64,000 nucleotides of DNA from Physcomitrium patens (Eukaryota; Streptophyta; Bryopsida; Funariales; Funariaceae). Of the stretch, positions 1 through 64,000 are shown piece by piece (position 1 is the first letter of the stretch; each line of letters begins with the position of its first letter). The DNA lies in NCBI RefSeq assembly GCF_000002425.4, contig NC_037270.1, forward strand, positions 2,641,680-2,705,679, given 5' to 3'. Made by a program: the position numbers and the translations under genes. Under the pieces are notes generated by a model. That model had not been told where the DNA came from, made no database searches, and saw only the letters and a list, made by a program, of their open reading frames with translations.

Positions 1-848
1 TCTTTAATGCTTCCCAATTCAAAAATTGTCCCACTGGTTGTCGGTTGTACCATTCAACTGTCGTGTCCTTTAAGGTTGCTGGCAGCCATCGTAACCAAAT
101 ATCTTTGGTTCTTCCATTATTGGCTACACATGCTATCAAAAATTGAGACAAATATTGATTGGGATCTATACCCGGAAAGCCCCTAAAAGTAGGTAATGGA
201 GCCACGCTCATTTTGCGATCGCTCACGTCACCCATATGTACTACTATTGGAACCGTTGGACCACCTGTCGTCATTGAAGAGGATAATGTGCCACTTAATC
301 TCTCATTAAAATTACCACTGTCTTCTCCAATTGTCTTTTCCAGACTTTCCAACCTCCTCAATTTACTATTATCCTTCAATAAGTTTATTGCTTGAATTGG
401 AGGTGAAAGTGATGGATTTTGAAATACATTGAATTGGCCCTTATTGGCAAGCAATTTATGCCATTCTACGAAACTAGTTTTATAAAATTGGCAGTTTTTG
501 CTATTGGGAAGGTATCCAATGGAGTACCCAATTCTTCTGTGTTTCCTCTACTTGCAGTTAATGAGCTCAAGAGATATGTTGGGCTGTTGATAAAATTTCT
601 TGCAAGTGCTCATGGCAATTTTCTTAATGATATATATATGTCTGAAATATTAGAGATCGGTCAACTTCTGGATATGCTCGGATATGCCGACAAACATGCA
701 ACCATGGCTTAATCCAACTTTATTGACGCTTCCTTTTTAACTTATATTCTTGCTCGTTTTGTAACTATTCTCTTGCTTGTGATCTCTCTTGTCTTTCTTT
801 TGACTGGCATATTTTTTTTACTGTAATGTTCTCATTCTTAATAACTAT
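1..848 (-). pseudogene. gag: gag of T1 (5' part)
   Basis: Gag would form the particle that packages element RNA. Translating the minus strand gives a basic N-terminal leader, then a region shared with T2 and T4 (pattern KLPxxL...ILKPLIExK...EELGTPLxxF), then the Gag core ending near TTVEWYNRQP at about 40. The expected start reads ATA at 846-848 in the context otherwise found as ATG-GTT-ATT-AAG in T4 and T5, so the start codon looks mutated (G to A). Frames change at least once. The 3' half of gag lies left of the window. Confidence 0.8.
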
Positions 849-936
849 AATCTTTCATTATATACTCCTAAATTCACTTCCTATTTCCAAGCTACTCATC
901 CAACAATTAATTCCTAAAACTCTATGCTATTATCAA

Positions 937-954
937 TCCTCGGCAGTGGCACCA
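937..954 (-). promoter_or_regulatory. Primer binding site of T1 (tRNA-Asp type, diverged)
   Basis: The minus strand reads TGGTGCCACTGCCGAGGA three bases inside the LTR end. It is a diverged form of TGGCGCCGTTGCCG, seen intact in T4, which complements the 3' end of plant tRNA-Asp. Minus-strand DNA synthesis would start here. Confidence 0.75.
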
Positions 955-957
955 AAA

Positions 958-1725
958 TATAATTATCGTTTTACTTAATCTACAAATTTCTTTCAAAATA
1001 AACATGTATAGGGAAATTTGAACAAAGGAAAAGACTAAGCGCATGAGCTTTACTACTTAGGGTCACACAATTAACTATATTTTGAACCACTAAAATACCA
1101 AGAAACACTAAAATGCTTCTTTCTAGTAACAATATTCCTTTATCAACTAATAAAAACAATGTACAACCTAGCACTCTTAAAAGACTGCTCAAAACTCATA
1201 TATTCCATCCAACATCAGGAATAACAAACTTCACTTCAACCAATCTGGATTCACAGAATTTCTATAATCATAGACTTCTTCTGTCCAAAACACATACAAG
1301 TCTCAATAAACAACAATCATAATCGTCCATCCATAATCAATCTTCTAATAACTTCTCATATAATTCAATCATATAATATTCCAATTACATAATCAATAAC
1401 CCGTAAATCAATATCTGATTTATTCTATAGACTCACTTCTCAGTATTCAAAAACTATCCATTATTCTTCAACAAGAAAGAAAATAAAAGAAACAAAGAGG
1501 AATCACCAATCTTAATCTCAACTCATGACTATCATGGTCTGGTATGCCTACAAACTTCTATAACTCCTATATAATTGCTACTGATTTCCAGATCCTGACC
1601 GTAATCTTATAATAAACCACTTTTAATAACTAAATCAACCATCTGTCCTCCTGAACTGACTATTCTATGGACTATTAATCTATTTTACTAATAACTTACA
1701 AAAATGAACTAATATCTATTCTACA
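958..1725 (-). repeat. 5' LTR of T1
   Basis: The LTR starts TGTAGAATAGATATTAG on the minus strand, matching the T4 LTR start, and ends at 958 next to the primer site. It keeps a decayed form of the family core AAGCTTGGTGCTACCTCTT around 1480-1530. No intact ORF lies in it. Confidence 0.75.
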
Positions 1726-1730
1726 CAATA

Positions 1731-4700
1731 TACGGTTCAAACCATCGTTTAGAAAACTTCCTTAAAGCACTATGTTGACTGTCCAAGCTACTATCATAGA
1801 CCAAAATCCAATCACCTTCTTCAATTGCTTTAGGCCTCAATCGATGCTGCTCATCAAATTGTGTCTTGTTTTATAACCTCGCTCTTTTTAACCTTTCTAA
1901 TGTTATTTGCACATCTTCTGATCTTTGCTCTAATTGTTGAATTCTAATAGCTAGAAAGTTCTTTTCTTATCAATCCATCTTTCCATGGTAGCACACTCTA
2001 AGTAGGTACTTTTTTTTCAATTGGCATAATTGGTTTTTGACTTGTCGTAAGCTTAATAGGCATATATCTCGTTACTGAGCTATGAGTTGTTCGATCAGTC
2101 CATAATGCAAATGACAAAAGTTGTGGCTATTTTCTAACCTTCCTATTACAAACTTTAACTAATGCTTTCACAATCAATAGGTGACCACGTTTACTTTTTG
2201 CATTTCCTTGAGTACTATAAGCAGTAGTCAGTGATAGTTTATTTCCACATCTTTCATAGAATTCACGAACTTCTTATGCATTTAATTCTCCACGATCTGC
2301 AGTGATTTTTCCTACACATCTGAAGTGGCAAATAACATCTTCAAGCATAAATCTATAAATTCTTTTCGTAGTTTCTGTTGTCAATGCTCTTCTTTCTACT
2401 TGATTTGATAAATCTTTGCGAGCTAAGTTCAAATATCTCATTTGCCATAATCCGATTGGCATAATAATCAAATCAACAATCCATTTAAAATGAATAGCTA
2501 GAGGATATGTAGGATGAAGACCATCTTGATGTTGTATATTAGAATACGCTTGACAAATTTTACATAATTCTACAAATAAGAGCACATCTTGATACATGTT
2601 TTTTCACCAATATCGTTCCTTAAGCTTAGCAAAAGTAGCCCAAATTTCTCTATGTCCTGTCCATAAACTATCATGAAACTCCTTTAATAATTTTTGTTTC
2701 TCTTCCTTATTGCCTATCACTCTTTGTGGCATTCTAATTCCTTTCTTTGGTCTCTTTCATAAGAATCCTTCTTGAAGCAAAAATCCATATGTTTTTTTTC
2801 TTATTTGTTTAAATTTTTTTGTAGACTAATTTTTTTGCTAAGTCAAGGTATTCAAATAATGACTAATATCCAATAATTCTCCTTCATAATTTTCTTCAAG
2901 AAATAGCTTGTCTTCTTTGTTAAGATTTGATACCAAATAGAATTTTGATCCAATATCATCAATGTCTTCAACCATTTCGTCTTTTCTTTCATATCTTGCT
3001 CAAGATAGCATGTCTGTTACTAAATTGTGCTTTCCAGTAATATGCTTAAATTCTAGATTTAATGACTTAATATAAGCAATCTATCTTAACATTGTAATAT
3101 CCGACATTGAACAATTAGTAATCATTCCAAGTAATGGCAAGCAATTCATTTCAATTACAACTGCTGCACCAATCAAATAATCCCTTTCAGCTTTCATAGC
3201 CAAAAAAACTCCTCAAAGTTCTCTTTTGACTTGTAAATATATACGTTGACGAGTACTTAAAACTTTAGCTCGAAATCAAATTGCAAATCTATTTCAACTT
3301 AAATCATCTTGACCCACAACCCATCCAATAGCAATAGCACTAGTATCTATAGTAAGAATTACTTATCTATTATAGTCATAATTAATTTTTCTTAAAAATA
3401 GAGATGTCATGAATAACACCTTTAGCTTCTGCATTGCTTCAGTATGCTTTTTTTTCCATTTAAATTGATAATCCTTACGTAATAATTCATACAATGGATT
3501 TGCTATATGAGCATAATGAGGAATCCATATACAATAAAATACACAAGCTCCTAAAAACCTACGTACTTCTGTTAAAGAGTCACATGAATCTTTCATTCTT
3601 CCAATTACATCAACTTTGCTTGGATCTAGCTTTCTCCCATAAAATCCACACAAATATCCAATAATAAGAACTTCCTGTACTCCAAATATAGATTTTGCTC
3701 CTAAAAGTATAAGATGTATCTCTTCAAGTCGAGTTAAAATCTTTTCACAATCTTGTATATGATCAACAACATATTTGCGACACCCCTTCTCATCTAAAGT
3801 TTCATCTTTTTCTCCTTCTTTACATCCTTTGATAGAAACATCATCTAAAAAGGGTATAGTTTTTTCAGGAATGAAGTCTCTTAATACCTTGTTCATCCCA
3901 TTCATCATATGTGCAACTGAATTAGTAGCACCCTGAGGGAGAGTACACATTTTAAGTAATCCAAGTGGCGTTCTCATTGTTGTTAGATCTCTACTCCCAT
4001 GCACAAGTTGAAATTGATCATAACTCAAATATAAATCATCTATTGAATAAATTGCACTTCTTACAAACACTTCTGCAAACTCGTCTATTAAACGTCCTAT
4101 ACTTGTATTTCTTAAAGTTACTGAATTCATTGCTTACATATCTTGAATAAAATGTAACAATCCATTTTTTATAGGCACCATAAACCAACGACTAGAATAT
4201 GGAGCAAAAGAAGGCTCTAAAATTTTCATTCGCATCTTTTGTTTAAATAATTCTACCATTTTAGATAAATGTGCCCTCGACATGGGAATTGGCCTTAAGT
4301 TTTGAGACACATGAGGTACTGTAAAGATAACCATAAGAGCAACAATATTAGGATCTACACATCCTATTTCACGAGACCCAAAGGCAAATGATTTATCTCA
4401 TTTAATAACCTTTACTAGAAGATTTCAAGGAACAAATGGAAGAAGCATCAAAAGAAGAGAGTTTAAGAGATTCAAAGAAGATTAGACATCAGTTTATAAA
4501 GGAGACTTTTGAAGAATTGAAGACTGGATGTGATGGTTCTTTATTCTCAACAAAAATTGAATATTTTAAAAAAATCCATTTTCTTCATAAACACTTAAAA
4601 TCTTCTCATTATCTTCTAATGTTCCTAACTTGCATAATTCCCTTTTAATACTATATAATCTTTTTCTTTCTTTTCTTTTAAAATCATCAACTTTCTTATA

Positions 4701-4780
4701 CATAATATTTCCATTCTCAAAAATACTAATAAAACTCGCATCAAAGGTACCTTCATCTTGTGAGAGTACCTCCTCTTTTG
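1731..4780 (-). pseudogene. pol: pol (RT-RNase H-integrase) of G1
   Basis: In coding order (right to left): a linker at 4335-4780; RT at about 3500-4330 with the catalytic box as FLDDVSIKG; the RT thumb region with TEVRRFLGAC; RNase H at about 2930-3380; integrase zinc and core region at about 2000-2700 with CKICQ and TADRGEL; and the start of the integrase C-terminal domain at 1731-1990. It is collinear with G2 pol at about 75-85 percent by eye and broken by stops and frameshifts throughout. RT copies element RNA; integrase inserts the DNA. This copy is dead. Confidence 0.85.
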
Positions 4781-4798
4781 TACCTCCATAATCCTGCT

Positions 4799-5425
4799 TT
4801 ATAGTAGTACTTCTTCAAAATCCTTAAATCCTTCTACAACCCTTAGCAACGGTTTCTCCTTCAACCTATCTCGATTTTGTTCATGATTGGGAGATTCTGT
4901 CAGAAATTGTAAAGCTTTCCTTCCATCTTCTCTATGTATCCTTGCATAAGTAGAACCATCGTTAAATACTTTTGTTTTCATTCATGTTGCTATAATATAA
5001 GGTTTTCCTAAAATCAATAGATAAGGCATTGTATCTTGAACAAAGAAATGTTGTTGTGTCGCAACATCTCCAATCCAAATTTTGACATTTGGACAAGCTC
5101 CATATAATTCATCTTGTGTGTTATTAGCTACTCGTATTACCCATCTAAGTTCCATATCAATTGGCCATTTCCGCTTCTTATAAAGATCTTTAGACATAAG
5201 ATTTATTTCAGAACCATCGTCAACTAAAACAACAATTGGTTCTTCTATATCTCCTACTTTCACCAATATTTCAGTAGCTGCCTTTACCCAATGCTTTCGA
5301 GTATAATGGCTTGAAGCTTTCATTTTCTTATCACTATAATCTTCGAAATGTATTCGTTGATTATATCCATTCTTTTTATTTTTTGATTGCTTGTAACTAT
5401 TATCAACCTCTTCTTCATCTTTATA
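4799..5425 (-). pseudogene. Protease region of G1
   Basis: Retropepsin-like aspartic protease that would cleave the polyprotein. The active site reads VDDGSEINLMSKDLY, where most families have D-S/T-G. The frame ends KDFEEVLL followed by TAA at 4799-4801. RT continues in the -1 frame, with a 22-nt overlap at 4802-4823 that has the same length in G2 and G3. The region is cut on its right side by T2 at 5430. Confidence 0.8.
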
Positions 5426-5430
5426 TAATC
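5426..5430. other. Target site duplication taatc of T2 (left copy)
   Basis: The sequence taatc stands directly before the T2 5' LTR, and the same five bases follow its 3' LTR at 20327-20331. Deleting T2 plus one copy rejoins G1 sequence (ttatataatc|ctgcatcaatagc) as in the uninterrupted G2 homologue near 11970. Confidence 0.93.
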
Positions 5431-6224
5431 TGTAGAATAAGTAGTTATTTTCAGAATGTAGATACCTAGTGTATAATATAAACAGGGATAAATAACTCCT
5501 GAAAAGGTGGTTCTGCAGGTAGAATGGATGAATAGTCAGGAAACGTAGTTATCATCTGTAGTATAGGAGCTGGTATCTTAGGGTAGTATAAGGAGGATTG
5601 GAGAGGGGAAGAAAATGCCAGACTATGAGAGTCGTGAGCCGAGGACCATCGCTGTGATAGTGTGAGCCGGGGTAAGCTTGGTACTACCTCTTTTCTTTTG
5701 TTTGTTATTTTCTTTGAATAAGAAGATTGAAAGTTTCTGAATATTGTGAAATGAATTATGGAATAAAAATATGATTGGTATTATTTGAAAAGAAGAAAGA
5801 TTGAATGCAGAAAACTGATTGTAGTTCAGTAGAGAGAATGAGACTGTGTTTGTGTGAAACATCCTAATGAGAATGGCAGTTCTGTGTGAAGAATTTGAGT
5901 CATTGGAATGAGGGTAATTGTGTACTGAAAGTTGTGAAGGCACAGTATTACAGTTGGAGATTATGAAGGTGAATATATTGGTGGAAATAGAAATTATTGG
6001 TTTGACTGAATTGCTATAAGGAAGAGATCGATAAGGTGAAGGGAGAGATTATAGTTTCTTTGTGTGTTCAGATATTGGAAATAGAGATGATATATTCAGG
6101 AGGTAATTGATTGTATGACCCTAACGTGAACGCTTAAGCAACCAATCATTACCCATGTTCGAATCCCCCTATATGAATTTATTCTGGGAGGTTTCTTCCA
6201 AAATAAGTAAAACAAGCAATCACA
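5431..6224 (+). repeat. 5' LTR of T2
   Basis: Starts TGTAGAATAAG and ends AAGCAATCACA. It contains the family core with GGGGTAAGCTTGGTACTACC near 5670. It aligns along its length with the 3' LTR at 19579-20326; the 3' copy is about 46 bp shorter through small deletions. Confidence 0.92.
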
Positions 6225-6227
6225 TTT

Positions 6228-6245
6228 TGGCATCGCTATTGGTGA
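6228..6245 (+). promoter_or_regulatory. Primer binding site of T2
   Basis: TGGCATCGCTATTGGTGA lies three bases after the 5' LTR. It is a decayed version of the tRNA-Asp-complementary TGGCGCCGTTGCCG of T4. Confidence 0.7.
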
Positions 6246-6337
6246 GTGATAATAGCTTTGAGTGTTAGGAATTAATTATCAAACGTGTGAGAAAATTGGC
6301 AATGAAAGACGATTTCAAAAGTGTTTGAAGCAAGATT

Positions 6338-6442
6338 ATAGTTAATAAGAATGAGAGCATTGCATCGAGGAAAATAAATCAATTGAGAGAAAGACATAGA
6401 AGAGCGCAAGGAAGGAACTTGCATAGAGAGGAGCAAGAACGT
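6338..6442 (+). pseudogene. gag: gag N-terminus of T2
   Basis: Basic leader of Gag, rich in Arg, Lys, Glu and Gln (translation includes RKINQLRERHRRAQGRNLH). The start position reads ATA where T4 and T5 have ATG. The reading frame is cut at 6442 by insertion of G2 and continues at 15163. Confidence 0.75.
6439..6442. other. Target site duplication acgt of G2 (left copy)
   Basis: acgt precedes the G2 LTR at 6443 and recurs at 15159-15162 after the other LTR. The empty homologous site in T5 (62833-62836) reads tcgc, so the central CG belongs to the target and not to the element. Confidence 0.9.
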
Positions 6443-7809
6443 TGTTGTATTACGAGCTTTCCTGCTCGAGAACGCGCTGAGCGTCTAGCTGTAGAAGGTA
6501 GTATGGAGATTCACCGATAGTCAAGCAGTCTATCAGTTTTTGACTACTGGAATATAAACGACTGCAACAATGTACCGTAAATCTATACGAATGCTCTTCG
6601 ACTACTTGTCAAAGTCCTTTTTGCCCCAGTCGGTAGGTCTCTAGACGTTACAGAGAACCCCGTACAACCCAAACTGTTAAACTTCAATACTACTTTGTAC
6701 TTACCATCTTGTATCCACTGACTGTCTTGTTAGATTAACCCAATAAATTTCATTCACTCCGCATACTCAATCCTATAGACACCCTTTTAATCCTTCAATC
6801 ACAGACGTAACTCGATTTCACAAAACAGTCAAGAGTATTCAAACCCACTTCATTTAAAAATCTCGATTCACCATTACAACACTGACTTCAGCAGCGATTG
6901 CCTCAGTCTTCCCCAAAACTCTACGAAGAAGAAAAATCCAAATTCTATGTCTTTCCTTCCCCGACCCGAAGCATGAAGCTCCTCTCTCTAATTCCCTTGA
7001 TCTTCAAAAACCTCCAATAAAAAAAACCGAACTGGTAACCTTGCAGAAGCTTGAAAAAATCCTTCTCCCCCCGATTTCCCTCAAAAAAAAAAATCCACAC
7101 CCAAAACTATATCCCACCTAACCTTATCCTCTTGAATTTCTTCAATCTTCCGTCTTAGATCTGGAATTGGCTCCCACCTCAAGCTTGGATCCGAAAGTGG
7201 CTCTCACCTCAACTTGGATTCGAAATTGGCTCTCGCCGCCAAGCTTTCTCCTCCGTTTTTACCTTTAAGAAATCCATTTACCGAAAACAACGTTTCCCGA
7301 GACAGCACAGAGAACAGGACAGCCTGAAACAGAATCGAACCCCGTAATCGGGACCACATTGAGTCGCCTGACCAATTCAGGTCCTATATTGGTAAAGATG
7401 CCCATAGTAACCTGGATGTTCCCGTAATTGGGTCAAATTGGTCCTCGCATCAGATTGGCTAAGACCCGTAGTAAGACCTGGATTTCCTGTAACTAGACTG
7501 CATTGGGTTGCTCCACCAATACAGGTCTCATATTGGGTAAGAGGACCCGGATTGGATTATCGAAATTGGATCCAATTGGCTCCTCGAACCCGTCGTGTGA
7601 ATTGGTCCTTCTCTTCCTGCTGACTCCCGTTATTGAAATCGAACGGGGCATTTCAGTATGCCCCGGCTGACTGTAACGGAGTCACTTAACCTGACCACTC
7701 AGTATTTGTACTGGAGTTGGTCGATGTTCCCAATATTCGAGGTAACTGAATATTAATAAAATTCCCCTTTCTTTTTATTTTCACTGTATACTCGTGTTAC
7801 AACACGACA
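6443..7809 (-). repeat. 3' LTR of G2
   Basis: Starts TGTTGTATTACGAG and ends TTACAACACGACA, giving a short terminal inverted repeat. It matches 13793-15158 with about 16 differences and one 1-bp indel. Positions about 7140-7740 carry the segment related to T-family gag/pre-protease sequence (sense on the minus strand), including a short unit around GCCAATTTCGGATCCAAG repeated three times. Confidence 0.95.
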
Positions 7810-7871
7810 TCCACCCCCTCTGAACCTGTGCATCCTCCGGTATGCACCAATTTATCGAATTGCTATTTGAT

Positions 7872-10800
7872 TCAGAATATATCCCCTACGTCTTTGTCCA
7901 GTTCGTCGTTGTCACCTTCATTATCCATATCACTTTCATCTTCTTGCTGCAGAATCTCTGTACCTTCATTAAGGTCTTCCATATTCATCTCCACGTGTCT
8001 TCGTTTAAATATTTTTACTCTCTTCCCTGCAATTGGTATTTTTAATTTTGTACCATCTAACTCCCGTAATGAGTAAGTCGCATTATCATGAACAGTTGTT
8101 ACAACATATGGTCCAAACCAACGTTTTGAAAATTTCCGCAAAGTACTATGTTGATTATCCAGACTATTGTCATAAACAAGTACCCAGTCACCTTCCTCGA
8201 TTGCTTTAGGTCTCAATCGATGTTGCTTATCGAATCGCGCCTTGTTTTGTAACCTTGCTCTTTTTAACCTTTCCAATGCTATATGGACATCTTCCGTTCT
8301 TTTCTCCAATTGTCGAATCCTAATAGCCAGAAGTTCTTCTCTTGTCAATTCATCTTCCTATCGTAGCATACTCCAAGTAAGTACCTTTTCTTCAATCGGC
8401 ATAATTGGTTTTTGACCTGTCATAAGTTCTACTGGCATATAACTTGTCACCGAACTATGTGTTGTTTGATCAGCCCATAATGCAAATGACAAAAGCCGTG
8501 GCCACTCTTTAACTTTCCCATTACAAGCTTTAACCAATGCTTTCACAATCGGCGGGTGACCGCGTTCGCTTTTTGCATTCTCCTCCAGATTATAAGCAGT
8601 AGTCAGTGATAGTTAAACTCCACATTTTTCAAAGAACTTACGAGCTTCTTGTGCATTTAATTCTCCATGATCTGCAGTGATTTTTCCTACGCACCCGTAA
8701 TGGCAAATGACATCTTTAAGCAAAAACCTACAAATCCCCTCTGTAGATTTTGTCCTCAATGCTCTTCCTTCTACTTGATTTGATAAATCTTCACGACCTA
8801 AAACCAAATATCTCATTTGCCATAATCCAACTGGCATAATAATCAAATCAACAATCCATTTAAAATGAATAGTCAGAGGATACGTAGGATGAAGACCATC
8901 TCGATGTCGGATATTAGAATACGATTGACAGATTTCACATGACTCTACAAATGAGAGCACATCTCGATACATATTTTTCCACCAATATCGTTCCTTGAGT
9001 TTAGCAAAAGTAGCCCAGATTCCTCTATGCCCTGCCCATAAATTATCATGAAACTCCTTTAATAATTTTATTTTTTCTTCCCTTTTGCCTATCACTCGTT
9101 GTGGCATCCCAATTCCTTTCTTCGATCTCTTCCATAAGAATCCATCTCGAAGTAAAAATCCATATGCTTTTATTCTTATTTGTTTGAATTTTTCTGTAGA
9201 CCAATTCCCCTGCTTAGACAAGGTATTCAAATAATGACCAATATCCAATAATTCTCCTTCATAAGATTCTTCAAGAAATAGCTTGTCTTCTCTGTTGAGA
9301 TTTGATATTGAATAGAATTTCAATCCGACATCATCAATGTCTTCAACCATTTCGTCCTCCCTCTCGTATCTTGCTCGAGATAGCATGTCTGCTACTAAAT
9401 TGTCTTTTCCAGTGATATGCTTAAATTCTGGATTTAGTGACTTAATATAAGCAATCCATCTCAACATTACAATATCTGGCGTTGAATAGTTAATAATCAT
9501 TCCAAGCAATGGCAAGCAATCTGTTTCAATTACTACTACTGCCCCAATCAAATAGTCCTTTTCAGCTTTCATAGCCGAAACGACTCCCCAAAGTTCTCTT
9601 TTGACTTGCAAATATGCACGTTGACGAATACTTAAAACTTTAGCCCCAAATCGAACTGCAAATCTACTCCCATTCGAATCATATTGACCCACCGCCCATC
9701 CAACGGCAATTGGACTAGCGTCTACAGTAAGAATCACTGGTCTATTGCACTTATAATCAACCTTCTTCAATATTGGAGGTGACATCAATAATTTCTTCAA
9801 TCTTTGCATTGCCTGAATATGCCTTTCTTCCCATTCAAATCGGTAACCCTTACGTAACAGTTCATATAATGGATCCGCTATGTGAGCAAAATGAGGGATC
9901 CAGATTCAATAAAATACACATGCACCCAAAAACCTGCGAACCTCTGTTAAAGAACCACAATCCTCTTTCATCCTTCCAATTGCATCAACTTTAGTCGGAT
10001 CTGGTTTTCTTCCGTAAGATCCGCATAAATGTCCAACAATTACAACCTCTCGCACTCCAAATACGGACTTCATACCCGATAATGTAAGATGAACTTCTCC
10101 AAGCCGAGTTAAAATCTATTCACAATCTTGTATATGATCAACAACATATCTGTGACACCCCCTCCTATCTAAAGTTTCATCCTTGTCTCCTTCTCTGTAC
10201 CCTTTTATAAGAACATCATCCAGAAAAGGCATAGTCTTTTCCGGGATAAAATCTCTCAATACCTTATTCATTCCATTCATCATATGCGCAACTGAGTTGG
10301 TCGCGCCTTGAAGAAGAGTGCACATTCTAACCAATCCAAGCGGTGTCCTCATCATTGTCATATCTCTACTTCCTTCGGCAAGTTGAAATTGATCATAACC
10401 TGAATACAAATCAATCATTAAATAGATCGCCCTTCCAGCAAACGCCTCAGCAAATTCATCCACAATAGGTCCAATTCCTGCATTCCTGACAGTTAGAGCA
10501 TTCACCGGCTGCATATCTTGACTAAACCGTAGTGACCCATTCTTCTTAGGTACCGTAAACCATCGACTAGAATACGGCGCAAATGAAGGTTCTAATATTT
10601 TCATCTTTATCTTTTCTTTCAATAGTTTGACTTATTTAGGTAAATGTACCCTCGGTACTGGAATCGGTCTTAGATTCCAAGATACATGCGGTACAGTGAA
10701 GATAACCATAGGTGTTATAATATTTGGATCCACACACCCAATTTCATGAGATTCGAAGGCAAACGATCTACCTTGTTTAGCCAACATCTTTTTGAAGCAA

Positions 10801-11372
10801 GTAATTTCCTCCGGCAATAAAGAACCATGAGAACCAATCTTCAATTCTTCAAAAGTCTCTTCAGTAAACTGATGTCCAATACTCATTGGATCTCTTAAAC
10901 TTGCTTTTTTTGATGCTTCTCCTATTTGTTCTTTAGAATCCTCTGGTAATGGTCCGGCAACAGGCTTTACCTTCTTATCTACCGTTTTATATCTCGTCTC
11001 TACTGTGACTTCTGGTGCTTGAAAAGATTCAAGCATGGTATAAACCTCTCTCGAATGAATCTCAACAATCTTATCATTATCCCCTAACCCAATAGATGTA
11101 ATCAATTCCAATGAATCTTCCAGCCCATTTTCTTCATAACCACCCAAAATCCTCTCATCATCTTGGAATGTACCTATCTTGTGTAACTGTCCTTCAATAT
11201 CATATAATCTTTTTCTTTCTTTTCTTTTAAAATCATCAACTTTCTTATACATAATATTTCCATTCTCCAATATACCAATAAAACTCGCATCAAAGGCACC
11301 TTCATCTCGCGAGAGTACCTCCTCTTTTGTACCTCTATAATCTCGCTTTACAGTGGTACCTCTCCAAAATCC
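7872..11372 (-). pseudogene. pol: pol (RT-RNase H-integrase) of G2
   Basis: Coding right to left in the -1 frame relative to the protease. RT lies at about 10000-10680, with PKKNGSLRFSQDMQPVNALT and a catalytic box FLDDVLIKGYREG, where the family norm is Y-x-D-D. RNase H starts with LTVDASPIAVGWAVGQ near 9740. Integrase has an H-H-C-C zinc region (HDNLWAGH...CEICQ near 8940-9050), a core with WIVDL, ADHGEL and NLEENAKSERGH, and a C-terminal GPY module KRWFGPYVV near 8110. The protein ends after an acidic tail. Stops occur near 10631, 10114, about 9910 and 8612, and the frame also changes near 8350. No chromodomain is present. Confidence 0.9.
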
Positions 11373-12334
11373 TTAAATCCTTCAACAATCTTTGGCAATG
11401 GTTTCTCCCTCAACCTATCTCGATTCCGTTCATGGTTAGGAGGTACTGTTAGAAATTGTACAGCTTTCCTCCCATCTTCACTCCGTATCCCTGCATAAGC
11501 AGAACCATCGTCAAGTACCTTTGTTTCCATCCGTGTTGCCGTGATATAAGGCTCTCCTAAAATCAACGGATAAGACGTTGTATCTTGAACGAAGAAATGT
11601 TGCTCCGTCTCAACATCCCCAATCCGAATTTTGACATCTGGAGAAGCTCCATATAATTCGCCTCGTGTGTTATTAGTTGCTCGTATTGCCCATCCATGTT
11701 CCATATCAATTGGCCATTTTTGCTTCTTATAAAGATCTTTAGACATGAGATTTATTTCAGAACCATGGTCCACCAAAGCAACAATTGGTTCCTCTATATC
11801 TCCTACCTTCACCAATACCTCAGTAGTTGCCCTTGCCCAATGCTTTCGAGTATAATGGCTCAAAGTTTCCATTTCCTTGTCACTAGAATCTTCGAAACGT
11901 ACTCGCTGATTATACCCATTCTTTTCATTTGTTGGTTGCTTGTAACCAATATCAACCTCTTCTTCATCTCTACATATTCTTGCATCAATAGCATGACTCA
12001 TTCCAGTTTCGCTCATTAATTACCTCTTTCGCTTAATGCTGTCAATGATAACATCATGAAACTCCTTCTTTGCAATTCCCAAGACTTCTTTCAATGTGAA
12101 TTCCACCTTAGCGTTTAATATACGTTCTTCCAACACCCCTTTCAAATTTGTTGCCACTTCAATGTCAGAAAGTAGCTTATAAGCAATTGATTTGCCCTTA
12201 TCTTTTGTCTCCGTTGTTTTTTCTCCCAATGATGATGAGGTATCCTTTACAGGCAATTCTTGTGAAGCTGCCTCCCGAAGCCTTGTCTCCTCAAGTTTGC
12301 CTCTTAAAAGAATTTCCTTCTCTAGTATCATCAA
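11348..12334 (-). pseudogene. Gag C-terminal linker and protease of G2
   Basis: An aspartic protease with VDHGSEINLMSKDLY; G1 has VDDG, so position 2 of the catalytic triplet is not the usual Ser or Thr in either copy. The upstream linker contains a charged stretch ending IIDSIKRKR and a TAA at 12017-12019 where G1 has CAA (Gln). The frame ends with TAA at 11348-11350. RT continues in the -1 frame through a 22-nt overlap at 11351-11372. Confidence 0.85.
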
Positions 12335-13721
12335 AATTTCCTCGTCTTTTTTCTTCCATCAAAGCTTCATGTTGGCTCTTAGCAATATATGCATGAACTG
12401 AAAGAGACTCAACAGGATCCTCTCAACCTGTTCTTCCTTGTATTGTAGCTGCAGTTCTCAATAACGCTTCTCGAGTTAATTTCCCTTCTTGCATTGTAGA
12501 AACGGCAGAAGCCCAAAACTCACTAGTTTCCGTACTTCCACCAATTGCATCATCTACTCTAGCACCATAACTTACACTTTCTCGTGCTGCTGTTTCATGC
12601 TCTTTTAAGTAATCTTGAACCAATGCTCTCATTCCTCCCTTGCCAAAATTGGTTTGAAGAAGATCCTCCCTATCTTTCAATGCTATCTTCCCATCTTTCC
12701 AGCAAATAATTCCCTGCCATATCATATTATTAAATTCATTGCAATCTTTTCTAGTGTGTGAAGCATCATCACACCAAATGCATCTTTGTACATATCCTTG
12801 TTTTGAAACATTCTTAGAATTATTTATAGAAGTATTCTCTTCAAGTCTTGCCAATTTGATTTGAAGATCTCGCATTCCTCGTATAATTTCTTCCATACCC
12901 ATATCTGCTTTCTTTGACAAGGATGTCGAAGGTTGAACTGTAGGCATTATCGATGGTGTAGTACGTACTGGAGCTTTGGGTGCTTGTACTGGTTTCGGAA
13001 TATTACTCCTATCCTTCCTCCTTTCTTTTTTTCTAAGCTACCTCACCACATCTTCAACGTTCTTCCACTTCGTTGTCAATCCTTCATCTTCTTCTTTGTC
13101 TTCAAGAAGGGGTTCTAATTTCTCTTGCAATTCTCCATCAGCAGCTTGAAGAAATAGATCAACTTTGTTCGGCTCCAATGTCAATTTTTCTACCTTCGAT
13201 AATTGAGAGTACTGCCTCTCAAATTTCCTTAGTAGCTCTGTTGCTTGCAAATTCTTGTTGGGCCGTTCAATCCATCCCAGAAATAGCTTCTTAGTAACGT
13301 GATCAGCATCTTCCAAGAAATATTCGTCTTTCAATGCATGTGAAAAATCCTCCCATGAATTCCCACAACGATCCGTAATCGATGTAATGTGGTCCCTTAT
13401 CTCCGGTATTGTGGCAAGTCCAAATAGTGCAACCATTTTTTTCTCAGAAACCCGATTTAATTCCATTTCACGAACATAACATCTTAAATACCTTGAAATA
13501 TTCCTCCCATCAAATTGATCAATTTTATTGACCACTGCTTGCAATGCTTTGGTTGCTAAAGCTTCCTTTCGATCATTGCTTTGCTATTGCTGCATTGACA
13601 ATGAGAAGGCTTGAAACAAACTAGCAATAGACGGATCCATGTGCATACCTTGTCCTTTAGAAGACTCCCCACCAGAAACTTCTCCCAAAAATCCTTCAAA
13701 ATTTTTATTTTCGTTTTCCAT
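12335..13721 (-). pseudogene. gag: gag of G2
   Basis: ATG at 13719-13721 opens a frame starting MENENKNFEGFLGEV. The Gag core includes KALQAVVNKIDQFDGR and DLFLQAADGELQEKLEPLL. A CCHC zinc knuckle CIWCDDASHTRKDC (CX2CX4HX4C) lies near 12750-12790 and would bind RNA. In-frame stops are near 13585 (CAG to TAG), 13038-13040 (G1 reads through at this place) and 12420. A 1-nt indel near 12340 separates it from the protease frame. The start is supported by the homologous G1 start, which reads ATA. Confidence 0.88.
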
Positions 13722-13770
13722 AAAAATAAAGATAAAATCAACCAAAATCCAATACCTTCCACCTCAAGCT

Positions 13771-13788
13771 TTCACGTCGGGTTCACCA
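13771..13788 (-). promoter_or_regulatory. Primer binding site of G2
   Basis: The minus strand reads TGGTGAACCCGACGTGAA four bases inside the 5' LTR end. G1 (22132-22149) and G4 (36825-36842) have the same sequence with transitions, so the site is under common descent. It begins TGG as a tRNA CCA-end primer site should. I could not assign the tRNA. Confidence 0.8.
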
Positions 13789-13792
13789 CTTA

Positions 13793-15158
13793 TGTCGTAT
13801 TACGAGCTTTCCTGCTCGAGAACGCGCTGAGCGTCTGGCTGTAGAAGGTAGTATGGAGATTCACCGATAGTCAAGCAGTCTATCAGTTTTTGACTACTGG
13901 AATATAAACGACTGCAACAATGTACCGTAAATCTATACGAATGCTCTTCGACTACTTGTCAAAGTCCTTTTTGCCCCAGTCGGTAGGTCTCTAGACGTTA
14001 CAGAGAACCCCGTACAACCCAAACTGTTAAACTTCAATACTACTTTGTACTTACCATCTTGTATCCACTGACTGTCTTGTTAGATTAACCCAATAAATTT
14101 CATTCACTCCGCATACTCAATCCTATAGACACCCTTTTAATCCTTCAATCACAGACGTAACTCGATTTCACAAAACAGTCAAGAGTATTCAAACCCACTT
14201 CATTTAAAAATCTCGATTCACCATTACAACACTGACTTCAGCAGCGATTGCCTCAGTCTTCCCCAAAACTCTACGAAGAAGAAAAATCCAAATTCTATGT
14301 CTTTCCTTCCCCGACCCGAAGCATGAAGCTCCTCTCTCTAATTCCCTTGATCTTCAAAAACCTCCAATAAAAAAAACCGAACTGGTAACCTTGCAGAAGC
14401 TTGAAAAAATCCTTCTCCCCCCGATTTCCCTCAAAAAAAAAAATCCACACCCAAACTATATCCCACCTAACCTTATCCTCTTGAATTTCTTCAATCTTCC
14501 GTCTTAGATCTGGAATTGGCTCCCACTTCAAGCTTGGATCCGAAATTGGCTCTCACCTCAACTTGGATTCGAAATTGGCTCTCGCCACCAAGCTTTCTCC
14601 TGCGTTTTTACCTTTAAGAAATCCATTTACCGAAAACAACGTTCCCCGAGACAGCACAGAGAACAGGACAGCCTGAAACAGAATCGAACCCCGTAATCGG
14701 GACCACATTGAGTCGCCTGACCAATTCAGGTCCTATATTGGTAAAGATGCCCATAGTAACCTGGATGTTCCCGTAATTGGGTCAAATTGGTCCTCGCATC
14801 AGATTGGCTAAGATCCGTAGTAAGACCTGGATTTCCTGTAACTAGACTGCATTGGGTTGCTCCACCAATACAGGTCTCATATTGGGTAAGAGGACCCGGA
14901 TTGGATTATCGAAATTGGATCCAATTGGCTCCTCGAACCCGTCGTGTGAATTGGTCCTTCTCTTCCTACTGACTCCCGTTATTGGAATCGAACGGGGCAT
15001 TTCAATATGCCTCGGCTGACTGTAACGGAGTCACTAAACCTGACCACTCAGTATTTGTACTGGAGTAGGTCGATGTTCCCAATATTCGAGGTAACTGAAT
15101 ATTAATAAAATTCCCCTTTCTTTTTATTTTCACTGTATACTCGTGTTACAACATGACA
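13793..15158 (-). repeat. 5' LTR of G2
   Basis: Starts TGTCGTATTACGAG and ends TTACAACATGACA. It is the partner of 6443-7809 and is followed by the acgt duplication at 15159-15162. In coding orientation it lies upstream of the primer site and gag. Confidence 0.95.
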
Positions 15159-15162
15159 ACGT

Positions 15163-17300
15163 AATCTTAAAAGGAAGCATCAACAGAATTGGATTAAACC
15201 ATGGTTGCAAGCTTGTCTTCGTATCCGAACATATCAAGAACCGAACAAACTGTTAATTCTACAATCATATGTACCGTTAGAAAAACTGCCAAGAACACTT
15301 ATAGGAAATTTTGTTAACATCCCAGTGGAAATCTTGAAGCCGTTAATTGAAAGAAAAGGAGACATAGAAGAATTTGGTACTCCATTGGATATTTTTTCAG
15401 TAAGGGGTACCGCTAAAACGAGTAATAAGGGCTCTTCAGATTGGCACAAATTGGTCGCCAATAAAGATAACTATATTGTATTTCAAAATCTGACGTTTTC
15501 ACCTACAATTCAACCAATAAAACTATTTGTAAAAAATAACAGTAAATCAAGGAGCATTGAAAGCTCAGAAATTAGAATAAGAAAAAGCAGAGATTATTTT
15601 AAAATGGAATTTAGTAGAACAAGAAATTCAATGGCATCAGGAGGACTAGCCATTCTAATTGCAGTACAAATGGATGCAGTAGGCGATTGTACGACTAGTG
15701 TCGCGCCACTACCTACTTTTTGGGAATTTTCGGGTGCGGATCCCGATCAACATTCGTCTCAGTTTCTTACAGCATGTATAACTAATAATGGCAGAACTGA
15801 AGATATTTGGTTGTGATGGCTGTCAGCGACCTTAAAAGACATGACGTTTGAATGGTACAACTGCCAACCAGTGCGTCAATTTTCGAATTGGGAAGCATTG
15901 AAGAATACATTTTTATCTCATTTTTGGCCAATTGGTTTTGAGGACCGCCTTTGAGAGAGGTTAATGAACAGCAAAATGACCGTAGAGGAGGTGGTGGAAT
16001 CATACTATGGCCGAGTGGCTGATATATTCAGTAAATAGCCGAATCACCAAATGTCGGAGGCATTTATCTTATCCATATTAATCAATGGTTTGTATCCACT
16101 AGAGCTAAAATTTTTTGTAAAGGAAGCTCAATCCGTTACGATGGCTGCATCCTTTAATAGAGCTAAGGTTTGAGAGGAATGCCATTATGATCAGTTTTTA
16201 ACTACGGGAGCCACGATGATTCCAGTTTAAGGTAGATATCAAAATCTGACTTGGAACGAATCAGTGGGTAGTTATCCACGGATTTTAGAAACAGGGGCCA
16301 ATTCCAATACCAATATTCAGGGGCTAGTTAATATCACCCCATTGCAAGCTATACCACTAAATGTGACAACAGCGTATGCTCCATATTTTCTATATCAACA
16401 ACAAGCATTAACTAGGGCAGAGAAATCAATAATGTCAGCCCTAAAAGATTCCAATGAAACCTTGTTATTGAATTTGACAAAGAAAATGGAAGAAATGGCC
16501 ATCAATATAGTCAAAGATAAGGAGAAGAAGCAAAAGCCTACCAATACAAGGACCAATGTATGGTACAATAATTGTAAGGGCCATGGTCATTCTGTAATAG
16601 AATGCCCCTCACCCTCACAAATAATGGGTCAATGTATATTTTGCGGAGGAAAGCACCTAACAGTAAATTATTGGAATTGGCAAAGACAACAACAACAAAT
16701 TACTAATCATGCTATGATCCCACAAACCTAGTGGGACGTCAATCAAGTACAAACAAGAAATATATTTGGATAAAATGGAAATCGATTTAATCGACAAAAT
16801 TGAGCATTCAATAACTTTCAAAGTTCCAATTTTAATCAAGGGTGTGCATTGAATTATGATAAGAAGCAGCAGAGGTATCAGCAATATGCTCCACTGATGT
16901 CATCGAACCAAGTTCCCTCAGTACCAATGGGTCAACCAAGATCCTTTACTCATCCGACATGGAATAGACCTAGCCATTATATACCAATAGAGACACCCAA
17001 TATACCTGATGGGGGTGCAAGTAGACCACTTCGTTGTTTTCGTTGCAAATAGATTAGTTATTATGTAAGTGAATGTCCTAATCCAAGGGCCAGTGATGAC
17101 TATGCTCCAATATATGGAAATTATAAGCAGTCTGGTCACACTTATCAACAGTGCAATGCGCCCTTTAATTATAATAACTGGGACTAGCAAATACAAACAA
17201 GCCAATCGGCGGGGGACAAAGGCCTTGTTCAACGAGACTCACCAGTACATCATGTCGAGGTGGTGAATGCAGTGCTTACTAGAGGCCAATAAAAAGACAA
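15163..17300 (+). pseudogene. gag: gag of T2 (main part)
   Basis: Continues the frame broken at 6442. The Gag core includes LPTFWEFSGADPDQ, FLTACITNNGRTEDIWL and, after frame changes, FEWYNCQPVRQF. Three zinc-knuckle-like segments follow: NNCKGHGHSVIEC near 16565 (first Cys now Tyr by G to A), CIFCGGKH near 16633, and CFRCK-x-ISYYVSEC near 17033 (His now Tyr, plus a stop from CAG). The segment SSNQVPSVPMGQPR near 16900 is the part found again inside the LTR of G1. There are many stops and at least three frame changes. Confidence 0.85.
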
Positions 17301-17316
17301 GAATCCAATTTAAGAC

Positions 17317-18510
17317 ATGGATGAACTAATTGCAAGAGAGCAAGTAGTGCCGTACATGGGGCTAAATGAACCAGTATCAGTATTGGGACGTATCTCAATA
17401 TTGAGACGTCAACAGACTAAGGAACCCAATTCGGTTCCATGTACCAATTTATCGAGACCATCCAATCCAGGTCATGTTATGGGATTCGTAGCCAATATGA
17501 GACCTGACTCGGTGGTACAACTCAATGAGGTCCCAATTACGAAGGCTTCAGTTCCGTTCCAAGCAACTCCGATATCTATGCAGTTCTGAGAAACGTCCTA
17601 TCCATTGAAAGATCCTCTCGGAGGTAGTAATTCCAAGAAAGCCCTAGCTACTTTTCTAATTCTGAGTCCAGGGCGGAAGAATATCTTACCTCATGGAGTT
17701 AAACTCAAACCAATGAAAAGAAAGAGGGCATTGGGAATTATCCTAAATATGGAACCCTATGATATTTTGAAGGATCTGGATGCTATTCGGCCTTCTATTT
17801 TTATGAAGCAACTTCTAGCGGTCACATTAGAGTGTCGTTCTATATTGAATTCATGGTTAACATGGCATATGCAATGCAATAAAGAAGTTTGTGAAGTCAG
17901 TTTGAACCTTGACCTAGGTGCACCAACCATTAATGTTTCGATTGACGGTGTTATGATCTTGGGTGTTTAGGTGGATGGTGGTTCCAGCGTCAATTTAATG
18001 AACACTGATACAATGGATGCTTTAGATTTGGAACACTTAGTACCTACGACATTAGTATTTTGGATGGCAGATCATAGCCGAGTTAAACCAATGGATATCT
18101 TATAGAGTGTTTAAACTATGATTGCCGGTATTGCATATGAAATCGACTATATCATCTTTCGGTTACAATGTTTGACTTTATCGTATCCAATTTTATTGGG
18201 ACGACCTTGGCTTTATCAAGCAAAGACCAAGAACGATTGGGATCGGGGTACTTTAATAATTGGCAAGGGCGGAGACAAAATGGTGTTACAAATGTACCTA
18301 GTACACTATCACGGGGAATGTCAATTTTTAGTATCTGAATTAATGTCGGATGATGAGCTTAGCTCTAATGATGATGCAGTAGCACCAATTACGGAGGCGT
18401 CCGTGGAGGTAGCACTATACCCTAGAGTGGTATACCAATGTGGAGGTCCGGAGGAGTACTTGATATACCCGATGGACTCGAAAAACTCGGATTATGTTAG
18501 TACTGATTAG
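17317..18510 (+). pseudogene. Pre-protease region and protease of T2
   Basis: The first part (about 17317-17690) encodes NMRPDSVVQLNEV and related text also present in G-family LTRs. The protease active site is VDGGSSVNLM with the catalytic Asp at 17974-17976. The stretch ending LLGRPWLYQAK and RGTLIIGKG (about 18190-18270) is the protease-RT spacer typical of Tat/OTA elements. Stops occur at 17968 and in 18100-18120. Confidence 0.8.
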
Positions 18511-19221
18511 ATGACGAAGTATGATGTACACCATATTAGTGCCCTGGACAAAAAATTTAGTACTTCGTACATGTCGAACTTATTGACTGACTTTAAACCA
18601 GTGCGGGAATTGAAACAGAACATCGCCGTTGCACCTTTATGTCAAACTATCAACTTGGTGACCATAGCAAAACCTCGGACAATTAAGGTCTATGAAGGTA
18701 TTAAAGAACACGAATTGACCTACTGGACCGAATTTTTCTTGCATCATAAATCCATTCTTGCTTGGACTTATGATGATTTAAAAGGTATTTCCACTGAAGT
18801 CTGTGACCATCGTATTATTTTAGAGGAGAACGCTAAACTGGTACGGTAGAGGGAACACCGGCTTAATCCTAAATATTCCCTCATGGTGAAGGAGGAATTG
18901 GACAAGCTTCTTGCGGTTGGTTTTATTTGCTCAGTACCAAAAAATGAGTGGGTTTCTCCAATCGTGATGGTACCGAAGAAGAATGGAAAAATCCGAATTT
19001 ATCAAGATTTCTAGAAATTTAATGTGGCCACCAAGAAAGATTACTTCTCATTACCTTTCACAGACAATATGGGTAACATGTTGTCATTATCACCAAGTAG
19101 TAAAAGAATAGGAGTGGGACACCAGTTAAAGTCATTATGTGGTGTTGTTTTGGATTGGCTGGAGTGCCATTTTCTTGTATTTCTTGTATTTTCGAGAGTA
19201 GTAGTTCCAGTTAAAAGCTAA
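18511..19221 (+). pseudogene. Truncated reverse transcriptase of T2
   Basis: The frame reads KYSLMVKEELDKLLAVGFI, then SPIVMVPKKNGKIRIYQDF, then DYFSLPFTDNMGN, and leaves RT homology near 19070. The catalytic YxDD region, RNase H and integrase are absent. The following 47 residues (LSLSPSSKRIGVGHQLKSL...) match T4 in the same place and end at 19221. The deletion therefore predates both insertions, so T2 needed enzymes in trans. Confidence 0.82.
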
Positions 19222-19268
19222 CAGTGAGGAGCTGGTGACAAGTATCGATTGAAGATGTTCTAGAATAG

Positions 19269-19470
19269 ATGGGTGAGCAGCAGCAACAATTGAAACTTCG
19301 TGATATCCAGATCTTAAAATTGAAAGCTCAAGTCTGTATACTGCGTGAATATAATGAAGATCTATCAAACCACTTGAGGAGGAGTCGATGGACTGGAGGA
19401 AGAAGAAGAAGATGTGCAATTGGAACTAGATTTGGTCGAACCTACATTCGATAATACAGCAAATGATTAA
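19269..19470 (+). pseudogene. 3' coiled-coil ORF of T2
   Basis: ATG at 19269 opens MGEQQQQLKLRDIQILKLKA, a Gln/Leu/Lys-rich helix with heptad-like spacing. One frameshift near 19385 moves to a frame with LEEEEEDVQLELDLVEP, ending AND and TAA at 19468-19470. T4 has the same protein in one frame (34203-34412), which shows the ORF is real and older than both copies. I do not recognise a family. A coiled-coil protein binding Gag or itself is a guess. Confidence 0.7.
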
Positions 19471-19563
19471 TTAGATAGGCTAGAGAGATTGTAATTTTTG
19501 TAGAATTTTGTTAGATAATTTTTAGATAAGTATCAATTGAGTGTCTGCGAGGACGCTGCATAG

Positions 19564-19578
19564 TTAGGAGTGGGGCTA
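19564..19578 (+). promoter_or_regulatory. Polypurine tract of T2
   Basis: TTAGGAGTGGGGCTA directly precedes the 3' LTR. The same motif precedes the 3' LTRs of T3 and T4, after a conserved GAGGACGCTGCA. It would prime plus-strand DNA synthesis. Confidence 0.85.
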
Positions 19579-20326
19579 TATAGAATAAGTATTTATTTTC
19601 AAAATGTAGATACCTAGTGTATAGTGTAAATAACTGCTGAAAAGGTGGTTCAGTAGGTAGAATGGATGAATAGTCAGGAAAAGTAGTTATCATTTGTAGT
19701 ATAGGAGTTGGTATCTCGGGGTAGTATAAGGAGGATGGGAGAGGGGAAGAAAATGCCAAACAGTGAGAGTCGTGAGCTGAGGGCCATTGCTGTGATAGTG
19801 TGAGCCGGGGTAAGCTTGGTGCTACCTCTTTTCTTTTGTTTGTTATTTTCTTTGAATAAGAGGATTGAGAGTTTCTGAATATTGAGAAGTGAATTATGGA
19901 ATGGAAATGTGATTGGTATTATTTGAGAAGAAAAAAGATTGAATGTTGAAATCTGATTGTAGTTCAGCAGAGAGAATGAGTTTGTGTTTGTGTGAAACAT
20001 CATAATGAGAATGGTAGTTTTGTGTGCTGAAAGCTGTGAGGGTACAATATTACGATTAGAGATTATGAAGGTGAATATATTGGTGGAAATAGCAGTTATT
20101 GGTATGACTGATTTTCTGTAAGGAAGAGATCGATAAGGTGAAGGGAGAGATTATAGTTTCTTTGTGTGTTCAGATATTGGAAATAAAGATGATACATTTA
20201 GAAGGTAATTGATTGTGTGACCCTAACATGAACGCTTAAGCAACTAGTCATTCCCCGTGTTTGAATCACCCTATACAGGTTTATTATGGGAGGTTTCTTT
20301 CGGAAGAAGTAAAACGAGCAATTACA
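19579..20326 (+). repeat. 3' LTR of T2
   Basis: Starts TATAGAATAAG (TG mutated to TA) and ends GAGCAATTACA. It is followed by the taatc duplication at 20327-20331 and then by G1 sequence. It is the partner of 5431-6224. Confidence 0.92.
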
Positions 20327-20331
20327 TAATC

Positions 20332-22084
20332 CTGCATCAATAGCATGACTTATTCCAGCTTTATCCATTAATTGCTTCTTTTGCTTAATATTGTCAATGA
20401 TAACATCATGAAACTCCTTCTTTGTAATTTCCAAATTTTCTTTCAGTGTGAATTCGACCTTAGTATTTAATATACATTCTTTCAACACCCCTTTTAAATT
20501 TGTTGCTGCTTCAATATCAGAAAGTAGCTTATAAGTAATTGATTTATCCTTATCTTTTGTCTCCTTTTTTTTTTCTTCCAATGATGTTGAAATATCTTTT
20601 ATAGGCAATTCTTATAAAACTGCCTCATGAGCCTCGTTTCCTCGAGTCTACCTCTTAGAAGAATTTCCTTCTCTTGCATCATCAAAATTTTCTCGTCTCT
20701 TTTCTTCCATCAAAGCTACATGTTGGCTCTTAGCAATATATGCATGAACTAAAAGAGACTGAACAAGATCTTTCCAACCTGTTGCACCTCGTATTGCAAT
20801 TGTAGTCTTCAATAATACTTCCCGAGGCATTTTTCCCTTTTACATTGTAGAAATGGCAGAAGCCCAAAATTCACTAGTTTTTTTACTTCCGCCAAAGTCA
20901 TCATCTACTCTAGCACTATAACTTGCACTCTCTTGTATTGCTATTCCATGTTCTATTAAGTAAACTTCAACCAATGCTCTCATACCTCTTTTGCCGAAAT
21001 TAGTTTAAAGGAGATCTTCTATATCCTTTAATACAATCTTTCCATCTTTCCAGTAAATAACTCCTTGCTGTATCATATTATTAAATTCATTGCAATCCTT
21101 CCTAATATATGAAGTACCATCATACCAGATACATCTTTATACATACCCTTGTTTTGAAACATTCTTCAAATTATTTGTAGAAGTATTTTTTATAATTCTT
21201 GTCAATTTGATTTGAAAATCTCACATTCCACGTATAATTTCTTCAATCTCCATTTCTCCTTTCTTGGATAAAGATGTTGAAGGTTGAACAATAGACATTG
21301 TTGGTTGTGTTGTATGTACTAGAATTTTAGGTACTTGTATTGCTTTTAGAATATTACTCCTATCCTTCCTCCTTTCTCTTTTTGCAAGCAAATCCACTAC
21401 ATTTTTAACATTTTTTCACTTTTTTGTCAATCCTTCATCTTCTTCTTTGTCTTCAAGAAGCAACTCTAATTTTCCTTCTAATTTCCTATCAACAGCTTGA
21501 AAAAATAATTCAACCTTGTTCAGCTCTAATGTCAATTTTTCTACCTTTGATAATTGAGAATACTGCCTCTCAAATTTCCTTAGTAGCTCTATTGCTTGTA
21601 AATTCTTATTAGGCCGCTCAATCCATTTTAAAAATAATTTCTTAATAACACGATTAGTTTCCTCTAAGAAATATTCATCTTTTAATACATGTGAAAAAAT
21701 CTCCCATGAATTTCCATAATGCTCTATAATTGAGGTAATATATTCTCTTACCTCCGATATTGTGGCTAATCCAAATAATTCAACCATCTTCTTTTCAAAA
21801 ATCTGATTTAATTCCATTTTCCGAACATAACATCTTAAATACTTTGAAATATCCCTTCCATCAAACTGGTCAATTTTATTGACCACTGCTTGCAAAGCTT
21901 TGGTTGCTAAAGCTTCTTTACGATCATTGCTTTGCTGTTGCTGCATAGATAATGATAAGGCTTGAAACATACTAGCAATGGATGGATCCATGTACATACC
22001 GTGTCCTTTAGAAGGAACTCCACCAGAAGCTCCACTTGAAGCTCCTCCCAAAGATCCTTCAAAATTTTAATTCTTGGTCTCTAT
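20332..22084 (-). pseudogene. gag: gag of G1
   Basis: Collinear with G2 gag. The start position at 22082-22084 reads ATA where G2 has ATG. The Gag core at 21416-22051 contains KALQAVVNKIDQFDGRDISK and is largely open. The zinc knuckle near 21100-21140 reads CIWYDGTSYIRKDC: the second Cys and the His have become Tyr, so it could not hold zinc. The linker to the protease (20339-20830) holds several stops. The segment is cut at 20331 by T2 and resumes at 5425. Confidence 0.85.
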
Positions 22085-22131
22085 AAAATAAAACAAAAAT
22101 AAACGAAATCCAATACCTTCCATCTCAAGCT

Positions 22132-22149
22132 TTCACATCAGGTTCACCA
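22132..22149 (-). promoter_or_regulatory. Primer binding site of G1
   Basis: The minus strand reads TGGTGAACCTGATGTGAA, four bases from the 5' LTR end: the G2 site with two C-to-T changes. Confidence 0.7.
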
Positions 22150-22153
22150 CTTA

Positions 22154-23906
22154 TGTTGTATTAAGTGCTATCTTACTTGAGAATATACCGGGCGTCTGGC
22201 TTTGGAAGATAAAATAATATTTTGCAAGTATCTGGCTAAGCTAGTGGATTTGAACTATCTAAATACAAACTATTTTGGATTTCAATGTAAAAGCATAATC
22301 CCATTATAAAATGCTTAGAAACACTATTTTTAATAACTTCAAGATATTATAAGCACAAAGTCTTTTATTATTTTTTAGGTTTTATTTTTTATTTTATTTC
22401 ATTTTTATTTTATTTTATTTTATTTTTATTTTATTTTTAATCCTAATCCTAGACAACAAGCATTGGCAAGCTATAATTCTCAATCTGACCATCCAATTGT
22501 TATAAACTTCTATTACTAGTGTCTTTGCAAGCCTTCTAAATGCTCAAGAAGTTTTAATCCAAACTAACTTAGAGGTTGCAAGAAAATGCCGTAAATCCAC
22601 ACTAATGTATCTTGACCGCCACCTAGATGTCCTCAACTTACCATGTAAAAATTCACCTTATTCCAGCCAGTAGATCTCCAGATATTACAGAAATCCTAAA
22701 CAACCTCAATCTGCTAACTCCCAATACCTCTTTACACTAATGGTGAAATATCCTCTATCTATTCCATCAGATTAACACAAACTTTTGCATGCGCTCGGCA
22801 TACTCAACCATCTAGACACCCCTAAATTTCAACCGCAAAAGTTTTTTTAATTTTACAAAATAGTTAAGAGTACTAGCCATTACTTTATTGTAAAAAAAAC
22901 CCAACTCACCAATACAAACACTGACTTTCAGCAATGATTGCAAAAGTCCCCCCAAACCTTATGAAACCCAATTCTATACCTTTTGAAGGAGCTTGAAGTT
23001 AGCTCTTCGACTCCAAAATCCTGATCTCCAAATGCCCCTTTCCTTATCCTCTCTTCTCTTTTAACTCCGTGTGGTCCCCTTTTCTAGTGCCCTGGATTCC
23101 GAATTAGAATGGTCAATGGCACTTTCTCAGAATTCTTGTTTCTAAGAGGATCTTTTCATAGAAAGGATATTCCTCCCAAAACGGCATAGAGAATGGAACA
23201 ACTTGAAATGGAATCAAAGACTCCATATTCGAGACCTCATTGGATTGCCTAACCAAGTCAGGTCTCATATTGGGTAAGATGCCTATACCAAGACCTAGAT
23301 TGGATGTCCCCGTAATTAGGACAAATTGGTCCTTCACATCAGACTCACCCAAATATTGAATTGGTCCTTTCTCCTTTTGCCGACTTTTGGTAAGAATGGC
23401 TTGGAGTCATTCTACCCAATTTATTAGAGAATCTTGAGGACCTTGATTTATTTCCTCAATTTTTTCTTGGCTTTGGATCTGTTGATCCCGTTTATTGAAA
23501 TTGAATGGAGCATTACATTGCTCATAAGTATGTCTCGATTGCTTAGAATTCCTTCACACTGGCATGTAATCATCACTGGCTTTGAGATTGAAACATTCAC
23601 TGGCATAATGACCAACCTATCTACAACGGAAATGACGAAGTGATCTTCCTGCACCTCCATCATGCATATTGGGTCTTTCCACTGGTATATATCTACTAGA
23701 CTTGTTCCATGTAGGATTGAAAAATAATCTTGGTTGTCCTGTTGGTACGGAAGGTACTTGGTTTGATGATGCCAGTGGGGTGACATTAACTGACCCTGAA
23801 TATTGATACTGGAATTGGCCATTGTTTCTAACATCCAAGATGACAAAATATTAATAATATCTTTTTCATTTATATTTTTACCATATAATTGTATTACAAC
23901 ACAACA
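22154..23906 (-). repeat. 5' LTR of G1, with a captured T-family segment
   Basis: Starts TGTTGTATTAAGTGC and ends TTACAACACAACA. At 1753 bp it is about 390 bp longer than the G2 LTRs, mainly because it keeps more of a segment matching T-family gag and pre-protease sequence (23030-23846). A T-rich simple stretch lies at 22375-22440. Four bases after its end, acgg, may be the target duplication. Confidence 0.9.
23030..23846 (-). other. T-family gag/pre-protease segment inside the G1 LTR
   Basis: Minus-strand translation gives SSNQVPSVPTGQPR, VERPNMHDGG and LRHFRCR (23617-23838), matching T2 gag at 16849-17052. Farther on it gives NMRPDLVRQSNEV and IPFQVVPFSMPF (23113-23352), matching T2 at 17317-17589. 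The order is the same as in T2, with internal deletions, so roughly 1.4 kb of T sequence is represented by about 0.8 kb. The segment is in the sense orientation of G1 itself. Shorter versions lie in the LTRs of G2, G5, G6 and G7. Confidence 0.85.
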
Positions 23907-23989
23907 ACGGATTTTCTGTTACAAAAGGAGAAGTCGAGCTAATTGATTGGACCATAGTAAGAAGTAGGAAGGGACTCTTCACAAGCATC

Positions 23990-24211
23990 ATGTTTTTTTT
24001 TGTGGTTAAGGAGAAGATGGCAAACATGGTGTCTAAGAAAGTAAGGATGGAGACCGATTGGAAGGAATGGCAAGAACGGCTACAGGTAGAGGTTGCGTTG
24101 TTGCAGACTAAATTAGCCACATTAGCAAAGAAGGCCAATAATTTAGTGAGGACCAATACACCAGTTCCAGTGACAACAGCTTCTGAGATATACGTAGCTA
24201 CGTCTTTATAA
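23990..24211 (+). CDS. 3' coiled-coil ORF of T3, open
   Basis: A 73-codon open frame; an ATG at 24017 gives MVSKKVRMETDWKEWQERLQ and on to ALLQTKLATLAKKANNL, with Leu/Ala spacing of a coiled coil and a Thr/Val-rich tail. It stands where T2 and T4 have their 3' ORF, just before the polypurine tract, but its residues do not align clearly with theirs. It has no stop, unlike most frames here. No known family was recognised. Confidence 0.5.
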   Translation: MFFFVVKEKMANMVSKKVRMETDWKEWQERLQVEVALLQTKLATLAKKANNLVRTNTPVPVTTASEIYVATSL

Positions 24212-24263
24212 ATTAGGGCTAAATAATGTTTGTGAGGACGCTGCATAATTAAGAGTGGGGTTA

Positions 24264-24835
24264 TGTAGAATAGATAAATAAATTTTGTGGTAAGTTATTG
24301 GTTGGTAATTGACAACCTTGAGAAATAGACTTATGGTTAGGCAATTTACTTGGTAATAGTAGGATGTTAGTGGAACAAATGGTTAAGAATTCAAAGGGTC
24401 ATAACCTTTGAAATCTACTGGCCGACGGATCATCTTTTTGGTAGGATAAATAGATTGAGGAAAGAGAGATTGAGAGCCAAACTATGAGAGTCGTAAGTCG
24501 AGAGCTAGACTATGAGAGTTGTAAGCCGAGAGCCAGACTGTGAGAGTCATAAACCGAGGTAAGCTTGGTGCTACCTCTTTGTTTTCTTTGCTTTTATTAT
24601 TTACTTATGAAGAATTGTGATTGAGAGAAGTATTGTTGAATTGATATTTGTAGAATGGATTATGTATTGAATCAAGATGGAAGTAGTAAGCCTTAGTGTT
24701 TTGAAGTTTAATAATTGATTTTAGATAGCCAGAGTACAGTCAATTGTGACACTAACAGACCCAATTCATATAACCAATCTTTCTCCATGTTCAAATCCAC
24801 GTCTATTAGTTCAATTGCTTTGGTATACCGAAGCT
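24264..24835 (+). repeat. 3' LTR of T3
   Basis: Starts TGTAGAATAGATAAAT after the polypurine tract AAGAGTGGGGTTA. It contains the core GAGGTAAGCTTGGTGCTACC near 24560. The right end near 24835 is an estimate from where similarity to other T LTRs fades. Confidence 0.65.
24472..24555 (+). repeat. 28-bp tandem repeat, three units, in the T3 LTR
   Basis: Three consecutive 28-bp units begin GAGAGCCAAACTATGAGAG, GAGAGCTAGACTATGAGAG and GAGAGCCAGACTGTGAGAG. Other T LTRs have one or two diverged units just upstream of the AAGCTTGGTGC core. Confidence 0.85.
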
Positions 24836-25349
24836 TGAACACAATGAGAACAATAATAACTATTGTAGATTTTTATAAAATTATCAATATTATAAAAATA
24901 AAAAGCTAGAATATTTCTAACTTGAATTATAGAAGCACTAATCCTACACCTACAAAAGAGATCCAAAGTCTATACTAAGAAGTTATCTAATTGAAGAAAG
25001 CAAGTAGATGAATCTCACAAACAAATTCAAGAAGTATCACGTCTATAAATATAAGAGACAAGAATTCATATGCTTAAAATTTTTGATGGTATAAGATTAA
25101 AATTTTAAGGATTTTTGTAATAAATTAAATTCTATTTAAGATCATATTCTTTTCAATATCCTAATGGATTTATTCAAGTTGGATTTATAGGTATATTTTT
25201 ATATGAAAGTTTTTTTTTCAGTTTATACTTTTAATAGAAAAAGATTTATAATTATTCTATAATTTGAATTTATTTTTAAAATTATTTATGGCTATATTTA
25301 GAAAAAGTAATTATAAAAAGATAGCAAAGACTAAGTTCGAATCTATTAT
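24836..25349 (+). pseudogene. S1: decayed chromovirus gag remnant
   Basis: Very AT-rich. Plus-strand frames give a Lys/Gln-rich stretch (KQVDESHKQIQEVSRL) and then KIFDGIRLKF and YPNGFIQVGFI, which align with the S4 Gag pattern KFDGTRSKFRGF...ERYPMESSRVGLVG. No LTR for it was identified, and both ends are approximate. Confidence 0.45.
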
Positions 25350-25918
25350 GGACATCTAATAAATAAATTCTAAAAATATTTTTTAAATATTTTATTAAAT
25401 TCTAAAAGATTTCATAAGATTTTTGAAATATTTCTAAAATATTTTAGAAGATTTTAGATGGTTTTTAGAATATTTTAATAAATTTTAGAAAGATCTAAAA
25501 GAATTAATAAAATTATCTGAGAAGCTTTGTTGAGTTGCTTCATCTTTAAGCAATATATAAACTTCTTAAGAAGCTTTGTAAGTCTGCTTTATTTTCATGT
25601 AACATGAAAACTCCTTGAGAAGCTTCTTAAGATTGCTTTATCTTCAAGTAATATGAAAATCCTTTAAAAAGCTTTCTAAGATTATTTCATCTTTAAATAA
25701 CATAAAACTTTTTAGACAAGCTTCCTAATTTTTAGTATATATTGGAGTCAAAGCTAAAAAGATCCTTAGTCTCAACAATACATTTGTTGAAGCTCTAGCT
25801 CATCTTTGTAAATATTGATCTTATACTTATCTAATTTATTTAAGTTCTTGTTAATTTTTTTATTGAAATTCTTTTATTGAACTTCTTGTTTGGTCTCTTA
25901 TAAAGTATATCTATAAAA
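25350..25918 (+). repeat. 5' LTR of S2
   Basis: Decayed S4-type LTR with repeats related to CTAGAAGCTTCTTAG. It has TATATATT at 25736-25743 and a predicted transcript start AGTCTCAACAA at 25768-25778, 32 nt from the TATA start. The left edge is approximate; the right edge is placed 2 nt before the priming site, as in S4. Confidence 0.65.
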
Positions 25919-25920
25919 AA

Positions 25921-25931
25921 TTATCAAGACT
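25921..25931 (+). promoter_or_regulatory. Putative self-priming site of S2
   Basis: TTATCAAGACT lies 2 nt after the LTR end. It corresponds to TTGTCGAGACT in S4 after two transitions and is still partly complementary to AGTCTCAACAA at 25768. Confidence 0.6.
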
Positions 25932-26059
25932 AACTTCTTATTAATATTAGAGCTTTATCTTTCTTGATAGAGAGTAGATTATCTTTCTTCTTGAAGACAT
26001 CTAACTACTTTAGAGGTTGTGGAGTACCCTCTTTTAAACTAATATTATTTAATAACTTC

Positions 26060-26929
26060 TTTTTTTTCTTTTAAGATAGTTAGAGATGAAGATGTCAGTA
26101 TGGTTGAGTCTTTTGAGTCCAAGTTAGATATTATAAATAGAATAAATTCTTTAGCTTATAGAAGAGCTGAAATTGAAGATTTTTTTGTAAGATTTTATAG
26201 TAATATAAGATCTAGAGCAGGTGAGTGTATGATGCAACTACTTTCTTAGCCTATTATATCCAAGGATATAATAGCAATTATATTTCAATAAGAAAATTCA
26301 CCTATTCAATAACGAAAAGAGCCTTAGATTAATCTTTTAAAAAAATTTGATAACACAAGCTTGAAATTTCAAGGACTTATTAATCAAATTTGATTGATAA
26401 TTTTTTCACAACTTAAGCACTATTCGACAAAAGAGTCACGAGTTGATTTAGTTGAAACCTTACTTGTAAGACAAGCCTTATCTTTATTCGCTTTTTTATT
26501 TGACAAGAGATCTTCAATCTTGAGGAACTTTGAAGATTTCTTAGAAGCATTTGGAAAGGCATTTGAAAAAATGATAAGGCTCAATGGACAACAACAAATA
26601 TTCATTCATTACTTTAAGAATCATATTCTATATTAATTTATGTATCTAATTTTAGACAATTGACTTGTGATATCAATTAGAATGAACAAGCTTTTATAAG
26701 TCAATTCTATTAGAAACTAAAGAATGATATGAAAGGCACATTACAATAAAGGTCTTATTTTTTATAATAAGGGCTTTGTGAAGATGGTTAAAAAAAATAC
26801 TATTTTTTATTTATGCAATTTCAACTCATGAAGAAGCAAGCTTGCTAGTAGCTATCCTAGAGTAATATAAAGAATTTTAAAATATCTTTAAAAAAAAGAA
26901 TGTAAACATATTACCACAATATTGACCCT
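26060..26929 (+). pseudogene. gag: gag and pre-RT remnant of S2
   Basis: Matches S4 Gag: LVETLLVRQALSLFA and NFEDFLEAFGKAFEK at 26394-26636, then FRQLTCDINWNEQAFISQFY in another frame. From 26815 it jumps to a piece like EQYKDFKDVFQKKNADMLPE of S4. Stops and frameshifts are frequent. Confidence 0.65.
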
Positions 26930-28333
26930 TATTGTATTATATACTTTATTGCTTTAGAATGCACCAAGTACCTAGCTATGAAATATAAGTAGAAATATAA
27001 CAACAATCCTATCAAATATAATTAAATCTTAAATCAAATTTAAATAAACCTTAATAATTCTAATCAAACTTTGATCAATTTAAAATAAATTTCAAAGAAA
27101 TTATAAAGAAATGTAATGAATTTTTAAATTAATTTTAAAGAAAAATAATAATAAAAAATTAAAAAATATAAAAATAAATCTTTAAAGAAATTATAATAAT
27201 CTTAAAGAAATATAAAAAATAAAATTTTTTAAAGAAATAATAAAGAATTCTAAAAAATTACTAAGAATAGAAATCTAAATTAAATCTTAATCATCTTTTA
27301 TATTAAATTTTAATTAAAATCCTATTTGAATCTTAATCAAATTTTAGGTTAAATCCTAATAAAATCCAAAATATTAAATAAATTTTAGAAAAATCTTAAT
27401 TATTTTTTAAAAAAGTTCTAAACCAAATCTCAAGCAAATCCTAATCTTGACTAAATATTAGACCAAATCCTAAGTCCTAATCAAACTCAAGATAGATCCG
27501 AAATCAATCTCTATAGCAAAATAGAACCTCAACAACTAATGATCAAATCATTGATATCAATTCAAAATTTGTACAATTCTGAATATCTTAGTTAGAAATA
27601 AGCACATGAAAGATGAAATTGATTGCACTTACCAAATGATAGAAATACTAGATAATCCAATCAAATGTTGGGCAGCCTCCTATTTCAACTTAAATAATTA
27701 ATTTCTAACACTAATACTTCTTTCTTAAAGCGCTTAATTCTTCTCAAATTTATTCTAAATATTAAATATTAAGTCTAGTATCCATAAAAAAAATTCACTT
27801 CAACCTAATTAAAAGATTGCTAAAGATCTTAGAAACACTTATTGATGTTCAAATTCCAATTTTTAAGACCTCAACATGCAAAAACCTTCACAAACTTTGA
27901 CCTAATAATTTGATTAATCTCAAAATGTGCATACATATTTATAACTAGCATATCAATACATTGTCCAAATATCACTTGTATTCATAATACAAAATTCAAA
28001 GAATTTTAAAATTTATAAACATATTTTTATTTTCAAAATCTAAACTAGTTGAAAACATCATTAATTTTAAAAATCCTTCAAAAACTTAATATTAATTTAA
28101 TTGATATAAAATCAATGCTTAAAATTCTCTTCTTAAGTTTGTTTTCAAATCTTACTCTCTGATCTATCAAAGAATCTTGAAGTTGCCATATGGACATAGT
28201 TTTAAGCTTTATAGTCTCTTTTTAACCTAAATTAGTGATTGATCCTCTTTGGATATCAATTTTTGATAATTTTAAGGTAAATTTTTTAGGCATGATTTTA
28301 TAAGCAATATTATAATTGTATTAGTACACAACA
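26930..28333 (-). repeat. 3' LTR of G3
   Basis: Starts TATTGTATTATATAC (TG to TA) and ends GTACACAACA, followed by the tccatc that also follows the G2 LTR. Positions 27280-27520 hold many AATCCTAAT/AAATCTTAAT units, the reverse complement of the repeat-rich part of the G4 LTR. It lacks the T-derived segment. The left flank ccct does not contain CG. Confidence 0.7.
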
Positions 28334-28497
28334 TCCATCTCTTCTAAATTTGTGTATCTTTTGATATACACCAAATAATCCAAATCTTATTTGATTCATA
28401 TTATATTCTCTATGTCTTCATCCAAATCTTTTTCAAAAATTTTGTTATGTAAGTCAAAAATATCTTCTTATTTTGAAAGATATATATCTTTAATAAG

Positions 28498-28540
<43 letters not shown>

Positions 28541-28687
28541 TTTGAATATCTTTACTCATTTTCTTAAAGTTGGTATTTTTAACCTTATTCCATCTAGATC
28601 TTATAATGAAAAAATTATATTATTATATATAATTCTTACGACATATGGTTTAAACTATTATTAAAAAAACTTTCTTAAAGTACTATG
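28334..28687 (-). pseudogene. Integrase C-terminus of G3
   Basis: Aligned at DNA level with G2 7810-8130, including the stretch acgacatatggtttaaac (G2: acaacatatggtccaaac). An AT dinucleotide run of about 30 bp lies at 28507-28536. It is cut at 28687 by S3; the sequence continues at 52494. Confidence 0.65.
28683..28687. other. Target site duplication ctatg of S3 (left copy)
   Basis: ctatg lies before the S3 LTR at 28688 and again at 52489-52493. In G2 the uninterrupted sequence reads aagtactatgttgattat, matching the rejoined G3 flanks. Confidence 0.92.
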
Positions 28688-29243
28688 TGTCAAGGACAAG
28701 AATATGATAAAAATAAATAAATAAGTGAGACTTCTCTCAAAGAAAGATGACAAAATAGAAATAACTTGATATGTATATTAAGAAAGAAACTGGAATGGCT
28801 ATTGCCAAAAGCCAAGAAAACTAGAGACCCTTGAAACTAGACTGGAAGTAAGAAAAGAGTTGACAAGAGTGAAGAAGGCTTCATTCTTGTCTCTATATAT
28901 ACTATCTAACTAGGAGTTATATGGCGATGTTATATAAGACCTCTAATATGTGTTGACTTTGTAGGATACATGCCTTCACTTACAAGGCAAGTTTTTCTAC
29001 ATGTGAGCCACATAGTTAGCTTGGTCTTCAAACTAACAACATGTGTGGTACATGGCTAACTTGTTGACCACGTTTTTAATCCAAAAAATCAATTAAAGAC
29101 ACCTACAATGTTAAAGCAGTGTCTATGAAGCTTCTAAAAAGCTTTTATAGCAAATATTATAAAATTAATTTAATTTTTTATTTTTAATTATTTCTATCTA
29201 TTTATACATGTAATTATTGGCTTACATGCATATGTCTGTGACA
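28688..29243 (-). repeat. 3' LTR of S3
   Basis: 556 bp, closely matching 51932-52488. On the minus strand it starts TGTCACAGACATATGC and ends CTTGTCCTTGACA. TATATATA is at 28894-28901, and the predicted transcript start ACTCTTGTCAA corresponds to plus positions 28860-28870, 31 nt from the TATA start. A purine tract (AAGGAGGGGAAG on the minus strand) adjoins it at 29244-29258. Confidence 0.92.
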
Positions 29244-29341
29244 CTTCCCCTCCTTCTAGAGACGAATTCTACGAAGAGCGGTCATCATATGTTGAAAAAA
29301 TCTATGATGCAATGAATTATATTTGCCACATACTTTGATCT

Positions 29342-29707
29342 TTATTCTCTTCGAAGATGATTGATAGGGTTTTTCAACCATTGGTAGTGTCCTATACTAG
29401 GGTGAGAAGTCCACCCAGTTATTTGATTATTGTTGAGGCCTTTATAACTTCCTTTGAATAAAACATTTGAAACACCGTTGAAAGTTGTTCCTATCTCTAG
29501 TAAAATTACCAAACATTGGGAGTTCCTTCCAAGGTCATGATACCAAACGTGTTGCATCTCACCATCTATTCAAAGAAGAACATGTCATTCTTGAAGATCT
29601 TCATCTCGATTCCGTCGTCTTGAAGGTTGTGACAATTATAATGTTTTGTTCGGAAAGTCAACAAATAAAGGCTCTTGAGTCAAATCCATTGGTTATTGAT
29701 TCTCCAT
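29342..29707 (-). pseudogene. 3' accessory ORF of S3
   Basis: ATG at 29705-29707 opens a 121-codon frame with four internal stops, ending LKNPINHLRRE and TAA. Conserved parts are SRRRNRDEDLQE and SIGHYQWLKNPINHL; the latter matches VGHYHWLQGPMNHM in S4 and the former matches NRDEDLQE in S5. The ORF is separate from pol and lies between chromodomain and polypurine tract. I recognise no domain. Conservation in three copies argues that it was once translated. Confidence 0.7.
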
Positions 29708-29845
29708 CTCCTCGGCATCACAACTACAAAAAAGCTACAAACAAGAATTGAAAGTAGAATGTTATCTTGCTTAGATCTTGTTTCTTTTATAAGCAAGGTT
29801 TTCATCTTGATTTTGATGGATGTCATCAATAAAAAGCCTCCATTG

Positions 29846-29850
29846 CCTTT
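29846..29850. other. Target site duplication of T4 (left copy)
   Basis: ccttt before the T4 5' LTR and tcttt at 35164-35168 after its 3' LTR, differing by one C-to-T change. Confidence 0.75.
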
Positions 29851-30640
29851 TGTAGAATAGATATTAATTTGTTTTTGAAAGACATTGATAAAATATATTA
29901 ATAATCCATATAATAGGAAATTCAAGAGGACAGATGAGTGAATTAGTTATTAAAAGTGGTTAATTACAGAATTACAGTTAAAATCTGGAGAATGAGGGAA
30001 AAGTATATAGGAGTTGTAGAAGTTAATTAAGGGCCAAACTGTGATAGTCATGAGTTGAGGGCCATCGCTATGATAGTGAGAGCCGGAGTAAGCTTGGTGC
30101 TACCTCTTTTATTTTATTTGTTATTTTCTTTGAATAAGAGGATTGAGAGTTTTTGAATATTGTGAAATGAATTATAGAATGGAAATGTGATTGGTATTAT
30201 TTGAGAAGTAGAAAGATTGAATGCTGAAATGTGATTGTAGTTCAACAGAGAGAATGAGTCTGTATTTGTATGAAACAGCGTAATATGAATGATAGTTTTG
30301 TGTGAAGAATTCGAGTAATTGGAATGAGGGTAATTGTGTGCTGAAAGCTGTGAGGGCACAGTATTACAATTGGAGATTATGAGGGTGAATATATTGGTAG
30401 AAATAACAGTTATTGGTATGACTGAATTGCTGTAAGGAAGAGACCGATAAGGTAAAAGAGGAGATTATAGTTTCCTTCTGTATTTACATATTGGAAATAG
30501 AGATGATACATTCAGGAGGTAATTGATTGTATGACCCTAACGTGAACCCTTAAGCAAATAATCATTCTCCATATTCGAATCTCCCTATACGGAATTATTC
30601 CCATTAGATTAATTTGGAATAAGTAAAACGACCAATCACA
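29851..30640 (+). repeat. 5' LTR of T4
   Basis: 790 bp from TGTAGAATAGATATTAA to GACCAATCACA. It contains the core GGAGTAAGCTTGGTGCTACC near 30086. It aligns with 34521-35163 apart from a deletion of about 200 bp in the latter. Confidence 0.93.
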
Positions 30641-30643
30641 TTT

Positions 30644-30661
30644 TGGCGCCGTTGCCGAAGA
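30644..30661 (+). promoter_or_regulatory. Primer binding site of T4 (tRNA-Asp)
   Basis: TGGCGCCGTTGCCGAAGA: its first 14 bases complement the 3' end of plant tRNA-Asp, the primer used by many Tat and Athila elements. It lies three bases after the LTR. Confidence 0.92.
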
Positions 30662-30753
30662 GTGATAAAAGCTTTGAATATTAGAAATTAATTACCAAAC
30701 GTGTGAAAAAATTAGCAATGGAAGATGATTTCAGTAGTGTTTGAAGAAAGAGT

Positions 30754-32310
30754 ATGGTTATTAAGAATGAAAATTTAACAGCAAAGAGAATAAAGCAATC
30801 AAAGGAAAGAACAAAGTGATCGCAAGCAAGAAATTTGTTGCATAATGAGCAAGATTACAAATTAAAAAAGAAGCATCGATAAAGTTGGATTAAGCCGTGG
30901 TTGCATGCCTGTCGATATATTCGATCATAACCAAAAGACGATCGACCTCTAATATTTCAAAAATACATACCATTAAAGAAATTACCAAAAATACTCATGG
31001 GGAGCGCTGCTAATAGTCTAGCATACCTCTCGAAGCCGTTAATAGAAAATAAGGAAGGCACAGAGGAATTAGATACCCCACTGGGTATTTTTCCAATTGA
31101 AAATACGTCCGATTCTAACAAGACTGGTTCTGAAGATCGGCATAAATCACTTGCCAATAAAGATCAATTCAGAGTATATCAAAACCTGTCATTTTTACCT
31201 GATATTCAACCAGTAAAATTATTTGGGGATAATATTAGTCAATCAAAAAGGCCTGGAAGTCCAAAAAAGACTTTTGCGGGAGACAATTTTTATTTTAATA
31301 AGGAATTGAGCCAAACATCGGCAATTTTATGACGTCCAGAGGACTAGCAATTCCAATTGCAGTTCAAATGGGTGTAGTGGACGATCGAATGACTAGCGTT
31401 GTGCCATTACCTACTTTTTGGGATTTACCCAGTGCGGATTCCGATTAATATTTGTCTCAATTCTTGACGGCGTGTGTAGCCAATAATGGAAGAACTGAAG
31501 ATATTTGGTTAAAATGGGTGCCAACGACATTGAAAGATACAGCATTTGAATGATATAACTGCCAACCTGTGGAAAAATTTATCAATTGGGAGGCATTGAA
31601 AAATATATTTTTAGCCCATTTTCAACCAATTGGTTTTGAAGAACATCTTAGAAAAAAATTAATGAACAGCAAAATGGTACCAAGGGAAGCGGTACAGTCA
31701 TATTATGGTCGTGTAGGAGATATACTTCAAAAATGGCCAAATAACCAAATGCCAAAATCATTTGTGTTGTCCATATTGGTTAATGGACTACACCTACCAA
31801 AATTAAAGATGTTTGTAAAGGAGGCCCAATCAGCTACTATAGTATCATCTCTTGAGCGAGCGAAAGTACGGGAGGAATGTCACTATGACCAAAACTTAAC
31901 AGTTGGAGCCACGATGATTCCATCTCAAGGAGATTATCAAATGACAAATTGGAATGAGGCATCGGAAAGTTATCTGAGAAGGAATGATTATGGTACAATT
32001 CCACAAGGAATAGTACATGCCGTTCCATTGCAAGCTGTACCACCATCATCATCACATTTGTATGCGCCTTATCTAGCATATCAAAAACCGATACCTACAA
32101 AGGAATTGCCAAATACATTGGTATCAAGGGATCCCAATGAGTCATTGCTGTTAACATTGACAAAAAAAAATGGATGAATTGGATGTGAATCTGGCCAAAA
32201 ATAAAGAAAAAAGGCATAAACCAACCAATATGCGTCCCAATGTCTGGTGCAGTAATTGTAAGGGACAAGGTCATTTGGTAACAGAATGTCCTTCACTTCT
32301 CCAAATGACT
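30754..32310 (+). pseudogene. gag: gag of T4
   Basis: ATG at 30754 starts MVIKNENLTAKRIKQSKER, a basic leader shared with T5. The region 30997-31332 has KPLIENKEGTEELDTPLGIF. The core at 31569-32177 has ALKNIFLAHFQPIGFEEHL and PREAVQSYYGRVGDILQKW. A good zinc knuckle CSNCKGQGHLVTEC lies at about 32250-32291. Frames shift near 31350 and 32170; several stops are C-to-T products. It is the best-preserved T gag in the window. Confidence 0.88.
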
Positions 32311-32315
32311 ATACA

Positions 32316-33560
32316 ATGTATCTCAATATTGAGACCTCAATAGACTGAGGAACCTAATTTGGTTCCACATACCGATTGGTCGGGACCATCCAATCAAGGT
32401 CCTATTATAGACTTCATATCCAGTATGAGACTTGAGTCGGTGGCACAATCCAATGAGGTCCCAATTACGGAGGCTTTGGTTCCGTTCCAATCAGTTCCGA
32501 TCTCTACGCAATTTCGAGAACCATCCTATCTATTGAAAGATTCTCTCAGGGGCAAAAATTTCAAGGAAGCCCCGGCTGCTGTTCCAATTTCGAGTATAAG
32601 GCGAAAGAATATCTAACCTCACGGAGTTAAACTCAAACCAATGAAATGCAAAAGAGCATTGGAAATTACTCTCAATATGGAACCCTACGACATTCTGAGG
32701 GATTTGGATGTTATTCAACCTTTAATTATAATGAAGTAACTTTTGGCTGTAGCACCGGAATGTCGATCTACATTAAATTCAGTGCTAATACAATGAAGCT
32801 CCTACACTAAAGAAATTCATGAAGTTAGCTTAAATCCAGATCTAGGAGCACCAACAATCGATGTATCAATCGATGGCATTTTAATTCTAGGGGTACAAGT
32901 TGATGGTGGCTCTAGTGTAAATTTAATAAACGCGGATATAATAGAAGACTTGGATCTAAAGCAATGGCTACCTACGACATTGGTCATGCGAATGGCAGAT
33001 CATAGTCGAGTAAAGCCAATGGAAATCTTACAAAATATTGCCACTAAAATTATGGGATTGACATACAAAATCAATTATATTGTATTCTGATTACAGAGTT
33101 TTATATTATTGTATCCTATTTTATTAGACAGACTTTGGCTTTATCAAGCCAAAGCTAAGAATGATTAGGGCCGAGGCACATTGACAATTGGAAAAGGCCG
33201 AGACCAGATTATTTTACAGATGTATCCGATATAATATCATGGAGAATCTCAATTGACAAAATCAGAATTTACATTGGACAACGGGAGTCAATCGATTGAG
33301 GAAGATGCCGATGCTATAGGTCACCATAATTTGAGGTAGGACAAAACACTTCAACAGCAAAGGCAGGAGTCTGCCAATGTAGAAGCCCCTGCAAATATTT
33401 ACTTCATCAGGAGGATGCGACTAACTCGGATCATGCTATTGCCGAATGGATGAATAATTTTGCAGTCAATAGAGTCAGTACATTTGAACCAAATTTGGGT
33501 GGTTTCCATATGTCGGATAATATAAGATATTGAGATCAGGAGAAGACAATTAAATCAGAG
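32316..33560 (+). pseudogene. Pre-protease region and protease of T4
   Basis: 32316-32616 encodes MRLESVAQSNEVPITEALVP, the text shared with G-family LTRs. The protease active site VDGGSSVNLIN has its Asp at 32902-32904. Relics of LLGRPWLYQAK and RGTLTIGKG follow near 33120-33190. It is interrupted by many stops. Confidence 0.8.
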
Positions 33561-33779
33561 GTTGTTGAAGACCATGTATGTCAATCTATTAACCTGGGCA
33601 CCAACAAAACACCACAGCTAATTAAAATATATGTCGATATTATCGGTATAGAATTAGATGCTTGAAAACAGTTTTTTGTCTGTCACAAATCTACCTTTGC
33701 GTGGTCATATGCAGATTTGAAAGGGATTTCAGTTGACATGTGTGAGCACGAGATTATTTTGGAGGAGGGTATTATGCGA

Positions 33780-34153
33780 GTTTGTCAAAGATAATACCGG
33801 CTTAACCCGAAATATTCCTTTTTAGTGAAAGAAGAATTAGATAAACTTCTCGACTTGGGTTTTATTTATCTTGTTTGCATAGTGCATGGGTGTCACCAAT
33901 CGTGATGGTACCGAAGAAAAATGAAAAAATCAGGATATGTCAAGATTTTCGAAAGTTAAATGCGGCCACCAAGAAAGATTATTTTCCATTACCTTTCACA
34001 AACAGTATGGGTAACAGGTTGTCATTATCACCAAGTAGTAAAAGAATAGGAGTGGAGCATCAATTAAAGTCATTTTGTGGTATTGTTTTGAGTTGGTTGG
34101 AGTGCCATTTTCTTATATTTCTTGTGTTTTTGAAAGTAGTAGTTCTAGTTTAG
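33780..34153 (+). pseudogene. Truncated reverse transcriptase of T4
   Basis: SPIVMVPKKNEKIRICQDF then DYFPLPFTNSMGN, after which RT homology stops and the T2-shared tail LSLSPSSKRIGVEHQLKSF follows to 34153. There is no YxDD, RNase H or integrase. It ends 50 bp before the 3' ORF. Confidence 0.83.
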
Positions 34154-34202
34154 AGTTAATAGTGAAGAGTCGGTCACAAGTGTCGATTGAAGATATTCTA
34201 AA

Positions 34203-34412
34203 ATGGATGAGCAGCAGGAACAATTGGAACTTTGAGATGTCCAAATTTTAAAATTGGATGCTCAAGTTCGTGAAGTGGGCGAGTACAATGAAGACCTTTC
34301 AGTCCAATTGAGGAAGGAATTAATGGACAGACTAAAGGAGGAAGAAGAAGAAGATTTGCAGTTGGAACTGGAATCGGTGGAACCAATAACAGATACTGCG
34401 GCAATTGATTAA
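34203..34412 (+). pseudogene. 3' coiled-coil ORF of T4
   Basis: A 69-codon frame from ATG at 34203 to TAA at 34410-34412, with one TGA (CGA to TGA likely, as T2 has CGT/Arg). Residues include DVQILKLDAQVREVGEYNED and LKEEEEEDLQLELESVEP. It is acidic, Gln/Leu-rich and likely helical. It matches T2 19269-19470 residue by residue once the T2 frameshift is allowed for. Function unknown. Confidence 0.75.
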
Positions 34413-34505
34413 TTTGATAGGCCAAAGGGATCGCAATTCTTGGAGAGTTTTTTTAGATAATTTTTAGATAGGTATCAATTGAGTGTTTGCGAAGACGCTG
34501 CACAG

Positions 34506-34520
34506 ATAGGAGTGGGGCTA
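34506..34520 (+). promoter_or_regulatory. Polypurine tract of T4
   Basis: ATAGGAGTGGGGCTA immediately before the 3' LTR, preceded by GAAGACGCTGCACAG; the same as in T2 and T3. Confidence 0.88.
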
Positions 34521-35163
34521 TGTAGAATAGATATTAATTCGTTTTTGAAAGATATTGATAAAATATATTAATAGTCCATATAATAGGAAATTCAAGAGGA
34601 CAGATGAGTGAATTAGTTATTAAAAGTCGTTAATTACAGAATTACGATTAGAATCTGGAGAATCAGAAAAAAGTATATAGGAGTTGAAAGATTGAATGCT
34701 GAAATGATGGACAGACTAAAGGAGGAAGAAGAAGAAAGATTGAATGCTGAAATGTGATTGTAATTCAGCAGAGAGAATGAGTCTGTATTTTTATGAAACA
34801 CCGTAATATGAATGATAGTTTTGTCTGAAGAATTCGAGTGATTGGAATGAGGATAATTGTATGCTGAAAGCTATGAGGACGTAGTATTACAGTTGGAGAT
34901 TATGAAGGTGAATATATTGGTGGAAATAGCAGTTATTGGTATGACTGAATTATTGTAAGAAAGAGACCGATAAGGTGAAGGAAGAAATTATAGTTTCCTT
35001 GTGTGTTTAGATATTGGAAATAGAGATGATACATTCAGGAGGTAATTGATTGTATGACCCTAACGTGAATGCTTAAGCAACTAGTCATTTTCCGTGTTCA
35101 AATCCCTCTATATGGATTTATTTCCATTAGATTAATTTGGAATAAATAAAACGAACGATCATA
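34521..35163 (+). repeat. 3' LTR of T4, rearranged
   Basis: Starts TGTAGAATAGATATTAA and ends ACGATCATA. Compared with the 5' LTR it lacks about 200 bp (equivalent of 30008-30209, including the AAGCTTGGTGC core). At that point it holds about 30 bp copied from the 3' ORF (34706-34736 equals 34322-34352), flanked by a repeated AAAGATTGAATGCTGAAAT. Confidence 0.9.
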
Positions 35164-35168
35164 TCTTT

Positions 35169-35766
35169 GTTGCATTTGTAAGATTTTTTACTGGCTCCTA
35201 TGTGCATTCACTAATATCATATCTGTGCCAATGGACAAGATATTCCATTTTATTTTGGTATCGTCTTGAATCTAAGACTTCTTCCACTTCAAACACTTCT
35301 TTATTGTCCACTTTTATAGTAGGAGGTGGAGCTTGTCTTCTTCTTGGTATGTCCACCTTCTTGTATGGTTCAAGAAGAGACATGTCAAATATTTGATGGA
35401 TTTTTATTGACTCCGATAGGTGTCAACGATATGCAACTGGATTGATTTATGCAAAAATAGAAAATAGTCTAAGCCTTCGATAGTCCAACTTGTCACAAAG
35501 ACGAGTGGTCTTGATATTGCAATGAAGTAATCATACCTTATCATCCATGTGGAATTGTGGTTGTTCCTTTCGATAGACATCCGCATTGACCTTTTATTTT
35601 TTTTGAGCTTCTTTTAACTACGCCTTCATCATTGCATATAGCTCTAACAAATAAATTGCCAAATCTTTTGTAGCAAGATTATCAACTTTTAAAAAATCAA
35701 AAGTATCAAGTCATAGATCATAACCATAATTGACAAAGAAAGGTATTTTTTTTGTAGAAGAATGTA
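35169..35766 (-). pseudogene. Integrase end and chromodomain of S3
   Basis: Minus-strand frame 35198-35383 reads SLLEPYKKVDIPRRRQAPPP, then EVEEVLDSRRYQNKMEYLVHW, and continues past a stop to EPVKNLTNATK: a chromodomain of the Tcn1/Tf1 type, expected to bind modified histone tails and guide integration. Positions 35384-35766 hold the preceding integrase C-terminal part with many stops. It is separated from the integrase core by G4 and cut after the chromodomain by T4. Confidence 0.83.
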
Positions 35767-35770
35767 CCGT
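35767..35770. other. Target site duplication of G4 (left copy)
   Basis: ccgt before the G4 LTR; ccat at 47837-47840 after it. A 4-bp duplication with one G-to-A change in the CG. Confidence 0.75.
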
Positions 35771-36820
35771 TGTCATGTTGTAACATGACTATATGATGAA
35801 AGATGATAACATGACTATATGATGAAAGATGATAAAAAATAGGTCGATCTAACAGTTGAATTGAGGAATATTGAGGTTTAAGTAGGTCAAGGTCTCAAAA
35901 AGTAGAGTTTTAGGTCTAGTGGGGGTTTTTAAGATTTCTTACAATCTACTAATTATATTGGAGTGAAACTTATGTAAGAAGATATTAGACTTGATTTTCT
36001 ATGTGTATAAAAAGTTTGAGATCAATCGAACAATGTAAAGAAGAGATATTGGCTCTGGAAGATTGGCATCAAGATTGGAGAAGGAGGCTGGCTAATACTT
36101 GAGCACATTTTTGAGGTTATCGTTAATTTGGTAACTCCGATCCTTTTTAATTTTTTTGTGATTATTTTTAATTTATTCTTTTAGAAGTATGCAAAATTTG
36201 AGTCAAGATCAACGGTTTATTTATTAGTTATTGAAGTTTAAATCTATTATAGGGATTACTAGGATTTGGTTTAGAGTTTAGGATTTTTATTAGGATTTGA
36301 TTTAGAGTTTGGTTAGGATTTGATTAGGATTTGGTTTAGGATTTAAGATTTGGATTAGGATTTGGTTAGGATTTGATTTAGAGTTTAGGGTTTAGTTAGG
36401 ATTTGGTTTAGGATTTGGTTAGGGTTTGATTTAAGATTCGATTGAGGTTTGGTTTAAGGTTTGTTTAGGATTTGATTTAGGATTTAGGATTTTATTAGGA
36501 TTTAAGATTCAATTAGTTTTGGCCTAAAATTTGAATAAAATTCAATGAAATTTTAATTAGAATTAAATTAAGATTGAATTGAGATGTTTTTGAGTGATAT
36601 TTGTAATCCTTCTAATATTTCTTTAAGAATTCTTATTGTTTGTTTGAAATTTCTTTGAGATTTTTTTGAATTTGATTATGCTTGTTTAGCATTATTATGG
36701 TCTAATTAGAGGATTTTTAGTACTTTATTAGAATTAAGATTTTGTTATTGCAATTACTATTCTTCCTTCTACAGCTAGGTGTTTGGAGCATTCTTAAGTA
36801 AGACTTCATGTATTACAACA
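35771..36820 (+). repeat. 5' LTR of G4
   Basis: Begins TGTCATGTTGTAACATG and ends TTCATGTATTACAACA. Near its start a unit of about 25 bp (ACATGACTATATGATGAAAG...) is duplicated. Positions 36240-36510 are dense in TTAGGATTTGG/TTTAGGATT units with one TTTAGGGTTTAG at 36384-36395, resembling decayed plant telomere repeat. Confidence 0.85.
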
Positions 36821-36824
36821 TATT

Positions 36825-36842
36825 TGGTGAACTCGACGTGAA
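36825..36842 (+). promoter_or_regulatory. Primer binding site of G4
   Basis: TGGTGAACTCGACGTGAA, four bases after the LTR; differs from the G2 site by one C-to-T change. Confidence 0.82.
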
Positions 36843-37199
36843 ATACTTGAGGTGGAAGGAATTTAGTTTTTTTGGATTATTTGAATTTTGGAGAAGAAAT
36901 ACAAGAAAGTTAGAAGAAGAGCTTTGGGTGATATGTAAATTGAAGCTTTTGAATTTTTTGAGTTTTGGAGACTATCTTAATATAAAATGATAATATTTGG
37001 ATTATTATGGAGTATTATAAGGCTTTATAGATATGTTGGAGTATTTTGAAGTATCATAAGGTATTTATTGGAATCTTCTAAGGAATATTTTTGATCATTG
37101 TAGAATAAAATAGAAGATGTATCATCAAGGTTTTTGGATAGGTCGAATATTATAGATGGGTCAAATATTAGTGAGTTTTTTAAGGCTTTCTATATATTC

Positions 37200-38466
37200 A
37201 TGGAGGAGCAACAAAGAATGCAAGCAATTAAAAAAGATATCACAAAGACATTGCAAGGAGTCATCAACAAATTTGGGAGATTGGAAGGATGTAACATCAT
37301 TAAGTTTTTGTAAGTTTATACATGTGAGATGGAGACATGCCAAATCCTTGAGGCAAAGATGATTTGAAGCTTACATTTGGCTATTGAACCTAGATTTTAT
37401 AAACAAGTGAAGCAATTGCTTGAAGGAGGTATAGAAATATGGTCAAAATTTCAAGAACTTTTGAAGAAAGAATTTATTGATGGAAATGAGAATAAGATTA
37501 CCAAGCGAAAGTTTTTGGATTGAATAAAGTTGCAATCAAGCAAGCATATGGATCTTTATGAATTCTTAGAAGAATTTGATAGGAGATTTTATCAACTCTC
37601 ATCCTTGGAGAGACAATCATTAGGTGCTTTACAGGTAGATTTGTTTTTACATGGTCTTGATGATGCCTTGGGAGATGAGGTTTTCATGCTTCTTGAAGAT
37701 GAGTCTACGGAGAGTGATTATACTAATAATTGAGAGAAGTTGAAGGAAGTAGTGGTTGTTTTAGCAAGGCAACAAGAAGCAAAAGCTAAAGAAGTTTCAA
37801 TATGGCCTAAGAAATCTTCTATTTTGGCTTCTATATCATCTTTATCAATGCAAGAGACTAATCTTAAAAAAAGAGAAATGGAAGAGTAAGTAGGAGATTT
37901 TAATGGAAAAGCCAATTCTTTACAAATGAAAGAAATTGCATCTTATACCGAAGATGGTGAAAGAGAGAACGAACTCTTTTTTCAAACTATTACTATAAAA
38001 GGTCAAGATATGCAAAATTTTGAAGACAATATGGAGCTCAAGGATTTGGAAACTAATAGCAATGCGATTGGAAGCTATGGCTATTCTATATTAAATAAGT
38101 TTGTACAAATTAGTGATGGCAATTTGGATAGTAAATCTCTTGGTGATAAAAAGATATTTTTTATATTTGAAAGAAGTCACGATGTTTTGCTTAATACTTT
38201 GGATTATATTAAAGAATTTAAGATTAAACCTTTACAAAAAATGAATTATGGATCTATTAAAGGTTATAATGATGAAGATTGTATAAATTCACAATATTGT
38301 GATGTGAGAAGTGGTGGAATTATGCATGGATATGATAATGAAAGTCAAATTACATATGGCTATAAGACCACATATGAGTTGGGTGAAAGAAGTTATGAAT
38401 TTTCACATGATTTTTATAAAGAGGATTATGAGATTGTACAAGGTTATGATACTAAATGTGGTTGTG
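37200..38466 (+). pseudogene. gag fused to Tyr/Asp-rich unknown region (G4), first part
   Basis: One reading frame from ATG at 37200 with four or five stops. Residues to about 37800 are G-family Gag: FLEEFDRRFYQLSSLERQSL and VDLFLHGLDDALGDEVFMLL match the G2 Gag core. From 37926 the frame is fully open for 180 codons and unlike any retroelement protein I know: rich in Tyr, Asp, Glu, Asn, with phrases such as GYDNESQITYGYKTTYE and YKEDYEIVQGYD. It is cut at 38466 by S4 and resumes at 47075. No catalytic motif seen. Confidence 0.7.
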
Positions 38467-38505
38467 TATTAGGGACATAGTCCTTAGAACCTTCTAGAGA
38501 CAAGT

Positions 38506-38552
38506 TTCTAGAACCTTCTAGAAGTAAGTCTTTGGAACCTTCTAGAAGCTTC
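38506..38552 (+). promoter_or_regulatory. Heat shock elements in the S4 5' LTR
   Basis: TTCtaGAAccTTCtaGAA at 38506-38523 and GAAccTTCtaGAAgcTTC at 38535-38552 are each four alternating TTC/GAA units with exact 2-nt spacing, the binding pattern of trimeric heat shock factor. Further three-unit arrays occur at about 38636-38648 and 38660-38673. They lie 50-210 bp upstream of the TATA box. Confidence 0.82.
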
Positions 38553-38718
38553 TTAGTTGATAGAAGATGTTAGAAACATAGTCCTTAAAACCTTCTAGAG
38601 ACAAGTTTCTAAAACCTTCTAGAAGCAAGTCTCTAGAATCTTCTAGAAGCAAGTCTCTAGAATCTTCTAGAAGCTTTCTAGTTGATAGAAATTTCTTGAG
38701 AAGCTTCTTAAATAGGAA

Positions 38719-38761
38719 TATATATTGGAATCGAGGCTGAAGAGTTTTTCAGTCTCGACAA
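38719..38761 (+). promoter_or_regulatory. TATA box and predicted transcript start of S4
   Basis: TATATATT at 38719-38726; predicted start at the A of C|AGTCTCGACAA (38751-38761), 32 nt after the first T of the TATA box. The same spacing (31-32 nt) is found in S2, S3, S5 and the S4 3' LTR. Confidence 0.75.
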
Positions 38762-38889
38762 CAAATCTCTTGGAGCTCTAGCTCACGTCTCTAGTGTTGT
38801 TCTTGTTTCATCTGATTAATCTAATTCTTGCCAGTTCTTCTTAAACTTCTTGTTAGATCTCGAGTCTATATTTCTGTGTCCATGACAGT

Positions 38890-38900
38890 TTGTCGAGACT
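38890..38900 (+). promoter_or_regulatory. Putative self-priming site of S4
   Basis: TTGTCGAGACT, 2 nt after the LTR, is the exact reverse complement of the 11 nt at the predicted transcript start (38751-38761). This is the Tf1 arrangement, where the mRNA 5' end folds back to prime reverse transcription. Confidence 0.78.
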
Positions 38901-39529
38901 TCACTCACCTCAAATATCAGAGCTAGTTTCTTCCTTATTAGAGTATGGATTACTCCTCTGCTTGGAAGTATACTAGCATTTTAGAGGTTGCGGACTACCC
39001 TCCTCTAAACTGATACTTCTTTTGTTACAATATTGGAGTCTTATTCTTCTTGGAGAGAGTGGATTACCCCTTTTCTTGAAGCTCTTAAGGCATTTTAGAG
39101 GTTGCGGAGTACCCTCCTCTAAACCAATATTGTCTTTTTGTAGAGTCATTTCTGTCCTTCTCTTAGAATGGCCGGAGGCCAAGACATTAATACAAAGAAA
39201 AGTTCGGAGTCCAAGTTGGATGCTATCATGAATGCCCCGCTATATTATCGTAAAGAACTGCAGAGATTGAAGGAGTCGTGGCAAGGCTTTATAATGATGG
39301 AGCATCTGGGATGGCACAATCTAGGTTGCACTAGCCTCAAACTTCTGTACTTGGAGAAGCAACTTTGCCTCAAGTTCGACAAGCATCGCTGGTTCTATAA
39401 CATAAGGAGCCCTGAGTTAGCCTTCCGAACAAGTTCGATGGTACGCGTTCCAAATTTCGAGGATTCGTCAATCAAATCAGGTTGATAACAGTTTTACAGC
39501 CCGAACGCTATCCAATGGAGTAGTCACGT

Positions 39530-41994
39530 TATCGTATTACGTGCTTTCTTGCTCGAGAACGCACCTATGTCGTATTATAACACGAGTATACCGTGAAAAT
39601 ATAAAAAAAGGAGACTTTTATTAATGTTCAGTTACCTCGAATATTGGGAGCAACGACCAATTCCAGTGCAAATACTAGGAGGCCAAGTTCAGTCACTCCG
39701 TTATAGTCAGCCAGGGCATACTGAAATGCTCCGTTCGATTCCAATAACGGGAGTCAGCAAAAAAGGGAAAGGACCAATTCAACGATGGGTGAGCGTGGTT
39801 CGTAGAGCCAATTGGATCCAATTTCAAACATCCAATCCAGGTCCTCTTATCCAATATGAGACCTGAATTGGTCGAACAATCCAATGCAGTTTAATTACGG
39901 GAAAATCCAGGTCTTACTATGGGCCTTAGCCAATCTGACGCGAAGGACCAATTTGATCCAATTATGGGTACATCCGGGTCTTACTATTGGACTCTTAGCC
40001 AATACGAGACCTGAATTGGTCGGGTGATTCAATGTGGTCCCGATTACGGGGCTCCAATTCCGTTTCAGGTTATTTTGTCCTTTGTGCCGTTCCAAAAACG
40101 TCCTTTTGATAAAAGGATCTCTTAAAGGTAAAAACGGAGGAGAAAGCTCTGACGACGAGAGCCAATTTTGGATCCAAGCTCTGATGGCGGGAGCCAATTT
40201 CGGATACAAGACGGAAGATTGAAGAAATTCAGAGGATAAGGTTTAGGGGGGAGTTTTTTTTGAGGGGTTGAGAAGGATCAGAGAGGAGTTTCATGCTTAG
40301 GAGGAAAAAAAGAGAGAGAATTGGATTTTTTCTTCATAGGATTTTGGGAAGACAGAGGCAATCATTGTTGAATAGTCGAAGTGTTGTAATAATGAATCAG
40401 GATTTTTAATAAAGTGGGTTTGATTACTCTTGACTGTTTTGTAAAATCGAGTTACGTCTGTGACAAAGAATTAAAAGGGTGTCTATAGGATTGAGTATGC
40501 GGAGTGAATGAAATTTATCGGGTTAATCTAATAAGACAGTCAATGGATACAAGATCGTGAGTACAAAGCGGTATCAAAGATTAGCAGTTTGAGTTGTTCG
40601 GGGTTCTCTGTAACATTTGGAGACCTACCGGCTGGGGCAAAGAAGACTTCGGCGAGCAGTCGAAGTGCATCCATATAGATTTACGATGTATTCTTGCAGT
40701 CATTTATATTCCAACAGTCAAAAACTGATAGATTGCTTGAATATTGGTGAATCTCCATACTACCTTTTACAGCCAGACGCCTGGCGTATTTTTGAGCAGA
40801 AAAGCACGTAATATGACACCGAGCGTCTGGCTGTAGAAGGTAGTATGGAGATTTGCTAATATTCAAGCAATCTATCAGTTTTTTATTGTTGGAATATAAA
40901 CGATTGCAAGAATATACCATAAATCTATACGGATGTCCTTCGAGTGCTCGCCAAAGTCTTTTTTGTCCCAGCCGGTAAGTCTCTTGACGTTATAGAGAAC
41001 CTCGAACAATCCAATCTGCTAATCTTCGATACCGCTTTATACTCACGACCTTGTATCCACTGACTGTCTTGTTAGATTAATCCAATAAATTTCATTCACT
41101 CCACATACTCAATCCTATAGACACCCTTTTAATTCTTTAATCACAGACGTAACTTCAATTTCACAAAACAATCAAGAGTAATCACACCCACTTCATTAAA
41201 ACACCGATTCACTAATACAGCATTGACTTCAGCAACGATTGCCTCAGTCTTCTCAAAATCCTATGAAAAAAAACCCCAATTCTCTGACTTTTTTCCCTGC
41301 CCGAAGCATGAAGCTAGCTCTTCGCCTCTTCAAACCCTTTATTCTCTCCCCTTCATTTCTTAACCTATCCTCTTCTTTAACTCTAATTCTCCCCTCTTTC
41401 AAATCTTAGCCTCTAAATTTCTTTAATCTTCTGTCTTGGATCCTGAATTGGCTCCGCCGTTAGAGTTTTTTTTTTTCTTTCTGTTTTTACCTTTAAGAGA
41501 TCCTTTTATCGAAAGGACGTTCCCGGAACGACACAAAGGACGGAACAAGCTGAAACGAAATTGGAACCGCGTAATCGGCACCACATTGAGTCGCTCGACG
41601 AATTCAAGTCTCATATTGACTAAGAGGCCCGTAGTAAGACCTGGATGTTCCCGTAATTGGACCGCATTGGATTGCCCAACCAAGTCAGGTCTCATATTGG
41701 GTAAGAGGCCCGTAATAGGACCTGGATTGGATGTCTTGAAATTGGATCCAATTAGCTCTTCGAACCAGGCTCATCTATTGTTGAATTGGTCCTTTCTCTT
41801 TCTGTTGACTCTCGCTATTGGAATCAAACGGAGCATTTTAGTATACCCCGGCTGACTGTAACGGGGTGACTCAACCTGGTGTCTCAGTATTTGCACTAAA
41901 ATTGGTGGTTGCTCCTAATATTCGAGATAACTGAACATTAATAAAAGTCTCCTTTCTTTATATTTTCATGGTATACTCGTGTTACAACACGACA
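39530..41994 (-). mobile_element. G5: solo LTR of family G, split by G6
   Basis: LTR from TATCGTATTACGTGC (39530) to TTACAACACGACA (41994), same orientation as the G2 LTRs. Flanked by acgt at 39526-39529 and 41995-41998; removal restores the S4 gag frame. No internal region is present, so it is a solo LTR left by recombination. G6 sits 38 bp from its left end. Confidence 0.9.
39568..40818 (+). mobile_element. G6: inverted solo LTR inside G5
   Basis: Starts TGTCGTATTATAACACGAG and ends GCACGTAATATGACA: a G LTR in the opposite orientation, 1251 bp. Flanks ccta (39564-39567) and ccga (40819-40822) are a probable 4-bp duplication. With the rest of G5 (40819-41994) it forms a long inverted repeat with a short spacer. 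Confidence 0.87.
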
Positions 41995-42753
41995 ACGTGT
42001 TGGGCTTGTTGGAACCTTACTTACAAGGCAAGCTCTATCAAGGTTTGCTCCTTTATTTGAAAAATAATTGTCCATACTAAACAACTTTGAAACCTTTTTG
42101 GAGGCATTTGCGGAAGCATTTGGTGAACACGACAAGGTTCGATGGGCTACAACAAAGATCCGGGCACTACGACAAGGGATGCGCTCTACATCAGTCTATG
42201 CATTAGACTTCAAGCAATTAGTATGTGACATCAATTGGGATGAAGAAGCGTTGATGAGTCAATACTATTGGAGTTTAAGGGATGATGTGAAGGATTTGTT
42301 GTTAACTCTTCTTGATCCGCAAATGCTCAACAAAACTATTAGCCAAGCTGTGAAGTGCAATAATTGCCTATTCCAATGCCGCCAAGACCAACATTTAAGA
42401 CAACATATGATTCGCCACGCTCTAACTATGTCAACAAGCAGTGTGAATTCACATTCAAAGGTAGAAGACATGCAAATTGATGCGGTACGTGTCAAATCCC
42501 TTACTCTAGAAAAAAAAAAACGACGCACAGAGGAAGGTCTATGCTTATATTGCGGTAAAGAAGGCTACAAAGTTGGAAACTGTCCCAAGAAGCAAAATCG
42601 ACATATTGTCAGGACTAGAGGCGCGTTTGTTCAGGAAAATGAGGATGCCCAGCCACAATAGAAATCATACGGCTGAACAGTGAAATATCGCAATAATAAC
42701 CAGGTTCCTTTCTTTCCGCTCAACCTGCCTTTTGCTTTACAATCCCTTTGCTT

Positions 42754-45700
42754 ATTGGCCCTCAGAAACTGAGAACCTTAGCATTATTAGATTTAGGAGT
42801 ATCTGCTTGTTTCTTAGACGAAGAATTTGTGAAACGTCATAAGATCCCTTTAGTATAAAAATCCAAACCTGTTCATGTTGAGGTCATAGATGAGTGCCCT
42901 TTATTATCTGGTAGTATCACCTATGAATCAAAACCTATAGAAGTGACGTTTAAGGACCATAGCAGTCGTATTATTTTCAATATTATTAGAATTCCATCAA
43001 ATCCTGTTATTCTTGGTCTTTCCTGGTTAGAAAAGCATAACCCATTTCTAGATTGGAGGTTGCGGAAGATGACCTTTCCTACAAAACCACCCAAGAGCAT
43101 GCTTAGTAAAAAACCCCGAATAGAGAAATATTTATTCATTGGAGCAAGAGCGTTTATAAGATCGTCCAAGAGAGGCACACTATTTCTCATTTATGCGGCT
43201 CCAACTATCGGGGAGAAGATCTCGACAGTAAGTATACCTGAGCAATATAAGGATTTTAAAGACGTGTTTCAAAAGAAGAATGCCGACATGCTACCAGAAC
43301 ACCAACTATATGATTGCGCCATAGACTTGTAGGAAGGAGCACAACTGCCTTTTAGCTCAATCTACAATCTATCGCAAATGGAGTTGGCGGAGTTGCGGAA
43401 GTACATCAATGAGAATCTAGCCAAGAACTTCATCTGTCATTCAAAATCGTCAGCTAGAGCATTCATCTTATTTGTGAAGAAGAAAGATGGCTCGTTGCAA
43501 ATGTGCGTGGACTATCGAGGCCTCAACAAGGTAACAAAGAAGAATCGTTATCTGTTACCCTTGATTTCTGGCCTCTTATAACAACTTGGACGTGTAAGGA
43601 TCTTTACAAAAATTGATCTAAGGGGAGCTTATAACCTCGTACGAATCAAGGAAGGAGATAAGTGGAAGACAATATTTCATACAAGATATGGCCATTTTGA
43701 GTATAATGTCATGCCCTTTGGTCTTACCAATGCTCCAGCGGTCTTTCAACATATGATGAATGATATTTTTTGAGAGCACCTTGACGATTTTGTTGTCATC
43801 TATTTGGATGATATTTTGATATTTTCCAAAAATGAGGAAGAGCATGAAAAATATGTTCGTTTGATCTTGGAGAAACTATGCGAGCGAGGACTATATGCCA
43901 AGTTGGAGAAGTGTTTATTTCACCAAATGGAGATGGAGTTTCTTGGATTCATTGCGACTACGAAAGGCTTGAAGATGGACCACAAGAAGGTGGAAGCAAT
44001 CGTATCTTGGGAGGTTCCAAAGACGGTTAGAGACGTACAATACTTTCTTAGTTTTGCCAACTTCTATCGGATCTTCATCAAAAATTACTCTCAAGTTGTT
44101 GCTCCTCTCATTTGGTTGACATGCAAGGATAAGCTAGAATGGGAACCTCTAGTGGAGAAGGCATTTCAAAACCTAAAGATCGTATTTACTACGGCTCCAA
44201 TCTTGATACATCCAGACTTTACAAAGATCTTTTATTTGGAAACTGATGCTTCAGATTTTGCTTTGGAAGTTGTACTTTCACAAATGGAAGAAGATAAGAA
44301 GCTCTATCCGATTGCATTCTATTCTCGAAAGTTCTCTACTGCTGAAATCAATTATGAGATCCACGATAAGGAACTTCTTGCTATAATGGATTCTTTCCAA
44401 TAATGGTGTCACTTTCTTGAAGGAGGTGCACATCCAGTGACCGTATATACAGATCACAAGAATTTGGAGTATTTTATGTCGGCTCGAGTTCTAAATCGAC
44501 GTCATGCTCGATGGAGTATGTTGCTATCTAGGTTCGATTTTGTTATCACTTATCGACCTGGAAAGCAGCAAGGACTATCTGATGCCTTATTGAGGAGATC
44601 GTATCTTGTACCAAAGGCTGGAGAAGTAGCGTTTCATCAACAATGTACGACATTGTTGAAGCCAGAGCAATTTCAGCTTTGTGCTCCTATTGTTCCAATT
44701 GATGCTGACTTCCTTAATCACGTACATGCCATAACCATTGAAGATTCAGTAGCCAATAATATTAAGCAGCGTACTAATGACGATAAGTTCAAGGTGGAGA
44801 GAGATCTTTTATACTTTGAGGAGCGGTTGTATATCCCAAAAAGACCAGCACGACTCCGAGTTCTTCAATCTCGCCATGATTTTCCAGCTGCGGGATATTT
44901 TGGATTCAATAAGACCTTAGAGCTTATTTCTTGAGATTTTTGGTGGCCCCAAATGTGGAAGGATGTGAAAAAAAATTTCTTCTCCTGCGACATCTGTTCA
45001 AGATCCAAGAATTTTGGGCATCGCCCTTATGGACTCCTACAGCCATTGCCGATTCCACGTCGACCATGGTCTTCAGTTTCCATGGACTTCATTACGGACC
45101 TGCCACCATCGAACTCATTTGACTGCATCTTTGTCATAGTAGATCGACTTACAAAGATAGCGCACTTTGTCCGTTGCAAGAAGACATCGTCCTATGAAGT
45201 CACAGCAAGGCTCTTTCTCGATAATGTGTATCGATATCATAGACTATCAGATGATATCGTATCAGATTGAGGAACCCAGTTCGTATCAAAGTTTTGGAGA
45301 TCTCTCTTTGAGATACTAAAGGTGTATATCAAGCTTTCTTCGGCTTTTCATCCTCAAACTGACGACCAAATAGAACGGATGAACTAAGTCTTGGAATAAT
45401 ATTTATGATGCAGCATCAACTATCAGTAAGACGATCGGACGACATATCTACCGCTAACCGAGTTTACATATAACAACACCCTCCATGCGTCGACTCAATA
45501 CACACCATTCTTTTCCAACTATGGGTATCATTCGAAGCTTAATTTATTGAGTGTATCAACAAATAACAATTCAACAACTGAAAGATTTGCGAAACAACTA
45601 TCAGAGCTTCAAAATATGTTGAAGCTTCGATTACTATCCGCTCAAGAATCCTACAAGGCATCTGTAATTAGATTTTGGAATCAAGCACCTACTTTCGAAA

Positions 45701-46136
45701 TTGGAGATAAAGCATGGCTTCTTCGACGGAATATCAAGACCAACCGACTATGTGATAAGTTGGACTATTGAAGATTGGGACCATTTATCATTCAAAAGCA
45801 AATCTATCCAGTGGCGTACCGTCTGGAATTATCAGCTTCTATGAAGGTACATCCAGTCTTTCATGTTTCTCTGTTGGAGCCTTATCGAGAGTTGTCTTTT
45901 CTTGGAAGAGTGCAATGTCCACCACCTAGTATTGAGATTGAGAACCACAAGAAATACGAGGTTGAAAAGGTACTGGATTCACGGTGAAGGTGGGGCAAGT
46001 TGGAGTATCTTGTTCATTGGTGCGGCTATGACATTAATGAGCGAACATGGGAGCCAGTTGAAAATCTTGTCAATGCATCACAAAGAGTACAGGAGTTTCA
46101 TCAACAACATCCTCATAAACCTGAGCCGGTTCGATG
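42754..46136 (+). pseudogene. pol: pol (protease to chromodomain) of S4
   Basis: Protease near 42780: ALLDLGVSACFLDEEF, with the catalytic D-S-G changed to D-L-G (TCA to TTA). RT 43340-43980 with [20 protein letters not shown] and VVIYLDDILIF (YLDD intact, 43801-43812). RNase H with ETDASDFALEVVLSQ near 44240 and VTVYTDHKNLEYF. Integrase with CDIC, SMDFITDLPP, an SD-stop-GTQF core and QTDDQIERM. A chromodomain at about 45960-46090: LEYLVHWCGYDINERTWEP. About ten stops, mostly CAA/CAG/CGA to stop. Confidence 0.9.
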
Positions 46137-46271
46137 ATAGCTTCTTTCTAAAGCTTGTTCACTCAAGAATATAAGAAAGGGAGAGAGCACCACTAAAATT
46201 CGTAAATGATATAGTTATTTTCTCCAAGATAAAGTAGAATTTTTTTAGTAGCCATAGTTTGGTCTTCTGAT

Positions 46272-46598
46272 ATGGATAGCCAAGACATAGATACTATGCC
46301 AGTTAGATTATCTCAACTGACTAGCTCACGAAGGCGACCCTGAGATGAAGAATCACCTACACTACGACGACGACAGAGGATACCGAGTAACTGATCACTG
46401 GTGATTGAATTCGAGGTCGAGCCTACTTACGATGGTCAGCCAGAAGGCATATTTGCAAGAAAATTTTACAATGAGGACACGAAAGTTTATGCTTGGTCAG
46501 AAGTTGAAGGAGTGGGCCACTACCATTGGCTTCAAGGGCCGATGAACCACATGCCTCGTGAACATCAGTTGGAGTTCATAGTAGATGCTATGCGATAG
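46272..46598 (+). pseudogene. 3' accessory ORF of S4
   Basis: 108 codons from ATG at 46272 (MDSQDIDTMPVRLSQLTSSR) to TAG, with two TGA codons that look like decayed CGA. It is arginine-rich early and then has VEPTYDGQPEGIFARKFYNE and VGHYHWLQGPMNHMPREHQ. It starts about 135 bp after the chromodomain stop and ends before the purine tract. S3 and S5 have homologues in the same place. No family recognised. Confidence 0.75.
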
Positions 46599-46656
46599 AT
46601 CTTTATTTTCTTGCGTTAGTACTGATCAACAACATTGCTTCTCAGAGACCTCGAAG

Positions 46657-46672
46657 CTAAAGGAGGGGGTGA
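46657..46672 (+). promoter_or_regulatory. Polypurine tract of S4
   Basis: CTAAAGGAGGGGGTGA directly before the 3' LTR; S3 has a similar AAGGAGGGGAAG in the same place. Confidence 0.85.
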
Positions 46673-47070
46673 TGTTAGGGATATAGTCCTTAGAACCTTC
46701 TAGACACAAGTTTCTAGAACCTTCTAGAAGCAAGTCTCTGGAACCTTCTAGAAGCTTCTTAGTTGATAGAAGATATTTGGGATATAATCCTTAGAACCTT
46801 CTAGAGACAAGTTTTTAGAATCTTCTAGAAGTAAGTCTCTGGAACCTTCTAGAAGCTTCCTAGTTGATAGAAGTTGCTTGAGAAGCTTCCTAAATAGGAG
46901 TATATATTTGAATCGAGGCTGAAGAGTTTTTCAGTCTTGACAATACATCTCTTGGAGCTCTAGTTCATCTCTCTAGTGTTGTTCTTGTATTCATCTGATT
47001 AATCTAGTTCTTGCCAGTTTTTCTTGAACTTCTTGTTAAATCTCGAGTCTGTATTTTTGTGTCCATGATA
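46673..47070 (+). repeat. 3' LTR of S4
   Basis: Starts TGTTAGGGATATAG and ends TGTCCATGATA (CA to TA). It has TATATATT at 46901-46908 and the predicted start AGTCTTGACAA at 46933-46943. It contains two tandem units of about 108 bp, as in the 5' LTR. Confidence 0.92.
46712..46859 (+). promoter_or_regulatory. Heat shock elements in the S4 3' LTR
   Basis: Perfect four-unit arrays at 46712-46729 (TTCtaGAAccTTCtaGAA), 46741-46758 and 46842-46859 (both GAAccTTCtaGAAgcTTC). They are the same motifs as in the 5' LTR, so they were present when the element inserted. Confidence 0.82.
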
Positions 47071-47074
47071 TTAT

Positions 47075-47431
47075 AAAACCACAAAAGATTATTGTGAAAG
47101 TTATGAGACTTTTCAAGAACATAAGTTTTCAAAAGGGCATGAGATTTTTCAATATTATGAAGTTATACAATACTTTAAGACAACAAAAGATTATGATGTT
47201 TTACAAGGATGCATTCAAGAAGATATGAAGGATGTTATACAAGATTATGTGGCAAATGAAGATTATGGGACAAAAAATAAGGATGCTAAGTCATTGATTA
47301 TGATTAAGTTAATTGTGAGGACTTTTCTTTTGGACCAAGGTCAAAGTTACATAGATAATGTACATGTAATGGAAATACAATTGGATTTTGACAAAGATAA
47401 AATTCATTATCAAGTATGGAATTCAAGGGTT
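47075..47431 (+). pseudogene. Tyr/Asp-rich unknown region of G4, second part
   Basis: Continues the frame cut at 38466 after a 1-nt shift: KTTKDYCESYETFQEHKF, YYEVIQYFKTTKDYDVLQG, VIQDYVANEDYG. The open frame then runs into LTR sequence at about 47432. Repeated [FY]-x-x-[FY]-T-x-x-D-Y phrases suggest internal duplication. Unknown function. Confidence 0.6.
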
Positions 47432-47836
47432 TGGTTAGGATTTGATTTAAGATTTGGTTGGGATTTGATTTAAGGTTTGTTTAGGATTTGATTTAGGATT
47501 TAGGATTTTATTAGGATTTAAGATTCAATTAGTTTTGGCCTAAAGTTTGAATGAAGTTCAATAGGATTTTAACTAGAATTAAATTAAGATTGAATTGAGA
47601 TGTATTTGAGTGATATTTGTGATCTTTTTAATATTCCTTTAAGAATTCTTATCGTTTCTTTGAAATTTCTTTGAGATTTTTTTGAATTTGATTAAGCTTA
47701 CTTAGCATCATTATGGTCTAATTAGAGCATTATTAGTATTCTATTAGAATTAGGATTTTGTTATTATAATTTCTATTCTTCCTTCCATAGCTAGGTGCTC
47801 GGAGCATTCTCAAGTAAGACTTCACGTATTACAACA
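47432..47836 (+). repeat. 3' LTR of G4, 5'-truncated
   Basis: Matches 36411-36820 of the 5' LTR, ending TTCACGTATTACAACA. The first 600 bp or so and any 3' internal sequence are missing. Confidence 0.82.
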
Positions 47837-47840
47837 CCAT

Positions 47841-50640
47841 ATTATTGTAAGTAAATTGGACAACTTTTTTGCTATTGGTAGAGTTTGCTTACAATATCAA
47901 TTTAAGTTGTCCAATCATCTTATTGATAGTTAATGATATATCTTAAATATTGCTCCAAAACTTGATTAACATGCTTTGTTTGTCCATCAGTTTGAGGATA
48001 GAATGCCGAAGATAGTTTTATATCCACTTTTAGAATCTTGAAAAGAATGTATCAAAATCTTGATACAAATTGAGTTCTCCTATTTGATATAATATCCTTA
48101 GATAATCCATGATAGTGATAGATATTGTCAAGAAAGAACATAGTTGTTTCTTCACCTGTGATAGATTTTGTACATGGTACAAAATGTGCCATCTTGATAA
48201 AACGATCTACTATCACGAATATAGAATCATAAGAACGTGAGATTGAAAGATCCGTGATGAAATCCATAGAATTAGAAGACCATGGTTGTTTTGGAATGGA
48301 TAATGGGTGAAAAAGTCCATAAGGTTGATGACGAGGTATTTTTGATCTTGAGCAAATATCACAAGATTGTACAAAATCTTTGACTGCTTTTCACATTTGG
48401 GACCATCAAAAGTCCTTGGATATTAGTTCCAAAGTTTTATTGTATCCAAAATGTCCTATTGCTGAAAAGTCATGACAAGCTTGAAGAACACATAATCGAG
48501 CTTCACCTTTTGGAACATATAGGCGTCCTTCAAAATATAGTAGATTCTTCTTGAATTCAAACTTGGAAGTATCATGAGACTTTGAAGGATTTGCTTTAAT
48601 ATCACGAATAAGAGTATCAGAAGACATACTTGAGTGAACTTGCTTAATGAAAGTTGAATCAACAGTTAGTATTGATTTCATTGCTCGAAGATGAAGATGC
48701 TCTAGCTTCAATAAAATTATTTATTGTTAATCGAAAGTAGCATCTCCTTCCTTTGGTACAAGGTAAGATTTTCTAGAGAGTGCATCTGACAAACCTTGTT
48801 ATTTTCTTGGTTGATAAGTGAACTTGAATTCAAATCTTGACAAAGACATACTCCAACGGACTTGGCGACAATTCAAAATACATGCTCACATAAAATATTC
48901 AAGGTTCTTGTGATCCATATATACTGTGACTGAATTAGAAGTACCTTCTTGATAATGGCGCCATTCTTGAAACAAATCCATGATTGCAAGTTCTTTGTCG
49001 CGGATCTTGTAGTTGATCTCGGCTATTAAAAAAATTTTGGAATGAAAAGCTATTGGGTGAAGTTTATCATTTATTCCTATTTGTGACAATACTGCACCCA
49101 AAGCAAAGTCTGATTCATCTATTTTCATAAAAAATGGCTTAGAAAAATCGACACAATACAAGATTTGTGTAGAAATAAAGGTTATCTTCAAAGCTTCAAA
49201 TGCTACTTCTGCTTCTTGATTCCATTGAAATTTGTCTTTATAAGTCAAACATGTAAGTAGAGCTATAATTTGAGAGAAGATTTTGATGAAGATCCGATAG
49301 TAGTTGGCAAATCTCAAAAAGCATTGAATATCTCTTACCATTTTTGGGAACTTCCAATCCATTATAGTTTGAACTTTCTTAGGATCCATGATAAGTCCAT
49401 TATTTGAAATAATATATCCTAAGAAGTCGACTTGAGTAGTATGAAATTCATACTTTTTTAATTTGGCATAGAGTCCCGCATCTTTTAGTTTTTGTAATAC
49501 ATGACGAACATAAAGTTCATGTTTTTCTATGTTCTTAGAATAGATTAAGATGTCTAGGTAATAGATAACAAAATCATCTAAAAACTTCCAAAAGACATCA
49601 TTCATTAGATGTTGAAATGCTGCTAGTGCATTTATAAGTCCAAAAGGTATGATGTTGTATACGAAATGTCCATACCTTGTTCGAAACATAGTCTTTCATT
49701 CATCTCTTTCTTTGATGTGGACCAGATTATATGCTCCTTGTAGATCTATTATTGTATAGATCTTAGCTTGATTCAAGTGATCAAGGAGTCCAGATATCAA
49801 AGGTAGCAGGTACTTATTTTTTATAGTGATTTTGTTGAATCCTTGATAATTGATACACATTTGCAATGATCCATCTTTTTTCTTCACAAATAAGATTGAA
49901 GCTCCTACTTGAGATTTGGAATGGCATCTGAAGTTCTTGCCCAAATCCTCTTCAATATACTCCTTGAATTTAGCTAGCTTATTTTGAGATAAATTGTAGA
50001 TTGGTCCAAATGGCGATTGTGATCCTTCTTGAAGGTTAATTGAGCAGTCATAGGAATGATGTTCTGAAAGAGTATCTGGATTCTTCTTCTCAAATATATC
50101 TTGAAAATCTTGATATTGGCTTCGAATGCCACTTGAAGTCTTTCCACCAGTAGAAATAGGTGTGGCATAAATGACACAAGGTGATCCTTCTTTTGTAACA
50201 TTCAAGAAAGCTCTTACACTTATAAATATAGGATTAATTATACTAAACTTATGACTTTCTACTTGATTAACTACACTCTTAGTTATACTTTTAGAAAAGT
50301 CAAGACTATGAAAAGTCCAATTTATTTTAGGATTATATTTTTCTAGCCATGATAAACCTAAAATGACAAGATTAGAAAAAAATCTAATGATATTAAATAT
50401 TATAAAGCTACTATGACCATTAGTTGCTACTTCTATAAGAAGGATTTATAAGTAACATCTCTTGAAGACAACAAATGACCATCTATGACTTCTATATGAA
50501 CATGTTTAGTTTTCTTCACTAATAGTAAGCTATATCTTTTAGCAGATTCTTCATTTAAGAAACATACTGAGGCTCTTGAATCTAATAAGGTAGAATATTT
50601 GTGATATTTAGGTCCTAAAATAATATTTATCATAAAACAA
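47841..50640 (-). pseudogene. pol: pol (protease to integrase) of S3
   Basis: Protease near 50433-50633: LLDSRASVCFLNEESAKRY, with D-S-G changed to D-S-R. RT 49696-50205 and the start of 48886-49689: [20 protein letters not shown], and a catalytic box that reads VIYYLDILI with the second Asp missing. RNase H with KIDESDFALGAVLSQIG near 49100 and VTVYMDHKNLEYFM. Integrase 48052-48711 with SMDFITDL and SNRRTQFVSRF. Just before the G4 junction a segment of about 48 bp is inverted (47856-47903). Confidence 0.87.
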
Positions 50641-50706
50641 AGAGAGGATTCTGAGGAGAGAATAGAACCTTCACTAGATATTGTACAAGGTTCCAGCCAC
50701 TCAGTC

Positions 50707-51719
50707 TCTATTGTAGCTAGACAAATTCATTTTTTGACATGTTATCTTCTTTGATCGCCATACTCCTCATTTTATAGTTGTGTTGCTTCTTTGGGTAGTG
50801 TTGAGCAGTGTACTTAGGTTCTCCATAATATAAGCACAATCCTTCCTGACCACGACGAGTCTTTTCTTGCTCAGTTAGAGGTTTGAAACATATCGCATCA
50901 ATTTGCATATCCTCTACTTCCAAATGTATGTGTTGAAGAGATGTTGGCGTTTCTTTTGAATTATAGTAATGTTGAAGTCCACTTGTATGGTTCTCATATC
51001 GAAATTCAAAATATTGATTGTCACACTTCATAGCAAAGTCAATTGCTTGATTCAATGTTTGAGGATTAGGTAAGTTGAGAATTAATTTTTTTACCTCATA
51101 TTTTAATCTATAGAAAAATTAGCTAATAAGTGCAGTATCATCCTACTTGATATCAGTTGTAAGTTATCAAAATTATAAAGCATACAATATTATTGATAGA
51201 TTGCTTTATCGCAAAATACAAATTTATTGGTTACAATATGAATTACATCATGTTCTCCATATATGGATCAAAACTCTGCTAAAAAGCCTCTAAATTATTC
51301 AATATTGAATCTCATCGTTCAAGAAAAGATGAAAACTATGATAATGCTGAACTTGAAAAAAGCGTACTAATGAATCTAACTTGCGATGCCGGAATTGGAT
51401 AGCTTTGGAATTGAAGTTCAATCACAAATTGTACTTCATTGATAAATCTTCTAAACTTTGATCTAGTGCCATCAAACTTCTCGGATAGGATAATTCTTGG
51501 TTGTCTAATATTGGAAGGGCGTTCCACCATGGAAAAATAGACATGATTTGGTGTAGATGTTGAAGTAGCTTCAATCATATATATATATATAACTTTACTT
51601 CTTACCAATCTTGTTGCTACTTGTGGTAGTAAATTGAATTGATGCATCGCAAGCATTAACTCTCTCAATTGTTCTTACATTTGTGCCATTGCAATCTTTA
51701 TTTCAGCAAGTTTTGCCAT
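50707..51719 (-). pseudogene. gag: gag of S3
   Basis: ATG at 51717-51719 (MAKLAEIKIAMAQM, then a stop). The core has EKFDGTRSKFRRFINEVQF. The zinc knuckle near 50800-50840 reads CLYYGEPKYTAQHYP, with three of the four ligands now Tyr. A deletion lies between 51060 and 51330. Confidence 0.8.
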
Positions 51720-51918
51720 AATAACACTTAGAAAAGAAAAGATGTCTAATATCGCTCACAACAAATAGAAGAGAGGACTTAAGAACAAAGAAAATACTAA
51801 GGACAATATCAGTTTAGAAGAGGGTAATCTATAACTTCTAACATACTTATGTCTTATCAAGAGAAAGGGATAATCCACTCTTGATCAAGATTAGATAAAG
51901 CTCTGATATTGTAAGTGT

Positions 51919-51929
51919 ACTCTTGTCAA
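51919..51929 (-). promoter_or_regulatory. Putative self-priming site of S3
   Basis: The minus strand reads TTGACAAGAGT, 2 nt inside the 5' LTR. It is the exact reverse complement of ACTCTTGTCAA at the predicted start in the 3' LTR (28860-28870) and differs by one base from the 5' LTR copy (52104-52114). Confidence 0.78.
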
Positions 51930-51931
51930 TC

Positions 51932-52488
51932 TGTCAAGGATAAGAACATGATAAAAATAAATAAATAAGTGAGACTTCTCTCAAAGAAAGATGAAAAAAT
52001 AGAAATAACTTGATATGTATATTAAGAAAGAAACTGGAATGGCTATTGCCAAAAGCCAAGAAAACTAGAGACCCTTGAAACTAGACTGGAAGTAAAAAAG
52101 AAGTTGATAAGAGTGAAGAAGGCTTCACTCTTGTCTCTATATATACTATCTAACAAGGATCTATGTGGCAATGTTCTATAGGACCTCCAATATATGTTGA
52201 CTTTGTAGGATACATGCCTTGACTTACAAGGCAAGTTTTTCTACGTGTGAGCCACATAATTAGCTTAGTCTTCAAGCTAACAATATGTGTGGCACATGGC
52301 CAACTTGTTGACCACGTTTCTAATCCAAAAATTCAATTAAAGATACCTATAAAGTCAAAGTAGCATCTATGTAGCTTCTAGGAAGCTTCTATAGTAAATA
52401 TTGTAGAATTAATTTACTTTTCTTATTTTTATTTATTTCTATCTATTTATACATGTAATTATTGGCTTACATGCGTATGTCTTTGATA
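51932..52488 (-). repeat. 5' LTR of S3
   Basis: 557 bp, partner of 28688-29243; ends TCCTTGACA on the minus strand next to the priming site. Followed by ctatg at 52489-52493. Confidence 0.92.
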
Positions 52489-52493
52489 CTATG

Positions 52494-55400
52494 TTGATTA
52501 TGTAAGCTTTTATTATAGACCAATTACCTTCCTCAATTGCCTTAGGTCTCAATAAATATTGTTTATAAAATCATGCCTTATTTTGTAATCTTACTCTTTT
52601 TAATCTTTCTAATGTTATTTGCACATCTTTTGGTATCTACTCAAGTTGTTGAATTCTAGTAGCTAAAAATTCCTCTCTTATCAATATATCTTTTTATAGT
52701 AGTATATCCCAAGTAAGTACTTTTTTTTTAATTGGCATAATAAATTTTTGACTTTTCATGAGCTCAATAGGCATATATTCTAATATCAAACTATGAATTT
52801 TTTGATCAGTCTACAATGCAAATAACAAAAGTGAAGGCCATTTTCTAATCTTCTTATTATAAGCTTTAATTAATGTTTTTATAATTAGTAGATGACCAAG
52901 TTTATTTTTTGCATTTCTTTTAAGATTATAAGTAATAGTCAATGATATCTTAATTCCACATCTTTCAAAGAAACCATGAGTTTCTTGTACATTTAATTTT
53001 CCATAATCTGTAATGATTTTTCTTACAAATCTATAGAGACAAATAATATATTTAAATAAAAATCTACAAATTTCTTTTGTAGACTTTGTTTTCAATGCTC
53101 TATCTTTTATTTTGTTTGATAAATCTTTATGAGCCAAGACTAATTATTTCATTTGCCATAATTCAATTCGCATAATAATTAAATCAATAATCTATTTAAA
53201 ATAAATAATCCAATGATATGTTAGATATAGACCATCTCAATGTTGTACATTAAAATATGCTCGACAAATTATACATGTTTCTACAAATAAGAATACTTCT
53301 TGATACATAATTTTCCACTAATATTATTTTTTGAACTTAACAAAAGTAGTCAAAATTCTCCTATGGCCTATCTATAAACTATTGTAAAATTCTTTTAGTA
53401 GTTTTTATTGCTCTTTCTTATTTTTTATGATTCTTTGTGACATTCCATTCCTTTTTTTTGGTCTCTTCCATAAAAATCCTTCTTGAAATAAAAATCTATA
53501 TGTCTTTTATGTTATTTTTTAAAATTTTTTCATAGATCAATTTTCTTATTTAATCAAAGTACTTAAATAATAACCAATATTTAATAATTTTTCTTCATAA
53601 AGCTCTTCAAAAAACATATTGTCTTCCTTGCTAAGTTTTAATACTGAATAAAATTGTGATCCTACATTATCAATGTTTTCAACCATCTCATCTTTTCTTT
53701 CATATCTAGCTTAAGACTACATGTCTACTATCAAATTATCCTTTTTAGCAATATACTTCAATTCTAGATTTAATAATTTTATATAAACAAACTATCTTAA
53801 TATTACAATATGTAGTGTTGAACAATTAGTAATCATTCTAAGCAATGGAAAGTAATTTGTTTCAATTACTATCATTGCACCAATCAAATAATCTTTTTCA
53901 GCTTTTATAGTCAAAACAACTCTTCATAGTTCTCTTTTGACTTACAAATATGTACATTAATAAGTACTTAAAACTTTACTTTTGAATAAAAATTTAAACT
54001 TTTTTTTACTTAATTTATCTTAATCTACAATCCATTTAATAGCAATTGCATTAGTATCTATAATAAATATTATTTATCTATTATACTCATAATCAATTTT
54101 TCTTAAAATTAGAAGTGCTAATAATAATACCTTTAATTTTTATATTGCTTTAATATTCTTTTTTTTATATTTAAATTAATAATCTTTATCTAATAATTTA
54201 TACAATAGATCAATTATATGAGCATAATGAAGAATCTATATATGATAAAATATATAATCCCCTAAAAACCTATGTATTTTTGTTAAAGAATCATATATAT
54301 CTTTCATCCTTTTAATTACATCAAATTTATTTAGATCTAGTTTTCTTCCATAAAATCCACATAAATATCCAATAATAATAACTTCTTTTATTCTAAATTT
54401 AGATTTTGCTTCTAAAAGTATAAGATGAACTTTTTCAAGTCAAATTAAAATCATTTTATAATCTTGTATATATTCAACAAAATATTTATGGTAATTCATT
54501 TTATTCCTTCTTTTATTCGTTCTTTACATCCTTTGATAGGAACATTATCTAAAAATATATATATATATTTTTAGGAATGAATTCTCTCAATACCTTGTTC
54601 ATTCCATTCATCATATGTATAACTAAATTAATAGCACCTTGTGAAAGAGTACACATTTTAAATAGTCAAAGTGGTTTTTTTATTATTGTTAAATCTCTAC
54701 TTCTATGTATAAGTTGAAATTGATTATAGCCCAAATATAAACCACTCATTGAATAAATTATCTTTCCTACAATTGCTTCTATAAATTCATCTATTAAAGG
54801 TCCTATACTCACATTTTTAATAGTTATTGCATTCACTAGCTACATATCTTGAATAAAATATAATGATCCATTTTTTTCAAGCAATATAAACCAAAAATTA
54901 GAATATAGTTAAAAAAAAAGCTTCAAAATCTTCATTTGTATTTTTTCCTTGAATAACTCTATCAATTTAAGTAAATATGTCTTGACACAAGAATTGGCCT
55001 TAAATTCTAAAACACATGTGGTATTGTAAAGATAACCATAGGAGCAAAAATATTAAAATCCATACACCTTATTTCATTAAGTCAAAAGGTAAATGATTTA
55101 TCTTGCTTTGCAAGCATTTTTTTAAAATACTCAATTTTTGTCAATAACAAGGAATCATCACATCCAACCTTCAATTCTTCAAAATTCTCTTTTGTAAATT
55201 GATGTCCAATATTTTTAGGATTTTTTAAGCTTTTTTCTTTGATGCTTCTTTTATTTGTTTAACAAAATCTTCTTGTAAAGATCTAGTAACTAGTTTTACT
55301 TTCTTATCTATAATTTTATATTTTATCTCTATAATAACTTTAGGTACTTAAAAAGATTTAAATATAGAATAAATTCCCTTTGAATGAATTTCAATAACAT

Positions 55401-55646
55401 ATCATCATTTTTTAATCTAATAGATGTAATTAAATCCAAAAAAACTTCTAATCCATTTTTTTTATAAATAACTAAAATAATTTTATCATTTTTTAATGTC
55501 TCTAACTTATATATATTTTTTTTAATATTATATATTCTTTCTTTTTTTTTTATTTCTTTTAAATCTTTAATTTTTTTATACATAATACTTCTATATTCAA
55601 AAATGCCAATAAAACTTGCATAAAAGGTACTTATATCTTGCAAGAG
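52494..55646 (-). pseudogene. pol: pol of G3
   Basis: Collinear with G2 8130-11290 but heavily decayed and AT-shifted. Recognisable parts: integrase at 52811-53137 (ICLYRFVRKIITDYGKLNVQ, KNKLGHLLIIKTLIKAYNKK), RNase H around 53650-54080, RT around 54300-54950, and the linker at 55329-55646. Stops are very frequent. Confidence 0.75.
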
Positions 55647-55651
55647 TATCT

Positions 55652-56756
55652 TGTGAGCTATCAAATTGACTCACTAGTTGTTTTAGAATAAAAAGATGCA
55701 TTTAAAGTACTTAAAACCATAATATATAATAAGTAGTATACAAATCCTTATAAAAATAAAAAATTAAAATATTATAGAAATGGAATCTTAATAAGTCTTA
55801 GAAGCAATTATTTTAGTTGATTTGATATTTTTTTATTTATTATTAAATATTAAGGATTATTTATTAAAATCGATATTTATATTGGCATTATATCTATATA
55901 TATTATTTATTAAAAAAAAATTTAAAATTAGTAAATAGATAGAAGAAGCATGAAAAAGAAAGTTTTATATTGATATTTATATTATAAAAATATTATAGGA
56001 ATTTTTAGAATTTATTTAGAATTTATTTTTAAAAAAATTAAGAATTTTTAGAATAATTTTTAATATTTTGATAAAAATGAGTTTTACCACCTTAAGAGCC
56101 ATTATAAAGAAATGGAATAAGATTTGAAGGCCATTCAAGGTCTCTAAGTCAATTGAGTGTTTCTACTTACCATGGAGAAGTCAAAAATATAAAAATATTG
56201 GTTTTACTAATAGAAAATAAGAAGACCAGCAGCTAATATAATCCTTGTAAGAAAAGAGGTGTACAAGTCCCATATGAATTGTAGCACCTTGAAGGTAGTT
56301 AGGAGGATAAGACTAAGGCTTCATGGCCTCTTTTAGACATCCATATATACTACTTGTGAGCCTTGGTGAGGTTCGAACTCTTGATCTCTTAAGCAAGTTA
56401 TGCTTAAAATAAAAATTATTTATTAAATTTTTTTATTATTTATCTTTTATCTTTAATCTTTCATAATTTACTTATACTAATTTTTATTTCCATTTTTCTT
56501 ATACCATTGAAAAGATAACAAAATTAGCCTTTTAAAAATATATTTTTTATTTTTATTTTTTATTTTTTATTAGATAAAAACTTAGTGAATAGACTGTGAT
56601 TAGTTTTGTAGCATACAATTACTTATTTCACTTATTTTTATATTTTTCTTCTTTTTTTCTTATTCTTGTTACTTCCACTTTATACCACTAATTATAAGAA
56701 ACTATTAATTGAAGCCATCTTATAATTTGGATTAAGAGATAAAATTTACTTTCATA
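55652..56756. repeat. Solo LTR-like insertion in G3
   Basis: 1105 bp from TGTGAGCTATC to ACTTTCATA, with flanks tatct (55647-55651) and tactt (56757-56761). Both derive from the target tacct, present as tacct in G2. No coding similarity seen. It is very AT-rich, with a GGTTCGAACTCTTGATCTC phrase near 56370. The family was not recognised and the orientation is unclear. Confidence 0.55.
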
Positions 56757-56761
56757 TACTT

Positions 56762-56940
56762 CTTCTTTTATATTTCCATAATCTCCCTTCACAATAATAC
56801 TTGTCCAAAATCCTTAAATCCTTCAAAATCTCTTTGCAATGGCTTTTTATTCAATCTATTTTGATTTTTTTTATGATTAAGATGCATAGTTAGAAATTAT
56901 AGTGCTTTCCTTTCATCTTGACTATATATTTATGCATAGA
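56762..56940 (-). pseudogene. Protease C-terminus of G3
   Basis: Aligned with G2 11300-11500. The protease frame ends in TGA at 56789-56791 where G1 and G2 have TAA, and the RT frame is open in -1 with a 22-nt overlap at 56792-56813, as in the other copies. Cut at 56940 by S5. Confidence 0.65.
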
Positions 56941-57406
56941 TGTCATAGTTATATATCTATTATAATCATTGCGTAGGTAGATAGAATTAAATAAAAATAG
57001 ATTAATTTCATAATATCTTCTAAACAAGCTTCTTATAAGCTTTTTAGAAGTTATTTTGATTTTATATATATTTATAGTTGATAAATAAGTTAGAAACTTG
57101 GTCAACAAGCTATCCATGTACTACATGTGTTGGTAGCTTATGATACAAGTTAACTTTGTGGTGACTATATAAAAAACTTACCTTGCAAGTCAAGATACGT
57201 ATTATATAAAATCAACATGTTTTTAGAGGTCCTATAGAATGTCACCACATAGATCTAAATTAGATAGTATATATAGAGATAAGAATGAAGCCATCTTTAT
57301 TCTTATCAATTCCTTTCTTACTTCTAGTCTAGATTCAAGAGTCTCTAGTTTCCTTATATTTTGGCAATAGCCATTTTAATTTTTTTTTAATATATTACTT
57401 TATTTC

Positions 57407-57441
<35 letters not shown>

Positions 57442-57487
57442 TTTTTTTTCAGATTGATGCATCTTCTTTCAATTCATATTTTTGACA
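56941..57487 (+). repeat. 5' LTR of S5
   Basis: Starts TGTCATAGTTATATATC and ends ATTTTTGACA. TATATATA at 57268-57275; predicted start ATTCTTATCAA at 57299-57309, 31 nt later. A poly-T run lies at about 57411-57437. Confidence 0.82.
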
Positions 57488-57489
57488 AA

Positions 57490-57500
57490 TTTACAAGAGT
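57490..57500 (+). promoter_or_regulatory. Putative self-priming site of S5 (decayed)
   Basis: TTTACAAGAGT, 2 nt after the LTR, one base different from the S3 site TTGACAAGAGT. Its pairing with ATTCTTATCAA at 57299 is now imperfect. Confidence 0.6.
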
Positions 57501-57736
57501 GCACTTCAATATTAGAGCTTTATCTTCTCTTGATTTACAATAGATTATCTCTTTTTCTTGACAAGACATAAGCGTATTAGAAGTTGCGGATTATCCTCTT
57601 CTAAATTAATATTGTTCTTGATATCTTCTTTGTTTTCAAGTCCTCTTTAATGCTTGTCTTGAATAATATTAGTTTTTTTTTTTTTTTTTTTTTTCTAAAT
57701 TTCATCAAAGAAAAGCTTCTTAAAATAAAAAGTACA

Positions 57737-58640
57737 ATGGTACAAATACAAGAGCAATTGAAGATGTTAATGCTTGGAATGCATCAATTTAGTTTATTAC
57801 CACTTAGAGGAACAAAAATAAGAAGAAGTGAAGATACAAATATGATTAGAGCGACTTCAACATCTACACCAAATTACATCCTTTTTTCTATAATAAAATA
57901 CCGTTTTAGTATTAGTAAATCTAAAGTTACCTTATTTGAGAAGTTTGATGGTAGAAGATTCAAGTTTTGAGGATTTATTAATCAAGTACAACTTATGATT
58001 GAATTTCAACTCTAAAGCTATTTAGTGCCAAAATTAGAAGTTAGATTCATTTATACACTTCTTTTAGATTAAGTATTATCATAATTTTTATCTTTTTTTG
58101 AACAACAAGATCTAATATTAGATAATCTAGAGGCTTTTTTAATAGAGTATTGATCCATATATGGAAAAAATAATACAATTCATGTTGCAACCTATAAAAT
58201 TTGTATCTTATAATAATGCAATTGATTAGTGGTATTATATGCTTCATAATTTTGACAATTAGTGATTGATGTCAAGTGAAATGATATTACCTTTATCAGC
58301 CAATTTCTCTATAGATTATAATATGAGGTAAAGAAATTAATAAACTTATTTGATCCTTAAACATTGACTCAAGCAATTAACTTTGTTGTGAAGTATGATA
58401 ATTAATTTTAAAAATCATTGAAGAAAACCTCTACACTATTACAATTCAATGACAACATCAATGACCTCTCAACCTAAACATCTGGAAGTAAAAAACATAC
58501 AAATTGATGTGGTATGTTTTAAATTTTTATTGAATAAGAAAAGACTCATTGTTATCAAGAAAGATTATATTTATATTATAGAGAAGCTAAGTACATTTTT
58601 TAACATTGTCCAAAGAAACAACACCATTATAAAATGAGAA
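57737..58640 (+). pseudogene. gag: gag of S5
   Basis: ATG at 57737 starts MVQIQEQLKMLMLGMHQF, matching S3 (ELMLAMHQFNLLP). Then ATSTSTPNYILFS and LFEKFDGRRFKF, followed by a stop. A remnant of the zinc region lies near 58570-58620. Several stops. Confidence 0.75.
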
Positions 58641-58779
58641 GTATAATTGTCAAAGATGAAAAAATATCAAAAAACATATTTGTCCAATTACAATAGGAAT
58701 TATGCAGTTAAAATCTTATACAAATGAAGATCCTATCTTCTCCTTAGAACCTTCTCTTTGTCCATAAAGAGGGAAGTCA

Positions 58780-61628
58780 ACCACCATATGATCCAATCTA
58801 TAGTTTATTATAAAATAAATTGGTTGAACTTAAGAAGTATATTGATAAGAACTTCGCCAAGAATTTCATATGTCATTCAAAAATTTGCTCTTATCTTATT
58901 TGTGAAGAAAAAAGATATATTACTATAAATATGCATAGATTATTGAGGTTTCAACAAGATTATCATCAAGAATAAGCACCTTTTATCCTTTATATCTAAA
59001 CTTTTTGATCAACTAAATCAAGCTAAGATCTATACAAAAATAGATCTATGACAAGCATATACCTTGATCTGTATTAAAAAAGGAGATGAATGAAAGACTA
59101 TATTTTGAACAAGGTATGGACACTTTGAATATAATGTCATGCTTTTTGGACTCAAAAATGCACCAGTTACTTTTCAACATCTTATGAATGATATTATTTG
59201 TAAATTTTTAGATGATTTTATTGTCTGTTACTTCGACATCATTTTAATCTATTCTAAGAACATAGAAGAGCATGATATTAATATTTGTTATTTTTTACAA
59301 AAACTTAGAGATGAAGGATTGTATATTAAGTTAGAAAAATATATATTTAATACGATTCAAGTTTATTTCTTAGAATATATCATTTCTAATAAAGAACTTA
59401 TGATGAATCCAAAGAAGATTCAAATTATAATAGATTGAAAGATTCGAAGAATAGTAAGAGATATATAATGCTTTTTGGACTTTGTTAGTTATTATCAAAT
59501 CTTCCTTAAGAAATTTTTTCAAATTGCTGCTCCTCTTACACATCTTATATACAAAGACAAACTTAATTGGAGCAAAGAAGTAGAAGAATCTTTTGAAGTC
59601 TTGAAATTAGTATTTATTTTTACACCAATCTTATATTGTGTTGACTTTTTGAAGCTATTTTTTAAAAAATAGATGCATGAAATTTTACTATAGCTCTTCT
59701 TTTATTATAAATATGAGAAGATGGCAAGCTCTACTTGGTAGCTTTTCATATTAAGAAATTTTCAATAGCTAAGTTTAACTATGAGATCTATGACAAAGAA
59801 CTTCCTGTAATTATGGATTCTTTTAAAAAATAGCATCATTATCTAGAAGGTGCTTCTAGTCCAATCATCATATATATGGATTACAAGAATCTTGAATATT
59901 TTATGTTAGCACATGTTTTGAATTGTCGCCAAGCTTGTTGGAGTATGTCTTTATGAAGATTTGAGTTCAATACCACTTATCAAATAAGAAAACAAGGTTT
60001 GTATGATGTCATTTTTAGACATTTTTATCTTGCATCTAAAAAAGGAGATACAGCTTTTGATCAATAAAGGACAATTTTATTGAAGCCAAAAAAATTTCAT
60101 CTTGAAGTAGTGAAATCAACATTGATTATTGATTCAACTTTTTTCAAACAAATTCAATCAAGTATGTCCTTTGATCTTCTTGTTCATCATATCAAAAATA
60201 CTTTTTTTAAGTCTCATGATACTTCAAAGTTTAAGTTCAAGTTCAAGAACAACCTACTTTATTTTAAAGAATGCCTATATATTCCAAAAAGAGAAGCACA
60301 TTTATGCATTCTTCAAGTACGTCATGACTTTTCAATAGCACGATATTTTGGATACAACAAGATTTTGGAGCTAATATCAAGAGATTTTTAGTGGCCGCAA
60401 ATGTAGAAGGCTATAAAAAACTTTATTCAATCATGTGATATTTGTTCAAGGTCAAAACTTGGCATTGAACTTATGGACTTCTTTAGCCATTATCTATTCT
60501 AGGACAGCCATGGTCTTCTATTTTTATGGATTTTATTACAGATCTTTTATTTTCAGATTTATAAGATTATATATTTGTGATAGTATATTATTTTGTAAAA
60601 ATGGCACATTTTATACCATGCACAAAATCTATCACATGTGAAGAAACTGCCAAGCTTTTCCTTGATAATATCTATTGGTATTATGGATTGCTAAAAGATA
60701 TTATATTGGATAAAAGATTCAATTTATATCGAGCTTTTGAGAAAATCTTTTTAAGTTTCTAAAGATGAATATAAAGCTTTCTTTGGCTTTTCATCCTCAA
60801 ACTAATAGACAGATACAATGTATAAATCAAGTTTTGGAGCAATACTTAAAGTGTACCATCAATTATCAACAAGATGATTAGAGAATTCTCTTATTATTGG
60901 TAGAGTTTGCTTATAATAATACAATACATTCTTCTATACAATAAATATCCTTTTTTACCAATTATGGTTATCATCCATGATTTCATACTTTTGACTTTTT
61001 AAAAGTTGATAATCTTACAATTAAATATTTGACAAATCATTTGTTTGAACTATATGCAATAATAGAGGTGCAATTAATAAAAGCTCAAGAATGACAAAAG
61101 ATTAAAACATCTATAAGAATAATTATAATTATTTCTTTTGATAGACATTAAAATTAACTTCCTTCAAACAAAATATCAAAAGAAATAACTATAATTCAAT
61201 GTAGGTGACAAGATATGGTTACTTTGTTATAATATCAAGACTACTCGTTGTTGTTATAAGTTGGACTATCGTAGGCTTGGACCTTTTTCTATTTGTGAAT
61301 AAATGAATTCAGTTGTTTATTGATTATATCTATTAGAGTCAATAAAGATCCATCTTATCTTTGACATGTCTCTTCTTAAACTATACAAGATTGTGAACAT
61401 ACCAAAAAAAAGACAAGCCTCAGCTCCTCTTATAGAAGTAGACAATAATAAAGAGTTTGAAGTGCAAGAAGTTCTAGATTCAAGGTGGCATCAAAATAAA
61501 TTAGAATATCTTATCCATTGATACAGATATGATATTAATGAATTCACATGGAAGCTAGCAAAGAATCTTGTAAATGCAACAAAGATGGTAGAGGCTTTTT
61601 ATCAATGACATCCATCAAAATTAAGATA
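58780..61628 (+). pseudogene. pol: pol (RT to chromodomain) of S5
   Basis: RT 58820-59440: FGLKNAPVTFQHLMNDIICK, and a catalytic box reading CYFDIILIYSKN, with the second Asp replaced by Ile. RNase H 59475-59910. Integrase 60080-60900 with PKREAHLCILQVRHDFS and KMAHFIPCTKS. Chromodomain remnant 61440-61570 with KEFEVQEVLDSRWHQNKLEY after frame choice. Many stops. Confidence 0.78.
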
Positions 61629-61722
61629 AAGAATATCAAATCTTTGTTATAAATAAAATAAAATTTAAGAAATATTGCATTATATCTTCTATCTTTTTTT
61701 ATATAATTGTAACATCAAAAAA

Positions 61723-61907
61723 ATAGAGAATCAACAACCAAAAAACTTAACTCAAAAATCATCATTTGTTGACTTACCAAATATGATATTGCAATTATTA
61801 CAATCTTTAAGACAATGTAATAGGGATGAAGACCTTCAAGAATGACATATTTTTTTTCAAAAGATGGAAATATACTATAGATTTGATATCATGACTTGAA
61901 GAAAGAC
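61723..61907 (+). pseudogene. 3' accessory ORF of S5 (5' part)
   Basis: Starts at an ATA where S3 has ATG: ENQQPKNLTQKSSFVDLPN then NRDEDLQE followed by TGA, matching S3 (MDLTQEPLFVDFPN ... NRDEDLQE followed by TGA). Cut by T5 at 61907. Confidence 0.7.
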
Positions 61908-62624
61908 TGTAGAATAAGTAGTTATTTTCAGAATGTAGATACCTAGTGTATAGTGTAAACAGGGATAGATAACTACTGAAAAGGTGGTTCAGCAAGTAGA
62001 ATGGATGAATAGTCAGGAAAAGTAGTTATCATTTGTAGTATAAGGAGGATGGGAGAGGGGAAGAAAATGCTAGACTACGATAGTACTGAGCCGGAGATAA
62101 GCTTGGCGCTATCTCTTCTTCTTAGTTTTCTTGTTTTTTTTGTATTAGTGTTGATTCTAGTGAAGAGAATCAATTTAATGAATTAATGTTTGATATACAA
62201 AGTTGTTTATGGATCACTGTTTATTAGTTTTTGTGAAAGATTGAAGACGTATGAAAGTTTCCAGTCACTGTTTATTGCAAGGTTATAAGTTTAGTAGAGA
62301 AGAATTGTAATCGAAGGAATTGTCTTGATCAGATTCTGTGGATTGGAAGTTGTTCGTTCCAGTGTTTGGGATATGCTTGTGTATTCGTGACTTATACAGG
62401 GTACTGAAATCATTGTCGTGGATGTTATTATATTGATATGAGAGAGTGGACAGTAGGAGGAAAAGTTAAGTGTTCTTCGGTATGGTAAGCATTCAGCAGT
62501 AGCAGTTAATTGCGTGATCCTAACAATTGGAGCTCATATACATGGTCTTTCTCTGTGTTTGAATCCCCATATATGGATTTATTCTGGGAGGTTTCTTCCG
62601 AAATAAGTAAAATGAGCAATTACA
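61908..62624 (+). repeat. 5' LTR of T5
   Basis: Starts TGTAGAATAAGTAG and ends GAGCAATTACA, with GGAGATAAGCTTGGCGCTATC in the core near 62095. Closest to the T2 LTR at its start. Confidence 0.88.
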
Positions 62625-62731
62625 TTTTGGCACCGCTATCAAGGATTAACAACATTATTGAGTATTAGGAATTAACTGTCAAAGCAATAAAGGAGATTAG
62701 AAAGCAAACTCAATAGAAATAATGAAAGACT

Positions 62732-62876
62732 ATGGTTATTAAGAATGAGAATTTAACAGCAAAGAGAATAAAGCAATCAAAGGAAAGAACAGAGAGATCG
62801 CAAGCAAGAAATTTGTTGCGTAATGAGCAAGATCGCAAATTGAAAAAGAAGCATCGACAAAGTTGGATTAAGCCGT
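62732..62876 (+). pseudogene. gag: gag N-terminus of T5
   Basis: ATG at 62732; a basic, open frame (MVIKNENLTAKRIKQSKERT ... LKKKHRQSWIKP) of 48 codons, interrupted by G7. It matches the T4 leader almost exactly, and its Lys/Arg/Glu/Gln pattern suggests a charged helix. Confidence 0.85.
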
Positions 62877-64000
62877 TGTCGTATTACATGTTGTCTTCTT
62901 CGGGAATACACTGGGTATATGGCTGTGGAAGGTATAGTTGTTTTTGCAAATAACAAAAAAACCCTAATAGATTTTATCCATGTATAAAGAATATTATTGA
63001 AATATCAATTTCCAAATATTTAAAAACACTCTTCATAGTCATTTTAACCATAAAATATTCCAATTGCTTTATTTCTTTTATAATTAAGTTGTTTTTGTTT
63101 TTCTTAACAAGCCCTAACCCTAGCCAGTGAGCTTTGACAAGATGTAACTTTTGATCCAACTGTCCACTTAGTGTGAAATTTTGCATTCAAATACCAGTAT
63201 AAGCCTTCTATATGCTTAGAAAAATTCAGCCCAATCCAACTTACAGATTGCAAGAAAACGCCCAAAAACTGCACTGATGACACTCGGCCGCAACCTTGAA
63301 ATTTGATGTAGAAACTCCAAAAGTGATTTCTCCTTTGTCAACCGTTAACTCCAGCTCAAAATTGAATAGCCGCTTGATCTCCAAATCTTCTATTACCAAG
63401 CCAAAAATTACGTTGATCCAACTGGTAGATCTTCAGATATCACAGAAACCCTATCCAACCCTAGACTGCCAACTTTTGACAACCCTTTGTACTAAAACCC
63501 AGATATCTCTTGATTGCATCGTTAGATTAACACAAATTTTTGTATACACTTAGCACACCCAACTATCCAGACAATACCAAATTTTAATCCATAGATGCTA
63601 CACGACTTGCACAAACCAATTGAGAATGCAAACCATCAATGTTATATATAAAATCCAAAAACACCAAAATAAACACTGACTTTGAGCAGCGATTGCTCTC
63701 CCCTCACAAACCCGAATGAAACCAAACTAGTGACCTTGAAAAGAGCTTGAAGCTAGTTCTTCGATCCAAAAAAAAACCTGATCTGAAAAAAAAAAAAAAA
63801 AAACCCCTCATTTCTTAACCTTCCTCCTCTTTAACCCTAATTCTCTCCTCTTTCAAATCCTAGCCTCTGAATTTCTTCAATCTTCTATCTTGGATCCGGA
63901 ATTGGCTCCTTCCGTCTTGGATCCGAAATTGGCTCTCGCCGTCAGAGCTTTCTCCTTCGTTTTTACCTTTAAGAGATCCTTTTATGGAAAACAACGTTCC
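62877..64000 (-). repeat. G7: G-family LTR, cut by window end
   Basis: Starts TGTCGTATTACATGTTG directly after ccgt (62873-62876). It runs in the same orientation as the G2 LTRs and reaches the ATTGGCTCTCGCCG repeat units and the start of the T-derived segment before the window ends. A poly-A stretch lies near 63786-63803. Solo LTR or full element cannot be decided. Confidence 0.85.

Follow-up and report, generated by a model that had tools for sequence, protein, structure and literature searches.

Putative transcript starts matched to primer-binding sites point to self-priming in chromoviruses of the moss Physcomitrium patens

The Ty3/gypsy chromoviruses described here very probably use their own RNA as the primer of reverse transcription, in the manner of Tf1 of Schizosaccharomyces pombe. 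An 11-nt site just beyond the 5' LTR complements the 11 nt of the putative transcript start without a mismatch, the layout of the two is fixed, and start and site change in step between families. The start itself is placed by the TATA box and a C|A context, which suggest that the RNA begins at the A. Tf1-like self-priming had been proposed in a first-pass annotation of this DNA and is still the best reading of the sequence, with six matched types of pair in hand and 1932 genomic places for one of them against none for a reversed control.

The companion suggestion, that self-priming was undescribed in plants, does not hold. Passages of the survey of Neumann 2019 (PMC6317226) predict it for the majority of Tcn1-clade chromoviruses (mosses, club-mosses), for TAR copia elements and, overall, for 12% of all elements analysed; they also state that no other plant chromovirus group self-primes. 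Self-priming of moss Tcn1 chromoviruses having been predicted before, the core mechanism is not new. What is added here is a matched set of six pair types and a hairpin at the U3/R border that is matched to the primer. The survey's prediction is made element by element, as far as those passages go, whereas here pairs, layout and hairpin are compared across families.

Tf1 and its relatives

In the account of Tf1 priming in PMC7175516, as excerpted, the start pairs with the site, RNase H cuts between nt 11 and 12 and the primer is extended. The moss elements share with Tf1/sushi elements the complementarity of the RNA's first 11 nt to a site past the 5' LTR, and the chromodomain integrase (portions of PMC7175516 and PMC10085805). 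Judged by sequence and with a putative start, they probably belong to that group: the site complements 11 nt at the start, and no site in the six types is of the TGG kind. The sections of PMC10085805 (2023) cited here count elements of non-seed plants within Tf1/sushi and describe a three-duplex 'pretzel' leader. The side duplexes of the pretzel are not established in the moss elements, which is one difference; another is the U3/R hairpin, which the portions of PMC7175516 and PMC10085805 cited do not mention for Tf1. With the Tcn1 clade the elements share being chromoviruses of a moss, and self-priming is predicted for most of that clade in the passages of PMC6317226 already referred to. In the part of Novikova 2010 (PMC2864245) that deals with SM-Tcn1, the priming mode of that element was not found.

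Start and site in the window

The window is the whole 64-kb stretch of DNA that was analysed. LTRs were found as pairs in a self-comparison and their ends were set by eye. Its features are as follows.

38465..38887, plus strand: S4 5' LTR (self-comparison; ends by eye)
46673..47070, plus: S4 3' LTR, with a purine-rich tract before it (self-comparison; ends by eye)
38719..38726, plus: S4 TATA box, 32 nt upstream of the putative start
38731..38758, plus: S4 5' LTR hairpin over the U3/R border (z -5.50; 0/200 shuffles as good)
38751..38761, plus: S4 putative transcript start/self-primer AGTCTCGACAA, exact complement of the site
38890..38900, plus: S4 putative primer binding site TTGTCGAGACT, 2 nt beyond the LTR
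46913..46940, plus: S4 hairpin, 3' LTR copy (hairpin scan)
43774..44934, plus: S4 reverse transcriptase/RNase H pieces (Pfam RVT_1, RT_RNaseH, RT_RNaseH_2)
45772..46134, plus: S4 fragments of the integrase SH3 (SH3_Tf2-1) and of the chromodomain, spread over two open pieces (Pfam PF24626, PF00385)
45988..46134, plus: S4 chromodomain fragment alone (PF00385)
51932..52490, minus: S3 5' LTR, outer end approximate (self-comparison, by eye)
51919..51929, minus: S3 putative primer binding site TTGACAAGAGT
52104..52114, minus: S3 5' LTR putative start ACTCTTATCAA, 10/11 paired
52106..52135, minus: S3 5' LTR hairpin (hairpin scan)
28688..29243, minus: S3 3' LTR (self-comparison, by eye)
28860..28870, minus: S3 3' LTR copy of the start ACTCTTGTCAA, 11/11 with the S3 site
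28862..28891, minus: S3 3' LTR hairpin (hairpin scan)
25768..25778, plus: S2 decayed start (by eye)
25921..25931, plus: S2 decayed site (by eye)
57278..57307, plus: S5 hairpin (hairpin scan)
57299..57309, plus: S5 decayed start (by eye)
57490..57500, plus: S5 decayed site (by eye)

For S4 the pair and the layout that the annotation had described were confirmed. The start AGTCTCGACAA is the exact reverse complement of the site TTGTCGAGACT, and each occurs once within the window; the TATA run begins at 38719, with the start 32 nt beyond its first T; the terminal TGACA of the 5' LTR ends at 38887 and is followed by GT and then by the site. The S3 pair, said to differ and still to match, matches exactly only when the site (51929-51919) is set against the copy of the start in the 3' LTR (28870-28860). 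In the 5' LTR of S3 itself the start (52114-52104) reads ACTCTTATCAA, and is therefore paired with the site at only 10/11. S2 and S5 do retain the layout with decayed pairs, as claimed, when read by eye. Since S2 is like S4, and S5 is like S3, there are two families in the window, not four.

Both strands of the window were scanned for a TATA box, a start, and a CA ahead of a site, with the gap run at exactly 2 nt and at least 9/11 pairing. That scan gave 18 candidates: the sole 11/11 is S4, S3 scores 10/11, and one further 10/11 candidate lies at 23841 on the minus strand. AT-rich sequence does generate chance complements, 39 exact 11-nt ones lying 100-250 nt apart among 9.66 million position pairs in the window (4.0e-6). 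At the positions that matter, however, taking about 30 registers (6 starts x 5 gaps, our choice), the expectation for such a pair is about 1e-4 per LTR; with 1932 places against 0 in the reversed control and six differing pairs, the counts have already refuted a chance origin of the complementarity, which we regard as practically impossible.

S4 is a chromovirus, with a chromodomain at the integrase C-terminus: Pfam analysis, done for S4, gives E 1.1e-11 for the chromodomain (PF00385) and E 1.6e-13 for SH3_Tf2-1. For the Tcn1 clade, the relevant passages of PMC6317226 and PMC3350952 give a chromodomain of Group I that has an aromatic cage; aromatic residues are visible by eye in the two broken, unaligned pieces of S4. 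S3 is a relative of S4 on the minus strand, with other elements sitting between its two LTRs. In a reverse transcriptase tree built without named references, S4 with L099 (a locus described below) and S3 with S5 join at 0.930, and the group that contains all self-priming types has a support of just 0.453. Chromodomain, literature and this tree together suggest membership of the Tcn1 clade.

Several features of the neighbourhood are recorded here for their own sake. A direct repeat (36410-36820 and 47426-47836; 411 nt, 90.5%) flanks S4, which may thus be nested in an older element. A 67-residue open stretch beyond the S4 chromodomain, at 46395-46595 on the plus strand, has no Pfam match. The U5 end, TGTC-N3-GACA, can form a small hairpin beside the primer duplex in both families (38872-38887, plus; 51947-51932, minus; by eye). 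The window also holds S1, a gypsy-like element on the minus strand with 1367-nt LTRs (6443-7809 and 13793-15158, 98.8% alike). Its site begins with TGG, 4 nt beyond the LTR, and is of the tRNA type; no matching tRNA was found among 20 tRNA genes, the best reaching 12/18.

Copies in the genome

The pair AGTCTYGACAA and TTGTCRAGACT occurs at LTR spacing at 1932 places in the genome and its reversed control at none. Among the best-scoring matches, which are not a sample, the spacing from the TATA box is 32 nt in 29/30 and 31 nt in 1/30 S4-type copies, and 31 nt in 30/30 S3-type copies. RLG1, in the portions of PMC7466625 cited, is likewise an abundant chromodomain gypsy family, with 5092 complete copies against these 1932 places for the S4-type pair. 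The S4-type family is probably RLG1 of P. patens, an identification based on abundance and chromodomain, not on RLG1 sequence.

The claim that start and site co-vary stands between families and fails among the copies within one. Of the 66 copies L001-L066, 26 pair exactly, at 11/11. These copies were admitted with up to three mismatches per motif, and on that condition a start pairs on average at 10.15/11 with its own site and at 10.14/11 with the site of another copy of the same family; with the site of the other family the mean falls to 7.76/11. S4-type copies differ from one another mainly at a CpG, and in just one of the two partners: in 50 listed S4-type places the CpG is changed in 7 sites and in 2 starts, never in both together. 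Both sides are changed, at one position each, in L007 and L051. A blind prediction was also made, for 12 S3-type places whose site had changed (position 4: G in 11, C in 1), that the start would have changed to match. It failed in 12/12, every start still reading ACTCTTGTCAA (11 by script, L091 from the raw line), which leaves a wobble in 11 and a mismatch in 1. Co-variation within families is accordingly rejected, own pairing being no better than pairing with another copy and the prediction scoring 0/12. The pairs look as though they were fixed while a family was active and then decayed independently after insertion.

Six types of pair

Between the S4 and S3 types the start changes at positions 2, 6 and 8, and the site at the three positions that pair with them. 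A third pair in the moss genome, ATTCTTGTCAA/TTGACAAGAAT, belongs to the S6-type LTRs L151, L152, L153 and L157, of which L152 has a weak TATA box. Of 95 places with ATTCTTGTCAA...TTGACAAGAAT, 7 were fetched, and 4 proved to be S6 LTRs and 3 another repeat, so that 95 is no count of self-primers. The other repeat (L154-L156) is not of the LTR kind and has ATTCTTGTCAA and, 197-198 nt away, its complement.

Three more types came from elsewhere. Prokaryote contigs, one genome per species, were scanned with an alignment of 28 reverse transcriptase sequences, which yielded 52 eukaryote-like loci in bacterial bins. A pair was accepted at 11/11, with a TATA box 28-35 nt upstream and with CA plus 0-4 nt ahead of the site; 6/52 loci qualify. 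L099 has the S4 pair again; L100 has ACTCTTGATCAA/TTGATCAAGAGT; L103, L104 and L105 have AAGGCGAACAA/TTGTTCGCCTT; and L106 has AAGGTGAACAA/TTGTTCACCTT, which is one compensated change away from L103-L105. In the other 46/52 no 11/11 pair was found on contigs that may not include the 5' LTR; seven of them have a 10/11 match, taken as chance. Scans of viral contigs found no relatives. These plant-like retrotransposon contigs in bacterial bins are contamination of public bins. L099, in a cyanobacterial bin, has a reverse transcriptase 86% like that of S4. L100-L106 all lie in one 'Trichormus' bin and, the genus Trichormus including the symbiont of Azolla, their host may be a fern. PCR on ferns gave no Tcn1-like clones, according to the part of Novikova 2010 (PMC2864245) cited here.

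In all six distinct pairs, three from the moss genome and three from plant-like contigs, the TATA box sits at -31 to -33, the start has the C|A context and 2 nt separate the LTR from the site. Compared with one representative per type (L151, not L152; L038, not L042), start and own site pair at 66/66; the permuted mean is 42.3, and 1/720 assignments, the true one, reaches 66. As the types are related and were found partly through their matching pairs, this permutation shows specificity, not six independent events, and there are few independent families.

Matched pairs that are fixed and then decay would result either from selection or from the primer serving again as template for the site. The second, co-variation without selection, is a serious contender, though somewhat short of probable: with the site copied from the primer in every round, a start change passes into the site. 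Such copying would be a consequence of a Tf1-type mechanism, and it fits both the matched pairs between families and their independent decay after insertion. It leaves unexplained why, in five of the six types, an upstream sequence in U3 also fits the primer, as described below.

Probable priming from the leader

The self-priming reading would run as follows. Beginning at the A, 31-33 nt past the TATA box, the RNA would fold its first 11 nt back to the site 2 nt beyond the 5' LTR; the element's own RNase H would cut after nt 11; and the 11-mer would prime minus-strand DNA across the 2-nt gap, U5 and R. Predicted leader folds are in keeping with this. Start and site pair with P >= 0.71 in 24/29 exact pairs and with P <= 0.30 in 5/29, of which three resemble reverse-oriented readings and two, L015 and L025, are true copies; in the bin loci P is 0.94-0.96 in 5/5. 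The predicted fold of the S4 leader has the start paired with the site (z -1.64 over the whole stretch). Of the pretzel, the central duplex is predicted; for the side duplexes there are candidates, which differ between families.

A host tRNA or tRNA fragment could instead be the primer, the match to the transcript start being incidental, but we consider this very unlikely. Plant chromoviruses primed by tRNA have a site that runs from TGG and complements a tRNA 3' end, and no such site was found here against a 20-gene tRNA set: none of the six sites starts with TGG, which pairing with the CCA end requires. A tRNA matching the site better than the RNA does had been named as a check; the best of the 20 genes reaches 7/11 for the S4 site and 6/11 for the S3 site (CCA having been added even to a gene already having it), a result that stands for five isoacceptor kinds only, Lys, Asn, Gln, Arg and Ile. 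On the tRNA side there is also TATCAGAGC, 13-14 nt beyond the S4 site and 8-9 nt beyond the S3 site, which we take to be the middle of a plant site of the tRNA-Met type. A similar TGGTAGCAGAGC is quoted in a passage of PMC5445492. The TATCAGAGC stretch has no TGG and is probably too distant from the LTR end to define it; it is a vestigial tRNA site, lacking TGG, or a coincidence. The longer AATATCAGAGCT is retained just beyond the site in S4 (38913-38924, plus) and S3 (51910-51899, minus), as AATATTAGAGCT in S5 (57508-57519, plus), and the S6 type is without it.

The hairpin at the U3/R border

To count as strong, a hairpin needed 11 bp or more in the stem and 3-8 nt in the loop, with no more than 2 G.U pairs and no fewer than 4 G/C in the arm. 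The plus strand of the window has six, and five of them span putative starts (S3 in both LTRs, S4 in both LTRs, and S5). The downstream arm consists of the first 8-9 nt of the primer and 3-4 nt of U3. Stem length is 13 bp in the S3 types as well as in L061 and L099, and 8 + 3 bp in L106; most S4-type copies have 12 bp, the outermost pair being formed in 6/36. One pair of the stem is G.U in 36/36 S4-type copies and A-U in 29/30 S3-type copies. Of eight folded starts, seven (L099, L103-L106, L151 and S4) have z between -4.67 and -8.07, with 0/200 shuffles as good. The exception is L100 (z -0.40), which has the pair and lacks the hairpin, so that five of the six types have it. Across the six types the U3 arm fits its own primer at 41/48 against a permuted mean of 33.0, and 10/720 permutations reach the own score. 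The arm tracks the primer across the S4, S3, L103 and L106 types; in L151 (S6) it is the same as that of S3, and one pair turns G.U.

Since the upstream arm falls after the TATA box and before the start, the 5' end of the RNA lacks it and the 3' LTR part has it. The predicted fold of the RNA 3' end places the primer letters in the hairpin (z -1.01 over the whole stretch). At that end the hairpin might occupy the 3' copy of the primer and leave only the 5' copy to pair with the site and be cut; so masked, the 3' copy would neither compete for the site nor be cut itself. We put forward such a primer switch tentatively, as a possibility that falls short of probable: the U3 arm would mask the 3' copy, and start, site and U3 arm would evolve as a three-way matched set. 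Predicted energies favour the hairpin in the RLG1, S3, S6 and L103 types (-15.2 to -21.0 kcal/mol, with the primer:site duplex at -12.1 to -16.2) and are reversed in L106 (-12.1 against -14.1 kcal/mol). The pair without a hairpin in L100, and a predicted hairpin weaker than the primer duplex in L106, argue against this function of the hairpin.

Alternatively, the dyad over the start might be the real feature, part of the promoter or a signal for the RNA 3' end, with the likeness of the site to the upstream arm otherwise caused. Five of the six strong plus-strand hairpins in the window do lie at these starts, and the folding scores just given speak for the dyad as well. It does not explain the letter-for-letter match of site and start, seen also in L100, which has no dyad, and the G.U pair fixed in 36/36 RLG1-type copies fits RNA better than a DNA site; this reading is very unlikely.

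A U3/R hairpin with the primer as its downstream arm was not found described in the open-licence literature searched, which does not take in the original Tf1 papers or Butler 2001. The nearest likeness is to fungal GalEa copia elements, which in the passages of PMC5445492 cited have a conserved hairpin in place of a tRNA site; there, however, the hairpin is at the position of the site itself, and those passages report that a complement in the LTR was not found.

Implications

The matched pairs provide between-family evidence for self-priming, which is more than a prediction made for each element. According to the portions of PMC7466625 cited above, RLG1 accounts for about 47% of class I element space in P. 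patens, and protonema contains its transcripts. If the S4-type family is RLG1, self-priming would be directly testable in a model plant. The three-way set of start, site and U3 arm raises the question of how a self-priming RNA distinguishes its two copies of the primer.
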